From contig CAINMV010000009.1 of the NCBI GenBank assembly GCA_903850915.1, forward strand, positions 1 to 64,000: DNA of 64,000 bases, read 5' to 3'. Shown in pieces: positions 1-64,000 of the stretch (position 1 is the first letter of the stretch; each line of letters starts with the position of its first letter). Both the position numbers and the translations under genes were made by a program. The notes under the pieces were generated by a model. It saw nothing but the letters and a program-made list of their open reading frames with translations. It made no database searches and was not told where the DNA came from. Source of the DNA: an uncultured Bacteroidota bacterium (GTDB lineage: Bacteria; Bacteroidota; Bacteroidia; UKL13-3).

Positions 1-171
1 TCGTAAACTTTCTCTTCCACTTAATTGCCCAAACATCATGCACATCATTTGATTCCAACATGAAAAATGCTTCGTCCACTTATTGCCGTTAAATTGAGCC
101 GAACACCGATCAAAAATTCGTGCTGGTAAAAAAGTAACAACATGCGCGAAAACATACTTACCCTGATTCAT
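1..171 (-). CDS. IS4-family transposase, N-terminal part (runs off left edge)
   Basis: The minus strand reads 57 uninterrupted codons from an ATG at 171 to the window edge. The protein begins MNQGKYVFAHVVTFLPARIF and continues through FDRCSAQFNGNKWTKHFSCW to MMCMMFGQLSGRESLR. That pattern is the DUF4372 N-terminal domain of Bacteroidota IS4-family transposases. The catalytic DDE part would lie to the left of this window, so only the 5' end of the element is seen. The reading frame is intact where visible, so the copy may be active or recently active. Family assignment rests on remembered family patterns, not on a search. Confidence 0.8.
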   Translation of the reverse strand, partial: MNQGKYVFAHVVTFLPARIFDRCSAQFNGNKWTKHFSCWNQMMCMMFGQLSGRESLR

Positions 172-255
172 CGTGAATTATACGCGAAAAGGATGGAATC
201 CAATTCAAATCGTCACCGTCTTATTTTCGGCTATAACCTGGAAATTCCGACACGA

Positions 256-402
256 TTGACCACCCATTTTCGGAAACCACTTACCACCTAAAGCATAATT
301 TGATTAACATTATAAATAGAGGGTTGTAGGTTATAAAATAAATTTTTTCCAGTGGTCAATCACCAATGAAAAATAGGTGGTCATGCCACCGAATTTTCCA
401 GC
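256..402. repeat. Clustered GTGGTCA/TGACCACC motifs upstream of fic
   Basis: The gene-free stretch 172-450 contains TGACCACC at 257-264, GTGGTCA at 352-358 and GTGGTCA at 377-383. Each lies next to a TTTTCGG/GAATTTTCC-like segment. Such reiterated GTGGTCA units are a look typical of insertion-sequence ends. They may mark the outer end of the IS4-type element at the left edge or the remains of a second element. No boundary or target duplication can be fixed from this sequence alone. Confidence 0.35.
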
Positions 403-450
403 GTAATATTGCTTTTTAAAGATTTTGTATAAGTTTAGTCATTCGTCTGT

Positions 451-481
451 TTTGCCATGCGACGAATAAAGACTATTTTCG
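451..481 (+). promoter_or_regulatory. Predicted promoter of fic
   Basis: TTTG at 451-454, a 19-base spacer, then TATTTTCG at 474-481. This matches the Bacteroidota -33/-7 pattern TTTG-N19-TAnnTTTG with one mismatch. It lies 18 bases before the chosen ATG of the Fic gene. Confidence 0.55.
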
Positions 482-499
482 TTGCATATTTTGCTTCGA

Positions 500-1615
500 A
501 TGAAATTTTATATACATCAGATAAAGGGTTGGCCAAATTTTATATGGGATTCAGAAGACATTGTCAATTTGTTAAGTGAAGCAAGGAACCTTCAAGGAAG
601 ACTTCAAGGAAAAATGGAATCATTAGGCTTTGAACTCAGAAATGAAGCAATATTAGATACATTGACGCTAGATGTTATAAAAACATCTGAAATTGAAGGA
701 GAACTATTAAATCACGATCAAGTTCGCTCATCAATTGCAAGAAAGCTTGGGATGGAGATTGCTGGTTCAGTTGAATCTGATAGAAATGTTGATGGTGTAG
801 TTGAAATGATGTTAGATGCAACACAAAATTGCTTCGAACCTTTAACAAAAAGTAGATTATTCGATTGGCACGCTTCATTATTTCCTACAGGTAGAAGTGG
901 GATGTATAAAATAAATGTTGGGAATTGGAGAAAAGATATCACAGGGCCAATGCAAGTCGTATCAGGTCCGATGGGAAATGAGAAAGTTCATTTCGAAGCA
1001 CCTAATTCAGATTTGTTGGAAAAAGAAATGACTAGCTTCATTCACTGGTTTAATCAGAAAGACAAAATTGACTTGGTATTAAAAGCCTCAATGGCTCATC
1101 TATGGTTTGTAACTATTCATCCATTTGATGATGGAAATGGTCGTATTACAAGAGCTTTAACAGATATGTTATTAGCTCAAGCTGATAAGAGTAACCAAAG
1201 ATTTTATAGTATGTCTGCTCAAATCAGAATTGAGCGAAAACAATACTATGAAAATCTAGAAAAAACACAAAAAGGTGATTTGGATATTACAAATTGGATA
1301 AAGTGGTTTTTGCAGTGTTTAATAAATGCGCTTAATTCAACAGAAGAAATACTTGTTAAAGTGTTATTTAAAGGGAATTTCTGGCGAATACATTCAAAAA
1401 CAATTATCAATGAAAGGCAAAAGAAACTAATAAATGAACTTTTAGATGGTTTTGATGGTAAATTATCATCATCTAAGTGGGCTAAAATTGCGAAATGCTC
1501 AAAGGATACAGCGATACGTGATATAAATGATTTAATAAAAAAAGAAATATTACAAAAGGATGAAGCAGGAGGAAGAAGTACGAACTATGAAATAAAAATT
1601 AATGCCAGCAGTTAA
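500..1615 (+). CDS. Fic family protein (AMP-transferase)
   Basis: A cytoplasmic enzyme expected to transfer AMP (or another nucleotide) from a nucleotide donor to hydroxyl side chains of target proteins. The Fic core motif HPFDDGNGRITR lies near residues 207-218, with catalytic His and the full phosphate-binding loop present. An N-terminal TSEIEG near residues 62-67 fits the class II inhibitory motif, whose Glu blocks the ATP site. The N-terminus (YIHQIKGWPNFIWD) is the DUF4172-type domain, and the last 80 residues look like a winged helix. ATG 500 is preferred over an in-frame TTG at 482, because MKFYIHQ is the usual start and the promoter -7 box ends at 481. It sits between a transposase fragment and a restriction-modification remnant, so it is probably accessory DNA. 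Confidence 0.88.
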   Translation: MKFYIHQIKGWPNFIWDSEDIVNLLSEARNLQGRLQGKMESLGFELRNEAILDTLTLDVIKTSEIEGELLNHDQVRSSIARKLGMEIAGSVESDRNVDGVVEMMLDATQNCFEPLTKSRLFDWHASLFPTGRSGMYKINVGNWRKDITGPMQVVSGPMGNEKVHFEAPNSDLLEKEMTSFIHWFNQKDKIDLVLKASMAHLWFVTIHPFDDGNGRITRALTDMLLAQADKSNQRFYSMSAQIRIERKQYYENLEKTQKGDLDITNWIKWFLQCLINALNSTEEILVKVLFKGNFWRIHSKTIINERQKKLINELLDGFDGKLSSSKWAKIAKCSKDTAIRDINDLIKKEILQKDEAGGRSTNYEIKINASS

Positions 1616-1706
1616 CAGCTCACAAGCGCAACCGGAAGAGGGTATGCGCCAATGCGCGGCACGTTGCAGGGCATTTAAAAAAAATGCCGAGAATTCACGT
1701 TCTTAA
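1616..1706. other. GC-rich patch and small hairpin after fic
   Basis: 1616-1670 is clearly richer in GC than its surroundings, and it holds short inverted repeats (GCAAC...GTTGC, CGC-CAAT-GCG). It is followed by a 7-bp hairpin, GGCATTT at 1670-1676 with AAATGCC at 1682-1688 and an all-A loop. It could end fic transcription or be the scar of a recombination event. It does not match integron attC core sites (GTTRRRY). Confidence 0.3.
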
Positions 1707-1862
1707 GCAAATACAACAGAAGTTGAAAATGAAATAAACGTATTGGTTTACCAACTTTACGACCTGACAGAAGTAGAAATAAAAATTATGGAAGGAAATG
1801 GATCAATCCATTATGAATATACAAGTGGAAAATTTGGTTGTCAATCGTGTCGGAATTCCTAA
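1707..1862 (+). pseudogene. Orphan C-terminal tail of a restriction-modification enzyme
   Basis: An open stretch without a start codon, preceded by a stop at 1704, reads VENEINVLVYQLYDLTEVEI then KIMEG before drifting into unrelated residues and a stop at 1860. The pattern E-I-[DN]-x-L-V-Y-x-L-Y-x-L-T-x-x-E-[IV]-K-I-[MV]-E-G is the characteristic last segment of many Eco57I-like/type IIG methylase-restriction enzymes in Bacteroidota. Only this tail survives. The rest of the gene, which would lie where fic now sits, is absent. It suggests that fic replaced or invaded a restriction locus. Confidence 0.6.
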
Positions 1863-1971
1863 TGTAGTCGTAAAATTACATTTTCTTGTAAATAATGAGC
1901 ATTATGTCAGTTTTTTTTGCAACTTTGTAAAAAGCAGGTGAATTCATTTTTTTATTGTCTTACATGAAAAG

Positions 1972-4900
1972 TTGAAAACAAAAGCATTTCTACTTCTGTT
2001 ATTCCTTCTATGGATAACTTCCCTGGTCCAGGCGCAGGGAAATAAAATTTCCATAACCTCGTCTCTTCCAGCTTCTCTAACGGTTTGCGGTGCTTCAGAC
2101 ACATTCGCTATCAACCTTTTGAATATTACGGCAGGCACTATCAGTAATATTACATTCACAGTGCAGTTTCCAGGTGGCATCAGTTATTTGCCCTCCTCCA
2201 TCCTTGGATCAGGTGTAATCGAATCCAACATTTCAAATTTAAATGCTCCAGTATTCTCAATTCCAACAATGGGGGTCGGGGCATCGTATACATTTAAGTT
2301 TAGTGCAAATGCTTCGTGCGGCGTAATAGCCTATTTAAATGGGGGAGGGGCTATCTCCAATGCATATACAGCTAATTATACTGGCAACTTCGATAAGTTG
2401 GTGAGTAACCCTTATACCATAAAAATCCCTAATCTCGTTATAACAGCAATCACAAATCAAACGTATACAGGTAATTTGTTTGATGTTTTTGTCCGAACGT
2501 TTACCATAACAAATACTGGGCAAGGGTCTGTATCCGGGTTTGCCTTTAAACAGATTAACAAAAGCGGCTTACAGCTAATTTACACTAATGGTGGAAGCAC
2601 GGTTAGCAACGTCGATACAATAACACATAACTACGCTGCTGCAAATTTTACAGGGATAGGGAATTTTAATTCCACCTTTGACTATCTCGAAAGTGTCGTT
2701 ATTCGAGATACCATAAAAATTATTAATTGCACCAATCTTACTTCATCGTATTCCGCTTGGTGGGGATGTAATAATTCTATTTGTCAGCAAAACACAAATG
2801 CGGGAAATGTGATATTGAATCAGCAGTTACCCAATCTTACCGTTAGTACCCAGCCATCACTCAACACATGCTATGGAGGAAATAATATAAGCTTGCAACA
2901 ATTAACGCTTCGAAATGCTGGCAACGGACCCGCAAAAAACTTGGTGATGAATATCTTTCATCCAGGTGCATATTATTCCAGGTTTGATACTTCTACCATT
3001 TATACTAAAAAAGGTATCAATGGCACCTTTTTTCGATGTTATCCTACTTCTGTTACAAGTGCAGTCAATACGGGCACATTGAGCTGCCTCGGTAGCAATG
3101 CGATAGGTGGATTTGTAGTTTCAATTGGCAATATCAATGCGGGTGATACTATTTATATTAAATGGAATGCATATACCTGCTGCCCTCAAGTTTGTAATGG
3201 TTATCCTGCTACCATGGGTTGGCAATTTAATGGAACGTATAAAGACCAATGTTTGAATACGACCTACTCTATTGTAAATACTTGGGGAAGAGTTTACGAT
3301 CAATCGGGGATGTCATTACTGCAGGCAACACCTTCGGATATTATAACAGGTCAAACGAAAACATTCCGCTATCTTGTTACCAACTACGCACTTTTTTCAA
3401 TGAATAATTCGAATACAGATTTCGAATTAATACTCACGCTTCCTGCGGGCATAAAATGGATTTCTGGAAACATTGCTAATGCTAATAGCACTGCATTTTG
3501 GAATGCAAGTAGCAGCAGTTATGTTGGTAATGTATATCGTGCTTTTTTCACTGGGCCACCTCCCTTTAATTTGCTTCAAGCTGAGTTTTTATTTAACCTG
3601 CAGGGCGATTGCAGCATGAATGGGGCCTCCACTGGAAACAAAAACATTAACATTACGTTTAGCCATCGCCCGAATCGATCGTGTTCTGATTCCTGCAGCA
3701 TTCCTTTGTTTTGCACAGCTACTAATGTTTACCTTCATTGTGGTTCTAATTGTCCTTACGGAGGAATGGTTTTTCAGAATTATGTAGTACAACGTACTTC
3801 TTTTGGCAAGCCAGATAACAACAATGATGGGATTGCTGATACCACGGGATCACTTGATTTTACAAAGGTACGAGTTGAACGTGCTATGGTAGGCGATACC
3901 ATCACAGCCACTTTTTCGGGTGTTGTGAAAACTGGTGGGCCGAATCCTAATTTCCAATACGGTTATGCCCACTCTGCAATTGTAAATGGAAGTTATTTAA
4001 GTAATGTTGGGGCAACCATGAAGGTGAAACGAGCCGCTAGCGGAGTGGTTTACACATGTAATAATGTAGCGGTGACATCTTCAACGGTAGGTGTAACGCG
4101 CACATTTGCCTATGATTTTAGTGTCCCAACAATAGGGTCATTTGGCGGTTGTATCATCCCAGCCTTTAGGTACAGTAATAATGATACGATAACACTCATT
4201 GTGAAATATAAAGTTGGAGCACTTCCATCAGGTGCAGTGCTAGCGTCGACAGTCTCTAACGATTATTTTTTATGTAATGTAGCGAACCCAACACTTGCTG
4301 GAAATATTTTTGAATGTGATACCTTCTCTGGTAATTTTACTTTAATCGGTTATTATTTTACGAATTATGGTAAGGATGTTTTCTCACATAATTCATGTTC
4401 TAATGTTTCTATTTCTCAAAATTATTATTTAAGCATTGGAAATTGTTGCAGCAATTATGCAGGTGGAAATTTGTTTCCTTTTGAATATCGCAACTGGGCC
4501 CATTTGAAAAAAGCTGTTTTTATTAAACCCAAAGGATATAATTTCGTAAACGCCTCTATAAATCAAGTAAGAACTTCTGGCACATTATCCACTGCAACAC
4601 AATCGGTTGCCTCTATTGCTCCAGTTAATCCACTTTCTGATACCTTAGTGTTTAATGCGGAATCAATTTATAAAGGGTACGGAGGTTTAATTGACAGTAG
4701 CGACGATGGTTTTCATGGTACACTCACTGTAAGCTTGTCGCCAACTTGCGAGGTGACCCAAAATACGGCCATGTATTTCCCAACATACTATTGGTTTAAG
4801 GAAAATGAGATGCTAAGCAACGACACCGTTGGTTTTCCGCCAGCAGCACAAACTGATGAAGGGACTTATTTAGGACCTAATATTTCAATCGTTGCATCAT

Positions 4901-7900
4901 TAGATACCGTGAAAGGATTATCGGATACGGCATTTTGGGATATAACGGTTTTTAATAATTCAGCCTCTTCTTCTGCCAGTAATGTCTGGGTTGCTTTTCA
5001 AACTACCCCAACAACGACTATTACAGGTGTGATTAACAGTCTTGGTTTGCCTGTAACAGCAGTAAATGGAATTTATCAGCTAGGCACGATGACGGCCTCT
5101 TCACAAAAAACATATCGAATTAAGGCCACTTATCGAAGCTGTTTTAAAGATAGCATTCAAATATTTACCGGTGCTAATTGTCCGGCATATCCAACAAGTT
5201 TGGCTAGTTACAATTGCAACACCGCTAATCGTGTTCTCTATGTAACACCTCAAATGCCAGGGTTTCAGGCGAACATAACGGATAGCGTTTCTACCTTGAA
5301 TTTATGCACTATATCCCCATACACCATCACGGTAAATAATATTCAAGAGGCCTCCGCGTATAATTTAAGAGTTCAGATAACCTTACCTGTTGGGCTTACT
5401 ATTGTGCCTGGAAGCACAAGATTATATTATCCATTTAGTTCTACCGCCAGGGTAGTCAGCGGACCGACTTTGCTTTCGGGAACCACATACGAATGGAATT
5501 TAAGCGCACTTGATACAACAATAGGCAAGAATGGTGTTAAAGGGGTTCTAGATACGTCAAGGAGTTCTGTTAAAATAAAAATCTATGTAAAGACTGATTG
5601 CAATTATTCTTCTGGTGGTTTTGTGAGAATTAAAATCCTCAGTACTTCCGCTTGCGGCGCGCTAGCTCCACAACTGCAGGCTGTAAGTAATCAATTGAAA
5701 ATTATTGGTATCACCACACCATACTTTTCGTTGGTACAAATGAGTGGTGATACAATAAATCCGTGTTCTGCGAATGCTACGTTGCTTAAAGTCCATATTT
5801 TTAATATAGGAAACGATAGCACACGCTATGCAGATTATTATCAGGTGATACTTCCTTTAGGGGTGCAATATGTATCGGGTAGTTTTAGCCCAATACATAA
5901 CTCTCCCGTAAGTGCAAGTCCTACTATTTCCAATATTAATGGTCAGCAGATGCTGGAATGGCAGATTCCACCGCTGATTCCACGTGTCGACTCTGTAGAT
6001 TTTACGTTTAGAATAACGGTGTTGGATCATCGCACGCTGCTCTGCGGACGCAACGATATTTATTCTCAGGCTGTGGTGAAACAATCGGTTTTATGTGTGG
6101 CCACAAATACGTTTTGCACCATCAATAGTATCACTGGTTACAACCTAAATCCAATGATTATTCAAAAGGGTTCATTGAGCTTTAGCTCCTTTACGGGCAA
6201 TGCACAGGCGAAAGCGCCGGCTTCAGAAATACTTTCTTTGAATTATACGTTGTTAAATGCTGGTTCAAAAATTGATTCCACAAGCACCATTTTCATCAAA
6301 ATATATTATGACTCCGACTCAAACGGGATTTATAGTGCTGGTGACTATTTGCTGAATGTAGATACGGTGAATCAGACCCTATTTTTAAATTCTACACTAA
6401 ACAGAAGTAAAACAATTATAGCCCCAGCTGGAAAAACATGCACGCTAATTGCGGTCGCCGATACGGGCAGTTGTATTTGCGCCACCTCACAAAAGTTGTT
6501 GTTGAATCCACCATTACCCTTTGCCGGGTATGATAAAATTCAATGTTCCTATTTTACGGATACGCTAGGCATAGATTCGCTTAATGGGTACAGCTATTCT
6601 TGGTCGCCAACAAGTGGGCTCAACAACTCCTTAATAGCTAGGCCTCGTATTTCAATTATAAATACAACATCAAGCACTCAACTGTTAAAGTATATGGTAA
6701 CGGCAAAAAGAGGTACGTGCAGTTATACAGACACGGTAAGTATACAGGTATATCCTAAGATCAATGTAAATGCAGGCAACGATCGTATAATTTGTCCAGG
6801 CGATAGTTTACAGATAGGCTCTAATGCCACCGGAGGCGTTCCTCCCTTCCGATACAAATGGCTTGATACAACTGGAATGAAAAATGATACGATTGCAACT
6901 ACATGGGTGAAGCCCCTATCAACCAAATCATATATACTGCGTGTTACCGATTCGAAACAATGTGTTAATTATGATACGACTATTGTAAATATTAGCTCAT
7001 GGCCAGTTGCGAAATTCAAAGCATATGATGCTTGTGTTGCCGATAGTATTGCATTCAACGATTCGTCTACCGTAAGTTCGGGAGCTGTGGTTGGGTGGCT
7101 CTGGTCTTTTGGAGATGGTGTAACATCAACATTGAAGAATCCAAAACATAAATATGCAAATGCCGGGAGTTATCCAGTCAGGCTTCTTATTCAAAGTAAT
7201 TATGGATGTAAAGATAGTGCTATGGATACGTTGCACGTGTTTTCAATGCCAAAGGCCGGATTCACATCTTCATATAATTGTTTTCAGGATAGTACAATTT
7301 TTAACGACACCTCATCTACTTATTCAGGCTTCCTCAATTCATGGTTTTGGGATTTTGGCGATGGTGATACTGCTGTTATTGCAAATCCGAAACATTTATT
7401 TGATACCATTGGCACTTTTAGGGTAACACTTACTGTTTTCTCGAATAAAGGGTGTGCTGACTCTGTAAGTCACATCATTACCATTTCCCCAAAGCCTATT
7501 GCTGGCTTTACTGCAATTGCCAACTGCAGCTATGATAGCGTTGTTTTTAATGACACAAGTTCTGTGGTAACAGGAAATATAATTCAATGGTTGTGGCGGT
7601 TTGGCGATAGCACATTTTCAACGGTGAAAAATCCGAAACACCGATATTTGTATTCAGGCAGTAAAAATGTTTCACTTTTAATAAGGTCTTCTAGCGGATG
7701 CGAAGATAGTATTACGAATGCTGTTAATGTTAATCCAGTGCCTGTTGCTGGTTTTACAATGAGCGATTTATGTTTAAAAGACTCTGCCTATTTTAGCAAT
7801 AATTCAACGGGAGCTTCAACATATTTCTGGAGTTTTGGTGATGGACAAATATCTAATTTTGCTAATCCAATGCATTACTATACGACCTCTGGAACGTATT

Positions 7901-10497
7901 CTGTGAAGCTCGTAGCGTCAAATTCGTTTGGATGTGCTGATTCTATGGTGAAAAGTATTACAGTTTATCCTAAGCCAAGTGCGTCTTATTTTGTGCCCTC
8001 CGTTTGCCAATATGATAGTGCTGTTTTTGTTAACAATTCAAATATCAATGGTGGCACTATTGTAAAATACAATTGGGATTTTGGCGATGGGCAAACTTCA
8101 ACACTCGTTGCGCCTAAACATCTATATGCCTTAGGTGGATCTTATATAGTAAAACTCAAAATAGAATCAGATAATGGCTGCATTGATTCGATGTCATCAT
8201 CTCTTTTAATTTATTCAAAACCACGAGCAGCCTTTACCACTACTATAGCCTGTAATAACGATACAACTTTCTTTTACGATAAAAGTAATGCGATGGCAGG
8301 TAATATTATACTGCGCACCTGGAGCTTTGGAGATGGAAGTAGTTCCAACCTTGCGAATCCGATCCATATTTATAATGATACCGGTTATTTTTTAGTCAAA
8401 CTTCGAGTACTTAATACAACCAATTGTATCGATAGTGCGCAAACGCTTATCTATGTAAATCGTCCTCCAGCGGCTAATTTTAATGTGTTTCAGGTATGTG
8501 AAGACGACATAGCCATCTTTTCAGATAGCTCTTCTATCACCCTTGGAAATATATCGCAATATCAATGGAGTTTTGGCGATGGATTTACTTCAGCATTAAA
8601 GAGTCCTATTCATGTTTATGTAAATCCAGGATTGTATAACGTTAAATTGAAAGTTTTTTCCGATAGTTTATGTGAGGCCTCGATAGTGAAAAGTGTCCTT
8701 GTGTATTCGAAACCGAAACCCGACTTTAAAATTCTATCAACGTGCTATATCGACTCTGTAACTTTCATCGATTCTGCATCAACGGTTATTGCCCCGTATT
8801 CCATTATTAGTTATTTATATCGATTTGGCGATGGATTTACCTCCGTAAAAAGAAATCCGAAGCATAAGTATGCATCGCCCGGTTCTTATAATGTTACGTT
8901 AGTTTGCACTACCGATAAGGGCTGCATTGATTCCATTGTGAAAACCATAAGCGTAGCGTCCATCCCAATGGCAGGGTTTTACTATCGCAACTCATGTTTA
9001 AATGATACAGCTCAATTTATTGATACTACTATTAGTGGTTCTCCAATAACCTTCCGCAAATGGTACTTTGGTGATGGCACATACTCGTTGCTACAAAATC
9101 CGCAGCATTACTTTTATACAGCTGGAACATATATTATAAGTTTGGTTTGCAGTAATGGTAACAACTGTAGTGATAGTGTATCATTTCCAGTTACTATTTA
9201 TCCTAAGCCTTTGGCCCGATTTAGTACTTTGGATGTTTGTCCAGGCAGCCCTATTACAGTAGTTGACCAGAGTAATGGAAGTGGCTCTGCAATAACAAAT
9301 TACTTCTGGACTTTCTCAGATGGCTATACAGACACGAACAAAACCCCAATACATATATGCCCGAACTTGCCTGGAAACAAACTAACCATTAAACTTCGAA
9401 TTACTACCCAATTTGGATGCACAGATACTACATCTCGAACAATAAATATTTTAACACCTCCCAAGGCGTTCTTTAGTTTCGATACGGTATGTCTTGGTGA
9501 ATTCTCGCATTTCTATGATTATTCCGTGGCGAATGCATTTAAGATGGCCTCCTGGAAATACATTTTCGATGATTCGACATTTTCAACGAATAGAAATGCT
9601 GTTCATAAATTTAACACCTCGGGCTGGCATCTTGTATGGCTAAAAGTAATTAACGAAAATGGTTGTTTGGATAGCATTTCAAGAAACGTTCTTGTTGTTG
9701 ATTTGCCAAAAATTAATTTCTCTGCATCCATGATTGAAGGTTGCGTCCCGCTTACTGTTCAATTCACGGATAGCACTATACTAACGTTTGGAGCCAAGGT
9801 AAAATGGCATTGGGATTTTGGAGATAAAAATACAGACACGATACCTAATCCTATTCATATTTATAAGAAGCGAGGTGTTTATTCTTGTTCTCTATCTGTG
9901 ACATCAAGTTTTAATTGCACAATGAGTGCAACTAAATCGAATTATATTACAGTGTATCCCATGCCAATAGCAGATTTCGATGCGATGCCCGATTCTACTT
10001 CCGACTTCACCCCTGAAATTAATTTCACCAATCACTCTTCTGGTTCAACACAATGGACTTGGGATTTTGGGAATTCTGTTATTTCAAACGACGAGAATCC
10101 GTTGATAAATTATGCCGATACAGGGCACTATACTGTTCGGTTAATTGCTGAAAGTAAAGATGGGTGTCGCGATACCGCATATAGAAGGGTTATCATAACA
10201 CCTGGTTTCACCTTTTTTATTCCTAATGCATTTAGTCCCAACAAGGATCAACATTTGCTAAACGAAACCTGGGGTCCTGGCGGCACATATCGAGGGATGA
10301 GGCAATACAAGCTGAGGATTTTTGATCGCTGGGGCTCTGAAATATTTGCAACAGATTCTATTCAAGAATTCTGGGATGGAATGATGTATGATAAAAAAAC
10401 ACCAGCCCAAGAAGATGTATATGTCTATATGATTATGCTAGTTGACTATTATAATAAAGACCACTATTATAAAGGCACTTTTCATTTGATTCGCTAG
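1972..10497 (+). CDS. Giant secreted PKD-repeat protein with T9SS type B sorting domain
   Basis: A 2841-residue exported protein, probably a surface adhesin or matrix protein. Residues 1-21 form a signal peptide (basic start, LLLLFLLW core, cut after VQA). Residues 25-1500 are Cys-containing beta-sandwich repeats like those in DUF11-type proteins. About 1520-1680 holds two Ig/PKD-like units. Thirteen PKD domains follow, about 1683-2740, each with a variant of W-x-FGDG...NP-H-Y...G-Y-x-V-x-L; some later copies are degenerate (FSDG, FDDS, FGNS). From about 2746 a gliding-motility-associated C-terminal domain (FFIPNAFSPNKD, YKLRIFDRWG, FWDG, GTFHLIR end) directs type IX secretion. The start is a TTG. 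An ATG eight bases upstream is in another frame and stops after three codons, so a sequencing slip at the start is possible. Single-gene unit. Confidence 0.88.
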   Translation: MKTKAFLLLLFLLWITSLVQAQGNKISITSSLPASLTVCGASDTFAINLLNITAGTISNITFTVQFPGGISYLPSSILGSGVIESNISNLNAPVFSIPTMGVGASYTFKFSANASCGVIAYLNGGGAISNAYTANYTGNFDKLVSNPYTIKIPNLVITAITNQTYTGNLFDVFVRTFTITNTGQGSVSGFAFKQINKSGLQLIYTNGGSTVSNVDTITHNYAAANFTGIGNFNSTFDYLESVVIRDTIKIINCTNLTSSYSAWWGCNNSICQQNTNAGNVILNQQLPNLTVSTQPSLNTCYGGNNISLQQLTLRNAGNGPAKNLVMNIFHPGAYYSRFDTSTIYTKKGINGTFFRCYPTSVTSAVNTGTLSCLGSNAIGGFVVSIGNINAGDTIYIKWNAYTCCPQVCNGYPATMGWQFNGTYKDQCLNTTYSIVNTWGRVYDQSGMSLLQATPSDIITGQTKTFRYLVTNYALFSMNNSNTDFELILTLPAGIKWISGNIANANSTAFWNASSSSYVGNVYRAFFTGPPPFNLLQAEFLFNLQGDCSMNGASTGNKNINITFSHRPNRSCSDSCSIPLFCTATNVYLHCGSNCPYGGMVFQNYVVQRTSFGKPDNNNDGIADTTGSLDFTKVRVERAMVGDTITATFSGVVKTGGPNPNFQYGYAHSAIVNGSYLSNVGATMKVKRAASGVVYTCNNVAVTSSTVGVTRTFAYDFSVPTIGSFGGCIIPAFRYSNNDTITLIVKYKVGALPSGAVLASTVSNDYFLCNVANPTLAGNIFECDTFSGNFTLIGYYFTNYGKDVFSHNSCSNVSISQNYYLSIGNCCSNYAGGNLFPFEYRNWAHLKKAVFIKPKGYNFVNASINQVRTSGTLSTATQSVASIAPVNPLSDTLVFNAESIYKGYGGLIDSSDDGFHGTLTVSLSPTCEVTQNTAMYFPTYYWFKENEMLSNDTVGFPPAAQTDEGTYLGPNISIVASLDTVKGLSDTAFWDITVFNNSASSSASNVWVAFQTTPTTTITGVINSLGLPVTAVNGIYQLGTMTASSQKTYRIKATYRSCFKDSIQIFTGANCPAYPTSLASYNCNTANRVLYVTPQMPGFQANITDSVSTLNLCTISPYTITVNNIQEASAYNLRVQITLPVGLTIVPGSTRLYYPFSSTARVVSGPTLLSGTTYEWNLSALDTTIGKNGVKGVLDTSRSSVKIKIYVKTDCNYSSGGFVRIKILSTSACGALAPQLQAVSNQLKIIGITTPYFSLVQMSGDTINPCSANATLLKVHIFNIGNDSTRYADYYQVILPLGVQYVSGSFSPIHNSPVSASPTISNINGQQMLEWQIPPLIPRVDSVDFTFRITVLDHRTLLCGRNDIYSQAVVKQSVLCVATNTFCTINSITGYNLNPMIIQKGSLSFSSFTGNAQAKAPASEILSLNYTLLNAGSKIDSTSTIFIKIYYDSDSNGIYSAGDYLLNVDTVNQTLFLNSTLNRSKTIIAPAGKTCTLIAVADTGSCICATSQKLLLNPPLPFAGYDKIQCSYFTDTLGIDSLNGYSYSWSPTSGLNNSLIARPRISIINTTSSTQLLKYMVTAKRGTCSYTDTVSIQVYPKINVNAGNDRIICPGDSLQIGSNATGGVPPFRYKWLDTTGMKNDTIATTWVKPLSTKSYILRVTDSKQCVNYDTTIVNISSWPVAKFKAYDACVADSIAFNDSSTVSSGAVVGWLWSFGDGVTSTLKNPKHKYANAGSYPVRLLIQSNYGCKDSAMDTLHVFSMPKAGFTSSYNCFQDSTIFNDTSSTYSGFLNSWFWDFGDGDTAVIANPKHLFDTIGTFRVTLTVFSNKGCADSVSHIITISPKPIAGFTAIANCSYDSVVFNDTSSVVTGNIIQWLWRFGDSTFSTVKNPKHRYLYSGSKNVSLLIRSSSGCEDSITNAVNVNPVPVAGFTMSDLCLKDSAYFSNNSTGASTYFWSFGDGQISNFANPMHYYTTSGTYSVKLVASNSFGCADSMVKSITVYPKPSASYFVPSVCQYDSAVFVNNSNINGGTIVKYNWDFGDGQTSTLVAPKHLYALGGSYIVKLKIESDNGCIDSMSSSLLIYSKPRAAFTTTIACNNDTTFFYDKSNAMAGNIILRTWSFGDGSSSNLANPIHIYNDTGYFLVKLRVLNTTNCIDSAQTLIYVNRPPAANFNVFQVCEDDIAIFSDSSSITLGNISQYQWSFGDGFTSALKSPIHVYVNPGLYNVKLKVFSDSLCEASIVKSVLVYSKPKPDFKILSTCYIDSVTFIDSASTVIAPYSIISYLYRFGDGFTSVKRNPKHKYASPGSYNVTLVCTTDKGCIDSIVKTISVASIPMAGFYYRNSCLNDTAQFIDTTISGSPITFRKWYFGDGTYSLLQNPQHYFYTAGTYIISLVCSNGNNCSDSVSFPVTIYPKPLARFSTLDVCPGSPITVVDQSNGSGSAITNYFWTFSDGYTDTNKTPIHICPNLPGNKLTIKLRITTQFGCTDTTSRTINILTPPKAFFSFDTVCLGEFSHFYDYSVANAFKMASWKYIFDDSTFSTNRNAVHKFNTSGWHLVWLKVINENGCLDSISRNVLVVDLPKINFSASMIEGCVPLTVQFTDSTILTFGAKVKWHWDFGDKNTDTIPNPIHIYKKRGVYSCSLSVTSSFNCTMSATKSNYITVYPMPIADFDAMPDSTSDFTPEINFTNHSSGSTQWTWDFGNSVISNDENPLINYADTGHYTVRLIAESKDGCRDTAYRRVIITPGFTFFIPNAFSPNKDQHLLNETWGPGGTYRGMRQYKLRIFDRWGSEIFATDSIQEFWDGMMYDKKTPAQEDVYVYMIMLVDYYNKDHYYKGTFHLIR

Positions 10498-10650
10498 CTT
10501 GAGGACGTTGTTTTAGGTGAATTCAGTCTAAAGGTAATTTGTATTCGTTAAGTTAGGGCGTTAAGTTTTATCACTCACAAGCAAGTAGATAAAATAATAA
10601 ATGCAATGTAAATTTAGCAGCCGAAATGTAAAAGAATATTTTTTAGTTGA

Positions 10651-12570
10651 TTATCTGGGCACGTACGTTTTATTGCCATTGGAATTAATGTAGTACTTGC
10701 CTCCCTTAGAGCCCGTTTTCAATGACTTCCCTCCACCCATAGCTCCGACATCACTCATATTAGCGCCTAAACTTGCCGCCTTTTTATAGTAAACTTGGGC
10801 TATATCTATCTGATGTAGGAAAAAGTAGCAATGTCCAATAGCTTTAAATAATTCCCCATCATCTTTTTTATAGGTGGCTGCCTTTAGCATTAATTTCAGT
10901 CCAATTTCTCTAGCTTTCTGCCTGCGTTCGTCGCTGCCAGCACTATGGTCATCTGAGTTATAATCTGCATAGTAATAGCCAAATTCAGCGATTATATCGT
11001 AACCTACATTTAAGCTGATTTTATTTTGATCGATTGCATTTAACACAACCTGATAGTCTAAATTAGAATAAATTTTGTACTCCACGAATTCAACCATACT
11101 CTGAGCTTTCAACTTCTTAAAAGCCTCTAAAAACAATTGAAGTTGGTCTTTATTCAGCTTTTTATCTACTAAATCGGCGCAATATGACCAATCGATGGAA
11201 TCGCGAATTGGCCAATACGATTTAATAAGGTGATTGAATAACAAGATGTTAGTATCAACATCTTTTTTTTCTGACACTTTTTCCAACATGCCATTGATTA
11301 CCTCAAATGACAATTTTTCTTGGAATGCGTTGTCAAAAAGTTTTGTAGGGTCTTTTTTACTCCAATGGTTAAAGACAAGAAAAACATGACAGCTTTCTAA
11401 CAAAGAGCTACAGTCTTTGCATTGCCCATTTCCAATGAGATTTTTCTTGATAAAGGTCTGCGCATTCTCATATTGTCGCCCTTTTATTAGCAGTTCAGCA
11501 TAGGATCGCATTAACGCATAATCACCTTGAAAAAGTCGTATTCCACGTTCTAAATTTTGCGAGAAATAATTAATAAATAGGGGTGAACGATCATCAGGTA
11601 AAATTACCTTTGCATCATTAATGATTTTGCCAATCAAAATTTCTGCTTGGTTCTTGTTGTTGTTTAAGATTCCCGAATATGCCGTAGGTTTAGATTGATT
11701 GTTTTTTTCAGGGGAAATTAAATCATTTATAGCGCCAATAAGTAGTTTGTAATTTTGGCTATTTTCAGAGTCTAAGTTAATCAGAGTATTATAGCAATTC
11801 GCTTCTTTAAAATGCTCTTCGAATTCATGAAATGCGGTTCCGAGATTTTTTGCTGATGCTGCTTGTTTCGTAGTCTTCAGTTTTTGGTAGTTAATTTCAT
11901 TTTGCTCTTCTTCAAGCATGTATTGACCTTCGGTTTTGGGTATAGATCCCCTTCCATCAAAAGCCACGTTTGGAATTCTTCGATTTAAAAAGTCATACAT
12001 TGCAATGGAAGCGGTATCGTTTAGTCCTTCCATGTTAATATATAGCCGGGCTATTTGTTGCATTTTTAGCGTGTATTTTTTGCATTGGTTCTCCATTACG
12101 TGCATTTCGCTTTGGTAAGGACGATTTAATCGAATATCGTTGTAGTAATTGAAAAGGTTTCCGAGTATAGGTTTGGTTGTATTTTCGTCAACCATAATGT
12201 ATGCCGCTAGTTGGTCCAAAAACACTGCATTTCGAAGGAATGTTTTTTCGTTAAAAAACGAACATAAAGTAGCTAGAATTTCCGGGTTTAATACCTTTCT
12301 ATTCTCTATTGTTAAGTTATTATAAAATGGCTTAATCCTGTCAGTTATTTCGGCATACGATTTTTTACTATAGAGGCTTTTAATTAAAAAGTTAAAACTG
12401 CACATATCACTCGGATTGTCTTTTAAAATTGCATCAGCAAGTGTTATCGTTTCAGTAAATTTATTTTTTGAAAACAGTACTTCTAAATCTTTGCAAGTGT
12501 AGGCTTTTGAGGTTTGCGCGCCGATTATGGCAATTAAAAATAGGATGGCTTTTTTAATTTTTTTTTTCAT
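10651..12570 (-). CDS. Secreted TPR-like protein with basic C-terminal adaptor tail
   Basis: 639 residues with a signal peptide (KKKIKKAILFLIAIIGAQTS, cut near SKA). The body is almost entirely helical with TPR-like spacing: a first pair near residues 35-70 (ADAILKDNPSD) and a last unit near 575-610 (AIGHCYFFLHQIDIAQVYYK). The C-terminus is separated by a Gly/Lys-rich linker and reads GSKGGKYYINSNGNKTYVPR. This resembles the short PBCV-type basic adaptor motif (GGKYYINxxGxKxYV) found at ends of varied surface and phage-related proteins. It is the last gene of a four-gene minus-strand set. The three small genes upstream overlap one another, and this one follows after 65 bases. Function unknown; a periplasmic or surface scaffold is a guess. 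Confidence 0.7.
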   Translation of the reverse strand: MKKKIKKAILFLIAIIGAQTSKAYTCKDLEVLFSKNKFTETITLADAILKDNPSDMCSFNFLIKSLYSKKSYAEITDRIKPFYNNLTIENRKVLNPEILATLCSFFNEKTFLRNAVFLDQLAAYIMVDENTTKPILGNLFNYYNDIRLNRPYQSEMHVMENQCKKYTLKMQQIARLYINMEGLNDTASIAMYDFLNRRIPNVAFDGRGSIPKTEGQYMLEEEQNEINYQKLKTTKQAASAKNLGTAFHEFEEHFKEANCYNTLINLDSENSQNYKLLIGAINDLISPEKNNQSKPTAYSGILNNNKNQAEILIGKIINDAKVILPDDRSPLFINYFSQNLERGIRLFQGDYALMRSYAELLIKGRQYENAQTFIKKNLIGNGQCKDCSSLLESCHVFLVFNHWSKKDPTKLFDNAFQEKLSFEVINGMLEKVSEKKDVDTNILLFNHLIKSYWPIRDSIDWSYCADLVDKKLNKDQLQLFLEAFKKLKAQSMVEFVEYKIYSNLDYQVVLNAIDQNKISLNVGYDIIAEFGYYYADYNSDDHSAGSDERRQKAREIGLKLMLKAATYKKDDGELFKAIGHCYFFLHQIDIAQVYYKKAASLGANMSDVGAMGGGKSLKTGSKGGKYYINSNGNKTYVPR

Positions 12571-12635
12571 TGTAGTGTCTTGATTAGTTTGGCTCTATTT
12601 AACGTTGTTGCTTCTGCTGAAGTTTTTTTTAATAA

Positions 12636-12821
12636 TTACAATTTAAAAAGTTTTGTGATAACCCAATACCAAAAGGCTGAGATGATTATCATACCTAAAA
12701 TTACACCAAAAACACCAACAACCTTTATTAATTTAACTCCAAACACATCAATTTCTTTTTGAATTTTTTGTTCGTTTGTGTTTAGCTTTTCTTTGTTTGC
12801 TTTATTTTTAATGAGTGTCAT
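12636..12821 (-). CDS. Small single-span membrane protein (61 aa)
   Basis: A charged, Lys/Glu-rich N-terminal half (about residues 5-25) is followed by one hydrophobic helix, roughly residues 33-56 (KVVGVFGVILGMIIISAFWY), and a short basic tail. Its ATG (12819-12821) overlaps the TGA of the preceding gene in an ATGA arrangement, which supports it being translated by coupling. I recognise no family. It lies between a two-to-three-span membrane protein and the TPR protein of the same set and may help anchor them. Confidence 0.6.
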   Translation of the reverse strand: MTLIKNKANKEKLNTNEQKIQKEIDVFGVKLIKVVGVFGVILGMIIISAFWYWVITKLFKL

Positions 12822-13144
12822 GCAATTTCACTGGTTTTGAAAACGGTGATTAGTAATATTAATAAAGCCATTGCATTAGTAATCAGTGATCCGAAGCCGA
12901 TATAAAAATAAACGGCGTCATGGTTAGGGCTGGAGGTTCGGAATAATGAGAACGACAAAACACTAAAAACAGCAATGCAAATTAGAGAGAGCAATCCCCA
13001 CCAAAAGCTATTTCTATTTCTGCTTTTCGCCCTATATGCAAAGATGCTGAAAAGCAAGCCAGAGAAGAAAGAGCTAATTAGATAAACAAATAAGAGTAAA
13101 ACAGGTGATCCTGAGTCAGAAGTTAAAGGCTTGTTTTTTGTCAT
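12818..13144 (-). CDS. Small multi-span membrane protein (108 aa)
   Basis: Three probable membrane helices: about residues 14-36 (VLLLFVYLISSFFSGLLFSI), 48-68 (WWGLLSLICIAVFSVLSFSL) and 78-102 (YIGFGSLITNAMALLILLIT). A short basic loop (YRAKSRNRNS) lies between the first two. Both ends overlap neighbours by four bases (ATGA): its start overlaps the stop of a 55-residue gene upstream, and its stop overlaps the start of the 61-residue gene downstream. This argues for a translationally coupled operon. No family recognised. Confidence 0.65.
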   Translation of the reverse strand: MTKNKPLTSDSGSPVLLLFVYLISSFFSGLLFSIFAYRAKSRNRNSFWWGLLSLICIAVFSVLSFSLFRTSSPNHDAVYFYIGFGSLITNAMALLILLITVFKTSEIA

Positions 13145-13308
13145 TTTTTAAACAATAAGTTTAGCACCTTTCTTCCAATTTTTCGTTCCATTCCGCCTTT
13201 GGTTGTTGGTATGCCAGTCTTACGAGCGATACTATTTTTTAGGCTGCTAACACCGAGAAGCCTAGAAAGGGAAAATGAAAATCCATATTTGCCTTTAAAT
13301 CCGAGCAT
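13141..13308 (-). CDS. Short basic protein with GIPTTKGG...RKIGR motif (55 aa)
   Basis: A short gene of 56 codons from ATG 13308 to a TGA at 13141-13143 that overlaps the next gene's ATG. The product begins MLGFKGKYGFSFSLSRLLGV and continues SSLKNSIARKTGIPTTKGG then MERKIGRKVLNLLFKK. It is strongly basic. It carries a pattern I recognise only as a recurring short motif of small Bacteroidota hypothetical proteins: S-x-x-R-x-x-G-[IV]-x-x-x-K-x-x-I-x-R-x-T-G-I-P then R-K-[IL]-G-R. The motif plus the ATGA overlap make it a likely real gene and the first of the set. Function unknown; nucleic-acid or membrane-surface contact is possible from its charge. Confidence 0.6.
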   Translation of the reverse strand: MLGFKGKYGFSFSLSRLLGVSSLKNSIARKTGIPTTKGGMERKIGRKVLNLLFKK

Positions 13309-13402
13309 GTTTTATTTGTTTAGTGGTTTTAGAGAAACATCTTTTTTGCTGAAATTCAAGTGAATGATGAATTCTAATCTCGAATAATGATAATAGTTAA
13401 AG

Positions 13403-13410
13403 CAAATATA
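13403..13410 (-). promoter_or_regulatory. Possible -7 box for the small-protein operon
   Basis: On the minus strand the sequence is TATATTTG, a perfect TAnnTTTG match, 95 bases upstream of the 55-residue gene. No good -33 element is visible at the usual spacing, so this is tentative. Confidence 0.35.
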
Positions 13411-13520
13411 GTAATTTTTATTGCTAATTTATTAATGAAAAATGTCAGTATTATCCTTCAAATTGTTCTTTGGGTATTTTAAAAAAAACCTAATTTTCCC
13501 GAATATAAAAGTATTGATTT

Positions 13521-14468
13521 ATGGATAATGGTTATTTTAGAGGACTGAAAAACAGTAAAGTGCTTCAAGGTATAAAGCTTCTTATTCCGATACCTTTTGA
13601 TTTTATAACATTAAAAAGAAGATATCTTTTTCTCTTTGAAATTATTATTAATGTAAGGTATTTTTTCTTTTTTTATAGGTCGCTTCCGCACAACGCATAT
13701 TTTGAGAAGATTAAATCAAGCCCATTAGTAATTTATAAATACTTTGGAAACTCAATTTCATTAGGTTTTTCCGTGTACGATAAAATCAAAATATATAAAT
13801 TTCATTATGATGTCATGATTAATAGGTTAGAGGAAATCCATTTGTCATCTATCGGTATATCCTCAGTTCAATTGTGGCATAAAAAAGTTGAATCTGACAT
13901 TCATGAGATTATTCTTTTTAGTACTTCTAGTTTGAATTCAGAATTAGAAGGGGCGCTAACCATGGCGTATCTTTTTAATGGTACGACATTGTTTAAGCTC
14001 ATCTTCACGCATATACCTGGTAATATAATAGAAGGGCTGCAAAAAGATGGTGTTTTTGTGGGTTGCTCGCAAGGAACAACCGGAAATCGAGAATTGTGGA
14101 AGCTAGCCACTAAACAAAACTTGAGATTGTCGCCTGATGACATTTTGTTGTTAGCGCTGCAAGCATGGGCTATAAAAAATAACGCCCAAAGTATTGTAGG
14201 GGTTAATGCGGAGAATCAAGTCTCTGAGGAGGTAATTGTTGGAGGGCCTTCGAAACATCTAAGAACTTATCAAACATTTTGGATGCATAATAGTGGCGAG
14301 CGCGTTGGTGATTATTTTTTATTGCCAATCGAACCTGTATTGAAGGAGAAGAAGGATAGGAATAATTATAGTTCTCGAGATAAAAAAATTCACGCGATGC
14401 GTATCGAAATTTATAATCAGATTCAACAGAATTTAGTTGGTGTGATAAGGGCAATAATTCATGTTTAA
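13521..14468 (+). CDS. VirK/YbjX (DUF535) family protein
   Basis: 315 residues. The diagnostic stretch of the family is present: EGALTMAYLFNGTTLFKLIF (about 151-170), then VFVGCSQGTTGNRELWKLAT (about 189-208), then RLSPDDILLLALQAWA and VGVNAENQVS. The family pattern is EGxLxL...LYxLxF...IGxxQG...TKxxxGLRPxxLL. Characterised relatives (Shigella VirK, Salmonella YbjX) are envelope-associated proteins linked to export of a surface protein or to antimicrobial-peptide resistance; the biochemical role is not established. A glycosyltransferase follows 91 bases downstream on the same strand, which fits a surface-related role. It has a low-complexity, Phe/Tyr-rich N-terminus. Confidence 0.75.
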   Translation: MDNGYFRGLKNSKVLQGIKLLIPIPFDFITLKRRYLFLFEIIINVRYFFFFYRSLPHNAYFEKIKSSPLVIYKYFGNSISLGFSVYDKIKIYKFHYDVMINRLEEIHLSSIGISSVQLWHKKVESDIHEIILFSTSSLNSELEGALTMAYLFNGTTLFKLIFTHIPGNIIEGLQKDGVFVGCSQGTTGNRELWKLATKQNLRLSPDDILLLALQAWAIKNNAQSIVGVNAENQVSEEVIVGGPSKHLRTYQTFWMHNSGERVGDYFLLPIEPVLKEKKDRNNYSSRDKKIHAMRIEIYNQIQQNLVGVIRAIIHV

Positions 14469-14487
14469 GTTTGGGCTATGAATTTTT

Positions 14488-14523
14488 TATCTTTGTTTTT
14501 TTATCTTTGTTTTTTTATCTTTG
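14488..14523 (+). promoter_or_regulatory. Three tandem -7 boxes (TATCTTTG x3, 14-bp period)
   Basis: TATCTTTG occurs at 14488-14495, 14502-14509 and 14516-14523, each followed by a T-run, so the 14-base unit is repeated three times exactly. Each copy is a perfect Bacteroidota -7 element. They lie just before the glycosyltransferase and show that a TTG at 14521 inside the third copy is not the start codon. Repeat-number change by slippage could alter transcription of the gene. Confidence 0.6.
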
Positions 14524-14559
14524 TTTTTTTTAGTTGGAAATACATTCAGGTATAAGAGA

Positions 14560-15681
14560 TTGAAAATACTACATATAATTAATAGCTTAGGTATAGGAGG
14601 TGCTGAAAATTCGCTCTATAATCTAGTTCGATTAGATTTAGAGAATTCACATATCGTCGTTTCATTATCAAAAGCTGAGGCTAACGTAATTCCAATTTCA
14701 TCACTCGGTGTTCAAGTTTATTTTTTAAACTTTAGAAGCCCATTTTTCTTTATTGAATTTGTTAAACTAATTAAGATAGTTCGTTATGAAAAGCCTGCAG
14801 TAATCCAAACGTGGTTGTATGTTTCAGATTTAATTGGTTCATTGGCAGCGGTTTTTTTTCGAAAGGCACGTTTGTTTTGGAATATACGGAATGGTAGTTT
14901 GAATCCATTAATCGTGTCCAAAGCCTCAATATTAACTGCGTATTTGTGCTCTTATTTGGCTAAAAAATATCCTCAGAAAATTATTTGTTGCTCCAATGCA
15001 GCCATTAAAGTGCATGTTGATTTTGGATATCAACGGAGTAAATTTTACATAATTCACAATTCGGTGGATGTGGGGAAGTTTAATATTTTAAATCACACGA
15101 CGCATCTGCAACGTAAATTTAATATTGAATCCGATATACTTACTTTTGGATATGTCGGACGATATGATCCGCAAAAAGGGCATTCAGTTTTATATGCGGC
15201 GTTAGCATTATATAAATTAAGTTCTAATTTAAAGTTTAAATTGTTATTAGCTGGGACAAATATCACCAATTGTAATTCAAGATTAATGGACGAAATACAT
15301 AAATTTTCATTGCAAGATAATGTTATTCTTTTGGGTCCTCAAGATAATATTGTTGACGTATATCAGGTTTTGGATATTCATATTTTACCCAGTTTAAGTG
15401 AAGGTTTTCCAAATGTTGTTGCTGAGTCTATGGCTTGTGGTATTCCAAATGTAGTGTCAGATGTTGGTGAGGCAGCCTATATTGTAGGTGATTGTGGTTG
15501 GGTTTGTGAAAAAAGTGATCCTGAATCGATGCTGAAAAGTATAATTGAAGCAGTAAATGAACGAAGCCATAGGGAGAAATGGCAAAGGCGAAAAGAAGCG
15601 TGCAGAAACAGGATTGTCACAAGTTTCGCAGAAGAGAAAATGCTTCAAGCCTACATTAATGTATGGAATTCGTCGACTTGA
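14560..15681 (+). CDS. Glycosyltransferase family 4
   Basis: A GT-B fold retaining glycosyltransferase acting at the cytoplasmic face of the membrane, expected to extend a lipid-linked surface glycan; donor and acceptor are not predictable. From TTG 14560 the product begins MKILHIINSLGIGGAENSLY, the standard GT4 N-terminal loop. The C-terminal half shows FGYVGRYDPQKGHSVL and the E-x7-E signature (EGFPNVVAESMA) with GEAAYIVGDCGW after it. The start is chosen because upstream in-frame codons fall inside the triple -7 box and because KILHIINSLG is where homology normally begins. About 373 residues, normal for the family. It stands alone rather than in a polysaccharide cluster. Confidence 0.85.
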   Translation: MKILHIINSLGIGGAENSLYNLVRLDLENSHIVVSLSKAEANVIPISSLGVQVYFLNFRSPFFFIEFVKLIKIVRYEKPAVIQTWLYVSDLIGSLAAVFFRKARLFWNIRNGSLNPLIVSKASILTAYLCSYLAKKYPQKIICCSNAAIKVHVDFGYQRSKFYIIHNSVDVGKFNILNHTTHLQRKFNIESDILTFGYVGRYDPQKGHSVLYAALALYKLSSNLKFKLLLAGTNITNCNSRLMDEIHKFSLQDNVILLGPQDNIVDVYQVLDIHILPSLSEGFPNVVAESMACGIPNVVSDVGEAAYIVGDCGWVCEKSDPESMLKSIIEAVNERSHREKWQRRKEACRNRIVTSFAEEKMLQAYINVWNSST

Positions 15682-15705
15682 AGGTCAAGTAATACTTTGT
15701 TTTAA

Positions 15706-16389
15706 TTATTTCGAGGACTCTAGGCTTGAAAACACCAGTGTGTTTAAAAACTCAACCAGTTTTTTTTCATTAATGTCTTTTGGGAAGTCTGTTAATGAGG
15801 GTAAGTTTTTTTTGAAAAAGTTTTGACTATGAGCAATCTCAATGATAGTGCTCGCCAATGAATGTGGATATTTATACTTGGAATTGTATTCTGAAATTAC
15901 CGATGCAATTCTCCCACATAAGTCCTTATATGGCTTGAATAACCTGTCTTTATTGTCTTTTGTAATGTTTCTTGAAAGGTAAGTTTTGGATCCGTCTGAA
16001 ACCACCAATTTATAGGCCTCACTTTCAGATATAAATTCGAGTTTCTTTTTTTTAGTAGTTGGCTCTTGTGCAATAAGCTTAATTATAGTTTCTAATTTAA
16101 GTTTTTCGTCATTTAAATTATGTAGATAATATATTACCTTATATTCTAAATAACTCCAATACCAAGTGATTATATAAACTAATAACCGGTGTTTGTTTTC
16201 GAAATACCGATATATACTTGCTTCCGTTGTGTCAATTTCTATAGATAGCTTTTTAAATGTGAAGTTTTCAAAGCCAATTTTGTTTATAAGAAATAAGCCT
16301 TGAGCCACTATTTTTTTTCCTAAGGTTGTCTCTTCTGGATTCCTTAGGAATAGCTTGTTATTCATTTTTATTTTAAAATCTAATTCCAT
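15706..16389 (-). CDS. TetR/AcrR family regulator
   Basis: The N-terminal TetR helix-turn-helix is clear: TLGKKIVAQGLFLINKIGFE, then NFTFKKLSIEIDTTEASIYR and YFENKHRLLVYII. The remaining 150 residues are the helical ligand-binding/dimer domain. ATG 16389 (MELDFKIK) is preferred to a TTG at 16410, because that TTG lies within a minus-strand -7 box; ATG 16365 is also possible. It is divergent from the ABC-HlyD fusion gene and tolC. A perfect palindrome lies between the two promoters, so it probably represses both itself and the exporter until a ligand binds. Tail-to-tail with the glycosyltransferase gene, 24 bases apart. Confidence 0.82.
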   Translation of the reverse strand: MELDFKIKMNNKLFLRNPEETTLGKKIVAQGLFLINKIGFENFTFKKLSIEIDTTEASIYRYFENKHRLLVYIITWYWSYLEYKVIYYLHNLNDEKLKLETIIKLIAQEPTTKKKKLEFISESEAYKLVVSDGSKTYLSRNITKDNKDRLFKPYKDLCGRIASVISEYNSKYKYPHSLASTIIEIAHSQNFFKKNLPSLTDFPKDINEKKLVEFLNTLVFSSLESSK

Positions 16390-16407
16390 AGAAACGGCTT
16401 TTGCCTG

Positions 16408-16436
16408 CAAATTTAAATATAAAGTAATACAATCAA
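16408..16436 (-). promoter_or_regulatory. Promoter of the TetR-family gene
   Basis: On the minus strand TTG (16434-16436), 18 bases, then TAAATTTG (16408-16415). The start point would be close to 16402, which rules out the TTG start at 16410. Confidence 0.55.
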
Positions 16437-16440
16437 TAAT

Positions 16441-16455
16441 AATAGTATTACTATT
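16441..16455. promoter_or_regulatory. Putative TetR operator palindrome
   Basis: AATAGTA-T-TACTATT is a perfect 7-1-7 inverted repeat. It lies between the divergent promoters, next to the -33 region of the regulator gene and over that of the exporter gene. Position and symmetry fit an operator for the adjacent TetR-family protein. AT-rich background makes a chance palindrome possible. Confidence 0.5.
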
Positions 16456-16472
16456 TTTGAAGTTTTATTTAT

Positions 16473-16480
16473 TATCTTTG
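16473..16480 (+). promoter_or_regulatory. -7 box of the exporter operon
   Basis: TATCTTTG, a perfect match to TAnnTTTG, ends 15 bases before the ATG of the fusion gene. TTTG at 16456-16459 is upstream but only 13 bases away, so the -33 element is uncertain. Confidence 0.6.
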
Positions 16481-16495
16481 CACAAATTATTATAG

Positions 16496-18745
16496 ATGCA
16501 AAAGGCAAAACTACTTTTTACTTGGCTTTACAGGGAAAGGAAAAGTTTATATAGTATTTATTTACTAGCTTTACTTCAAGGGGCAATGTATTTGCTAATT
16601 CCTATTGGTATCCAAGGTATTGTCTCTTTTATTATGGTTGGAGAGTTTTCCGCATCTTTAATTTTACTTAGTTGTATCACAATATTAGTTGTTGGTTTTA
16701 TCGGATTTTTCCAGATATGGCAAATTCGGGTTAACGAAACAATGCACCAAAAAATATTTGGAAGATTAGTGTCGAAGTTAAATGATTATTTAATTACGGC
16801 TAAGCCAAAGAAAAACCTACTGAATGAAATTAATAAATTTAATGAAGTAGTAACACTTCAGAAGGGAATTAGCAAGATTCTGTTGGACTTTTCATTCTCA
16901 TTAATTAGCATTGTTTTTGGCATATTAATTTTACCTACATATAGTACCTGGTTTTTATTGTTTACCATTTCCTTAGGATCCGTATTTTATTTTATTATTC
17001 GTTATTATGGATCGAAGGGGATTGAAACGAATATTGAAACATCGAATTATAAATATAAAATTATAGAGGGGTTTCAGAAAACTGCAGTGTTAGGTGTCGA
17101 CGAGGAGAGGAGTAATGAAACGGATATTCTTTTAAATAATTATTTTAGCTCCCGTAAAAGCCATTTTAACATACTTGAGTTGCAATATAAAGGCATTATT
17201 ATTTTTAAAGTTGTTTTCATAAGTGTGCTTTTGTTTCTAGGTGCTTTTTTGGTTCAAAAAGGTCAACTTACTATTGGTCAGTTCATTGCCTCTGAAATTT
17301 TTATTTTCTTGATTATTAATGCAGTAGAAAAATTAGTAGAAAGTCTTAATACATGCTATGATATTATAACTGCATTATATAAAATAGAAGGGATTTTTTC
17401 CGAGCATGCTAATCTTTCTTTTATTAAAGGAGAAAGTCATTTATTAAGTAGTGTTTCAAACATTTATAACCATCCATATTCAAGGGTTCTAAAGAATTCG
17501 ATATTTGTTATTTTTCTTGCTTTCTTTATAATCTTGCTGATGCCTTGGACTCAGAATGTGAAATCCAAAGGGAGGGTTACAACTATAAATCCGCAGTATC
17601 GACCTCAGGTTATAACATCTCGTATTGCTGGCAGGGTTGAAAAGTGGTATATCAAGGAAGGTGATTTCGTAAGTAAGAATGACACAATTGCATTTATATC
17701 TGAAATAAAAGATGATTATTTCGATACCCAGCTAATTCAAAGATCAGAAAGTATAATTAAGTCGAAGGAAACAACAATTGCCGCATATAAGGATAAAATG
17801 GGTGCTGTGAATTCTCAGATTGATGCTCTCTATCAAGCAAGGCAATTTAAGTTAGAGCAGGCAAAAAACAAAATAATGCAAACGCGATTGAAGATTATTG
17901 CGGATAGCATTGATGCTAAAACCTCTTTTGATAATTTCAATATTGCCGTTGCCCAATACAACAGATACAATGATTTGTTGGCTAAAGGTATTGTATCTAA
18001 AACTGAATTAGAGAATCGAAAGGTTAAAATGCAGGAGGCTATTTCCAAAAAGACGGCGTCAGAGAATAAATTTTTAGCGACTAAAAACGAATTGTTAAAT
18101 GCTGAAATAGAGTTGAATTCCTTAAACCAAGAATATCAGGAGAAGCTAATGAAGGCTGAATCAGAAAAGTTTTCTGCTCAATCATTGCAATTTGAGGGTG
18201 AAGGTTCTTTGACGAAATTGCAGAATCAGTTATCTAATTATAACAAACGTAAGGAGTATGGTTATGTGCTTTCTCCTCAAGATGGATATATTTCAAAAAC
18301 TGATATTCAAGGCCTTGGTGAGATAATAAAAGAGGGGTCAGCCTTGTGTAATATAGTTCCGAAGCAAATGGAGCAGGCCGTTGAATTATACGTAAATCCA
18401 ATTGATTTGCCTTTGATACAGATCGGACAAAAGGTTCAAATTCAATTCGATGGTTGGCCGGCTTTTGTGTTTTCGGGTTGGCCTGGTGTAAGCTATGGAA
18501 GTTATTCGGCTGAAGTTGTGGCTTACGATAGGGTATTGTCTATTAATGGCAAATTTCGAATTCTTGCGAAAGGAGTTGGCGATAAATGGCCAGAATCGAT
18601 TCAGTTGGGTGGCGGTGTAGAAGGATTTGCCATGCTTAAAAATGTGCCCTTGTTTTATGAATTATGGAGAAAGTTAAATGGATTCCCACCTGAATTTTAT
18701 GCCCATCCACCTGATGTTAAGGACGATAAAAAATATTCAAAATAA
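16496..18745 (+). CDS. ABC exporter membrane domain fused to HlyD adaptor, no ATPase domain
   Basis: 749 residues joining two proteins that are normally separate. Residues 1-300 are an ABC exporter transmembrane domain (helices near 15-45, 52-75, 128-172, 232-282), of the Bacteroidota type that normally continues into a nucleotide-binding domain. Here there is no Walker A, signature or Walker B motif. After a short linker (about 301-330) an HlyD-type adaptor begins: membrane anchor 332-351, lipoyl/barrel-sandwich half (VTTINPQYRPQVITSRIAGR) near 362-381, long coiled coil about 425-590, second half and beta-barrel (SPQDGYISK; GWPAFVFSGWPGVSYG), and a family-typical end (WRKLNGFPPEFY). The simplest origin is an in-frame deletion of the ATPase domain plus the start of hlyD. 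tolC overlaps its stop (TAATG). Whether it can export anything without a partner ATPase is open; none is encoded nearby. Confidence 0.85.
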   Translation: MQKAKLLFTWLYRERKSLYSIYLLALLQGAMYLLIPIGIQGIVSFIMVGEFSASLILLSCITILVVGFIGFFQIWQIRVNETMHQKIFGRLVSKLNDYLITAKPKKNLLNEINKFNEVVTLQKGISKILLDFSFSLISIVFGILILPTYSTWFLLFTISLGSVFYFIIRYYGSKGIETNIETSNYKYKIIEGFQKTAVLGVDEERSNETDILLNNYFSSRKSHFNILELQYKGIIIFKVVFISVLLFLGAFLVQKGQLTIGQFIASEIFIFLIINAVEKLVESLNTCYDIITALYKIEGIFSEHANLSFIKGESHLLSSVSNIYNHPYSRVLKNSIFVIFLAFFIILLMPWTQNVKSKGRVTTINPQYRPQVITSRIAGRVEKWYIKEGDFVSKNDTIAFISEIKDDYFDTQLIQRSESIIKSKETTIAAYKDKMGAVNSQIDALYQARQFKLEQAKNKIMQTRLKIIADSIDAKTSFDNFNIAVAQYNRYNDLLAKGIVSKTELENRKVKMQEAISKKTASENKFLATKNELLNAEIELNSLNQEYQEKLMKAESEKFSAQSLQFEGEGSLTKLQNQLSNYNKRKEYGYVLSPQDGYISKTDIQGLGEIIKEGSALCNIVPKQMEQAVELYVNPIDLPLIQIGQKVQIQFDGWPAFVFSGWPGVSYGSYSAEVVAYDRVLSINGKFRILAKGVGDKWPESIQLGGGVEGFAMLKNVPLFYELWRKLNGFPPEFYAHPPDVKDDKKYSK

Positions 18746-20136
18746 TGAAGTTTTTTCTTTTCACCTTTTTGTTAATGACTTGTTTTTGCAGTGCGCAAAT
18801 ACCATATCAACTTCGGTATGAAGAATTCCTATCGAACGTGCTAAAGTTTAATCCGCTGTCGATGCAAGCCGAGAATGAAACACGGTATTCAAACTACTTG
18901 CTTAAAGCCGCAAAAGGGAGTTTTGATCCTCTGCTATCAGGAAATTATAATCAAAAAAAGTTTGGAGGGGTAAACTATTTTACAACGCTAAATAGCGAAG
19001 TTAAACAACCGATATTTTCATCGCAATATTTGAAATTTGGATACGATTTTGGTTCAGGTATGTATATAAATCCCGAACAAAAAACATCAAGCATCGGATT
19101 GCCTTATCTTGGAATTGAAGTGTCTGTTCTGCAGGGCTTAATAATTGACAAGAGAAGGGCAGAACTTCTAAAAGCAAAAGAGTATTTGAATTACTACTCC
19201 GCAGAAAAGAATGTTCAACTAAATTTACTACTCTTTGAAGCATCTCAGCGTTATTTTGAGTGGTTGTTATCAATAAAACAAGTGTCATTAAATCAATATT
19301 TCATGGAATTAGCCGGGCAAAGGCTTAAAGGTATTGAAGAGCTCGTAAATTACGGTGAACGAGCATCCATTGACACGGTGGAGTCAATGCTTTATTATAA
19401 AAGTCGGCTTATGGATTATCAAAATGCCCTTATAAACATTAAAAAGGCTGAAAACGATATGACAGCATTCAATTGGAAAGATAATACATCATCTGATTTC
19501 TCCTTAAAATATAAGACATTGGATAGCATCGAAACTTATTTTATTAAGGCGAAGGTGTTTTTTTATCAGAATCTTAACGCTGAAGAGCCATCAAACCCAA
19601 TATTAATAAAATATGCCTCGTTTCAAAAGGTTTTGGAAATTGAAAATCGATTTAAAAAGGAGCTGTTAAAGCCAAACCTAAATCTAAAATACAATTTATT
19701 GTCGAATAATGCTGTTGCCTACAATTCAGATTTTTATGTTAACAACTGCAAGTTCGGAATTAATTTATCTTTTCCAGTTTTTTTAAGGATTCAAACGAGT
19801 GAATATAAAATTGCGAAATTAAAATCACAAAACAACAATTTGGAAATATTGAATAAAACGAATGAGCTTAACAGTAAAATAAGTACTGTAAAAAACACCA
19901 TTGTTATTTTAACAAATCAATTAGAAATTGCGGCTTACATCTCGAACAACACGAAGTTATTGTTGGATGCAGAGCAACTGAAATTTGACAATGGAGAAAG
20001 CAATCTTTTTATGTTAAATCAAAGAGAGAATAAAGTGCTTGAATCTGAAATAAAACTTGCTGAATTTAAGTTAAAGTACATTGTGGCGGTCTTAAATCTT
20101 ATTTACCTAAATGGTAGTTTAAATTATTCTTTTTAA
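18745..20136 (+). CDS. TolC family outer membrane efflux protein
   Basis: Outer membrane channel of a type I secretion/efflux system, 463 residues, about the usual length. A signal peptide (MKFFLFTFLLMTCFCSAQ) precedes two repeated helical halves. Typical elements are ENETRYSNYLLKAAKGSFDP near residue 43, and FLRIQTSEYKIAKLKSQNNN plus a Leu/Asn-rich coiled coil in the second half. The ATG overlaps the stop of the upstream ABC-HlyD fusion by one base, so the two are co-transcribed and probably translationally coupled. The pair would form a continuous membrane-fusion/outer-membrane conduit regulated by the TetR-family gene. Confidence 0.85.
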   Translation: MKFFLFTFLLMTCFCSAQIPYQLRYEEFLSNVLKFNPLSMQAENETRYSNYLLKAAKGSFDPLLSGNYNQKKFGGVNYFTTLNSEVKQPIFSSQYLKFGYDFGSGMYINPEQKTSSIGLPYLGIEVSVLQGLIIDKRRAELLKAKEYLNYYSAEKNVQLNLLLFEASQRYFEWLLSIKQVSLNQYFMELAGQRLKGIEELVNYGERASIDTVESMLYYKSRLMDYQNALINIKKAENDMTAFNWKDNTSSDFSLKYKTLDSIETYFIKAKVFFYQNLNAEEPSNPILIKYASFQKVLEIENRFKKELLKPNLNLKYNLLSNNAVAYNSDFYVNNCKFGINLSFPVFLRIQTSEYKIAKLKSQNNNLEILNKTNELNSKISTVKNTIVILTNQLEIAAYISNNTKLLLDAEQLKFDNGESNLFMLNQRENKVLESEIKLAEFKLKYIVAVLNLIYLNGSLNYSF

Positions 20137-20274
20137 CCTTTGCAAACCACTACATTTTTAGTGTATGGGGTGTCTTTTGTAAATCAAGTTTTGGAAAAGG
20201 ATACGTTTTTTAAGGTAAATATCATCGGATAAAAGTTTGTTCTTAATATGTTTTTTATTCGTAAGTGAACTTTG

Positions 20275-20282
20275 TAACTTCG
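20275..20282 (+). promoter_or_regulatory. Possible -7 box for the phosphatase-family lipoprotein gene
   Basis: TAACTTCG, one mismatch from TAnnTTTG, 33 bases before the ATG at 20316. The same variant occurs before the TPP riboswitch at 57739. The rest of the 179-base gap (20137-20315) shows no gene. Confidence 0.35.
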
Positions 20283-20315
20283 TGCTTGATAAGTGTACCT
20301 TTATCATAAGTTAAA

Positions 20316-21248
20316 ATGAAAGTAAACGAAAAAACAAAAGCCGTATTTCTACTTCTTTTCTTTGGAATCTTTAACGCATGCTCATCGCATCATCCCGCCA
20401 ATGGCCTATCAGGTAATTATTTACCTCCCCATGATTCAGAAATCATAAATATAGATAGCACGACTAGATTAACACCAAATAAAACTGCGGTTACGGAAGT
20501 AAGCATTGTTTCATGGAATTTAAAGGATTTTGGCGCTTCAAAATCAGAAGTCACTATGGAGTTTATCGCAAATACCGTAAAGGATTTCGATATTCTGATA
20601 ATTCAAGAAGTGGTAGGTAAGGATCCGGGTGGAGCCCAAGCGGTAGCAAGACTTTGTAGTGTTCTAAATCGTAAAGGTGCCAAATGGGATTATGCAATAA
20701 GTGATATTACCTCTAGTACTACGTTTAAAGCTGAACGATATGCATATGTTTGGAAGCCATCGCGTGTTACGATTAGCGGACGCCCATGGTTGGAAAAACA
20801 ATATAATTTAGAAATAGAACGTGAACCATTTTTTGCCACCTTTGCATTACTCGACAAGAAATTTACGCTTGTAAATTTTCATGCGATAACAAAAAGCAAA
20901 CAGCCTGAAACAGAGATAAAATATTTCAAGTATCTACCTGAAGAATACCCAGAGTTGAACTTAATTTTCGTTGGCGATTTTAACTGCCCGCAATCTCATT
21001 CCGTGTTTATTCCTTTGCGCAAAATGGGCTACGCTTCTGTGTTCACCAATCAAAAGACGTCGTTGCGAAAAAGCTGTATTAATTTAGATTGCCTCGCTTC
21101 GGAATTCGATAATATTTTCTACGATAGGTCGAAGGTGAACCTGTTAGGCTCCGACGTCATTCATTTTTATAGAAACTTTGGATCACTTAAAGAGGCTGAA
21201 ATGGTGTCAGATCACATTCCAATTTTCTTTAAATGCACATTAAAGTAA
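20316..21248 (+). CDS. Endonuclease/exonuclease/phosphatase-family lipoprotein
   Basis: 310 residues. A lipoprotein signal ends in FGIFNAC-SSH (Cys about residue 22), so the mature protein is membrane-anchored outside the cytoplasm. The EEP fold is shown by VSWNLKDFG (metal-binding Asn), DILIIQEVV (catalytic Glu), VNFHAITKS, FVGDFNCPQ (Asp/Asn pair) and SDHIPIFF (catalytic His) at the end. Members cleave phosphodiesters in nucleic acids, phosphoinositides or sphingolipids. The substrate cannot be told from the sequence. An extracytoplasmic nuclease for DNA scavenging is plausible; a sphingomyelinase-type role is an alternative. Single-gene unit. Confidence 0.8.
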   Translation: MKVNEKTKAVFLLLFFGIFNACSSHHPANGLSGNYLPPHDSEIINIDSTTRLTPNKTAVTEVSIVSWNLKDFGASKSEVTMEFIANTVKDFDILIIQEVVGKDPGGAQAVARLCSVLNRKGAKWDYAISDITSSTTFKAERYAYVWKPSRVTISGRPWLEKQYNLEIEREPFFATFALLDKKFTLVNFHAITKSKQPETEIKYFKYLPEEYPELNLIFVGDFNCPQSHSVFIPLRKMGYASVFTNQKTSLRKSCINLDCLASEFDNIFYDRSKVNLLGSDVIHFYRNFGSLKEAEMVSDHIPIFFKCTLK

Positions 21249-21276
21249 ATACAACAACAATAAAAAGAGCCTCTGT

Positions 21277-22665
21277 TTAAAGATGAATACACTCGCCATA
21301 GGCTTGTGCAACAGCTTCCATTATTGCTTCGCTCATGGTTGGATGTGGATGAACACTTTTTATGATTTCGTGTCCGGTGGTTTCTAAATTACGGGCAACG
21401 ACCACTTCTGCAATCATTTCTGTAACTCCGGCACCAATAAAATGTGCGCCTAACCATTCGCCGTATTTGGCATCGAAAATCACTTTTATCATGCCATCTT
21501 TTGTTCCTGCCGCTGATGCTTTTCCGGATGCAGAGAATGGGAATTTTCCAACTTTAATATCGTAGCCTTTTTCTCTGGCTGCTTTCTCTGTTAGGCCTAC
21601 CGATGCTACTTCCGGATTGGTATAGGTGCATCCTGGTATATTTCCATAGTTTAATGGATGAGGTTTTAGTCCTGCGATATTTTCAATGCAAATAATTCCT
21701 TCTGCACTAGCCACATGTGCCAAAGCAGGGCCACTGGTGATATCACCAATAGCATATACCCCTGGAACGTTGGTGCGATAGTATTCATCAACAAGTATCT
21801 TGCCTTTGTCAACAGCTACTTTGTTTTCTTCTAATCCAATATTTTCCAAGTTGGTAGTTATTCCTACCGCAGATAGAACAATATCACATTCTAACACCTC
21901 ATTTCCTTTCGGTGTTTTTACATTTACCTTACATGCTTTTCCTGCAGTATCTACACTCTCTACTGAAGATGAAGTCATTATAGTAACACCATTCTTTTTA
22001 AAGATGCGTTCCATTTGCTTTGAAATTTCTTCGTCTTCGACAGGCAGAATATTTGGAAGGAATTCAACTACCGTAACCTTGGTTCCCATAGAGTTATAGA
22101 AATACGCAAACTCCATTCCGATGGCGCCGCTACCCATTATCACCATTGATTTTGGAAGGTTTTCTAAGGCCATTGCCTTTCGGTAGCCTATTATTTTTTC
22201 ATTGTCAATTTTGATATTCGGAAGCTCTCGGCTACGTGCCCCGGTGGCTAAAATAATATGCTTGGAGGTATGGGTTTCTTTGGTGCCGTCTTCTTTAGTT
22301 ACCTCTACCTTGCCACTTCCGGCAAGTTTCCCGAATCCATTAATGACTTCAATTTTGTTCTTTTTCATTAAAAACTGAACGCCTTTGCTCATGCCATTGG
22401 CTACCTCACGGCTACGTTTTACCACGTGTTTAAAATCTGCACTATACTCTTGAACAGTGATTCCGTAATCAGGCGCATGCTTAATATACTCGAATACCTG
22501 TGCGGATTTGAGAAGCGCTTTTGTTGGAATGCATCCCCAATTAAGACAAATGCCTCCGATCTCAGCACGTTCTACAATACCCGTCTTTAATCCAAGTTGT
22601 GAAGCACGAATCGCAGCTACATATCCACCAGGACCACTACCGACAATTATTACATCTAAATTCAT
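21277..22665 (-). CDS. lpdA: Dihydrolipoyl dehydrogenase (E3)
   Basis: Flavoenzyme that reoxidises the dihydrolipoyl arm of 2-oxoacid dehydrogenases and the glycine cleavage system, passing electrons to NAD. 462 residues, full length. FAD-binding IIVGSGPGGYVAAIRASQLG is at 6-25. The redox disulphide is Cys40/Cys45 in GGICLNWGCIPTKALL. NAD-binding VIMGSGAIGMEFA lies near 175, and GVYAIGDI near 305 contacts FAD. The catalytic His-Glu pair is in HPHPTMSEAI near the C-terminus. No E1/E2 genes are adjacent. lipA, which makes the lipoyl cofactor, is 7 kb away on the other strand. A hypothetical-free 219-base gap lies upstream with a promoter at 22695. Confidence 0.95.
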   Translation of the reverse strand: MNLDVIIVGSGPGGYVAAIRASQLGLKTGIVERAEIGGICLNWGCIPTKALLKSAQVFEYIKHAPDYGITVQEYSADFKHVVKRSREVANGMSKGVQFLMKKNKIEVINGFGKLAGSGKVEVTKEDGTKETHTSKHIILATGARSRELPNIKIDNEKIIGYRKAMALENLPKSMVIMGSGAIGMEFAYFYNSMGTKVTVVEFLPNILPVEDEEISKQMERIFKKNGVTIMTSSSVESVDTAGKACKVNVKTPKGNEVLECDIVLSAVGITTNLENIGLEENKVAVDKGKILVDEYYRTNVPGVYAIGDITSGPALAHVASAEGIICIENIAGLKPHPLNYGNIPGCTYTNPEVASVGLTEKAAREKGYDIKVGKFPFSASGKASAAGTKDGMIKVIFDAKYGEWLGAHFIGAGVTEMIAEVVVARNLETTGHEIIKSVHPHPTMSEAIMEAVAQAYGECIHL

Positions 22666-22694
22666 AGTAATAGGATTTAATGATTTTTAAATGG

Positions 22695-22702
22695 CAAAAG
22701 TA
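22695..22702 (-). promoter_or_regulatory. -7 box of lpdA
   Basis: Minus-strand TACTTTTG, perfect TAnnTTTG match, 30 bases before the lpdA ATG. The rest of 22703-22884 shows no gene and no clear terminator. Confidence 0.5.
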
Positions 22703-22884
22703 AGGAATTGCTTGTGAAAAAATTAATTTCCTAAAATTAACTAATCCGATGGCGTTAAGCCTTTTAATATCAAGTTTAAGCACGATGATTATCTTCTAGC
22801 GATTAAGCCATCTGTTTTAAAAAGAAAAAAGAGGGTGGCGAGAAATCCTAATTTTAAAAGAATCAGGCGTTGCTCAACTGATAA

Positions 22885-23985
22885 TTATTTCTTCTTGAAA
22901 TTGTCAGCGAACACTAAGGATGGATTTTGGGCCACGAACTTGGCACCACTTTCATGCACAATATCAATAATTTTATAGTTCATCTCTTCTTTTACCGCAG
23001 CCAATATTTCAAAGTCGTCGGAATTGGCGAAGTAAATGACATCAATACCGAGGTAGTTATTTTGCAATTCAGCAAAGGTAACAAGGTAGTTTTTTTCAAT
23101 TCTATCGTTGGATTCTAATTCTTGATTTATTCGATTGATAATGCTTTTGATTTGATTAGCACTAGAATCGTAGGTAAGGCATAAGGTAAAACGAACTCTT
23201 CGGATTTCTGCTCTGCTCAAATTATTAAGGGCACTGTCGACAAGCTTTTTGTTGGGAACTGAAAGAAGTGTTTTATCCATGGTGCGGATGCGTGTGCTTC
23301 TAAATCCAACATTTTCTACCACCCCTTTTAGTTCTGGGGTTTCTACAAGGTCGCCTACTGTAAATGGCTTGTCGCTAAAAATAATAATACTGCCAATAAG
23401 GTTGGCAATGGTTTCTTGCGCTGCCAAGGCAATGGCCAAACCACCAATACCTAAACCAGCAATTACACCAGCAGCATCTTCATGAAAAACGTTTCTTAGA
23501 ATAATAAAAAAGCTGATTAGGATGATTGCAATTTTACCCAAATCTTTGATGAACAAAACCATCTGCGGGTCAATATGTTTTAAACTGCGTGTGCGGGTTT
23601 GAAATACATAGCCAATATAGTCGGTCACACGCATCACACTCCAGGCAATGGTGCCAATCATATACACTTTAAATAGGCCTATGATGTATGGACTAAATTC
23701 AAATTCTTTGTTCATCAAAACCAAATCTTCGGAATACTTTAGAATATTAAAGATGGCGATGATAACCATGCCCATAAAAAAGTGCTCGGCGGGTTTACGA
23801 ATCAGTACAATAAACTGCTTCGCATGCAAGTTTTTAGAGTATTTTCTGAAAAAAGTGAATAGTAGGGCACTTAATAATTTAGCGCCATAGCGCTTTAGAA
23901 ATAATCCGAGTAAAAGCAAAATGGATGCTGTAATATACACCCAAATTGGATTGTCGCAGAAGAACTGTGAAATTTCTTGTCGCAT
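22885..23985 (-). CDS. MscS-family mechanosensitive channel
   Basis: 366-residue inner membrane channel that opens under membrane tension to release solutes in hypo-osmotic shock. There are four to five hydrophobic helices in residues 12-175. The pore-lining TM3 is AAGVIAGLGIGGLAIALAAQ, with the Gly/Ala packing typical of MscS. The beta domain follows: ETIANLIGSIIIFSDKPFTV and GDLVETPELKGVVENVGFRS. A C-terminal alpha/beta domain ends in a basic tail. The extra N-terminal helices make it longer than E. coli MscS (about 286 residues). Single gene, divergent from a small lipoprotein. Confidence 0.9.
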   Translation of the reverse strand: MRQEISQFFCDNPIWVYITASILLLLGLFLKRYGAKLLSALLFTFFRKYSKNLHAKQFIVLIRKPAEHFFMGMVIIAIFNILKYSEDLVLMNKEFEFSPYIIGLFKVYMIGTIAWSVMRVTDYIGYVFQTRTRSLKHIDPQMVLFIKDLGKIAIILISFFIILRNVFHEDAAGVIAGLGIGGLAIALAAQETIANLIGSIIIFSDKPFTVGDLVETPELKGVVENVGFRSTRIRTMDKTLLSVPNKKLVDSALNNLSRAEIRRVRFTLCLTYDSSANQIKSIINRINQELESNDRIEKNYLVTFAELQNNYLGIDVIYFANSDDFEILAAVKEEMNYKIIDIVHESGAKFVAQNPSLVFADNFKKK

Positions 23986-24002
23986 TATTGTTTTTTTTGA
24001 TT

Positions 24003-24010
24003 CAAAGGTA
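24003..24010 (-). promoter_or_regulatory. -7 box of the mscS-type gene
   Basis: Minus-strand TACCTTTG, perfect TAnnTTTG match, 18 bases before the ATG at 23985. Confidence 0.5.
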
Positions 24011-24083
24011 TTGCAAAATTAAATTTTAATGTTAAGTTTATTTCATCTATTTTCGTTTTATTCTTTGGCTTTTTTATTATAAC

Positions 24084-24677
24084 ATGAAGCAATATACTTT
24101 ATTCAATAGGCGGTTTTTGTTTTTATTACTCGCCATAAGCTACGTCTCATGCACAGAGATGCGTTATCGTTCAATTCCAAGAAATGATACAAACATCGGT
24201 ATTTCGATTGCCAATACATCGAAGGATAACGAAGCAAAACCAATCGTATATACGATCAAGAAACCGAGAAAAGGAATAGAATTATTTGCTGAGATAAAAA
24301 CACCAATAAAAGCGGATGCGTTTTTTTTGCCTAATCTTAAAAAGGTTTCAATAGCCGCTCCAAAGTTTTCAAAAATCACAACTGAACCCGAAGACTCTAT
24401 TGAGGTTGATTTGAAAGCGGAAACTTTAAAAGCAGAGCGACTAGGTAAACTTGGTTACAGCTTTGCACGAATAGCTACATTAGGGTTGCTTTTTTACCCA
24501 TTTTTATTGTTGTATATCATTGGTTTTACTCTAAGTGCTATTGCATTGTACAAAATACAAACGTATGACTTGAAGGTGAAGAATTATCGAAACGTGATCA
24601 AAGGATTTGTAATTAATCTGATAGGCTTGCTCATATTAGCTTTAATTATTGGATTAATATTTCTATTGCTAATTTAA
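24084..24677 (+). CDS. Small lipoprotein with two C-terminal membrane helices
   Basis: 197 residues. A signal with lipobox-like AISYVSC-TE places Cys near residue 23. The middle (30-115) is polar and Lys/Pro-rich. Residues about 128-155 (FARIATLGLLFYPFLLLYII) and 172-197 (a Leu/Ile-only run to the end) are membrane helices, reminiscent of DUF4190-type tails. The combination of a lipid anchor and helices that cross a membrane is unusual; the Cys may instead be incidental to an uncleaved signal anchor. No function recognised. It lies 119 bases before the BNR-propeller gene on the same strand. Confidence 0.55.
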   Translation: MKQYTLFNRRFLFLLLAISYVSCTEMRYRSIPRNDTNIGISIANTSKDNEAKPIVYTIKKPRKGIELFAEIKTPIKADAFFLPNLKKVSIAAPKFSKITTEPEDSIEVDLKAETLKAERLGKLGYSFARIATLGLLFYPFLLLYIIGFTLSAIALYKIQTYDLKVKNYRNVIKGFVINLIGLLILALIIGLIFLLLI

Positions 24678-24796
24678 AATTTCCAATTTAAACATAACGC
24701 CATATAATTAATTCTCCGTTTTGTTGAATAGTCGTAGTTTTTGTATATTAAATTCTGAATTAAATTCTTTAATTGCATTATCTAAATCAATAGTAT

Positions 24797-27700
24797 ATGC
24801 GTGCTTTATTACTTTTATTTTTTTGTTTTATACTTTCTTTTTCAATCGCCCAAGATTCAACAATTTTGAAGGAGCTGAATTTTAGGAATTTAGGTCCCTA
24901 TAGAGGCGGTCGCAGCACTGCTGTTTGCGGTGATCTTCAAAACAAACAACTTTTCTATTTTGGAAGTACAGGAGGTGGAGTTTGGAGAACTAAGGATGGT
25001 GGTAGCAACTGGACCAATATTTCTGATAAGTATTTCGGCGGAAGCATAGGAAGTATTGCCGTTGCTCCATCGGATAATAAAGTGATCTATGTTGGTACCG
25101 GTGAAAATTCTTTGCGCGGTAACGTAAGTGAAGGTAATGGCATTTGGAAGAGCGAAGATGCGGGGCGAACATGGAAAAATATTGGTCTTACGGATTCACG
25201 TCATATAACAAGAGTTCGTGTGCATCCTAAAAATCCAGATATTGTTTTTACCGCGTGCCTTGGACACTTGTTTGGAGCTAATGAAGAACGTGGCATTTAT
25301 AAAACAACAGATGGAGGAAAGTCATGGCGAAGGGTGCTTTTTGCTAATAAGTATGCAGGTGCTGTCGATCTTATTCTCGATCCCATAAATCCGAATATAC
25401 TTTATGCTAGCACTTGGCGCGTGCAAAGAACCCCGTTTAGTTTGGAGAGTGGAGGCGAAGGAAGTGGATTATGGAAAAGCATCGATGGTGGTGAAACATG
25501 GAAAAACATTTCTCGTAATAAAGGGTTGCCCAAAGATACGCTTGGTATCATTGGAATTGCGATAAGTGAAAATGCAAGTGAAAAAATATATGCTATCATC
25601 GAAAGTGCCGACGGAGGCTTATTTAAAAGTGACGATGCAGGTGAAACCTGGATAAAGCTCAATGATGAAAATAAAATTAGACAACGTGCTTGGTATTTTA
25701 GTAAAATTACGGCCGATCCTAAAAATGAAAATGTGATTTATGTTTGTAATGTCGAGTTTTATAAAAGTACTGATGGCGGGCAAAATTTCAGTACGATTTA
25801 TACTCCTCATGGCGATCATCACGATTTTTGGATAGACGAGAATGACCCGCAACGCATGATTATAGGTGATGATGGAGGAGCGCAAACAAGCTTTGATGGG
25901 GGTAGAAATTGGAGTGCCTATAATAATCAGCCAACTGCCCAATTTTATCGCGTTACCACCGACACCCATTTCCCATATCGTATTTATGGAGCCCAACAGG
26001 ACAATTCTACCGTGCGTATCGCCAGTCGTACTTACGGTGGTTGTATATCGCAAAATGATTGGGGAAGTACTGCAGGTTTTGAAAGCGGTTGGCTAGCTCC
26101 TGACCCGCTTAATGATGACATTGTATACGGAGGTAATTACTTTGGCTTTATCTCTCGACTTAATCATAGAACAGGTGAAAGTAGGGTAGTGAGCGTGTAT
26201 CCCAATAGCAGTGTAGGTTGGGGAGCCGACTCCTTAAAGTATCGTTTCCAATGGAACTTTCCGATTTTCTTTTCGCCACATCAGAAAAAGCGACTATATG
26301 CTGCAGGTAACGTGCTTTTTAAAACCGATAACGAGGGGCAAAGTTGGGAGGCAATTAGTCCTGATTTAACGCGTAATGATAAGACACGCCAGAAAGCGAG
26401 TGGAGGTATCATCACCAAAGACAATACAGGTGTAGAATATTACTGTACGATTTTTACAGCATTCGAAAGTGCCAAGCAAGAAGGTTTGCTTTGGTGTGGT
26501 AGCGACGATGGTTTAATTCATGTGAGTCAAAATGGTGGAGTTAATTGGAAAAATGTAACACCAGCAGGATCACCCGAATGGCTGTTGATGAATAGCATGG
26601 AGGAAGATCCATTTGTGAAAGGTAGTTGTGTGGTGGCTGCCACGCGATATAAGTCCGATGATTATACGCCTTATATTTATTATACCCAAGACTATGGTGC
26701 AAGTTGGACGCTATTAACCTTAGGAATAAGCAAATCCGATTTCGTGCGTGTGGTTCGTTGCGATCCAAACGTAAAAGGGTTGTGGTATTGTGGCACCGAA
26801 CATGGCATGTACATCACTTTTGATTCTGGTGCGCATTGGCAAAAATTTCAAAATAATTTGCCTATTGTTCCAATTACAGATATGTGTATAAAAGAAAATC
26901 AGTTAGTTGTCGCTACGCAAGGTCGCAGCTTTTGGATTCTCGACGACTTGAATGTGTTGCAACAAACAGGTAATAATAATCTCTCGAAAAAGGCAATGCA
27001 TCTGTTTGTACCTCAAATTACCTATCGCATGAATGGCTATCAATATAAACAAGCGAATACCGGCGATAACCCTTTTAATGGTGTGGTGGTGCATTATTTT
27101 TTAAAGTCTAAAATCGACAGTGTAAATTATAAAGTTACCATTTACAATAAAGAGCATCAAGTGGTAAAAACATTCGCAAGTAAACCTAAGAAAAAAGAAG
27201 TTTTACTGTTGCCAGAAGCGGGATTAAATACGTTAAATTGGGACATGAATTTTGAAGGTGGGGAAGTCATCGATGGCATGATTCTTTGGAATGGCGTTCC
27301 TGGAGGGCCGAAGCTAGCACCTGGAAATTATACGGTGGTTTTCTCGGCAGGTAAGGATAGTAGCATTGTGGATTTGCAAGTTAAACCTGACCCCAATTAC
27401 AATACAAGCATTGCCGATATTGAAGCCCAGACTGCATTTTTACTTGCTGTGCGAGATAAATTCAATGAGGTTCAAAATGGAGTGAAGCGCATCCGTGAAA
27501 TACGGGAACAGCTAAACTCCGTGACTTCAAAGTTAGGAGATGCTTGCCCTAAGACGTTAAAAGATAACGCTGCGGTAATACATAAAAAGATGACGACCAT
27601 AGAGAATGAGTTTTATCAAACCAAAGCCAAAGCATTTCAGGATGTTTTGAATTACCCTATAAAATTAAATGACAAACTTTCATTTGTCTATGATGCAGCC

Positions 27701-27877
27701 GCATCAGGAGTTTCAGCACCTAGTTTGCAAGCACGAGATGTGTTTGAAGAGCTAACTTTAAAGGCGGATTTCTATTTGGCGCAATTAAAAGCCATTGTTG
27801 ACCATGACTTAAAGGAATTTAATGCCATTGCAAAAGAAATGGATGTGCCAGTAATCTTATTAAATCAGAAGGATTAG
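24797..27877 (+). CDS. Exported sortilin-like BNR/WD40-type beta-propeller protein
   Basis: 1026 residues with a signal peptide (LLLLFFCFILSFSIAQ). A very repetitive propeller occupies about residues 25-700, with Asp-box/BNR units such as TKDGGSNW, SEDAGRTW, TTDGGKSW, SIDGGETW, SDDAGETW and STDGGQNF. The rest is a beta-rich spacer (PGNYTVVFSAG) and a helical C-terminus (about 850-1026) without a type IX sorting domain. It should therefore be periplasmic or outer-membrane associated. The family (VPS10/sortilin-like glycosyl-hydrolase-annotated proteins, often called WD40/YVTN/BNR-like) is common in Bacteroidota and lacks a proven activity; protein binding or glycan hydrolysis have been suggested from the fold. 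The start is supported by the signal peptide. Confidence 0.82.
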   Translation: MRALLLLFFCFILSFSIAQDSTILKELNFRNLGPYRGGRSTAVCGDLQNKQLFYFGSTGGGVWRTKDGGSNWTNISDKYFGGSIGSIAVAPSDNKVIYVGTGENSLRGNVSEGNGIWKSEDAGRTWKNIGLTDSRHITRVRVHPKNPDIVFTACLGHLFGANEERGIYKTTDGGKSWRRVLFANKYAGAVDLILDPINPNILYASTWRVQRTPFSLESGGEGSGLWKSIDGGETWKNISRNKGLPKDTLGIIGIAISENASEKIYAIIESADGGLFKSDDAGETWIKLNDENKIRQRAWYFSKITADPKNENVIYVCNVEFYKSTDGGQNFSTIYTPHGDHHDFWIDENDPQRMIIGDDGGAQTSFDGGRNWSAYNNQPTAQFYRVTTDTHFPYRIYGAQQDNSTVRIASRTYGGCISQNDWGSTAGFESGWLAPDPLNDDIVYGGNYFGFISRLNHRTGESRVVSVYPNSSVGWGADSLKYRFQWNFPIFFSPHQKKRLYAAGNVLFKTDNEGQSWEAISPDLTRNDKTRQKASGGIITKDNTGVEYYCTIFTAFESAKQEGLLWCGSDDGLIHVSQNGGVNWKNVTPAGSPEWLLMNSMEEDPFVKGSCVVAATRYKSDDYTPYIYYTQDYGASWTLLTLGISKSDFVRVVRCDPNVKGLWYCGTEHGMYITFDSGAHWQKFQNNLPIVPITDMCIKENQLVVATQGRSFWILDDLNVLQQTGNNNLSKKAMHLFVPQITYRMNGYQYKQANTGDNPFNGVVVHYFLKSKIDSVNYKVTIYNKEHQVVKTFASKPKKKEVLLLPEAGLNTLNWDMNFEGGEVIDGMILWNGVPGGPKLAPGNYTVVFSAGKDSSIVDLQVKPDPNYNTSIADIEAQTAFLLAVRDKFNEVQNGVKRIREIREQLNSVTSKLGDACPKTLKDNAAVIHKKMTTIENEFYQTKAKAFQDVLNYPIKLNDKLSFVYDAAASGVSAPSLQARDVFEELTLKADFYLAQLKAIVDHDLKEFNAIAKEMDVPVILLNQKD

Positions 27878-27924
27878 CTAATTCGTTAATTAATAACACG
27901 ATATAAAATAACGAAATGCTTAAT

Positions 27925-28467
27925 TTAAGCTAGCCCTTCGATCCCTTTCCAATAGTGATGTACGGCCATTCCAGTGAGTGCTTCAATTTTTGAATTTAAT
28001 GCTTCATAGCGAGCATCTTCTTTATGGTTGCCTTCACCAGTAACACGCAGTAAAAGAATGCGTTTCCCATTCTTTAAAACCAAGCGGTAAAAGGCTCCAC
28101 ATATTCGTGGTTCTTGATAAATTTCCAAGTCAATAAAGTCAATTTCTTGCAACGAGAATACATTTTGCGTTTTGCCATAAATTCGGCACGAAACGATTTC
28201 AATGGCATCCTTTTTAAAGTGTATTTCGTCGCTTTTTTTAGAGTTTAAAAGTAAAGTACCACTAATAACTAAAAACACCATTGTGGCTAAGGTCCAAGTT
28301 GTTAATGAAGGGTCTTTTAAGACATAGATTACAAAAAGCACCAAAAAGACCAAAAGTGGTAATACCCTTGCCATAATGTTGCTTTCGATTTCATCATTAT
28401 GCTTCAATTCTAATTGAAGTAGGTCATCGCTAGGGGTGACTTTTGCATATGGTTGGTAAATATTCAA
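27925..28467 (-). CDS. Two-span membrane protein with PH-like domain, unknown function
   Basis: 180 residues. Two helices, about 34-50 (VLPLLVFLVLFVIYVL) and 56-74 (TWTLATMVFLVISGTLLLN), form a hairpin. They are followed by a beta-rich C-terminal domain with the rhythm of bacterial PH domains: HFKKDAIEIVSCRIYGKTQN, then VFSLQEIDFIDLEIY, then FYRLVLKNGKRILLLRVTG. I recognise no specific family. It is alone on the minus strand between two plus-strand exported-protein genes. Confidence 0.6.
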   Translation of the reverse strand: MNIYQPYAKVTPSDDLLQLELKHNDEIESNIMARVLPLLVFLVLFVIYVLKDPSLTTWTLATMVFLVISGTLLLNSKKSDEIHFKKDAIEIVSCRIYGKTQNVFSLQEIDFIDLEIYQEPRICGAFYRLVLKNGKRILLLRVTGEGNHKEDARYEALNSKIEALTGMAVHHYWKGIEGLA

Positions 28468-28662
28468 AATATTTTGAGTGTAAAAAGGTTGGCGGAATTC
28501 ATGGATAATATTACATAATACAACATTAGTGGGATTTTGAATTTGATAGCGTACAAGTTACACACCTTTTGGCGTGACTAGAGTATAAAAATACTTTAAA
28601 TTGAACACAATGTTTCACCTTTTTGCTTTTTAATGGCTGCGGTAGAAACTGCATCTTTTTCA

Positions 28663-28691
28663 TTGTTTATTAAAAACAAGTGTTACTTTTG
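28663..28691 (+). promoter_or_regulatory. Promoter of the 28711 gene
   Basis: TTG at 28663-28665, 18 bases, TACTTTTG at 28684-28691: a good match to the Bacteroidota promoter pattern. The remaining part of the 28468-28710 gap holds no gene. Confidence 0.6.
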
Positions 28692-28710
28692 TATGTAATT
28701 CCAATTCATC

Positions 28711-29445
28711 GTGAAAATCAGGCTACTCTCCATGCTTTTTTTGTTGCTTCAGGGCAGCCTTGGAGGCTATGCCCAAACATCAGATCAGAGTAAGATTAAC
28801 AATACGCATTTTTTCAGTTTCGCCCCTGGGTTGCGCACCAACGGTTTTGGAATTAATCTGAAATGGGGTTCGGCAACCAACCCTTCAAGATTTTATTACT
28901 ATACCATCGACTTTGGTAAAATAAAGCATAAGAAAGAATTTAGGTATCTAGGAAATGGTCGCTATAATGGGTTTGTTTTTGGTCGTAAAAATGTATTCAT
29001 GCCGCTTCATTTCGGTATTGGCGATTATCGCATTTTAGGTGTTCGCAATAGCAAAAACGACGTTGGAGTGGCATGTACATACCAAGCCGGGGTGAGTATG
29101 GCGTTATTGAAGCCGGTTTATTTGTATGTTGATGAAAAGCCAGGAACATTAAACAGTAGTGAAGTCTTGGTGAAATACAATGGCGAACGAAATGTCGACC
29201 TCTCAAATATTTTAGGGGGAGCGCCCTTTTTTACGGGCATTAATCAGATAACAATGGTTCCAGGTGCCTTTGGAAAAGCATCATTGCTTTTTAGTTGGGG
29301 TAAATACTATCGCGATTATCATGTTTTGGAACTTGGATTTTTAGCTGAAGCCTATACCCGAACATTACCTTTAATGGCCAATACCTCTAATAACTTTATT
29401 TATCCCTCTTTTTTTATCAACTTTAACATGGGGAAGTTTTGGTAA
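28711..29445 (+). CDS. Predicted outer membrane beta-barrel protein
   Basis: 244 residues, GTG start supported by a promoter 20 bases upstream and by the signal peptide (KIRLLSMLFLLLQGSLGGYA, cut before QTSDQ). The mature chain alternates polar and aromatic residues in short strands (FFSFAPGLRTNGFGINLKWG, FYYYTIDFGKIKHKKEFRYL) and ends in FINFNMGKFW. The terminal aromatic residue is typical of barrels folded by BamA. No family name recognised. lipA begins 28 bases after its stop but has its own -7 box. Confidence 0.65.
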   Translation: MKIRLLSMLFLLLQGSLGGYAQTSDQSKINNTHFFSFAPGLRTNGFGINLKWGSATNPSRFYYYTIDFGKIKHKKEFRYLGNGRYNGFVFGRKNVFMPLHFGIGDYRILGVRNSKNDVGVACTYQAGVSMALLKPVYLYVDEKPGTLNSSEVLVKYNGERNVDLSNILGGAPFFTGINQITMVPGAFGKASLLFSWGKYYRDYHVLELGFLAEAYTRTLPLMANTSNNFIYPSFFINFNMGKFW

Positions 29446-29450
29446 ATCAT

Positions 29451-29458
29451 TAATTTTG
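29451..29458 (+). promoter_or_regulatory. -7 box of lipA
   Basis: TAATTTTG, perfect TAnnTTTG match, 15 bases before the lipA ATG. No convincing -33 element. Confidence 0.5.
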
Positions 29459-29473
29459 TATCAATTATTTTAA

Positions 29474-30337
29474 ATGGCAGAGCAAGTAGAAATCGTAGCG
29501 CGTGTAAAAAAACCATCTTGGTTAAAAGTAAAACTACCTGTTGGTGAAAACTACGCCAATGTGCGTAAGTTGGTCGACAATTACAAACTTCATACAATTT
29601 GTGAGAGTGGTAACTGCCCTAACATGGGTGAATGTTGGGGTGCCGGCACTGCAACCTTTATGATTTTGGGAAACGTATGTACAAGGGGCTGTTCCTTTTG
29701 TGCTGTTGCAACTGGAAGACCTACAGAATATGATATGGATGAGCCACGTCGTGTTGCAGAGGCTATAAATCTTATGAAAGTAAAGCATGCGGTGCTAACC
29801 TCAGTGAACCGAGACGAACTTAAAGACAAAGGAGCTACTGTATGGGCCGATACGATCAGAGAAGTGAAATTACTGAACCCAGAAACCACCATGGAAACGC
29901 TAATTCCTGACTTCAAAGCCCAATGGGAGCTTCTATATCAGGTAATTGCTGAAAAGCCAGAGGTGATATCTCATAACATGGAGACGGTAAAACGTCTCTA
30001 TCGCCTAGTTCGCCCTCAAGCAAAATATGAAAGAAGCCTCGAGCAGATTAAGCGAACCAAAGAGGATGGACACCGTACAAAAAGCGGTATTATGGTGGGC
30101 ATTGGTGAAACTCAAAAGGAGGTTTTTGAAGCTATGGACGATCTTGCATTGCACGGCTGCGATGTGTTAACCCTTGGGCAATATCTTCAACCTACTAAAA
30201 TGCACCTCAACGTGAAAGAATTTGTGCACCCCGATACTTTTGCCATGTATAAAGAGGAAGGCATGAAACGAGGATTTAAATTTGTTGAATCAGGCCCACT
30301 AGTGAGGTCATCATACCATGCAGAAAGACATCTGTGA
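29474..30337 (+). CDS. lipA: Lipoyl synthase
   Basis: Radical-SAM enzyme that inserts two sulphur atoms into the octanoyl chain attached to 2-oxoacid dehydrogenase E2 or glycine-cleavage H protein. 287 residues, full length. The auxiliary cluster ligands are Cys43, Cys48 and Cys54 ([12 protein letters not shown]). The radical-SAM cluster ligands are Cys69, Cys73 and Cys76 (CTRGCSFC). The C-terminal RSSYHAERH carries the Ser ligand of the auxiliary cluster. GIMVGIGET is the SAM-binding strand. It serves the complexes that LpdA completes. Octanoyltransferase (lipB) is not adjacent. Confidence 0.95.
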
Positions 30338-30426
30338 TATTTAGAAATTTTTTATTTATTTGCATACCAATAAAAGCAACGATTTAGAATTTAATACGAT
30401 TTGTACTATATAAAATTTACCCCACA

Positions 30427-33129
30427 ATGAACGTGAAACACATTACAAAATTTGGATTGGCCTTTTGTGCGTTATTTCTTACTTTTCTTGCTGTCACAAC
30501 AGTAGGAACTGAGAATGAAAAATCTTCATTTAAAGAGAGCGAGGAACACGAAAATGAAAGTGCTGCTGGATATGTTAACTGGCGTAGTCGTATTTTAGCG
30601 AATCAATTTACAGGTACCGTAGATCAAGCCGAAATATTGCGAATCAATCGCGAAATTGATGTTAAGGCAGCATCCAACAAAAGTGAGGCAGGGATGGATT
30701 GGACAGAAATAGGGCCAGACAATGTTGGTGGTCGTACACGTAGCATTTTGGTGGATAGAACAAATAGTAATATTGTTTTTGCAGGCTCTGTTGCAGGCGG
30801 AATCTGGAAGTCAACAACTGCTGGTGCCTCATGGACTCGCGTTAATGATCAGATGGCCTCTTTAAACATATCATGTTTAACTCAAACTAGCGATGGCAAT
30901 ATCTTAGCCGGAACAGGGGAGTCTTCTTTTGCAAACCAAGGTGGAAATACCCGTGGTAGCTCAGGTTTTGATGGCGCTGGTGTATTTAAATCAACTGATG
31001 GTGGAACGACATTTACATTGTTAACTTCAACCGATGCCTCTGCATCTGGAAAAGCCAATTGGGCAAATACCAATGATATTGTTGCTGATCCTAGCAATGC
31101 CAATCGAGTGTATGCAGGTAATACAACTGGTTTATATGTTACTAACGATGGCGGAACAACATGGGCTAAAGCTTCTTTGACGCCGACTAGCAGTGGTAAT
31201 TGTACCGATATCGATATAAGTAAAGATGGAAGTGTTGTGGCTGCAGTAATTTTAAACTCCATTTACATCTCTGTTGATGGTGGAACGTCTTTTAATAAAT
31301 TAACGCCTACCGCCGGAACATCTGGTGTGTGGGGAGGAACTCCTGGTCGTGTTACAGTAGCAATTGCGCGTAGCAACAGCAATTATATTTATGCTATGGC
31401 TGCCAACAGCACCACCAACAGAACATTGGCGATGGTACAAACCAAAGACAAGGGTCAAACCTGGACGCGCATTATTGCAGGATCAACGCCTTATGTTGAT
31501 GTTATGGGAAGTGATTTGCAAGGACAAGGTGGATGGAATAATATTACAGCAGTAGATCCAGATAATGAAGAACATGTTTTCTTTGGAGGTATCGATCTTT
31601 GGGATTGGACTCCAACAGCTGGAGTTGCTCCTATTTCTGTTTGGAGTAACTCCACACTATCGCCAAAATACGTGCATGCAGATAACCACACCATTGTTTG
31701 GGATACCAAAACAACACCAGCAACGATGTATATTGGAAATGATGGAGGTGTTTTCAAATCGCACGATAAAGGCAAAACATTCTATTCTTCAAACCATGGC
31801 TACAGTGTAACTCAGTTTTATGCTGTAGGTGCCGCCTATATCAGTGATGAGCTAAGAAATGGATGGGTTGTTGCCGGAGGCTCTCAAGACAATGGAACTT
31901 GGGTGGTTGATGGGAAAGGAAATTCGGTAATGAGTGGAGTGAAAACCAAAGGTGGCGATGGTTTTTATGCAGAGTTATCCCAGAAACTTCCAGGTTATGG
32001 CATCTTCTCTACCTATGATTCGGAGTTGTCATCATATTTGAAATTCACTTCTCGCGATAACGACTTCTCGCAGAAATACGATCAAACTTTTTATGATGCT
32101 CGTGTAGCTGCCTTCTGTAAAGACTCGGGTGTTTTTAATACACCATTTACCTTATGGGAGTCAACCAAAAGCGATAGCAATTCGATGTTTTTATTTGCAG
32201 CGCAAGGCGCCGCTTGGTTAACAAAAGACATCTATAAAGATCTTTCTAAAGTTCCAACATGGTATCGTGTTGCTAAAATTAGTGGACAAGGAACATGTGT
32301 TGACATCTCTAGAGATGGAAATACTGCCTTAATAGGAACAAGTTCTGGCGTGGTTTATAAAGTAGATAGTATCTTAACCAAAGGCATTTTTGATTCAGCA
32401 AGTGGTAACTTATACAATGCGAACGTATCTGTGGTGTTTACTTCTTCTCAATACATAAATGGTGTCTCATTTAGTAAAACAGATAAAAATAAAGTCGTTG
32501 TTACTCTTGGAAACTATGGTAATGCTGATTATGTTTTCTATAGCACTAATTTTGACAGCAAAACACCTACTTTTAATTCAATACAAGGTAACTTACCTAA
32601 AATTCCAGTCTATGATGCTGAAATCTTATGGGATGACGTAAATACTATGTTATTAGCAACCGAGCGCGGTGTTTTTGTTACACATAATTTAAGTTCTGCA
32701 ACACCTACCTATGCTCTCGAAAATAATGGTATGGCTAATGTACCGGTGTTTCAAATTCGTCAGTATAAATATAACAACTGGCCAGGATCTACTTTCTTTA
32801 TTGCTACCCATGGACGTGGATTCTTCAAAAGCAGCACATACGCCCGTACAGGCATAAATAAAGTGGCGGAATCCACTTCATCAATTTCAGTTTATCCAAA
32901 TCCATGTAAAACAGTAGCTACAATTTCGTTTCAAGCAAAACATGCCAACAAAGCATCGGTTAGTATTTACAACCTGCAAGGTCAGTTACTTCGCAACGAA
33001 GTGTTAAATACCACTAGTGGCAATAATAACTATAGTTTCTTTGTGGAAGGTTTGCAAAACGGCAATTACATTGCTATTGTAAACCATGATGGCATTAAAG
33101 AAGCGCAGAAATTTATCGTTTTGAAGTAG
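30427..33129 (+). CDS. Secreted BNR-repeat propeller protein with T9SS type A sorting domain
   Basis: 900 residues. A signal-type N-terminus (FGLAFCALFLTFLAVTTVG) is followed by a charged propeptide. Propeller units with Asp-box motifs (STTAGASW, STDGGTTF, TNDGGTTW, SVDGGTSF, SHDKGKTF) run to about residue 800. The last 85 residues are a Por-secretion C-terminal sorting domain: SISVYPNPCKTVATISF, then SIYNLQGQLLRNE, then LQNGNYIAIV and QKFIVLK. It is thus secreted through the type IX system and probably attached to the cell surface. It is related in fold and motif to the 24797 protein but has a different exit route. A strong terminator follows. Confidence 0.85.
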   Translation: MNVKHITKFGLAFCALFLTFLAVTTVGTENEKSSFKESEEHENESAAGYVNWRSRILANQFTGTVDQAEILRINREIDVKAASNKSEAGMDWTEIGPDNVGGRTRSILVDRTNSNIVFAGSVAGGIWKSTTAGASWTRVNDQMASLNISCLTQTSDGNILAGTGESSFANQGGNTRGSSGFDGAGVFKSTDGGTTFTLLTSTDASASGKANWANTNDIVADPSNANRVYAGNTTGLYVTNDGGTTWAKASLTPTSSGNCTDIDISKDGSVVAAVILNSIYISVDGGTSFNKLTPTAGTSGVWGGTPGRVTVAIARSNSNYIYAMAANSTTNRTLAMVQTKDKGQTWTRIIAGSTPYVDVMGSDLQGQGGWNNITAVDPDNEEHVFFGGIDLWDWTPTAGVAPISVWSNSTLSPKYVHADNHTIVWDTKTTPATMYIGNDGGVFKSHDKGKTFYSSNHGYSVTQFYAVGAAYISDELRNGWVVAGGSQDNGTWVVDGKGNSVMSGVKTKGGDGFYAELSQKLPGYGIFSTYDSELSSYLKFTSRDNDFSQKYDQTFYDARVAAFCKDSGVFNTPFTLWESTKSDSNSMFLFAAQGAAWLTKDIYKDLSKVPTWYRVAKISGQGTCVDISRDGNTALIGTSSGVVYKVDSILTKGIFDSASGNLYNANVSVVFTSSQYINGVSFSKTDKNKVVVTLGNYGNADYVFYSTNFDSKTPTFNSIQGNLPKIPVYDAEILWDDVNTMLLATERGVFVTHNLSSATPTYALENNGMANVPVFQIRQYKYNNWPGSTFFIATHGRGFFKSSTYARTGINKVAESTSSISVYPNPCKTVATISFQAKHANKASVSIYNLQGQLLRNEVLNTTSGNNNYSFFVEGLQNGNYIAIVNHDGIKEAQKFIVLK

Positions 33130-33153
33130 TCGTTAAGGCCAATTAAAAAATAT

Positions 33154-33197
33154 TATCCTGTCCTTTCATTTTAAATGTAAAGACAGGATTTTTTTTA
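33154..33197 (+). terminator. Rho-independent terminator
   Basis: ATCCTGTC (33155-33162) pairs with GACAGGAT (33182-33189). An inner stem extends the hairpin with two mismatches, and a run of eight Ts follows. It ends the secreted BNR gene. It overlaps the last codons of the convergent FAD gene, and A-rich sequence on the other side could let it work in both directions. Confidence 0.8.
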
Positions 33198-34250
33198 TTT
33201 CAAATATCTTGCGATGGAAACTTCCTTATGAGGTTGTTGGTTCAATGTCATTAGTTGTAGTAATTCGTTGGCATAATATGGTGCTAGCATCACACCTTTG
33301 GTTCCTAAGCCATTAAAAAGAAAAAGAGAAGGATGGCTAGGGTGCATACCTATAATGGGGCGACGATCTGCAGATGCTGGACGCACGCCTGCCGTTTGTC
33401 GCAGTACTTTAAATTTAATTTGAGTTATTTCACGTATGTTTTTAGAAAGCTCTTCAAGGCCTTCAGTCGAAATCTCGTCATTTAGTGTGTTCCAATTGTA
33501 AGTGGCACCAACAATATATTGTCGGTTTTCGATAGGTAGCAGGTAGCATTTTTTATTTAAGATAAGCTCTTGTTCTTCAGTAGGTAAGTCATCTTCGAAT
33601 TCAACAATAAGTATTTCTCCCTTCACGGGTTTCAGTTCGATGGCATTAAAAAAAGGATTGTTAGCAATAAGGTGCCCTTCACAGAATATCACATTCTTCG
33701 CTTCAATATCATGATATTCCACCCCGTCGTGGTTATGCTTAAGATCGGCATATTGGAAAGTTTCGTTAAGCCAATATGGTTTAAAATACTCTAGTGAGGC
33801 CGAAAGAAAGGTTTCACAGTCGAGACTGCCAGTTTGATTGACGAGTCCAAAACCGAAAGCGGAATTTAACCTATCGATATCGCCAACAAAAGGTACATGC
33901 TCGCCGAGGTAATGGCCAACGCCCTCTTCTCTTCTTTTCTCCCAAAGTTGTGATTCGTTTTCGTTGGCAAAAATCTTTGCTACAGGATGAGGATAAAGCA
34001 ATTTTTGCATTAGTTTCAACTCAATATTTCCATAAAAAGAAAGAGCAAAAGGAAGCACAGCATCAGCCATATAGCTTTTAGTGATACGATAAAACACTAC
34101 AGGATTGTATATTCCGGCGGCTACCTGGCTGCATTTCGATAGTTCTGGCTTTGCAATGATTTTAAAACGTAAGCCTTGTTTTTCGAGCGTATGCGCTAAG
34201 GTCATACCAGCCAAACCACTTCCAACAATTAAATACTCCGTTGATTCCAT
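33195..34250 (-). CDS. FAD-dependent amino-acid-oxidase-type oxidoreductase
   Basis: 351 residues of the DAO family. The N-terminal dinucleotide fold is TEYLIVGSGLAGMTLAHTLE (about 4-23). A second FAD-contact motif near the end is FLFNGLGTKGVMLAPYYANE. Between them lies a substrate domain with YIVGATYNWNT and RPASADRRPIIG. Relatives include glycine oxidase-like ThiO and D-amino acid dehydrogenases, but nothing here fixes the substrate and no thiamine genes adjoin. A LysE-type amino acid exporter lies directly upstream on the same strand (66 bases), so a role in amino acid metabolism is reasonable. Confidence 0.75.
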   Translation of the reverse strand: MESTEYLIVGSGLAGMTLAHTLEKQGLRFKIIAKPELSKCSQVAAGIYNPVVFYRITKSYMADAVLPFALSFYGNIELKLMQKLLYPHPVAKIFANENESQLWEKRREEGVGHYLGEHVPFVGDIDRLNSAFGFGLVNQTGSLDCETFLSASLEYFKPYWLNETFQYADLKHNHDGVEYHDIEAKNVIFCEGHLIANNPFFNAIELKPVKGEILIVEFEDDLPTEEQELILNKKCYLLPIENRQYIVGATYNWNTLNDEISTEGLEELSKNIREITQIKFKVLRQTAGVRPASADRRPIIGMHPSHPSLFLFNGLGTKGVMLAPYYANELLQLMTLNQQPHKEVSIARYLK

Positions 34251-34316
34251 GCCAATTTGTTTTTTTCTGTTGTTGAATGCTATGTTTTAATATTCGATAG
34301 GTTACAACCCATGAGA

Positions 34317-34961
34317 CTAAAAGTAGCCAAAGGCAATACCCATAAGCCAAATACCGCAACCCATAAATATCAGCCCGTTAACGGTGCTAATCATGCGGAT
34401 AAGTTTGGCATTTAAAACTTTTGTGATACGAGCTGCAAAGTATGAGACCAGAACCTCCGTTCCGAAAATTGAAATTAAAGTAGCGCTATAAAAAACAAAT
34501 CGTTCTGTAGCGTGAACTGGAATTGGGAATTGAAGATTTACGCTTGAAATTACCACTACCCAAGCAAAGAAATTCAACGGATTTAAAAAGTTAAGTGCAA
34601 ACCCCCTCATAAAATACATTACTGGGTTGTGAAAGAACTTAAGTTCATTGGTTTCCTTCACATGCTTCCGTATAGTAAAAAAGCCCATAAGAAGTAATAT
34701 ACTTCCACCTACCATCTCTACCCAAAAATTCAAATTGTTCTTTCCTGAAATATCGCCCTCCATAAAAAGATGGGTGCCAGTATAGGCTGCAGTAAATAAT
34801 ACGATATCGGCTATGATTACCCCTAAAGCAATAAAGAAAGCGGATCTAAAACCATTGGAAATGCTATTTTGCAAGAGGGCAAAAAATACGGGTCCTAAAG
34901 CAAAACACATGGGCACACCAACTGCAGCGCCAAGAATAAAAGCTATAAAATAATTTATCAT
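34317..34961 (-). CDS. LysE/RhtB-family transporter
   Basis: An inner membrane exporter of amino acids or derivatives, about 214 residues with six hydrophobic helices. The family signature is at the N-terminus: FILGAAVGVPMCFALGPVFF, with the conserved Gly-Pro and the helix 2 pattern FRSAFFIALGVIIADIVLF. FLNPLNFFAWVVV is the second conserved Asn-Pro element. ATG 34961 (MINYFIAF) is preferred over the in-frame ATG at 34994, since helix 1 begins there. It is followed by the FAD oxidoreductase and could export that enzyme's substrate or product. Confidence 0.8.
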   Translation of the reverse strand: MINYFIAFILGAAVGVPMCFALGPVFFALLQNSISNGFRSAFFIALGVIIADIVLFTAAYTGTHLFMEGDISGKNNLNFWVEMVGGSILLLMGFFTIRKHVKETNELKFFHNPVMYFMRGFALNFLNPLNFFAWVVVISSVNLQFPIPVHATERFVFYSATLISIFGTEVLVSYFAARITKVLNAKLIRMISTVNGLIFMGCGIWLMGIAFGYF

Positions 34962-35040
34962 TCTGCTAATGCGAAAATAGAGAAAGAAAAGCAAAATGAA
35001 GTAGAATAAATTTAAACTTTATCATCTGCCTCATCCATCG

Positions 35041-35048
35041 TATTTTTG
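35041..35048 (+). promoter_or_regulatory. -7 box of the PLP-enzyme gene
   Basis: TATTTTTG, perfect TAnnTTTG match, 20 bases before the TTG start at 35069. Confidence 0.5.
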
Positions 35049-35068
35049 TGGTATAAAGCGCCAATCTT

Positions 35069-35956
35069 TTGCATCCAAATTTAAATACCGCTGCCTCCAT
35101 TATCGAGCCATTGCACTTGCCCATTTTTGCTGAGAAGCAACTTCAGGTTTTTATAAAGCGCGACGACTTAATACATCCATTTATAAGTGGAAATAAGTGG
35201 AGGAAATTAAAATATGTGCTACGCGATGCAAAAGCAAAGCAAAAAACAGCATTGGCTACATTTGGAGGTGCATTTAGCAACCATCTACTCGCGGTAGCAT
35301 CTGCGGGTGCTACCTTTGGTTTTAAAACTACGGGCTTTGTGAGAGGAGAGGAGTTGGAAATTAAAAATCCGGTGTTAAAGATGTGCCATTTGTTCGGCAT
35401 GCGCTTGGTTTTTATTTCACGCCACGATTATCGTGAAAAGACCTTTTATTATCAAAAATACTTTACTAACGACGAGAGTGTATATTATGTGCCCGAAGGT
35501 GGAAGTTGTTTGCATGCAATTCCGGGTGTTGCCGAAATTGCTTTAGAGCTTATTGAGCATTATGATCATATTTTTACAGCAACAGGAACAGGTGGTACAT
35601 TAGCCGGACTTGCTCAGGGTGTATTTGAAAGGCAATTAAAAACCCAAGTTCATGGTGTAGCGGTAATTAAGGGTGGTGATTACCTTCATCAGGAAATTAA
35701 GCAATGGATAGGAGAGGTTCCATATAATTTGCATGTGGACTTTCATCGCGGTGGATATGCGAAAACCGATAACGAGCTGGTTAATTTTGCGCGTAGTTTT
35801 ATTCGGAATACCGGAATTGTTATTGAACCTATATACACTGCCAAAATGCTTATGGCTTTAACACAGCTAGCCTCAAGCGATTTTTTTAAACCCCACGAGA
35901 AGATATTGTGTATGCATACTGGCGGTGTATGGGGAGGACACGGATTGCTGTTTTAA
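35069..35956 (+). CDS. D-cysteine desulfhydrase / ACC deaminase-family PLP enzyme
   Basis: 295 residues, fold type II PLP enzyme. The PLP lysine region is IKRDDLIHPFISGNKWRKLK (Lys near residue 48-51). TFGGAFSNHLLAVASAGATF carries the substrate/carboxylate loop, and TATGTGGTLAGLAQ is the Gly-rich phosphate-binding loop. In this family the enzyme either deaminates 1-aminocyclopropane-1-carboxylate or breaks D-cysteine to pyruvate, H2S and ammonia; most bacterial members are thought to be D-cysteine desulfhydrases. The TTG start gives MHPNLNTA, with a promoter 20 bases upstream and no ATG close by. Slightly shorter than the usual 325-340 residues. Confidence 0.8.
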   Translation: MHPNLNTAASIIEPLHLPIFAEKQLQVFIKRDDLIHPFISGNKWRKLKYVLRDAKAKQKTALATFGGAFSNHLLAVASAGATFGFKTTGFVRGEELEIKNPVLKMCHLFGMRLVFISRHDYREKTFYYQKYFTNDESVYYVPEGGSCLHAIPGVAEIALELIEHYDHIFTATGTGGTLAGLAQGVFERQLKTQVHGVAVIKGGDYLHQEIKQWIGEVPYNLHVDFHRGGYAKTDNELVNFARSFIRNTGIVIEPIYTAKMLMALTQLASSDFFKPHEKILCMHTGGVWGGHGLLF

Positions 35957-35989
35957 TTCTTATTGTAGGTCTTATTGAGTTTAAATAGG

Positions 35990-37639
35990 CTATTGAAGAA
36001 ACAACTTCATGCCCACCTTAATATCTTCAGAGGTTAACGAATTAAGTTTTTTTATTTCTTCAATGGCAATATCAAATTTATGCGCAATTGAATAAAGAGT
36101 GTCGCCACTTGCCACCACATAAAAAGCAGGACGAGCTGCTGGTGATGATTCCTGTTTTACCACCAATAGTTTGTTTCCTGGAACAAGAGTGTCATTGCTC
36201 GAAATTAGATTTATTTTGGTGATTTCAGCAAGCGAAAAATTAAAATGAGAAGCAATATCGGTTAAGCTATCTCCCCCTTGAATGAGGTAATAACCATACT
36301 TGTCGATGGTGTAATTTTTTTCAACTAAAGCCTCTTGTTGCAAACGACTTGTAACTTGCAGGCGTTGGCCAATTTTTATGGTGTTTTCTATTAATGAATT
36401 CCAGTTCTTTAATTCATTAATAGTGATATTGAATTTTGCTGCAATAGCATAAAGCGTCTCACCTTTGTGCACATAATGATAGAGCTCGTTTCCGATTACT
36501 TCATCTGGCTTATCTTCTTCCTTCTCTTCCGCTTTTTCAATATTTCCCAAATATGGCTTTTCGTCAGGTGACGGTTCTATTCTTGCTAATGCCGTGTCGA
36601 GGCTACGTTCTATTTTTACTCTGGCATTATAGCGGGCCTCCATTATACTATCTGCTCGGGTGCTTTCGCCCATTGACACGCGCATATCTACGTTACGTCG
36701 GCCTAAGGAAGGATCTCTTTTTTTCTTAACTCCTTTTTTATTTTTTTTATTAAGTAGTATTGTCTCTCCTGTACTCGGTTCCTCTCCTGGTTTCAGACCG
36801 TTGCGCTGCAAAAGCAGGTCGAGTTTTATACCATATTTTTGAGAAACATCGTGCATGGATTCACCTGTTTTCATCTGGTGTTTCTGAAAGTTCTTGTTTT
36901 CATCTTTTTTTGGCTTGATATACACAATATCGCCATAATGTAGGTCTCTAATTTCTTTGAGGTCATTTAGTTGCAGGAGTTCAGCCACCTTCATCTTATT
37001 TTCGCTAGCGATGCGGCTATAGCTGTCGTTTATTTTCGCTTTGGTGGAGGGTATGCCATTAGATTCGATGACGGGATGCTTATCTGCAGTATCCCTCACA
37101 CCATCAGGCATTTGCACATATCGATCGTATTGGTTGAGGTGGTATTTTTCGATAAGGTCGACGAGCTGCGGTGCATAAGTAGGATTTGTAGCATAGCCAG
37201 CCTTTTTAAGTCCATAGGCCCAGCTTTTATAGTCTGTTATTTCGTATTCAAACAAAAAGGCATAACGAGGTGATGTGGTAAGAAAGTCGGAGTGGTCGCG
37301 ATAGGATTCAAAGGCATCAGCATAATTTCGAAAGCACTCTTGAAAGTCGTCATCATCTTCGAGCAGCACCTTACCTGTCCAAGTGCTTTTGCATTTTATT
37401 CCAAAATGGTTGTGTGCTTCTTTCGCTAGTCGGCTATTACCATTGTTAGATTCGAGCACCCCTTGGGCCAGCGTTATGCTTGCTGGAATGTGTGCCCGAA
37501 GCATTTCGTAAATTGCGATATCTTTATATTGATTAACGTAATCCACCACTTGTTTATTGATGCTGGATACCTGCCCAACAGCACTGTTACATAGCGCTAT
37601 AAAATAGGCCAATACAAAAAGTCGAGAGCGGAATGTCAT
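35990..37639 (-). CDS. LysM-containing N-acetylglucosaminidase (peptidoglycan hydrolase)
   Basis: Exported cell-wall hydrolase. From ATG 37639 a signal peptide (MTFRSRLFVLAYFIALCNSA, then VGQ) precedes a glucosaminidase domain: ITLAQGVLESNNGNSRLAKE with the catalytic Glu, NHFGIKCKSTWTGK, and AFESYRDHSDFL. Then come a Lys-rich linker and LysM repeats that bind glycan: one near NKMKVAELLQLNDLKEIRDL, one at GESMHDVSQKYGIKLDLLL, and three clear C-terminal copies (GETLYAIAAKFNITINELKN; GDSLTDIASHFNFSLAEITK; GDTLYSIAHKFDIAIEEIKK). An upstream in-frame ATG at 37693 would place a charged segment before the signal, so 37639 is preferred. Probably involved in daughter cell separation or wall turnover. 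Confidence 0.85.
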   Translation of the reverse strand: MTFRSRLFVLAYFIALCNSAVGQVSSINKQVVDYVNQYKDIAIYEMLRAHIPASITLAQGVLESNNGNSRLAKEAHNHFGIKCKSTWTGKVLLEDDDDFQECFRNYADAFESYRDHSDFLTTSPRYAFLFEYEITDYKSWAYGLKKAGYATNPTYAPQLVDLIEKYHLNQYDRYVQMPDGVRDTADKHPVIESNGIPSTKAKINDSYSRIASENKMKVAELLQLNDLKEIRDLHYGDIVYIKPKKDENKNFQKHQMKTGESMHDVSQKYGIKLDLLLQRNGLKPGEEPSTGETILLNKKNKKGVKKKRDPSLGRRNVDMRVSMGESTRADSIMEARYNARVKIERSLDTALARIEPSPDEKPYLGNIEKAEEKEEDKPDEVIGNELYHYVHKGETLYAIAAKFNITINELKNWNSLIENTIKIGQRLQVTSRLQQEALVEKNYTIDKYGYYLIQGGDSLTDIASHFNFSLAEITKINLISSNDTLVPGNKLLVVKQESSPAARPAFYVVASGDTLYSIAHKFDIAIEEIKKLNSLTSEDIKVGMKLFLQ

Positions 37640-37740
37640 TGATAGAAATAAAGGAGCAACAATTTTGTCCTTGTTAACGCAAGTATACTTCATTCATCAA
37701 ACATCTCAAAAGGTAAATTGTTAACGGGTTTAATTAATAC

Positions 37741-37771
37741 TTGTGAAAAAGAAAAGGAAAGCGTACCTTTG
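37741..37771 (+). promoter_or_regulatory. Promoter of tRNA-fMet
   Basis: TTG at 37741-37743, 20 bases, TACCTTTG at 37764-37771: consensus spacing and a perfect -7 box, ending 12 bases before the mature tRNA. Confidence 0.7.
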
Positions 37772-37783
37772 TACTCTAAATAA

Positions 37784-37855
<72 letters not shown>

Positions 37856-37865
37856 CAAGAGAATC

Positions 37866-37893
37866 AAAACCCTTACCTAGTAAGGGTTTTTTT
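37866..37893 (+). terminator. tRNA-fMet terminator
   Basis: AAAACCCTTA-CCTAG-TAAGGGTTTT is a perfect 10-bp hairpin with a five-base loop, running into a T-run. Confidence 0.9.
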
Positions 37894-37926
37894 GTTGAGT
37901 GCGAAAAAGTGCGAAAATTTAAAACT

Positions 37927-38100
37927 ATGGAAAAGCTAAAGTTTAAAAGCCGGTACATCAATTTTGGATGCAAGCGCGACTTCTCCAAAACCGATGCTTA
38001 CCAGCAAAAAGACATCACCAAACGATGGTTCGTGTACTACGAGTATCTTCTCTCCACTTCAATCCAATATCAGAATTTCAATTTCTTCAAATGCCTCTGA
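37927..38100 (+). pseudogene. Truncated tyrosine recombinase (integrase) N-terminus
   Basis: 57 codons starting MEKLKFKSRYINFGCKRDFS and KTDAYQQKDITKRWFVYYEY. This is the usual start of Bacteroidota phage/island integrases, where RW[FY]VYY normally continues into RNPxTGK and the arm-binding domain. After about 38046 the frame runs into unrelated sequence, the antisense of the AbiEii 3' end, and stops. All catalytic residues are missing. Position and orientation beside the tRNA 3' end are typical of an integrative element, so this is the scar of one whose integrase was deleted. Confidence 0.75.
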
Positions 38101-38894
38101 ACTTCCCGTTCCACTTTATCAAAGTCGGGTAAGTCTTGAATTTGCTCACTCATAGAGCTTTTCCAACGTCCTTTATACTGTGGAACCCTTTCTGCTAATT
38201 TCTTAGGAAAATCATGAGGATTTAATCCCTTACTCTTACATTTATTAGAGAACTCATTTAAATAAAAATTGACATCCATTTCATATATATCCAGCAAATA
38301 CCAAATATCATAAAAATCCCGGGCTTGCATTCGCTGCATCACTGTTCGCATTTTTTCTACAAGCACTTCTTCCAAAGGATAACACAAAAGTTCGTGTGCT
38401 TCTATATCAGAATAGCTTAAAATTGCTTGGTTGATAGCCGGTGGAAATTCCAGCTTTTCGCTTTTTGAAATATCAACTTTCACTTTTTTATTCGAACCTG
38501 TTCCGCCCAATGGCCCGGAATAACTGATATAAAAGTTTATGCTTCCTTGTCCGTCAAGCCGGTGGGTATCCTCGGATTCGTTGTTATCAATAATCCCAAG
38601 CGGAATATTTACTTCTTCCATTACATATTCAAAAGTTTCTCTGAACATGGAAAATACCCGATCATTAGAAATAGAATTATCGAGCAAAGTAAAATCAAGG
38701 TCTTCCGAAAAACGATAACCTTCAAAATAGATTTTCTTCAAAACAGTTCCGCCTTTAAAAACGATAATTTTTGAAAGTTGCTCATGCTTTGCAATTCCTT
38801 TCAAAATCCACGAAAGAATATAATCTTTTTCTATTTGTTGGTCACGCACTCCGATTTCTCTGGCCTTCTGTTGTATTTCTCCCGGTTTAATCAT
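38070..38894 (-). CDS. abiEii: AbiEii-type nucleotidyltransferase toxin
   Basis: Toxin of the type IV AbiE toxin-antitoxin/abortive phage infection system, 274 residues. The DNA polymerase beta-like nucleotidyltransferase motifs are intact: KGGTVLKK (about 47-54, the GS/GG motif) and FSEDLDF with the metal-binding Asp65/Asp67. A Lys/Arg-rich region EVLVEKMRTVMQRMQARDFY near residues 185-204 is the family's second conserved block. Characterised relatives transfer nucleotides to tRNA or other targets and stop growth. It overlaps the antitoxin gene by four bases (ATGA). Its 3' end invades the truncated integrase gene. Confidence 0.88.
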   Translation of the reverse strand: MIKPGEIQQKAREIGVRDQQIEKDYILSWILKGIAKHEQLSKIIVFKGGTVLKKIYFEGYRFSEDLDFTLLDNSISNDRVFSMFRETFEYVMEEVNIPLGIIDNNESEDTHRLDGQGSINFYISYSGPLGGTGSNKKVKVDISKSEKLEFPPAINQAILSYSDIEAHELLCYPLEEVLVEKMRTVMQRMQARDFYDIWYLLDIYEMDVNFYLNEFSNKCKSKGLNPHDFPKKLAERVPQYKGRWKSSMSEQIQDLPDFDKVEREVQRHLKKLKF

Positions 38895-39712
38895 GAATAA
38901 ATTGCTGCTTTAATCGTTTCCGTTTCCAAATTTTGCTGAATACTCCATCGGCTAATCATTTTCCCCGACTTCAGCAGTTCTGTATCTAATAAAACATAAG
39001 AAGCTGTTTTTTCTTTTTGTAATTTATCAATGATTGAATTCTGTATCTCTAGCATTTCCAACAAAAACCCTAACCGCTTAAGTACCGCCTGTGATTTGAA
39101 TTTTTTCGTATAGTCGAATAGTTTGTCAAAATCTATTTTGTTTTTAGAACCATGAATAGCCTTTGCAATTTCAACAATTCCACCGGCATAGTCAGGGCGA
39201 AACAAACAATCAATAATCGTTTTTTCCAAATCGGAACACCATACTTTATTAAAGTTATCGATCCATATTTTTTTAGAACCGAAAAAATGATTTTCGTTAT
39301 GGTAGATAAATTGAAATGAAATGTTTTTTATTTTAATTTCGGAAGGTCTGATTTGTTTCGATACCACAATTTGTTCCTTCAATGATGGCTGCGTAATCAG
39401 ATTATGAATTTGCAGAGCGGAATAATAACCAATATAATATTCCGCATCGTTCACCAAATGTTCTGCTATCAAATGCCAGTCGGGCATAAATAATTCTGCA
39501 TTTTCCTCATAGGGTATAATATGATAAACTCCGTCTTTCAATCGCATCAGCAAGCCCCTTTTGGTCATATCACTGAGTAATTCCCTAACCGTACTTTCCT
39601 TTGATTCAGGTAATGCTTTAAATGCTTCCGAATAGACAAAACCTGCCTTATTCCGTCCATTGAAAAAGGACAGTAATTGATTTGACTGGGTGGAAATGTA
39701 CTTAGGCTTCAT
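38891..39712 (-). CDS. abiEi: AbiEi-type antitoxin/transcriptional repressor
   Basis: 273 residues. The N-terminal winged helix is SNQLLSFFNGRNKAGFVYSE, KESTVRELLSDMTKRGLLMR, LKDGVYHIIP. The C-terminal AbiEi antitoxin domain follows (YYIGYYSALQIHNLITQPSL, then VWCSDLEKTIIDCLFRPDYA). In this system the antitoxin both neutralises the toxin's effect and represses the operon by binding inverted repeats through its winged helix. Here two identical-arm palindromes sit 11 and 98 bases upstream of the start, which fits autoregulation. It is the first gene of the two-gene operon. Confidence 0.88.
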   Translation of the reverse strand: MKPKYISTQSNQLLSFFNGRNKAGFVYSEAFKALPESKESTVRELLSDMTKRGLLMRLKDGVYHIIPYEENAELFMPDWHLIAEHLVNDAEYYIGYYSALQIHNLITQPSLKEQIVVSKQIRPSEIKIKNISFQFIYHNENHFFGSKKIWIDNFNKVWCSDLEKTIIDCLFRPDYAGGIVEIAKAIHGSKNKIDFDKLFDYTKKFKSQAVLKRLGFLLEMLEIQNSIIDKLQKEKTASYVLLDTELLKSGKMISRWSIQQNLETETIKAAIYS

Positions 39713-39722
39713 AGCAGAAATG

Positions 39723-39737
39723 TCAGGTTAAACCTGA
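39723..39737. promoter_or_regulatory. AbiEi operator 1
   Basis: TCAGGTT-A-AACCTGA, a perfect 7-1-7 palindrome 11 bases from the antitoxin start codon. The same arms recur at 39810-39824. Confidence 0.65.
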
Positions 39738-39782
39738 CTGCAATGATACGAAAGATAATTGAATATTTAGTAGGTTTAGAGT

Positions 39783-39850
39783 AAATATTTATGTTTCATA
39801 GTTAAATTGTCAGGTTTAACCTGATACTTATCATATGAAACATAATATTT
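39783..39850. repeat. 17-18 bp inverted repeat around operator 2
   Basis: AAATATTTATGTTTCATA (39783-39800) and TATGAAACATAATATTT (39834-39850) are inverted copies differing by one base insertion. They enclose the second TCAGGTT palindrome. This may be a cruciform or a recombination site at the end of the island. Nearby CCGTTA is repeated at 39890 and 39900. The stretch 39851-39945 contains no gene. Confidence 0.5.
39810..39824. promoter_or_regulatory. AbiEi operator 2
   Basis: TCAGGTT-T-AACCTGA, identical to operator 1 except for the central base, 87 bases centre to centre. Two half-cooperative sites fit the known AbiEi mode of negative autoregulation. Confidence 0.65.
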
Positions 39851-39945
39851 AGAAGAAGAATCCAATAATCCATTCTTATTGGGTCTAATCCGTTACTGTC
39901 CGTTATTTGAATTGTGTTTGTACACTTTTGAAAAGAGTATATAAT

Positions 39946-41397
39946 TTATTGTTGTACCAATTTTTCAATAATCTTATCCGGATTTGAACTTGGTCTTGGC
40001 GCATCTGCATTAACGATGTTACCTGCCTTGTCAATTAGAAAATAGTGAGGAATAGCGTTAATTTCATAGAGATTTGCGACATCGGAAGCAAAACCCTGAG
40101 GGGCATTAAGTTGAATTCCGTTGAACGAATTCTTGTTGAGAAACTGTTTCAACTTTTCATCAGAATGATCAAGTGATACATAAATAAAGACGACATCTTT
40201 ACCTTTAAATCTTTCACTTAGTTTTTTAGCGTCAGGAATTTCCGCAACGCAAGGAGCGCAATTCGTAGCCCAAAAATCGAGATAAACTACTGTCCCTTTG
40301 AAATCCGACAACCTAACTTGCTTCCCATCAATGTCTTTTAGAACAAAATCAGGTGCAGCTTTAGAGGTATCCTTGAGTTCATGGAATTTTTTGCTTACCC
40401 TTTTATATAATGTTTGGTCAGAAAAACTAGAAGCGCATTGCGAAATAATACTATCCGAAGTGTGATAATAAGATTCAAAGTAAGATTGTCCTTTCATGAG
40501 CTCAGCAGTCCGAATTTGTTCATATAGAATCTGATACAAAGCAAGTTCATAACTCTTTCCTGTAAAATATTTTTTCGCAATCGAATCCCTAAGGTGTATT
40601 TGGTTCAGCCAGATATAATTTCTATCTGAATTTTCAACTCTTGGGTCTGAAGTCATTGCGAAATATATATTCGCTGGAAGCTCTCTTAAAAAATGAAGAT
40701 AGGTTCCATGAGTTATGGCATTCGGGTTGTCGACTGGGATAAACTCTAGGAATTTTAAATAGACACTATCCTCTAAACGGTTGGATGATTTTACGTTTTT
40801 TGTTGAATACTGAAGAATAGCAACTGCATAGGAATAATTAATTTCATCTTCCATCACTTCCTTAAATAAAGAAGGCAATGCCTTACCTTTAAAAAATTTA
40901 TTAAAGGAATTTAATTGATCTGTTCTTCGTTTATTCCAGTATTCGATAAATTCTTTCGGTTCAAGTCGTCTAGCACTCGAATTAAATTCTTCGTTTACAG
41001 CTTTGCCACTCCAAAATTTATTCTCCCACTCAAACATAAATCCAATACAATCTTCACACCTACCAGTTACTTCAGTTACATTGCCTTTTTGAATTTCAAA
41101 CCAAAGGCTATCCCCGGGAGCCACATATTTATTGATAAAAAGCCAATTGTCACCGTTAATCAAATGGAAATTAAGTGGAATGTCAGTTTCAATTTCAAAC
41201 CGGAAATTATTTCGACTATCAATTGGTAATTCCTGTTTTGTTGATCTACTTTCAATCATATTAATAATTGAAGCATAATATTGAATAGTAATAGTCTTTG
41301 TGGAAGGCTTATCAAAATGGCCGCCGATGTGGGTTATTGTGCCAAATGATTTTTGTATTAGGATGATTCCAATAAGTACGAGGAATATTTTCTTCAT
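39946..41397 (-). CDS. TlpA-like thiol-disulfide oxidoreductase
   Basis: 483 residues. A signal peptide (KKIFLVLIGIILIQKSFG) precedes an N-terminal beta-rich domain of the DUF4369 kind (GGHFDKPSTKTITIQYY), a long helical middle, and a C-terminal thioredoxin fold from about residue 345. That fold shows APDFVLKDIDGKQVRLSDFK, the active site DFWATNCAPCVAEIP, the cis-Pro region NAIPHYFLIDKAGNIV, and a helical end. The CAPC pair and periplasmic location suggest reduction of disulphides for cytochrome c maturation or a similar process. Bacteroidota carry many such paralogs with unknown clients. Single gene with its own promoter. Confidence 0.85.
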   Translation of the reverse strand: MKKIFLVLIGIILIQKSFGTITHIGGHFDKPSTKTITIQYYASIINMIESRSTKQELPIDSRNNFRFEIETDIPLNFHLINGDNWLFINKYVAPGDSLWFEIQKGNVTEVTGRCEDCIGFMFEWENKFWSGKAVNEEFNSSARRLEPKEFIEYWNKRRTDQLNSFNKFFKGKALPSLFKEVMEDEINYSYAVAILQYSTKNVKSSNRLEDSVYLKFLEFIPVDNPNAITHGTYLHFLRELPANIYFAMTSDPRVENSDRNYIWLNQIHLRDSIAKKYFTGKSYELALYQILYEQIRTAELMKGQSYFESYYHTSDSIISQCASSFSDQTLYKRVSKKFHELKDTSKAAPDFVLKDIDGKQVRLSDFKGTVVYLDFWATNCAPCVAEIPDAKKLSERFKGKDVVFIYVSLDHSDEKLKQFLNKNSFNGIQLNAPQGFASDVANLYEINAIPHYFLIDKAGNIVNADAPRPSSNPDKIIEKLVQQ

Positions 41398-41419
41398 GGG
41401 GTTTTATTTTTTTAATAAT

Positions 41420-41427
41420 CAAATTTA
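41420..41427 (-). promoter_or_regulatory. -7 box of the TlpA-like gene
   Basis: Minus-strand TAAATTTG, a perfect TAnnTTTG match, 23 bases before the ATG. The rest of 41428-41569 holds no gene. Confidence 0.5.
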
Positions 41428-41569
41428 CAACTTAGAATATATTGCATGCTTAATTTACTATTGCAGGTGCGTTCAGATGTTGAATTCATTATAAAACAAA
41501 AATACTTAAAATTAAGTAGTTAGAGGGTTTAGTTTCCAATGTTTTTGTTTTTCTAAAAAACTAAAACAG

Positions 41570-42571
41570 TCACAGCCATTTTTCTTTTTTATACCACGCC
41601 GCAGTTTCGATGAGTCCGTTTTCTAAGTTGTAATGTGCAACAAACCCTGTTTCGTCGCATAACGTTTGGTTGTCGCATTGCCAATTTAAACTTCCCAGTT
41701 CATTTACTTTTTCGAAATTCAAGATTGAAGTTTTTCCTGACAGCGTATTTGCAACTTCATTAAAAAAAGCTACGATACGAACCAGCCCCAGCGGTATGTT
41801 AATACGGAATGTTTTTTTGTTTAGTGTGGTTTTAATAATTGCACCTAAATTGCCTCTGTCATAAACGTGGCCATCGGTAACAAAATACGCTTTTCTGCTT
41901 TTGCCTGTCGCCATGGCATCGAATACAGCATTGGCTAGGTCTTTTACATAAACAAAGGTTAGCGCTTGGTTTTTGAGGCCAATATACGGCTCTATGTGTG
42001 AGTTAATGAGTTTGAATAGGGTATATAGGTCTTTTTCTCTTGGCCCATATACGGCTGTCGGACGTATTATAAGATATGGGAAGTTGGGTAGATGTGTGAT
42101 ATATTGTTCAGATGCTAATTTGCTTTTGCCGTAGGCCGTAATTGGCGCCGGACTACTAGTTAGCTTCACCACCCCCGCGGTGGTATGGTCGGCCGGACCG
42201 AAAGCGGCCAAGCTACTCATATAAATAAATTGTTCTGGGGTTTTCTTTTCTTTCTCTAATGCTTCAATTAGGTTTTTTGTGTATCGAAAATTTACAGTAA
42301 AATAGTCTTCTTTTTTCTCAGCCTTGGTGAGTCCAGCGTTGTGAATTATATGATCAAAATGGGGGGCATGAACGATGCTTTTGCACAATGTTTCAGTGCT
42401 GCTGTAGTCGAGTTCAAGAAATGTTATTCTGTTGTCGATGAGGTAATCGGTATTGCAGTTTTTACGAATGCCAGCATAAACTAGATAGTTTCTATTTAAC
42501 GCTTCTTCAACTAAAAAGCTGCCGATAAAACCGTTGGCACCGGTAATTAAAATTTTTTTCTGGGTATTCAT
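41570..42571 (-). CDS. Extended SDR oxidoreductase, candidate ceramide (3-oxo) reductase CerR
   Basis: 333 residues of the NAD(P)-dependent epimerase/dehydratase family. The cofactor loop is TGANGFIG (10-17), and IIHNAGLTKAEK lines the nucleotide pocket. The catalytic triad is the Ser of YMSSLAAFG (about 118-120), Tyr147 and Lys151 (YGKSK). It starts 19 bases after the serine palmitoyltransferase stop, so the two are one operon. In Caulobacter an SDR of this type (CerR) reduces the 3-oxo group after N-acylation, and in Bacteroides thetaiotaomicron a related SDR is the 3-ketosphinganine reductase. By context this protein most likely does that step. An SDR-type threonine dehydrogenase was considered, but those have a different N-terminal loop and accompany true Kbl. 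Confidence 0.7.
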   Translation of the reverse strand: MNTQKKILITGANGFIGSFLVEEALNRNYLVYAGIRKNCNTDYLIDNRITFLELDYSSTETLCKSIVHAPHFDHIIHNAGLTKAEKKEDYFTVNFRYTKNLIEALEKEKKTPEQFIYMSSLAAFGPADHTTAGVVKLTSSPAPITAYGKSKLASEQYITHLPNFPYLIIRPTAVYGPREKDLYTLFKLINSHIEPYIGLKNQALTFVYVKDLANAVFDAMATGKSRKAYFVTDGHVYDRGNLGAIIKTTLNKKTFRINIPLGLVRIVAFFNEVANTLSGKTSILNFEKVNELGSLNWQCDNQTLCDETGFVAHYNLENGLIETAAWYKKEKWL

Positions 42572-42590
42572 AATGTTTATATTTTAGTGC

Positions 42591-43805
42591 TCACACCTTG
42601 CTTTGGAGAGGATTCAGTACATCAAACATTTTGGCGGCATGCTCAATTTTCTCTAGGGCTTCGTCAATTTGTGCTTTTGTATGCGTTGCCATCAACGAAA
42701 GGCGAAGGAGAGAAGAGTCGCTTTTTACCGCTGGCGTTACAATCGGATTAACGAAGATGCCTTGCCGCATTAATTCATTGGTCATCTGAAATGTTTTCGT
42801 GTTATCACGGATATAAATTGGAATAATTGGCGACTCGGTATGTCCAATATCAAATCCCATTTCACGTAAAACTTGCGATGTATAGTTGGTGTTATTCCAA
42901 AGCAGTTGAATGCGTTCTGGTTCGGTTTTAATAATATCGAGAGCGGCCAATACGCTTGCTGCATTAGAAGGAGCAAGGCTTGCACTGAAAATAAGAGCTC
43001 TTGCATGATGTTTTAAATAGTTGATTGTTTCGTTGCTTGCCGCAATAAATCCCCCGATGGAGGCCAACGATTTACTAAAAGTGCCCATAATTAAATCAAC
43101 CTCATGTGTGACTTTAAAATGCGCCGCAGTACCTTCTCCTTGTGGCCCCAATACTCCCAACGCGTGGGCATCATCCACCATAATATTGGCTTGGTATTTT
43201 TTTGCTAATGCGGTAATTTCAGGTAATTTGGCGATGTCGCCTTCCATACTAAAGATGCCATCCACCACAATAAGTTTAATGCTTTCCGGCTCCATTGCTT
43301 TGAGTTCTTTCTCTAATGAAAGCATATCATTATGTTTAAACTTTAATACTTTAGAAAAAGATAAACGTGCGCCATCAATGATGGAAGCATGATCCTGTTC
43401 GTCTAAAATAATATGGTCGTGACGGCCGGTGAGCGCTGATATAGCACCAAGGTTGGATTGGAATCCGGTACTGAAAACAATGGCCGCATCTTTTCCAACA
43501 AAGTCGGCAAGGCGTTCTTCTAATTCATCATGGATGTTGAGCGATCCATTTAAAAATCGGGATCCTGCACACCCAGTTCCATATTTGTCGATTGCTTTTT
43601 TTGATGCTTCTTTTATTTTAGGGTGGTTGGTGAGTCCAAGATAGCTGTTGGAGCCAAACATAAGTACACGTTTACCTTGTATAGTTACTTCTGTGTCTTG
43701 TGCCGATTCGATACTTCTGAAATAAGGATAAAGCCCCGCCTTTTTTACCTCCTGTGGCATGGTATAATCCTTCATTTTTTCTAGTAATGGGTTCATAGGC
43801 ATCAA
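42591..43805 (-). CDS. spt: Serine palmitoyltransferase
   Basis: Alpha-oxoamine synthase with PLP that condenses serine with a fatty acyl-CoA to 3-ketosphinganine, the first step of sphingolipid synthesis. 404 residues. The acyl-chain-type motif YGTGCAGSRFLNGSLNIHDE is at about 75-94; true Kbl has GFGMSSVRFICGT here. His139 (DEQDHASI) stacks on PLP. DDAHALG (211-217) and the PLP lysine Lys245 in GTFSKSLASIGGF match Sphingobacterium SPT closely. Downstream is the ceramide-reductase-like SDR (19 bases) and upstream the ceramide-synthase-like GNAT protein (98 bases). The whole set covers serine and acyl donors to ceramide. 8-amino-7-oxononanoate synthase is a less likely alternative, as there are no biotin genes near. 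Confidence 0.83.
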   Translation of the reverse strand: MMPMNPLLEKMKDYTMPQEVKKAGLYPYFRSIESAQDTEVTIQGKRVLMFGSNSYLGLTNHPKIKEASKKAIDKYGTGCAGSRFLNGSLNIHDELEERLADFVGKDAAIVFSTGFQSNLGAISALTGRHDHIILDEQDHASIIDGARLSFSKVLKFKHNDMLSLEKELKAMEPESIKLIVVDGIFSMEGDIAKLPEITALAKKYQANIMVDDAHALGVLGPQGEGTAAHFKVTHEVDLIMGTFSKSLASIGGFIAASNETINYLKHHARALIFSASLAPSNAASVLAALDIIKTEPERIQLLWNNTNYTSQVLREMGFDIGHTESPIIPIYIRDNTKTFQMTNELMRQGIFVNPIVTPAVKSDSSLLRLSLMATHTKAQIDEALEKIEHAAKMFDVLNPLQSKV

Positions 43806-43903
43806 TGTTATTGATTGGTTGCAATAGTCATCATAATTTACTTGATAAATATATGACTTAACTCATAATTGAATTCGCGATGTCGCATAAGTCTTTTTAG
43901 TTA

Positions 43904-45028
43904 TTATGCGTCTAGTTTTTTCAAATAGCAGCGACGTTTTAGATGCTGACGTGCGTCATAGTCGCCAAACATTAAATATGCGCTTGTATTATTTTCGAGT
44001 GCGTGGCTTGAAATAGCTGTTTCTATTCCATTGTCGATATAGGCTTGCATCATCTCAGAAAAGAATATAGCAGGTATTCCTTTGTTGTGGTAAGCTGGTT
44101 TCACAGCTTGTAATAGCATATCAACCTTGTTGTTCTTTTGCAATCCACGAAGTATATGTATAAATCCGAAAGGGAATAACCTGCCTTTTGCTTTAATAAA
44201 TGCTTCGGAGAGCGACAGCAGAGAAATTCCAAATCCAACGACATCATCTTTTTCATCTACAATAAAACACACATATTTCGGATTTATCATGGAGAAGTAT
44301 TGCTTGGTATAATATTCAACTTGTTTGTCGGTGAGGGCTACAAATCCATATAAATTATAAAAAGCTTCGTTAAGTGTAGCGAACATGCTTTTGGTGTAGG
44401 GGAGGAAATCCTTAGCACTCTTTGCTTTTATCGTTCTTAGTTTGTATTTCTCTTTTACCAAACATGCTATCCGTTTTATCTTTTCGGGTACTTGAGCCGG
44501 TATTTTTATTTCGTATTGAATCCAGTCTGCATCTTTAGCATAACCGTTTTTTTCGTAGTGTGTTGGATAATAGGGGTAGTTATATATCACAGCTTGCGTT
44601 CCTACTTCATCAAAGCCTTCTATAAGTGCGCCTTCCAAGTCCATATCAGTAAAGCCAAGCGGACCATGAACGCCAACCATACCTTTTGCTATAGCCCACT
44701 CTTCCACTGTTTTTAATAATAACGCTGACACGTCTAAGTCATCAATAAAATCAATCCATCCAAAGCGGGCGAATTTTTCACCCCAACGTTCAATAAACTT
44801 GTGATTTATTATGCCTGCTATCCGTCCAACAATTTTACCATTGTCTATTGCAAGCCAATAGTCGGCTTCACAGAAGTCGAATGCCGGATTCTTTTTGCTG
44901 TCTAAGGTGCCTTTTTCGAATGTATGAAGCTGAGGCACTCGATACAGATTGTTTTTATAAAGCGCATCAGGAAAGGCAATAAAGTTGGAGAGATCTTTTT
45001 TAGATTGTACTTTTTTAATCTGAAGCAT
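43904..45028 (-). CDS. GNAT-superfamily acyltransferase, candidate bacterial ceramide synthase (bCerS)
   Basis: 374 residues with two GNAT-like halves. N-terminal features: KKDLSNFIAFPDALYKNNLY, then RVPQLHTFEKGTLDSKKNPA, FDFCEADYWLAIDNGKIVGR and IAGIINHKF. A central GVHGPLGFTDMDLEGALIEG and the C-terminal PAYHNKGIPAIFFSEMMQAY follow. This is the layout of the large GNAT family (V-x-t-x-x-D-x-x-x-F-x-x-F-P...DPxxVPxL...) that includes the Caulobacter bacterial ceramide synthase. That enzyme N-acylates the long-chain base or its 3-oxo form. Its place directly upstream of serine palmitoyltransferase and an SDR supports that role here. It has its own well-formed promoter and is the first gene of the set. 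Family match from memory; function inferred. Confidence 0.65.
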   Translation of the reverse strand: MLQIKKVQSKKDLSNFIAFPDALYKNNLYRVPQLHTFEKGTLDSKKNPAFDFCEADYWLAIDNGKIVGRIAGIINHKFIERWGEKFARFGWIDFIDDLDVSALLLKTVEEWAIAKGMVGVHGPLGFTDMDLEGALIEGFDEVGTQAVIYNYPYYPTHYEKNGYAKDADWIQYEIKIPAQVPEKIKRIACLVKEKYKLRTIKAKSAKDFLPYTKSMFATLNEAFYNLYGFVALTDKQVEYYTKQYFSMINPKYVCFIVDEKDDVVGFGISLLSLSEAFIKAKGRLFPFGFIHILRGLQKNNKVDMLLQAVKPAYHNKGIPAIFFSEMMQAYIDNGIETAISSHALENNTSAYLMFGDYDARQHLKRRCYLKKLDA

Positions 45029-45072
45029 AGTGTTGGATGAATAGAATGTTAAGAATTTAATATCAATTTAAA

Positions 45073-45105
45073 CAAAAGTACCTGTTCTGTAATCGTTTAA
45101 ACAAA
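45073..45105 (-). promoter_or_regulatory. Promoter of the candidate ceramide operon
   Basis: On the minus strand TTTG (45102-45105), 21 bases, TACTTTTG (45073-45080), ending 44 bases before the acyltransferase ATG. No other -7 box is evident in the 98-base gap before spt, so the three genes probably share it. Confidence 0.6.
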
Positions 45106-45279
45106 TGAAATTTATTTCTAGCGCATTAAAAATGACTGAAGTCATAAATTATTCTTGCCGAAAAAGGTATTGTCAAAAAGCATTGATCATGTTTTTCTTT
45201 AGGATGAATTTTATTCAAGATGTGAAAAAGGTCATGTTTAAAAATGACGAGGCTCATAGTACAACATTGGCATTAAAAA

Positions 45280-45287
45280 TATTTTTG
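45280..45287 (+). promoter_or_regulatory. -7 box of the 45314 gene
   Basis: TATTTTTG, perfect TAnnTTTG match, 26 bases before the ATG at 45314. The region 45106-45279 contains a 64-codon open frame that does not look like a gene. Confidence 0.45.
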
Positions 45288-45313
45288 CCCTGTTTTTAAT
45301 CATCAAGAAAATC

Positions 45314-45955
45314 ATGACATCACCAAAATTAATTAAATGCATCGGTATTTTCACCCTAATTTTGTTTATAGTAAATTTGAATGCGCAGGAGAAGAAAGTT
45401 GAATTTAAGCGTTGTTTAGGTGTTGGATTGAGTTTGCCCTTACTTCAAATTCACGAGATGGCGGAAGATGTAATTCCAGGAAAGCGATTACTCATTGACT
45501 ATGACCCCTTTGAATGTCTTCGGGTTGAAGGGCATTGGTCGATGTATGACAAGGATCATATAACGAACTTTACCTATACACCTTCTGGAAGAGTAATAAC
45601 TTTAAATATGAAGGAGAGGTCGAGTTTGATTGGGGCTGGTCTCTTTGGTGTTTATCCCAAAAATCATTGGAAGTATATCGCAGGATTTCGATTTTCAAAA
45701 GACAATTATGATGTAGATGAAGTAGAGCTCTCCGAAACAGTTCCAGAGGTGGTTAAAGACCATGGAAGTGTAAAAGTTATTGCCGGTGTTTTGGCAGCCG
45801 AATATTATTTTAATCCATGGTTTTCTTTAGGAGGGGAGTTAAGTATTATGCAAATGAACAATTCGTTTTACACCTCTGTTACTTCCAACCTAGTGAAAAG
45901 CACACAAAAGGGCATTCTAGAATTGGGTATTGCGCTTACATTCTATCCTTTCTAA
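45314..45955 (+). CDS. Predicted small outer membrane beta-barrel protein
   Basis: 213 residues. A signal peptide (IKCIGIFTLILFIVNLNAQ) precedes a chain of short amphipathic strands (KRCLGVGLSLPLLQIHEMAE, SSLIGAGLFGVYPKNHWKYI, VIAGVLAAEYYFNPWFSLGG) and an end in GILELGIALTFYPF with terminal Phe. This is the pattern of an eight-to-ten-strand barrel of the OmpA/OmpW size class. No specific family recognised. It stands divergently between the ceramide-type operon and the PAP2/patatin pair and could serve outer membrane lipid biology, but nothing in the sequence proves it. Confidence 0.6.
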   Translation: MTSPKLIKCIGIFTLILFIVNLNAQEKKVEFKRCLGVGLSLPLLQIHEMAEDVIPGKRLLIDYDPFECLRVEGHWSMYDKDHITNFTYTPSGRVITLNMKERSSLIGAGLFGVYPKNHWKYIAGFRFSKDNYDVDEVELSETVPEVVKDHGSVKVIAGVLAAEYYFNPWFSLGGELSIMQMNNSFYTSVTSNLVKSTQKGILELGIALTFYPF

Positions 45956-46072
45956 AAAGTATATTTATTTTTGCAAACTTCATCCTATAATTTTTTGGAT
46001 TGGAAATGTTGCAACTGTTTGTTACAAGCGTATCGTCTTGTTTTATTCTCATTTAGAGTTTCGTCGGTTTTT

Positions 46073-46723
46073 TTAAAATTTAGGCAAGAAAATGCCGGCT
46101 AAACGATACGCCAAAAATGCGAAAATTGGAGCTGCTATGACATCAATCGTGTAATGTACATGTTGTAATAATAGCGACGCAGCCACAAGTATTGTTGCAA
46201 TTAAAATGAATCTTTTTGCTTTACGGCCATGCACTATTAAAAAAAACAGAAACAAGGTTGACACATGTCCAGAGAAGAACAAGTCCTTGGTGACATTAAT
46301 CTCCGAATAAAAAAAACGATCCACCAATGGGTCTTTAAGTGGAACTAGCATTGGATGAGGTTCAAGGCTGATGAAAGTAAGTGTAGTAATACGCAATATT
46401 AGCAGTAAAGCGTAGGACAGCATAAGCCGAAGAATTCGAATAGGCAGATGAGATATATAATAGATCGAAAAAACCGCAACTGAATAAATAACAGCGAAAA
46501 TAAAAATAGAAAGATTCAAGGGCGGAATCCATTGTAATAATAGGTCATTTAATTGCATTCCTTGCCTTGCTTGAATATATCGAAAGAAGATTGGAATAAT
46601 GACGACCAATGCCATTAACAAGATCGAGATAACTATTAAGTATCTAATAAAACGTAAATCTCGAAATGCAATCCTCCAGTTGACAACAAGCATCTCTCTT
46701 TTACGTAATGGTTTCGATATCAT
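46073..46723 (-). CDS. PAP2_C (sphingomyelin-synthase-like) membrane protein
   Basis: 216 residues with about six membrane helices. The two catalytic signatures of the sphingomyelin synthase-like PAP2_C domain are intact: KDLFFSGHVST (Ser-Gly-His at 151-153) and QHVHYTIDVIAAP (His-Tyr-x-x-Asp at 190-194). Sphingomyelin synthases use these His/Asp residues to move a phospho-head group from a phospholipid to ceramide; other members are lipid phosphatases. It starts 28 bases after the patatin stop, so the two are co-transcribed, and it lies 1 kb from the candidate ceramide operon. A ceramide head-group transferase or ceramide-phosphate phosphatase is a good inference; substrate unproven. Confidence 0.72.
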   Translation of the reverse strand: MISKPLRKREMLVVNWRIAFRDLRFIRYLIVISILLMALVVIIPIFFRYIQARQGMQLNDLLLQWIPPLNLSIFIFAVIYSVAVFSIYYISHLPIRILRLMLSYALLLILRITTLTFISLEPHPMLVPLKDPLVDRFFYSEINVTKDLFFSGHVSTLFLFFLIVHGRKAKRFILIATILVAASLLLQHVHYTIDVIAAPIFAFLAYRLAGIFLPKF

Positions 46724-46751
46724 GTTATTAATTATATATATTACGAGGTAG

Positions 46752-47507
46752 TTATTTCAAATTAAGCAACTTCTGCTCTTGTTTTATTGTATAGTCGTAA
46801 CCAATATTTATTATCTCCTTCGATTTTTTAAAGTCGAACATAGAATAGTTTTGTAATTCAGGAGGCTCAATATATACAGTGCATTTCTCTTTTTTTTCAC
46901 TCACTTCATTATATAGTGCCAAATGAAAACTCCTATCGAAGATCTCCATCATACCTAGTTTCCGATTTGTTTTTTGCACGGAGTTTACATAAACCCCAAT
47001 TATTGCATCGCATTGGTTTAAAAGAGGTTCAATTGGGAAGCAGTTGATTGCGCCACCATCGATATACGTTTTGTCTTGATATTGAATTGGTTCAAAAAGA
47101 AATGGAATGGCCGACGAGGCAAGAATGGCAGTGACAATATCGCCTTTAGAAAACAAAGTTAAACATGCGTTCATAATGTCGGTGGCTGCTATATAAAGAG
47201 GAATTTCCAATGATTCAATGGTGCGATGGTGTAAGTATTTTCGAAACGTCTTTTCATTAGAGTTGGTGCTTAATAAACCTGAGCGACTCCAGGCAAAATC
47301 GTTAAATTTTAAAAAGCTATTCTCAGTAAAAATAGATTCAATTTCATCGATGTTGTATCCTGCTGCGTATAATGCACCTACCGCTGCGCCTGCACTGGTG
47401 CCTGAAATAATATTAGGTTTTACCCCAAACTCCTCGAGGGCTTTAATTGCACCAATATGCGCGAAGCCACGAGCACCACCACCTGAAAGTACGAGTCCTA
47501 TTTTCAT
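46752..47507 (-). CDS. Patatin-like phospholipase
   Basis: 251 residues, cytoplasmic (no signal). Patatin motifs: oxyanion hole SGGGARGFAH (8-17), nucleophile Ser38 in GTSAGA, and catalytic Asp150 in IDGG. The family hydrolyses acyl chains from phospholipids by a Ser-Asp dyad, close to human cPLA2 and RssA-like bacterial proteins. It begins two bases after the stop of a 56-residue proline-rich gene and is followed by the PAP2_C gene, so three genes are in one unit. Together they suggest membrane lipid turnover beside sphingolipid synthesis. Confidence 0.88.
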   Translation of the reverse strand: MKIGLVLSGGGARGFAHIGAIKALEEFGVKPNIISGTSAGAAVGALYAAGYNIDEIESIFTENSFLKFNDFAWSRSGLLSTNSNEKTFRKYLHHRTIESLEIPLYIAATDIMNACLTLFSKGDIVTAILASSAIPFLFEPIQYQDKTYIDGGAINCFPIEPLLNQCDAIIGVYVNSVQKTNRKLGMMEIFDRSFHLALYNEVSEKKEKCTVYIEPPELQNYSMFDFKKSKEIINIGYDYTIKQEQKLLNLK

Positions 47508-47508
47508 G

Positions 47509-47679
47509 CTAATTTTTTTCGGGCTTTACTTCGGGTTCTGGAATAGGGAATTCTGGATGAGGCAATATCGGAGTTGGTTGCTCAATTGTTGGAATTATTT
47601 CTGGTTGCACCGGTAGTAGAGGCGGATTGGTTATCGGCACAATTTCAGGTAGGTGTTTTTTTGGGTTGTTCTCTTGCAT
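47509..47679 (-). CDS. Proline-rich small protein (56 aa)
   Basis: 57 codons from ATG 47679 to TAG. About one residue in four is Pro, in a repeated x-P-E/I-P rhythm: MQENNPKKHLPEIVPITNPP, LLPVQPEIIPTIEQPTPILP, HPEFPIPEPEVKPEKN. There is no signal or membrane segment. The stop is two bases before the patatin ATG, and a -7 box (TAACTTTG) ends three bases before its own ATG, so the message may be leaderless. An extended polyproline chain like this usually works as a linker or docking peptide; it could bind a partner at the membrane. No family recognised. Confidence 0.5.
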   Translation of the reverse strand: MQENNPKKHLPEIVPITNPPLLPVQPEIIPTIEQPTPILPHPEFPIPEPEVKPEKN

Positions 47680-47682
47680 ATT

Positions 47683-47690
47683 CAAAGTTA
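47683..47690 (-). promoter_or_regulatory. -7 box abutting the proline-rich gene
   Basis: Minus-strand TAACTTTG, a perfect TAnnTTTG match, with only AAT between it and the ATG at 47679. Transcription would then begin at or inside the start codon. TTTG lies 14 bases upstream, a short spacing. Confidence 0.4.
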
Positions 47691-47776
47691 TGATTGTTTT
47701 ATTACAAAGTGACGTTATTCAATACATTATATATTTATATGACTTTAAACGTGTTAAATTATAGAGGTCATATAAA

Positions 47777-47806
47777 AAAGCGAGGTGAGATATCCCACCT
47801 CGCTTT
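47777..47806 (-). terminator. Rho-independent terminator of the candidate RNA
   Basis: AAAGCGAGGTG (47777-47787) and CACCTCGCTTT (47796-47806) form a perfect 11-bp hairpin. On the minus strand it runs into TTTTTTAT; on the plus strand there is no T-run. It is thus oriented for minus-strand transcription, though no minus-strand protein gene ends here. Confidence 0.8.
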
Positions 47807-47932
47807 AGGATAGTTGGGTTTTAATTGTCAATTATTGGCTACCCCGCGCTGATTATGCACTAGGCATACAGCGATATTTCTGTTTCAAATACTAAAAGAA
47901 GAAATTTGAAACATCAATACAATATTGTATTC
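47777..47932 (-). ncRNA. Candidate structured small RNA (orphan transcription unit)
   Basis: Between the proline-rich gene and the histidine kinase gene lies a minus-strand unit with no open frame but with a promoter -7 box (47939-47946), two internal hairpins and a strong terminator. Hairpin 1 pairs 47882-47890 with 47904-47912 (GTTTCAAAT/ATTTGAAAC, 13-base loop). Hairpin 2 pairs CGCTG with CAGCG and TATGC with GCATA (47847-47873, two-base bulge, five-base loop). TAATTG-T-CAATTA and related small repeats lie between it and the terminator. About 155 nt expected. Size, structure and isolation suggest a trans-acting RNA such as a 6S-like RNA or an sRNA; I cannot assign a family. Confidence 0.5.
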
Positions 47933-47961
47933 AGTGGGCAAAATTATACGTATTGCAATAC
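47916..47961 (-). promoter_or_regulatory. -7 box flanked by two palindromes
   Basis: Minus-strand TAATTTTG (47939-47946) lies between two perfect palindromes that share ATTG/CAAT half-sites: AATACAATATTGTATT at 47916-47931 and GTATTGCAATAC at 47950-47961. This looks like a regulated promoter of the candidate RNA. No standard -33 element is visible. Confidence 0.45.
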
Positions 47962-48163
47962 AATTACCATGACAATAGGCACAATGAGAACTGATTTTTG
48001 TCATCTGTCTTAATCTAGTCTCATAATTTAAAAAAAAGGTAGTTCCTAAAATGTATAATTCTATTTAGCAATGAATTCCCAGGATAATGACATTGGTCAT
48101 ATTTTCTAATAAACTTGACAACTAATTTACCGCCAAATTCTATTGTGTTACAAACGATTAGTC

Positions 48164-50119
48164 ATGGTTAAACAGAGGTATTTTCTTTTATTGTCGGGAG
48201 TTGGGATGATGGCTATCGCTTTTTTAGTTGATAATAAATACATACCGAGTGTTTCTCAAGGGCTACTTTATTTGCCATTAATTGTACTTACCCTGTTTCA
48301 GACTGAAGTTTATTTTACAATTATTGCTGGTGTATTGGCTGTTTTTTTTGTTGGCTTAGGCCACTTTCTTGATTCTGGAAATGATGCCTTTGCCGGCATT
48401 GCCGATCACCTATTGTCGCTCTTTTCGATAGGCATCACAGTGCTTCTCGTATTTTTATTTAAGCAGACGAAAGCTACATCTGAATTTTACAAGGAAAACT
48501 TGAGTGTCATCTTTAAGCACTCTAATGAGGGGATAATAATGTTGGAGGAAGGGGCTGAAATTATAATGATCAATCCAAGAGCAGTGGCTATGTTTGGGTA
48601 TAATGCAAACGAAATTATCGGCAAACCTTTACACCTTTTATTGCCATTTATAAAGTCTCAAAATGGCAATGAAGCCTTTGAGATATTCAATGCAGATGAG
48701 TTGGCTTCTCTTGCCGAAAAAGCATTAGTAGTTGAAGCTAGGAAAAAAGATCTCACCTATTTTCCAGTCAATGTGCATAGTTTAAATTTTAGCATAGGTG
48801 GCAAAAATTACTTTGTTTTTTTCTTTCTTGATGTGTCCGATTCGATGAAGCAAAAGCAGGACTTAGATCAAGCGCATCGCGATCTGTTGGACTATTCGGA
48901 TGCATTGAAAAAGACGAATTCGGATTTGGAGGTGCGCGTGGTAAGCAGAACCGAAGACTTAACCAATTCGATCGCCGAAATTGCATTTACGAATGAAAAA
49001 CTGCAACAGGAAATAATGAATAAAGAGAGCGCGTTGACAGCACTTAAAGAAAGTAGAACAATGATGGAGACCATCGCTGAGAATTTCCCGAATGGCATTG
49101 TGAGTGTGCTTAACCGCGAGTATATACTTGTATATGCCCACGGACAAGAAATTGAAACTATCGGATTGCAAAAAGAAGACCTGATTGGAAAGTTATTTTT
49201 GCCATTACGGAATATTGCTGTTGCCCATGAAATTCGTTTGATATTAGAGAAAGCATTTTTGGGAGATAAAATTAGTTTTGAATATCAAAATCCAGGCAAT
49301 GGATATTATTATCTTTTTAATGGTTCGCCATTATTTGACGATCATAGGAAAGTGTCGCAGTTACTTATTGTGTCTCAAAACATCACAAGGTTGAAAACAG
49401 CAGAAATGGAGATGCGAAAATCGTTAGAGCAAGAGCGAGAGCTGAATGAATTGAAGTCGAGGTTTGTTTCAACAGCATCGCATGAATTTAGAACCCCCTT
49501 GGCTACTATTTTATCTTCTGCTTCGCTAATATCCATGTATAATGGAGTTGATGAAGGTCCCAAACGCTTAAAACATGTGGGTCGTATTGCTGCCTCAGTA
49601 AATAATCTCATTGAAATTCTCAATGATTTTTTGTCGTTAGGGAAAATTGAAGAAGGGAAAGTTCAGAGCCAACCGAAGTGGTTTAATGTAGCTGATTTAT
49701 GCGAGGATGTTCGCGAGGATATTGGCCTTATGCTAAAACAGGATCAATTTATTTCTATAGAATTAGATTTGGATTATGATGAAGTTTTTTTGGATAAGCA
49801 GCTATTGCGCAATGTGATGCTTAACCTACTTTCTAATGCAGTGAAATACTCTAACGAAGGAAGTGAGGTCACTTTTCGATTAGCATTGAAAGAAAATAAA
49901 TTTACCTGTGAGATTTGCGATCAAGGTATTGGTATTCCAGTGGTAGATCAGAAGCATCTTTTTGAAACATTTTTTAGAGCGAGCAACGTGGAAAATATAA
50001 AAGGAACAGGCATGGGGTTGCATATCGTAAAGAAATATATCGATATTATGAATGGGCAAATATCCTTTAAAAGCGATCAGGAGAAAGGAAGTTGCTTTAC
50101 TGTGGTTTTTAACGTTTAA
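48164..50119 (+). CDS. Membrane PAS-domain sensor histidine kinase
   Basis: 651 residues. The N-terminus has three or four hydrophobic helices (to about residue 100). A first PAS domain (VIFKHSNEGIIMLEEGAEII...ARKKDLTYFPVNVHSLNF), a coiled coil (about 225-290), and a second PAS domain (TIAENFPNGIVSVLNREYIL) follow. Then the HisKA phospho-acceptor helix STASHEFRTPLATILSSASL and a HATPase_c domain with N box NLLSNAVKYS, G1 DQGIGIP and G2 GTGMGLHIVKKY. The catalytic set is complete. No receiver domain or adjacent response regulator is present, so its partner is elsewhere. ATG 48164 is preferred to a TTG at 48143, since MVKQRYFLLL opens the first helix. A bidirectional terminator follows. Confidence 0.88.
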   Translation: MVKQRYFLLLSGVGMMAIAFLVDNKYIPSVSQGLLYLPLIVLTLFQTEVYFTIIAGVLAVFFVGLGHFLDSGNDAFAGIADHLLSLFSIGITVLLVFLFKQTKATSEFYKENLSVIFKHSNEGIIMLEEGAEIIMINPRAVAMFGYNANEIIGKPLHLLLPFIKSQNGNEAFEIFNADELASLAEKALVVEARKKDLTYFPVNVHSLNFSIGGKNYFVFFFLDVSDSMKQKQDLDQAHRDLLDYSDALKKTNSDLEVRVVSRTEDLTNSIAEIAFTNEKLQQEIMNKESALTALKESRTMMETIAENFPNGIVSVLNREYILVYAHGQEIETIGLQKEDLIGKLFLPLRNIAVAHEIRLILEKAFLGDKISFEYQNPGNGYYYLFNGSPLFDDHRKVSQLLIVSQNITRLKTAEMEMRKSLEQERELNELKSRFVSTASHEFRTPLATILSSASLISMYNGVDEGPKRLKHVGRIAASVNNLIEILNDFLSLGKIEEGKVQSQPKWFNVADLCEDVREDIGLMLKQDQFISIELDLDYDEVFLDKQLLRNVMLNLLSNAVKYSNEGSEVTFRLALKENKFTCEICDQGIGIPVVDQKHLFETFFRASNVENIKGTGMGLHIVKKYIDIMNGQISFKSDQEKGSCFTVVFNV

Positions 50120-50151
50120 TTTGACGTTAGGTTTAATTGTTTATTAAGCAT

Positions 50152-50184
50152 AAAAAAAGCCATCCTGAACGGATGGCTTTTTTT
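50152..50184. terminator. Bidirectional terminator
   Basis: AAAAAAAGCCATCC-TGAAC-GGATGGCTTTTTTT, a perfect 14-bp hairpin with A-run and T-run on either side, between the convergent kinase and aconitase genes. It serves both strands. Confidence 0.92.
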
Positions 50185-50198
50185 AGATTGGTTTTCTA

Positions 50199-52460
50199 TT
50201 AACCGTTCTTTTCTTTGATAAGATTAAGAGCGCTTCCTGCTTTAAACCATTCAAATTGATTTTCATTATAGGTATGATTTAATGCAATTTCTTCTTTGCT
50301 TCCATCAGCATGATTAATAATGCCTTTTAAAGCTTTAGAAGGGTCGAAATTTTCAAGTCCAACAATATCAAAGGTGTCATTTTCCATGATTTTATTGTAA
50401 TCCTCTTTGTTCCCAAACGTTACTGCCAACATACCTTGTTTCTTAAGGTTGGTTTCATGAATACGAGCAAAGCTTCGCACCAATACCACGCGTGCACCCA
50501 AATGACGAGGCTCCATAGCAGCGTGCTCGCGCGACGAACCTTCACCGTAATTTTCATCTCCAACAATTAGGCTATAATATCCAGCGGCTTTATATTGGCG
50601 TGCAACTTGCGGTACACCTTCGTAATTGCCAGTGAGTTGATTTTTTACGCAGTCTGCTTTATCATTAAAGAAGTTAATGGCACCAATTAACATGTTGTTA
50701 CTTATATTGTCTAGGTGTCCGCGGAATTTCAACCATTTACCAGCCATTGAAATATGGTCAGTGGTACATTTTCCTTTCGCTTTAACTAGTAATTTTAGTC
50801 CTTTTAAGTCCTTGCCATCCCAACGTTGAAAAGGAGATAATAATTGTAGTCGATCACTTTCCTCACTCACTTTTATGTTTACGGTACTGCCATCTTCGGC
50901 TGGAGCTTGGAAGCCAGCGTCTTTAACATCAAAACCTTTCGCAGGCAACTCTAAACCTACAGGTTCATCAAGTTTCACTTGTTCTCCTTTGGTGTTGGTA
51001 AGAGTATCTGTAATCGGATTAAATGTTAATGAACCCGCAATCGCGAATGCTGTTACCATTTCGGGAGAGGCAACGAAAGCGTGTGTATTGGGGTTTCCGT
51101 CGGCGCGTTTGGCGAAGTTTCTGTTAAATGAGGTGATGATTGAATTTCGTTCACCTTTCTCTGCATTATGCCTACTCCATTGCCCAATACAAGGTCCGCA
51201 GGCATTGGCAAGTACCACACCACCCATTTTTGCAAATGTTTCTAAGTATCCATCACGATCTACGGTATAACGAACTTGCTCGCTTCCTGGCGTAATCGTG
51301 TATTCGCTTTTAGCGATGAGGTGCTTGTCAGTGGCTTGTTTCGCTAAAGATGCGGCTCTAGTGATATCTTCATAGCTGGAGTTGGTACAACTTCCGATTA
51401 ATCCAACATCAAGTTTTTCTGGCCATTTGTTTTCACGCACAGCATCAGCAAACTTGCTTAATGGCCATGCTAGATCAGGAGTAAAAGGCCCGTTGATATG
51501 CGGTTCAAGTTCTGATAAATTAATCTCAATTACTTGGTCAAAATAAAGTTCAGGGTTAGCGTAAACTTCATTGTCGGCAGTTAAGTGCTCAGCTACCACG
51601 TCGGCAGCTACTACAACGTCATTTCGTCCTGTCGAATTAAGGTAACGACGCATACTATCGTCGTATCCGAAGATGGACGTGGTAGCTCCGATTTCTGCAC
51701 CCATATTGCAAATAGTTCCTTTTCCTGTGCAACTTAATGCTTCTGCACCTTCACCAAAATACTCCACAATGCATCCGGTTCCTCCTTTTACAGTAAGTAT
51801 TCCAGCTACCTTTAATATTACATCCTTCGCGGAAGTCCAGCCATTTAATTTACCAGTAAGTTTTATTCCAATAAGTTTTGGGAATTTTAATTCCCATTCC
51901 ATACCTACCATCACATCCACCGCATCAGCGCCACCAACACCAATAGCAACCATACCCAAACCACCGGCGTTTACTGTGTGTGAGTCGGTTCCAATCATCA
52001 TTCCACCGGGGAAGGCATAGTTTTCAAGTATTACCTGATGTATAATTCCTGCTCCTGGCTTCCAAAAGCCGATTCCATATTTGTTGCTTACACTTGAAAG
52101 AAAGTCATATACTTCTTTGTTTTCGATATTCGCCTCGATTAAGTCATTGGTTGCGCCATCTTTAGCTACAATTAAGTGATCGCAATGCACTGTACTTGGC
52201 ACAGCCACCGTGGCTTTACCAGCCTGCATAAATTGTAATAAAGCCATTTGTGCTGTCGCATCTTGCATGGCTACGCGGTCTGGCGCAAACTCTACATAAC
52301 TATTACCACGCTCAAAAGCAGCTTTTGGAAACTCATGATACAAATGTGTGTACAATACTTTCTCGGTAAGGGTTAAAGGCCTTCCAGTAAGGGTACGGGC
52401 AGCATTAACTTTCTGAGCATACTGCGCATAAACTTTTTTAATTAAATCTAAATCGAACAT
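50199..52460 (-). CDS. acn: Aconitate hydratase
   Basis: 4Fe-4S enzyme of the citric acid cycle that interconverts citrate and isocitrate through cis-aconitate. 753 residues, the length of the mitochondrial-type aconitases common in Bacteroidota. Cluster ligands: the Cys in [13 protein letters not shown] and the two in [11 protein letters not shown]. Substrate-binding stretches include [40 protein letters not shown], and the swivel-domain [20 protein letters not shown]. Single gene with a promoter at 52543; no isocitrate dehydrogenase or citrate synthase gene is nearby. Confidence 0.95.
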
Positions 52461-52542
52461 GGTATAATATTTTAAAGTTGAGTGAAAAGCGTAAATGAAA
52501 GATTTTTAATGTTGGGTATCTAAATTACCTTCATTTTTTCGG

Positions 52543-52550
52543 CAAAGGTA
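52543..52550 (-). promoter_or_regulatory. -7 box of acn
   Basis: Minus-strand TACCTTTG, perfect TAnnTTTG match, 82 bases before the aconitase ATG, which leaves a fairly long leader. Confidence 0.5.
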
Positions 52551-52648
52551 CAAAAATTGATAGAAGTATTACCGCTTCCTAATAGGGAAATCGTTGTAGT
52601 AAAAAGGAATACCATGAAGAAAGTTTTTTTAAGTATTTTTACCACCTC

Positions 52649-54130
52649 ATGCGAAATATTATTCTCGTTTTACTAGGTATTGTTAGTTTCCTGAGCTGTA
52701 AAAAAGGATTTCTTGGGGAACATAAAGGCAACCAAGCGCCGGAAACACATACCGTGGCAGATACTATTATTCGGTCGGGTTCGAATCGTTTTATATCTCA
52801 AATTAAAATAACGTGGTGGGGTGATGATAAAGATGGTTTTATCAAAGGATTTGAATTCTCCTTCGATGGTTCAAATTGGGTTTACACCACCAAACAAGAT
52901 AGCCTCTTTAATTTATCCTTACCACTAGGCAGCGACACGGCGAATTTTAATTTCTATGTTCGTGCCATCGATAATGAAGACTTGAAAGACCCATCGCCTG
53001 CTACTTTGGTTTACCCGGTGAAAAATTCACCTCCCGTGTGTAGCATACTTAATGCTATTGGTACTGCTGCTTTCCCATCAAAAAATGCCATTAAAACGTA
53101 TCCGGCGTTTAAATTTTATTGGAGTGGATCCGACCCTGATGGCAGTAACAACGTAGATCATTTTGAATTGTTTTTGAACGATACAACCGCTGCTCCTTAT
53201 ATCGTACCCTCAACATTCACAGAGGCGGCCTTTGTGGCCAAGGATGTGTTAAGTAACACCCCAAATTGTGACGTGTATTCTATGTCAGGACAAAAGTTGA
53301 CCGTCGAACTCAAAGGCTTGAAACTAAACGCAAATAATATTTTATATTTAAAGGCAGTTGATAACGTGGGTGCAAAGTCTGTGGCTGCAGTGTCATACAC
53401 TTTTTATTGTAAGAAGCCGATAAATAAAATTTTAGTTGTTAATGCCACTTCTCCATATACCCCAGCCAAATTGAATTTTTTTCAATCCAATATGGCCAAT
53501 GCAGGTATAACTGTTTTTGATACTTTAAATGCTTTTGTAAAGAATAACAACAACTACGATGAACTCTCCCCAGACTTTTTTACGCAAAATAAAGTCTTGC
53601 GGTTTTTTGATAAAATAGTTTGGTTTAGTGATAATGATTCAGTTTCCTTGGCTTTGGCACAGCGCAGTCTGGGCGAGTTCTTGGCAAATAACGGTAGGAT
53701 CTTTATGGCTTTAAACTTCTCTCAGTTTTTCTATGAGCAATCAGCATTACTCGATTTTACACCAATTAAAGAATTGGTTCCCGACACACAGGGTATCTTC
53801 CGTATGAATAACAATGCGTTGATGCTTCCTTTGATTAGTGGCTACCCAACGCTAAAATCTTCAAGTATTATAAGCTCGGCTCGACCGTTTCTGAAAGCTA
53901 TTGACAACGGAACCTCCAAGTTTGTTGATGTTTATACCGGCGAACTAATTGTAAGTACTCCAACGGGACCAATAAATTGGAATGGACCTTCTGTGGTTTG
54001 CGCTAAACGCACAGACGCAGCCAATGCCACTAATTTCATTTTCACTTCAATGCCCTTAGAGCGAATGAATGGCAATTTAAATATAGATTCTCTCTTTAAA
54101 AAAGCTTTGAAATTGGAGTTGGGTTTTTAG
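52649..54130 (+). CDS. Lipoprotein with FN3-like N-terminal domains, unknown function
   Basis: 493 residues. A short lipoprotein signal ends IVSFLSC-KK (Cys about residue 17). Residues 35-250 hold two beta-sandwich units with an FN3/PKD-like rhythm (KITWWGDDKDGFIKGFEFSF; FYVRAIDNEDLKDPSPATLV; FKFYWSGSDPDGSNNVDHFE; LYLKAVDNVGAKSVAAVSYT). The second half is an alpha/beta domain (KPINKILVVNATSPYTPAKL; FFDKIVWFSDNDSVSLALAQ; GRIFMALNFSQFFYEQS) resembling a Rossmann-like glutamine-amidotransferase-type fold. No family or catalytic residues recognised. Probably in the periplasm or at the outer membrane. Confidence 0.6.
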   Translation: MRNIILVLLGIVSFLSCKKGFLGEHKGNQAPETHTVADTIIRSGSNRFISQIKITWWGDDKDGFIKGFEFSFDGSNWVYTTKQDSLFNLSLPLGSDTANFNFYVRAIDNEDLKDPSPATLVYPVKNSPPVCSILNAIGTAAFPSKNAIKTYPAFKFYWSGSDPDGSNNVDHFELFLNDTTAAPYIVPSTFTEAAFVAKDVLSNTPNCDVYSMSGQKLTVELKGLKLNANNILYLKAVDNVGAKSVAAVSYTFYCKKPINKILVVNATSPYTPAKLNFFQSNMANAGITVFDTLNAFVKNNNNYDELSPDFFTQNKVLRFFDKIVWFSDNDSVSLALAQRSLGEFLANNGRIFMALNFSQFFYEQSALLDFTPIKELVPDTQGIFRMNNNALMLPLISGYPTLKSSSIISSARPFLKAIDNGTSKFVDVYTGELIVSTPTGPINWNGPSVVCAKRTDAANATNFIFTSMPLERMNGNLNIDSLFKKALKLELGF

Positions 54131-54146
54131 TATAATGTTTTGGTGC

Positions 54147-54971
54147 TTATGGGAATTTTGGATATTTGCTAAAGTCAGGCTTTCTTTTTTCCAAGAAAGA
54201 GTTCTTCCCTTCTTTAGCTTCCTCGCTTAAATAATAAAGTAATGTTGCATCACCTGCAAGCTGCTGTATCCCTGCTTGGCCGTCGAGTTCAGCATTGAAG
54301 GCTGATTTCAACATTCGCAGTGCAATCGGACTTTTTTCTAACATTTTTTTGCACCACGCAACGGTAGTCTCCTCCAACATTTCTAAAGGCACTACTTTGT
54401 TTACTAAACCCATATCCAAGGCCTCCTTCGCATCATATTGTTCGCATAGAAACCATATTTCTCGCGCTTTCTTTTGCCCTACAACACGTGCCAAATATCC
54501 TGCGCCAAAACCACCATCAAAGCTTCCTACTATCGGCCCTGTTTGTCCGAAGCGTGCATTTTCTGCTGCAATGCTTATATCGCAAATTACATGCAGCACA
54601 TGACCGCCTCCAATAGCCCATCCAGCCACCATGGCTACTACAGGTTTAGGGATACGACGAATTTGCATCTGTAAATCCAAGACGTTTAAACGAGGAACAC
54701 CATCTGTGCCAACATAACCACCATTGCCACGCACACTTTGATCGCCTCCGCTGCAAAAGGCATTGCCTCCTTCACCAGTTAATATTACTACACCTACGCG
54801 TTCATCCTGACGTGCAATTTCCATTGCTTCGCTCATTTCTTTTACGGTAAGGGGTGTAAACGCATTATGCTTATGTGGTCGGTTGATACTTATTTTGGCA
54901 ATTCCCTCGAAGAAGTCGAATTTTATTTCTTCAAATTCTTTAATGGTTTCCCAGGCGTATTTCAATTGCAT
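54147..54971 (-). CDS. menB: 1,4-dihydroxy-2-naphthoyl-CoA synthase
   Basis: Crotonase-fold enzyme of menaquinone synthesis that closes the second ring of o-succinylbenzoyl-CoA. 274 residues. Diagnostic elements: [20 protein letters not shown] near 31-50, the active-site loop [20 protein letters not shown], oxyanion-hole [34 protein letters not shown] with the catalytic Asp/Ser region, and the end [16 protein letters not shown], which is a hallmark of MenB. Other men genes are not adjacent. Confidence 0.95.
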
Positions 54972-54999
54972 TGTTATTGAGAGATTAAAATTTTGTCTG

Positions 55000-55007
55000 C
55001 AAATTTA
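55000..55007 (-). promoter_or_regulatory. -7 box of menB
   Basis: Minus-strand TAAATTTG, perfect TAnnTTTG match, 28 bases before the menB ATG. The gap 55008-55154 holds only a 13-base direct repeat (AATGAAATTTAAA at 55082 and 55117). Confidence 0.5.
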
Positions 55008-55154
55008 ACGCTTCAGTGGTTCTTTTTTATAAATAATTTAGTTAGCCAAAGAAAGCAACGATAGCAACTTTTTTGAGGTTCAATGAAATTTAAAGTGGTA
55101 GGGTTTTGTAGTCGAATGAAATTTAAAACGTCGTTGATATTGAGAATACATCGA

Positions 55155-56117
55155 TTATTTCTTTAATCCTATTTCAGTGAGTCTTTCTTCGAGGAACTGC
55201 CCTGCAGTGCAATCTTCGTATTGTTTTGGATTTTCGCTGGTTACACAGTCAGGAAGGCATGCCAAGCTCATGTTGCTTTTAGGGTGCATAAAAAATGGGA
55301 TGCTATAACGCGACGTATGCCATAGCTCACGTGGCGGATTTACAACGCGATGGGTGGTAGATTTGAGCTTGTTATTGGTTAAACGTTGCAGCATATCACC
55401 TACATTACAAACTATTTGCTCTGGCAGTGCCGTTACTTGAATCCACTCATGCTGCTTATTCAGCACCTCTAATCCGTCGGCACTAGCGCCCATTAACAAG
55501 GTTATTAAATTAATGTCCTCATGTTCGGCAGAGCGCACTGCATTTTCTGGCTCACCTGTAATTGGGCCATAATGGATTGGTCGGAGGATACTTTGACCTA
55601 ATTTCACCTTTTCGTCAAAATAAAACTCGTCTAAATTTAAAAACAAAGCGATAGCGCGAAGCATATAAACCCCTGTTTTTTCTAGCTGATGATACGCTTC
55701 CATTCCCGCAGCCATAAACTCTGGAACCTCCTTAACATATACGTTGGGAGGATATTCACTTGGATTCATATTTGAATCCTTGGGAAGATCTTGACCAAAA
55801 TGCCAAAACTCCTTAAGGTCGCCAGCCAATTGGCCTTTAGCATGTTCTTTGCCAAATGAGGTGTAACCACGTTGGCCATGCATGCCTTCAATTTCGTATT
55901 TGAGTTTTGCTACATCGGGGAGTTGGAAAAACTTTTTTGCGCCTTCATAAAGTCGACCAGAAAGGTTTTCGCTTAATAGATGTCCTTTAACGGCTACAAA
56001 ACCAATGGTTTGATATGCATCGCCTAGTTGGCGCACAAACTCCATTTTTTCCTCTGCTGTGCCATGAATAAATAAATTTAAGTCGACACTTGGAATTGAT
56101 TGCTTGTAGATGCTCAT
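55155..56117 (-). CDS. 2-oxoglutarate/Fe(II) oxygenase of the isopenicillin-N-synthase type
   Basis: 320 residues. The N-terminal DIOX_N-type region is IPSVDLNLFIHGTAEEKMEF and GFVAVKGHLLSENLSGRLYE. The jelly-roll core carries the iron ligands His and Asp in SAEHEDINLITLLMG and the distal His in STTHRVVNPPRELW, and the 2-oxoglutarate-binding Arg in SRYSIPFFMHP. Bacteroidota relatives are of unknown substrate; hydroxylation of a small molecule is expected. Single gene with its own promoter, divergent from thyA. Confidence 0.82.
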   Translation of the reverse strand: MSIYKQSIPSVDLNLFIHGTAEEKMEFVRQLGDAYQTIGFVAVKGHLLSENLSGRLYEGAKKFFQLPDVAKLKYEIEGMHGQRGYTSFGKEHAKGQLAGDLKEFWHFGQDLPKDSNMNPSEYPPNVYVKEVPEFMAAGMEAYHQLEKTGVYMLRAIALFLNLDEFYFDEKVKLGQSILRPIHYGPITGEPENAVRSAEHEDINLITLLMGASADGLEVLNKQHEWIQVTALPEQIVCNVGDMLQRLTNNKLKSTTHRVVNPPRELWHTSRYSIPFFMHPKSNMSLACLPDCVTSENPKQYEDCTAGQFLEERLTEIGLKK

Positions 56118-56157
56118 ATGCGAGTTAAGTTGTTGTTTAATCAGTGAATATATAATG

Positions 56158-56165
56158 CAAAATTA
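56158..56165 (-). promoter_or_regulatory. -7 box of the oxygenase gene
   Basis: Minus-strand TAATTTTG, perfect TAnnTTTG match, 40 bases before the ATG. Confidence 0.5.
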
Positions 56166-56200
56166 ATTTTTTTATGCAATAAACATTTTGTTAAAATCTA

Positions 56201-56235
56201 TTTGGTAATTATTACTAAACTTAAAAATATCTTTG
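56201..56235 (+). promoter_or_regulatory. Promoter of thyA
   Basis: TTTG at 56201-56204, 23 bases, TATCTTTG at 56228-56235, ending 18 bases before the thyA ATG. The spacing is slightly long. Confidence 0.55.
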
Positions 56236-56253
56236 TTTATTATTACACCTATT

Positions 56254-57051
56254 ATGAACAAACAATACGAAGCACTTCTAAAACATGTAATGGATAACGG
56301 GACCTTTAAAGAAGACCGCACCGGCACTGGGACAAAGAGTATCTTTGGGCATCAACTTCGATACGATTTAAGTGAGAGCTTTCCTTTGATAACAACAAAG
56401 AAAGTACATTTAAAAAGTATCATTTACGAGTTGCTTTGGTTTTTGAAAGGAGACACCAACACACGTTATTTAAAAGAAAATGGCGTTTCAATATGGGATG
56501 AGTGGGCAGACGAGCATGGAAATTTAGGCCCTGTTTATGGATATCAGTGGCGTAGTTGGCATACTGCCGAAGGTAACGTGATAGATCAAATTAGCGACGT
56601 AATCCATCAATTAAAAACAAATCCAGATAGTCGGCGCATGATTGTAAGTGCATGGAATGTTGGAGAGTTGAGTCAAATGGCGTTGATGCCTTGCCATGTT
56701 ATGTTTCAGTTTTATGTGGCTAATGGTAAGCTAAGTTGTCAGCTTTATCAAAGGAGTGCTGACTTATTTCTGGGAGTTCCCTTTAATATTGCCTCCTATG
56801 CCTTGCTTACGCTGATGATGGCGAAGGTTTGCGGATATGCTCCTGGCGATTTTGTGCATACCTTAGGCGATGCACATATTTACACCAATCATTTTGATCA
56901 AGTGAATTTGCAAATAAGCCGCGAACTGCGTCCTTTTCCGCAGATGAAAATAAAAACGGAAGTTCAGGATATCTTTAATTTCGATTTTAGCGATTTTGAG
57001 TTGATGGGGTATGACCCACATCCAGCAATAAAAGCACCTGTTGCAGTATAA
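56254..57051 (+). CDS. thyA: Thymidylate synthase
   Basis: Converts dUMP to dTMP with methylene-tetrahydrofolate. 265 residues, same size as E. coli ThyA. Visible features: [20 protein letters not shown] (dUMP phosphate Arg), the catalytic Cys148 in [44 protein letters not shown], and the usual end [14 protein letters not shown]. The ATG at 56254 is used. A TTG at 56233 in frame lies within the -7 box and would add seven atypical residues. dfrA is not next to it in this window. Confidence 0.96.
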
Positions 57052-57131
57052 ATCTTCCTGCATTTAAGACTCTTTTTTTGAATTTCACAAAAAAGCATTT
57101 CAAATGTGGAGTACCACAAGCATTATCATTA

Positions 57132-57189
57132 GAGCATTTTCCAAATCGCCATTGAGTGCTTCCAATGAGCTTGGGCGCAAATAATGCTC
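57132..57189. other. Nested hairpins in the thyA-rpsU gap
   Basis: The 280-base gap 57052-57331 has no gene. It contains an outer pair GAGCATT (57132-57138)/AATGCTC (57183-57189) enclosing CATTG (57150-57154)/CAATG (57163-57167). It lies upstream of the rpsU promoter, so it is not in that leader. It may shape the 3' end of the thyA transcript. Confidence 0.25.
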
Positions 57190-57269
57190 CTTAAATTAAG
57201 ATCGGGCGGTTTTTATTCTCTTGAAAACATTGAAAATGCCAAGAAACATTTCTTTTTTTAATTAAAAAT

Positions 57270-57299
57270 TTTGTAAAAAGTAAAAATCGCGTATATTTG
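57270..57299 (+). promoter_or_regulatory. Promoter of rpsU
   Basis: TTTG (57270-57273), 18 bases, TATATTTG (57292-57299): near-ideal Bacteroidota promoter, 32 bases before the rpsU ATG. Confidence 0.7.
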
Positions 57300-57331
57300 C
57301 ACTCCAATTTCGGAAATCGGAGAAAAAAAAT

Positions 57332-57532
57332 ATGTTATACATTCAAATAAAAGAATCAGAACCTTTAGAGAAGGCCTTAAAGAAATTCAAAAAGAAATTT
57401 GAAAAAACTCAGGTTGTAAAGCAATTACGTAGCCGTCAGGCGTTCACTAAAAAATGTGTTCGTTTGCGTGAAACGAAAAAACGTGCGGTTTACCGTGAAG
57501 CTCAGAAACTGAGCGCGGCAGCCGAAGCATAA
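57332..57532 (+). CDS. rpsU: Ribosomal protein bS21
   Basis: 66 residues, small-subunit protein near the anti-Shine-Dalgarno end of 16S rRNA. Typical pattern: IQIKESEPLEKALKKFKKKF followed by basic VKQLRSRQAFTKKCVRLRET and KKRAVYREAQK. In Bacteroidota bS21 helps sequester the anti-SD, in line with the weak SD signals seen throughout this window. Single-gene unit with strong promoter and terminator. Confidence 0.93.
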   Translation: MLYIQIKESEPLEKALKKFKKKFEKTQVVKQLRSRQAFTKKCVRLRETKKRAVYREAQKLSAAAEA

Positions 57533-57551
57533 ACCGCCGTTTCTATAATTT

Positions 57552-57584
57552 AAAAAGCCCGTTGTGAAAGCAATGGGCTTTTTT
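57552..57584 (+). terminator. rpsU terminator
   Basis: AAAAAGCCCGTTG-TGAAAG-CAATGGGCTTTTTT, a 12-13 bp hairpin with one G-U pair and a T-run, 20 bases after the rpsU stop. The stretch 57585-57738 shows nothing further. Confidence 0.9.
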
Positions 57585-57738
57585 CGTTTTGCCACTATCA
57601 GAAATCGATTAAAAGCGCCTTCCATTCGTTGAGGTTTCAGTATCAACAAATATCAATCCTATGTATGACAAGAATGAAAGTTTATCCTAAATTCAATCAT
57701 TAATTTCTTAATGTTTACAAAACGCAAAAAAATAGTAT

Positions 57739-57746
57739 TAACTTCG
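57739..57746 (+). promoter_or_regulatory. -7 box before the TPP riboswitch
   Basis: TAACTTCG, one mismatch to TAnnTTTG. The expected start point is at about 57752, just upstream of the riboswitch, so the aptamer would lie at the very 5' end of the mRNA. Confidence 0.45.
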
Positions 57747-57753
57747 CATCACT

Positions 57754-57833
57754 TTAACGGGGTGCTTTTGCAAGTTTGCAATGGCTGAGATTAAACCCGA
57801 TGAACTTGCGCAGGTAATGCTGCATAAGGATTC
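57754..57833 (+). promoter_or_regulatory. TPP (thiamine pyrophosphate) riboswitch
   Basis: The conserved THI-element blocks appear in order and spacing: ACGGGGTGC (57757-57765), GGCTGAGA (57783-57790), ACCCGATGAACTTG (57795-57808), CAGGTAATGCTGCATAAGGA (57811-57830). The aptamer binds TPP and shuts down the downstream gene. GGGTGC at 57760-57765 inside the aptamer could instead pair with GCACCC at 57850-57855, which is followed by a T-run; this would be a candidate expression platform. The ATG at 57781 is part of the aptamer, not a start codon. Confidence 0.9.
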
Positions 57834-57882
57834 TTCGAGCCAAACGCCAGCACCCTTTTTGTTTTTAATATTATTTGTCAAA

Positions 57883-60273
57883 ATGAAAAGATTCGTGTTT
57901 TTTGTTTTTTTTCTTAGTTTACTTTCAAATGCTTTGGCACAGTTCGAACTGAGAGGTGTCGTTCATATTTCACCTGCATTAAACACATTGGATAAGTGCC
58001 AAGTTACGTTGCTCGATAAAAACGAAAACTTGGTTGAGAAGCTAAACACTAATTCGAAAGGTTCATTTGCATTTCAAAAGGTGAAGTCAGGTCGTTACCT
58101 AGTTCGTGTTTATTTATCTGGATATACTCCGGCCCTGCAATACATTTCGGTGGATGCCAATACTTCGAATTTGGTTTTTGAATTAGTGCCCTTGCATGCT
58201 GTTAGTGAAGAGGTGGTAATTGAAAGCATCAAAAATAAAAACATCCTAAGCTCCAGCCATACTAACCTCGATGCAGAAGATATAGGTGCATTTAATATTG
58301 CACAGGATTTACCATCAGTAATTAATAGCACCCCAGGAGTGGTTTCAACAAGCGATGCTGGCACAGGTGTGGGTTACACTGGTGTTCGAATAAGAGGAGT
58401 TGACGCTACACGCATTAATGTTACAATAAACGGAGTTCCTTTAAATGATGCTGAAAGTCATGGCGTTTACTGGGTAGATTTACCTGATTTGGCAGGTAAT
58501 ATAGGCGGGCTTCAAATTCAACGAGGTATTGGAACCTCAACAAATGGGGGGGCAGCATTTGGAAGTAGTATCAACATACAAACAACTAAAAGTAGTATCG
58601 ATCCTTACTTTGTTTATTCAACGGCCGTTGGATCATTTAGTACATTTAAAAACAGTGTAAAGTTTGGGACGGGGCTATTACATAAAAAATGGACTATGGA
58701 AGGCTCTTTAAGTAGTATAAATAGCGATGGTTATATTGATAGAGGAAGCAGCCGATTGAAATCAGCCTTTGGCTCAATTTCAAGATATGGTGACAAAAGC
58801 TTGCTAAAGTTGGTCATTATGAATGGAAATGAAGTTACCTATCAGGCATGGTATGGAGTTCCTCAAGAATTGTTAAAAACCAATAGAACCTACAATTACT
58901 ATAACTATAAAAACCAAACAGATAATTATGCGCAAACACATTATCAAATGCTCTATACTTATGCATTTAGCCCTAAGTTAAACATTAATGTAGTAGCCCA
59001 TTATACCAAAGGTAAAGGGTATTACGAGAATTACAATGCCTATGCGGCGTTGGCAGCATATAGCATGCCTGACTTCAAAATTACGGACTCTTCTTCGCAA
59101 AAAAATGCAGATATTGTCGATCGCAAGTGGCTCGATAATGATTTTTATGGCGTTGTTACTTCCGCTGTTTATAAGCAGAAAAAGTATGAGTTAAATGCTG
59201 GAGTTTCCTATAACAATTATATAGGAAGACATTATAGTGAAGTAATCTGGAGCGATGTTTGGACTGCCCCGAAACCTAATGGAAACTTCGAGCCTTTTCT
59301 CTATGCCAATGATAAAGGGATAAAAAACGATGGTAATGCCTATTTTAAAGTATACTATTCATTATCTAAAAAAATAATGTGGTTTGGCGATTTGCAATTA
59401 CGTGCGTTGAACTACAATTTTAATAACACACAGCTCAATAACATTACTAAAAACTATATTTTTTTCAACCCAAAGGCAGGTGTGAATTTCTTCTTTAACG
59501 ATAGCAGTAATTTGCTCTTTTATATTGGTCGATCGGCGCACGAGCCAACACGTGATGAGTTTGTAAATTCAAGTAAATTGTCAATGCCCCATGCAGAATA
59601 TTTGAACGACATCGAATTGGGGTATTCCAAGCATTGGAAACACTGGGAGTATATTGCGAATGCGTATACTATGAGTTACGATAACCAGCTCATCTTAACG
59701 GGCCAGCTTAACGACGTAGGAAATCCAGTGCGTGAGAATGTAAAACGGAGTTATCGTAGGGGTATCGAATTGGTAGCGAGAAGAGCCTTTAAAAATCGAT
59801 TTTCCTTGAATGTAAATATCTCATATTCTAAAAGTGTCATATTAAATTACAAGGAGTATGTATATAATGAAACTTATGATACAGCATCAGCCTATTTATA
59901 TGCCAAAACCCCAATTTCTTTTTCACCCGATTTAGTATTTGGTTCGTCATTAAAATACAAATTCAAGAGCGCATTCGAGATGGAGTTTGTTTCGAAATTT
60001 GTAAGCAAACAATTTCTAGATAATAGTGGCAGTGAGGATCGGAAACTTGATGCTTATTTTGTTAATGATTTCTATGTGAGATGCCATTTTAGCCATTGGA
60101 GAATTATGAATAATTTCAATTTCAATTTAGTAGTTTATAATATTTTTAGTGAAGTATACGAAAGCAATGGCGCCACGTATGCAGGCATGTATCAAGGCGT
60201 TCGTCAGAGTTATAACTACTATTATCCACAGGCTCCTAGGCATTTTGCATTGCAAATGCAAATGAAATTTTAA
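57883..60273 (+). CDS. TonB-dependent receptor, probable thiamine uptake
   Basis: Outer membrane active transporter, 796 residues from ATG 57883. A signal peptide (MKRFVFFVFFLSLLSNALAQ) precedes a carboxypeptidase-regulatory-like domain (FELRGVVHI...GSFAFQKVKSGRYLVRVYLS), the TonB plug (VINSTPGVVSTSDAGTGVGY; RIRGVDATRINVTINGVPLN; IQRGIGTSTNGGAAFGSSIN), and a 22-strand barrel ending HFALQMQMKF. Because it is directly controlled by a TPP riboswitch, thiamine or a thiamine phosphate/precursor is the likely cargo. THI-element-controlled TonB receptors are known from comparative genomics in Bacteroidota. An in-frame ATG at 57781 lies inside the riboswitch and is rejected. Confidence 0.85.
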   Translation: MKRFVFFVFFLSLLSNALAQFELRGVVHISPALNTLDKCQVTLLDKNENLVEKLNTNSKGSFAFQKVKSGRYLVRVYLSGYTPALQYISVDANTSNLVFELVPLHAVSEEVVIESIKNKNILSSSHTNLDAEDIGAFNIAQDLPSVINSTPGVVSTSDAGTGVGYTGVRIRGVDATRINVTINGVPLNDAESHGVYWVDLPDLAGNIGGLQIQRGIGTSTNGGAAFGSSINIQTTKSSIDPYFVYSTAVGSFSTFKNSVKFGTGLLHKKWTMEGSLSSINSDGYIDRGSSRLKSAFGSISRYGDKSLLKLVIMNGNEVTYQAWYGVPQELLKTNRTYNYYNYKNQTDNYAQTHYQMLYTYAFSPKLNINVVAHYTKGKGYYENYNAYAALAAYSMPDFKITDSSSQKNADIVDRKWLDNDFYGVVTSAVYKQKKYELNAGVSYNNYIGRHYSEVIWSDVWTAPKPNGNFEPFLYANDKGIKNDGNAYFKVYYSLSKKIMWFGDLQLRALNYNFNNTQLNNITKNYIFFNPKAGVNFFFNDSSNLLFYIGRSAHEPTRDEFVNSSKLSMPHAEYLNDIELGYSKHWKHWEYIANAYTMSYDNQLILTGQLNDVGNPVRENVKRSYRRGIELVARRAFKNRFSLNVNISYSKSVILNYKEYVYNETYDTASAYLYAKTPISFSPDLVFGSSLKYKFKSAFEMEFVSKFVSKQFLDNSGSEDRKLDAYFVNDFYVRCHFSHWRIMNNFNFNLVVYNIFSEVYESNGATYAGMYQGVRQSYNYYYPQAPRHFALQMQMKF

Positions 60274-60365
60274 AAATCACTATAGTTAGCCTAAGCCGCC
60301 ACCTCAGTTTTTATAGATGTTGCCTAGTGCATTATATTTCATGATGAATTGGCGTTAATTTCTCC

Positions 60366-60373
60366 TATTTTTG
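60366..60373 (+). promoter_or_regulatory. -7 box abutting the M3 peptidase gene
   Basis: TATTTTTG, a perfect TAnnTTTG match, with only four bases before the ATG at 60378. Transcription would start at or just after the ATG, so the message could be leaderless. Confidence 0.4.
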
Positions 60374-60377
60374 TGGC

Positions 60378-62090
60378 ATGAAAATTTCAAAGCCGAAACG
60401 TGTTTTTTTGCCTCAAGATTTTACAGTAACTAACTGGGAAGGTTTAAAGCCGTTTTATGAAATACTATCACAGGCTGTAATAAAATCGGAAGCTGATTTG
60501 ATTAAATGGTTACATCATCGCAGTGAACTTGAGAGTGTAGTGAGTGAGGATATGGCATGGCGCTATATTCGAATGACATGTGATACCACCAATAAAGAAT
60601 TTGAAGCGTCTTACTTGTTTTTTGTGCAAGAGATTGATCCTCATATTTCGCCTTATAACGATACGATGAATAGGCTTTTGGTGACCTCTGATTCGCAGTT
60701 TCCATTAGATGTCGAAAAGTATTTTGTTTATTTACGTGCCGTGAAAAAAGAAATTGAGATCTTCAGGTCAGAGAATATACCATTGTTCACGGAAATTGCA
60801 ACTTTAGCACAACAATATGCAGCCATAAATTCTCAAATGACCATTACCTATGATGGCAAGGAACAGACGTTACAACAAGCTTCCAATCATTTAAAAAATC
60901 CAGATCGTCTTATCCGTGAAGAAGTTTATCAGCTTATTTGTAAACGTAGGTTGGCAGATCAAGATGTGTTGGATGAGCTATTTAGCAAGTTAGTTGCGTT
61001 GCGCCATCAAGTAGCTATTAATGCAGGGTTTCATAACTTTCGTGATTTTATGTTTGCTTCTTTGGGCAGGTTTGATTACACACCGGAAGACTGCGCAAAA
61101 TTCCATGAGAGTGTGCGTGAGCAAATTGTTCCTTTTATGAATGCTCGTGCACAGAAACGCAAGGAGGCGTTAAAGTTAACGGCACTCAAACCATGGGATA
61201 TGGATGTAGATACTGAAGGCAAGCCAACATTGAAACCCTTCACCGATGGACATGATTTAACAGATAAAGGCATCGCTTGTTTCGCCAAAATAGATTCATA
61301 TTTTGCCGACTGCCTTCAAACGATGAAGGAGCTTAAACACCTTGATTTGGATAGTCGTATTGGTAAAGCACCGGGCGGCTATAACTACCCATTAGCAGAA
61401 ATTGGTGCTCCTTTTATTTTTATGAATGCTGCTGGCAACATCCGCGATTTGCAAACTTTGGTTCATGAAGGCGGACATGCAGTGCATTCCTTTCTTACCA
61501 AAGACATGGAGCTTAATGCGTTTAAAAATACACCGAGTGAAGTAGCAGAGTTGGCGAGTATGAGTATGGAATTAATTAGTATGGATGGATGGGATGTTTT
61601 CAATTTTGATGAAGATGAGTTACGCCGCGCAATTATCGATCAGTTAGAAAACAGTTTAGAAACATTGCCTTGGGTGGCAACTGTTGATAAATTTCAGCAA
61701 TGGATTTATACTCATCCAACGCATACCACCGAGGAGCGCACCCAAGCTTGGGTGGAGATATTTGATGCCTTTAATATGCAGGAAGTCGATTATGTTGGTC
61801 AAGAGAAATACAAAGCAGCATCATGGCACAAGCAATTACATATTTTTGAAGTGCCATTTTATTATATCGAATATGGATTCGCGCAATTGGGAGCCATCGC
61901 AATGTGGAAGAATTATAAAGAAAATAGAAGCCAGGGCCTTGAAAACTACAAAGCGGCCTTACGCTTGGGCTATAGCAAGCCTATAGGTGATATATATAAA
62001 ACCGGAGGGATTCAATTTAATTTTAGCAACGAATATGTACATGAACTAAAGGCGTTTGTTGAAACAGAACTTTCTAATTTAGAAAACTAA
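60378..62090 (+). CDS. M3-family oligoendopeptidase
   Basis: Cytoplasmic zinc metallopeptidase cleaving short peptides, 570 residues. Catalytic motif HEGGH (in LQTLVHEGGHAVHSFL) with the third zinc ligand Glu downstream in NTPSEVAELASMSMELISMD. The thimet/PepF fold is otherwise typical (KAPGGYNYPLAEIGAPFIFM before the motif, FYYIEYGFAQLGAIAMWKNY after). The start MKISKPKRVFLPQDFTVTNW is the usual family N-terminus. The downstream FAH-family gene begins six bases after its stop, so the two form an operon. Confidence 0.92.
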   Translation: MKISKPKRVFLPQDFTVTNWEGLKPFYEILSQAVIKSEADLIKWLHHRSELESVVSEDMAWRYIRMTCDTTNKEFEASYLFFVQEIDPHISPYNDTMNRLLVTSDSQFPLDVEKYFVYLRAVKKEIEIFRSENIPLFTEIATLAQQYAAINSQMTITYDGKEQTLQQASNHLKNPDRLIREEVYQLICKRRLADQDVLDELFSKLVALRHQVAINAGFHNFRDFMFASLGRFDYTPEDCAKFHESVREQIVPFMNARAQKRKEALKLTALKPWDMDVDTEGKPTLKPFTDGHDLTDKGIACFAKIDSYFADCLQTMKELKHLDLDSRIGKAPGGYNYPLAEIGAPFIFMNAAGNIRDLQTLVHEGGHAVHSFLTKDMELNAFKNTPSEVAELASMSMELISMDGWDVFNFDEDELRRAIIDQLENSLETLPWVATVDKFQQWIYTHPTHTTEERTQAWVEIFDAFNMQEVDYVGQEKYKAASWHKQLHIFEVPFYYIEYGFAQLGAIAMWKNYKENRSQGLENYKAALRLGYSKPIGDIYKTGGIQFNFSNEYVHELKAFVETELSNLEN

Positions 62091-62095
62091 TTCAT

Positions 62096-62707
62096 ATGAA
62101 AATATTTTGTATTGGCAGAAACTATGTGGATCATATCAAAGAGCTAAATAATTTAGTTCCGGATTCACCAGTTATTTTTATGAAGCCAGACACGGCATTG
62201 CTTAAAGATAATGAACCATTTTACCATCCGTCGTTTAGCCAAGATATACATCATGAAGTAGAGTTAGTGGTGCGAATTGATCGTGTAGGCAAGAAAATAC
62301 AAGAACAGTTTGCTCATAAATATTATAACGAAATTGGCCTTGGTATTGATTTCACCGCTCGTGATGTTCAAAACATTCAAAAGCAAAAAGGCTTGCCATG
62401 GGAAATTGCTAAAGCCTTTGATGGCAGTGCGCCCATAGGTGCCTTTATTAACAAAAAAGAGATTACAGACTTAAAGAATATCAACTTTAGTTTAACCAAA
62501 AATGGTGTTCAAATGCAACAAGGGAATTCATCGCTAATGATTTATTCTGTCGATTTTATCATTCATCACTTGTCGCAGTATTTTACATTAAAAGTTGGAG
62601 ATTTAATTTATACAGGTACTCCAATAGGGGTTAGTAAGGTTAATATTGGTGATGTTCTAGAAGGCTTTATTGAAGGCGAAAAGTCGCTACATTGTGAGGT
62701 TAAGTAG
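62096..62707 (+). CDS. Fumarylacetoacetate hydrolase-family protein
   Basis: 203 residues. The FAH catalytic fold is shown by KIFCIGRNYVDHIKELNN at the start, FMKPDTALLKD, the metal ligands in HHEVELVVRI, GIDFTARDVQNIQKQKGLPW with Asp, EIAKAFDGSAPIG, and TGTPIGVSKV near the end. Short single-domain members are acylpyruvate hydrolases or oxaloacetate decarboxylases; the present size and motifs fit that group better than tyrosine-degradation FAH. It is co-transcribed with the M3 peptidase. Confidence 0.87.
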   Translation: MKIFCIGRNYVDHIKELNNLVPDSPVIFMKPDTALLKDNEPFYHPSFSQDIHHEVELVVRIDRVGKKIQEQFAHKYYNEIGLGIDFTARDVQNIQKQKGLPWEIAKAFDGSAPIGAFINKKEITDLKNINFSLTKNGVQMQQGNSSLMIYSVDFIIHHLSQYFTLKVGDLIYTGTPIGVSKVNIGDVLEGFIEGEKSLHCEVK

Positions 62708-62783
62708 TAACTTGTTTTTCTTCGTTTTCATCATTATAAGTAATTCAGTATTACCTCAAAAGATATATTAGCACATCTTTTCA

Positions 62784-64000
62784 TTATTTAAAGCGAATCG
62801 GAAATTGTGCTTTTATGCTCATGTTTCTTCCCATATTGTAAACTCCAGTTCTCCCAGTGGTGTGGTTTTCTGGAGCATATTTTAATCTGCTTAAGTGCGA
62901 TTGATAGGCGCAATTGGTAATATTGTTTATTGCAAGTACAATGCTACAAATGGGTTTTCTTCTTCTGCTTATTATTTCACTCCCAACAGCTGCATTGAAG
63001 AGAGCGTAACCGGGCGTGCTCGTCTCTGTATTGTTTGCAAGTAGTACTTTATTTTGCTTTAAGAATGCTTGAACGTTTAATAAAAAATAGCAGTTCAAAA
63101 CATTGGTGTTAAGCTTTTTTATGTCGGCTCTAATTTCACTTGTGATATGTGTCGGAGGGGTAAACGGCAAGTATTTGCTACTATCGCCTTGGTTTTTGTT
63201 TACAGCATTTACATACGAAAATGTGTTCTCAAAATGAAGCCAATGAAAAGGGTGAGGATGAAGGTCGATACTAATTTCGCCTCCATCAAGTTTGGCATCA
63301 CCTTGCACAAATTGATAGCTTGGAGTTGGATTTAGAGGGTCGGAAATGCTATCTTGGCCCATTATATTTAGTAGCCTGTTAAGATAAATATAGTTGTGAA
63401 TATTGTTGCTAAACACAGCCGCATCAATAGTTAAATGAGGCGTATTATAGAGTATTCCGAGGTCTGCTTGATACGAAGTTTCGGGGTTTAAATTGATATT
63501 TCCAATTTCATAACGGAAGGTTCCTTCATGTAATCCGTTACTGCTTATTTCTGCGGCTTGTGGCGCTCGATAGCCTCTTGCCATATTTACTTTAAATACT
63601 AGGAACTTATTAAACGCATAAGTAAATCCAATGCTACCGCTCATATTTTGAAAGGTTTTCATGGTTGCAAAAAAGCGAGTGATACTGTCTATTTTTAGCA
63701 AGTCACTCTTATAGTTACGAATATCATAACGAAGGCCTCCAGCAATATTGAAATGCGTGTTGATCTCTTTTTTATAATATACAAAGCCACCATAGTCTGC
63801 TTGATAGTATTCAGGTATTAAAACTTCATCTCCAAGATTTTTATTGTTTTGAAACATGCCATTCGAACCTAAAGTTATTTGCCTGTTTTTTCGTTCAGGA
63901 AAGAAATATTTCAGGTCGTATGTCCATGTATTCAGCGCGAGGTTTAACCCTGGAGTATTAGGTTCAAGCACGTCGGCAAATTCCTTTCGCGAATTTTGCT
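62784..64000 (-). CDS. TonB-dependent receptor, C-terminal half (runs off right edge)
   Basis: 405 codons open to the window edge on the minus strand; a GTG at 63971 is internal, since the frame continues upstream as QNSRKEFADVLEPNTPGLNL. The visible part is the beta-barrel: LALNTWTYDLKYFFPERKNR, INTHFNIAGGLRYDIRNYKS, VFKVNMARGYRAPQAAEISS, NLNPETSYQADLGILYNTPH, and the C-terminal NMGRNMSIKAQFPIRFK. The ARGYRAPQ...E pattern and final aromatic/basic end are typical. The plug and signal peptide lie outside, so the substrate cannot be judged. It is convergent with the FAH-family gene across 76 bases. Confidence 0.88.
   Translation of the reverse strand, partial: QNSRKEFADVLEPNTPGLNLALNTWTYDLKYFFPERKNRQITLGSNGMFQNNKNLGDEVLIPEYYQADYGGFVYYKKEINTHFNIAGGLRYDIRNYKSDLLKIDSITRFFATMKTFQNMSGSIGFTYAFNKFLVFKVNMARGYRAPQAAEISSNGLHEGTFRYEIGNINLNPETSYQADLGILYNTPHLTIDAAVFSNNIHNYIYLNRLLNIMGQDSISDPLNPTPSYQFVQGDAKLDGGEISIDLHPHPFHWLHFENTFSYVNAVNKNQGDSSKYLPFTPPTHITSEIRADIKKLNTNVLNCYFLLNVQAFLKQNKVLLANNTETSTPGYALFNAAVGSEIISRRRKPICSIVLAINNITNCAYQSHLSRLKYAPENHTTGRTGVYNMGRNMSIKAQFPIRFK

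Follow-up and report, generated by a model that had tools for sequence, protein, structure and literature searches.

What defines an ABC exporter is its ATPase, a nucleotide-binding domain (NBD) that is docked by the coupling helices at the tips of the cytoplasmic loops. The gene analysed here, from an uncultured Bacteroidota bacterium, encodes an ABC exporter membrane domain that runs into an HlyD-type adaptor in one chain, and its nearest precedents are the SbmA/BacA transporters and the type I secretion system HlyB-HlyD-TolC. In the latter, three HlyB dimers come together with six HlyD adaptors (PMC11026475), and the structure 8dck contains six HlyB and six HlyD chains. The one-to-one ratio of the fusion is compatible with this assembly, and the fusion shares with type I secretion an HlyB-class fold, an HlyD adaptor with the TolC tip motif, and an adjacent tolC gene. 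However, it is without an ATPase, exporter and adaptor are one chain, the docking loops are eroded, no secreted substrate is recognised nearby, and the adaptor scores under the cut-off of the NCBIfam type I HlyD model.

SbmA is an ABC-type membrane domain that has lost both the NBD and the coupling helices and is proton-driven (PMC13316013). Like these transporters (SLiPT), the fusion has an ABC-type membrane domain minus the NBD and a full-length ABC ancestor. Unlike them, it belongs to the HlyB/PCAT-class branch, is a proposed exporter rather than an importer, and carries a periplasmic adaptor tied to TolC. On its sequence family and its lack of TM0 helices the fusion falls outside SLiPT, and it also falls outside the strict ABC transporters, as the defining ATPase was looked for and is absent.

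Two further groups offer partial parallels. The split relatives of the fusion, in which exporter and adaptor are separate genes, resemble the degenerate-site exporters TM287/288, TAP, BmrCD, and CFTR in keeping Walker A and losing the catalytic Glu and the H-loop, whereas in the latter, whether heterodimers or full transporters, one site remains active. In plan, the fusion resembles the MFS and RND systems EmrAB-TolC and AcrAB-TolC, which combine a proton-driven inner-membrane pump with an adaptor and TolC, and its HlyD half is nearest EmrA; its inner-membrane part, however, is ABC-derived and covalently attached to the adaptor. By analogy, the fusion would work most like a cross between the architecture of HlyB-HlyD-TolC and the NBD-less logic of SbmA. 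No description of the fusion or of its degenerate relatives was found in the open-access literature, subscription papers and preprints being outside the scope of the search.

The fusion gene and its operon

The fusion gene begins with ATG, has no internal stops, and is intact. Its parts and neighbours in the window (the whole stretch of 64,000 nucleotides analysed) are as follows.

15706..16410, minus strand: divergent TetR-family regulator (PF00440), a neighbour kept in fused and split operons
16442..16454, no strand: palindrome ATAGTATTACTAT, candidate TetR operator, found next to TetR in the majority of operons of both forms
16473..16480, plus strand: promoter-like element TATCTTTG, found by eye
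16496..18745, plus strand: fusion gene, 749 aa, ABC exporter membrane domain and HlyD adaptor without an NBD, HlyB-class
16496..17395, plus strand: complete six-helix ABC exporter membrane domain, residues 1-300 (PF00664, model, HlyB fold match)
16757..16858, plus strand: first cytoplasmic (coupling) loop, residues 88-121, tip between helices 53-101 and 108-149, constraint lost in the fused clade
17042..17161, plus strand: second cytoplasmic (coupling) loop, residues 183-222, tip between helices 151-199 and 203-254, constraint lost in the fused clade
17396..17485, plus strand: variable linker and junction, residues 301-330 (alignment conservation, comparison with split proteins)
17483..17539, plus strand: HlyD transmembrane helix, helix 7 of the fusion, residues 330-348 (model)
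17486..18742, plus strand: complete HlyD-type adaptor, residues 331-749 (Pfam, alignment, model, Foldseek matches EmrA/MacA/HlyD)
17963..17998, plus strand: TolC-docking motif RxxxLxxxxxxS at the hairpin tip, residues 490-501 (alignment of 37 fused proteins)
18745..20136, plus strand: TolC-family outer-membrane channel gene (PF02321, E 4e-27)

The initial annotation described a single chain in which an ABC membrane domain of 300 residues passes through a linker of about 30 residues into a complete HlyD, with the junction at about 17396-17486. Pfam and the models agree with this layout, and linker residues 301-330 map to 17396..17485. The Pfam ABC_membrane match covers residues 22-276 with 30.2 bits against a cut-off of 28, and HlyD_3 and HlyD_D23 exceed their cut-offs in the C-terminal half; neither ABC_tran nor the SbmA/BacA family matched anywhere in the fusion protein. 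Among fused proteins the linker is the least conserved part (mean 45%), and its second half is similar to the cytoplasmic tail of split HlyD proteins. The adaptor consists of the lipoyl halves, a coiled-coil hairpin (411-581), a barrel, and a conserved C-terminal WR..NGFPP region. R490, L494, and S501 of the docking motif, as defined for TolC (RLS/RLT; PMC3391258), do not vary among the 37 fused proteins aligned.

Because the HlyD half dominated the whole-protein fold search, a model was made of the membrane half by itself. The AlphaFold2 model of residues 1-305, guided by 77 family sequences, has a pLDDT of 90 and a pTM of 0.83 and contains all six long helices in an arrangement like that of type IV ABC exporters. 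Helix ends 101/108 and 199/203 mark the tips of the cytoplasmic loops, and ahead of TM1 there is only a short elbow helix (3-13), TM0 helices being absent. Among the best 50 PDB matches of this model (Foldseek), the top TM-score belonged to 8dck_A, which is HlyB within the HlyB/HlyD complex (TM 0.86, 2.8 A), with PCAT1 and ComA likewise near the top. The full-length model adds helix 330-348, the hairpin, and the lipoyl and barrel parts; its HlyD half matched EmrA, MacA, and HlyD, with EmrA the best. With the HlyD helix coming after an even number of helices, the adaptor would lie in the periplasm, the correct topology.

The initial annotation also reported an operon of TetR, fusion, and TolC with a coupled tolC gene. 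The fusion stop and the tolC start share one base (TAATG at 18743-18747), and TetR is divergent, 85 bases from the fusion start; homologues suggest that its own start is the ATG at 16389. The absence of a nearby ATPase gene stands as well, as no ABC ATPase gene lies within 12000-24000 of the window. The element TATCTTTG is a candidate -7 promoter element, resembling the Bacteroidota form TAnnTTTG. The palindrome ATAGTATTACTAT has a single match in the 64-kb window with up to one mismatch allowed. In the form ATAGTANTACTAT (16442-16454) it occurs once in the 64-kb window, between TetR and the fusion, and it adjoins TetR in most operons, fused and split alike. TetR would bind ATAGTANTACTAT and thereby repress the operon. 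As one regulator-operator pair is common to both forms, the comparison suggests that the signal, and perhaps the substrate, was retained through the loss of the ATPase. The initial annotation did not foresee this shared operator, nor the degenerate ATPases and the second NBD-less clade described below.

No obvious gene for a secreted substrate was seen near the fused loci in the ORF lists. A gene for a CutA1-like protein of about 100 aa recurs by the fused operon, upstream or downstream, and in several cases directly before the fusion start (L033:11649-11948, L034:11640-11939, L063, L074, L075, L144, L162, L164, L165, L167, L169, and L170). It was considered as a conserved core partner and dropped: many fused operons have it as a neighbour, as does one split operon, yet no CutA1 match was found in the window genome.

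Distribution of the fusion and its unfused relatives

A search for the same fusion in other genomes, proposed in the initial annotation, was carried out by a genome-contig scan with class-wide and order-wide searches. It yielded 38 distinct full-length proteins with the fused architecture, 45-71% identical, from several Bacteroidia families; homologues thus do not all carry an ATPase between the two parts, as these 38 share the NBD-less fusion. The class-wide search gave 14 matches in 395 genomes, 10 of which, including the window, were fusions. In one order the fusion was found in 36 of 87 genomes (two of the matches being partial). The window's own family has it in 2 of 64 genomes, and the remainder have mostly the two-gene form or none. 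The nearest relatives of the window copy belong to another order, and its own family is mainly two-gene, which suggests horizontal transfer.

Fused proteins are monophyletic in the tree of the HlyD half (SH-aLRT 100) and in that of the membrane half, which was computed without the cytoplasmic loops (support 100), and the clade has long internal branches. Among pairs with unsaturated dS, to which the estimates were restricted, dN/dS was 0.015-0.048 for the membrane core and 0.023-0.051 for HlyD. Judged from these ratios, purifying selection on the membrane half equals that on the adaptor half. The fusion is an old, conserved, and selected architecture.

Unfused operons have the order TetR, ABC (about 550 aa), HlyD, and TolC, with a single ABC gene per operon. 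Among 61 split-family NBDs, the Walker A Lys is present in 59, the Walker B Asp and the catalytic Glu in 15 each, the H-loop His in 7, and the LSGGQ signature in none; the Q-loop is mostly lost. By comparison, the Walker A Lys, Q-loop Gln, Walker B Asp, and H-loop His are each present in 4/4 of the motif reference, four canonical exporters from the window's own genome. Near-normal motifs are few and occur mostly in a distant outgroup (L128-L136), and in two split proteins, L086 and L138, the P-loop lysine is gone too. Therefore, despite their 'ABC ATPase' domain matches, the split-family NBDs are probably non-hydrolysing, and as the operon has one ABC gene, the motif content implies that both sites are degenerate. 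Many proteins annotated as 'ABC transporter ATP-binding protein' in split operons are thus probably not ATPases. The fused genes are derived from a TetR-ABC-HlyD-TolC operon whose ATPase was degenerate beforehand.

Several side observations concern the split form. The family of degenerate split exporters is widespread, occurring in 76 of 296 sampled genomes of the phylum at E<=1e-50; the 61 relatives compared above include L048 and L051. Some split ABC proteins have an N-terminal extension of 150-200 residues (L049:3313-5535, L054:4992-7295, L085:3044-5242, and L130-L135), in which no meaningful Pfam match was found; it is possibly a remnant C39-like domain. In two split-form genomes tolC appears to be divided into two overlapping ORFs (L080:2653-4055 and L134:1609-3055), through a frameshift or sequencing error.

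The initial annotation held that membrane domains of this type always continue into an NBD. This is contradicted by a sister clade with free membrane domains: in four genomes a membrane domain alone (about 333-349 aa) is followed directly by HlyD and TolC, with no NBD.

L124:3542-4561: free ABC membrane domain, no NBD, HlyD and TolC next
L125:3955-5004: free ABC membrane domain, no NBD, HlyD and TolC next
L126:5099-6103: free ABC membrane domain, no NBD, HlyD and TolC next
L127:4040-5041: free ABC membrane domain, no NBD, HlyD and TolC next

As these proteins form a clade separate from the fusions in both the HlyD-half and the membrane-half trees, the ATPase was lost at least twice, ATP hydrolysis being by then probably gone. 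Their docking loops are still conserved, and they may still dock something, or their loss of the NBD may be more recent.

How the fusion may work

We lean towards the view that the fusion supplies the inner-membrane part of a tripartite exporter that is linked to TolC, independent of ATP, derived from a type I secretion-like system and probably proton-coupled, a view in which we infer the oligomer, the transport, the energy source, the substrate, and TetR binding. The ancestral operon would have encoded a separate exporter with its ATPase, whose catalytic motifs would have been lost first; in the fused lineage the ATPase would then have been deleted along with the gene boundary, which left one protein. 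The membrane domain would form the usual exporter dimer, and its one-to-one joining to HlyD would permit the HlyB-HlyD assembly of three exporter dimers and six adaptors, with the adaptor tip docked on the TolC from the neighbouring gene. The membrane domain would still gate the substrate, its conformational cycle most likely being powered by a source other than ATP, for which proton coupling as in SbmA/BacA is the leading candidate. A gated exporter of this kind is favoured because of the TolC motif, the one-to-one HlyB-HlyD ratio, and the SbmA/BacA precedent. It agrees with one option in the initial annotation, that the protein works without an ATPase, and in addition the ATPase of the unfused relatives had already shed its catalytic motifs.

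The charged residues of the membrane domain bear on this view. In the fused clade, D131, K238, E267, E278, and K279 are nearly invariant and are placed inside hydrophobic stretches or border them. They are conserved equally in the split relatives and hence are not a signature gained on loss of the ATPase; they could be read as a pre-adaptation, though a different role is also possible. Similarly, most of the conserved acidic residues (E81, D131, E267, E278, and D289) are older than the loss of the ATPase. An SbmA-like glutamate ladder gained on fusion was considered and is unsupported, as E228, together with K232, is the sole fused-specific conserved charge.

A serious rival, though in our judgement a less likely one, is that the membrane domain is a mere scaffold which anchors HlyD and sets the geometry of the oligomer with no gating of its own, while the HlyD-TolC duct takes substrates from the periplasm or from another inner-membrane pump. 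The ATPase has proved expendable in several branches, the HlyD half retains all adaptor features including the TolC tip, and the periplasmic TM1-TM2 loop with its surroundings (residues 46-60), a possible HlyD contact, shows strong conservation specific to the fused proteins. Conservation of the membrane domain would also be expected from a purely structural role. However, the membrane core, its helices included, is selected as strongly as HlyD, and a passive anchor would not need to retain charges in hydrophobic stretches.

More speaks against a further option in the initial annotation, that another ABC exporter of the cell lends the fusion its ATPase in trans. There are four other ABC exporters in the window genome, and hetero-pairing of a degenerate with an active site is common among ABC exporters (PMC7756269). 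Nevertheless, the docking loops are unconstrained in the fused proteins alone. In thinned sets, the mean identity outside loops 88-121 and 183-222 was 0.60 for fused and 0.51 for split proteins, whereas inside the two loops it was 0.33 and 0.28 for fused against 0.53 and 0.46 for split proteins; constraint on the docking loops was therefore lost in the fused clade only, while the remainder of its membrane domain is more conserved. At matched divergence, loop identity in five bins was 0.23/0.28/0.32/0.45/0.57 for fused and 0.45/0.51/0.58/0.70/0.81 for split proteins, so that the fused value is about half to two-thirds of the split value in every bin. The Mann-Whitney p value of the effect is 4e-11, assuming independent sites, and in a circular-shift control, which respects the correlation between neighbours, 9 of 299 shifts were equally strong. 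The formal strength of the effect is therefore moderate, and the matched-divergence comparison is the better sequence evidence. As a counterpoint, the NBD-less unfused clade retains its docking loops, so loss of the ATPase need not bring loss of the loops.

When the NBD of L052, a close split relative and sister of the fused clade in the HlyD tree, was used as the query against seven fused and three NBD-less genomes, it matched ordinary ABC ATPases alone, and no NBD of the family type was found. The best matches in the fused genomes were about 31% identical and mostly ordinary full-length exporters, and no lone NBD was found in the seven fused genomes. A relocated ATPase was accordingly rejected, none of the family's NBD type being present elsewhere in the window genome or the other fused genomes searched. 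The loss of loop constraint in the fused clade and the lack of a family-type ATPase together make borrowing improbable.

An assembly collapse, or the recent in-frame deletion suggested in the initial annotation, which would have made a dying protein out of two genes, would fit the separate ABC and HlyD genes of most same-genus and same-family relatives, but can be set aside almost with certainty because dozens of independent genomes, at 45-71% identity, carry the fusion with the same junction, and the fused proteins form a single clade whose internal branches are long and whose dN/dS is low.

More broadly, and tentatively, the ATP-independent gated exporter may be the end of a stepwise swap of ATP hydrolysis for another energy source in a tripartite lineage of Bacteroidota, from an active-looking outgroup NBD through an NBD that only binds ATP to loss of the NBD at least twice, ending as a proton-driven, ABC-derived, TolC-dependent exporter-adaptor pump. 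Loss of the motor is known for the SbmA/BacA importers, in which the intermediates are mostly missing. The present family would represent a second, independent loss, this time in an export system, and a single phylum still holds its intermediates: an outgroup that is partly intact, a large set of relatives whose nucleotide-binding-like domain is broken, branches in which the P-loop lysine is missing as well, membrane domains that stand free, and the fusion. It opens to test how a primary transporter changes, what role an ABC membrane domain has when no ATP is burned, and how an HlyD-type adaptor pairs with its exporter. The family may thus export cargo without ATP.
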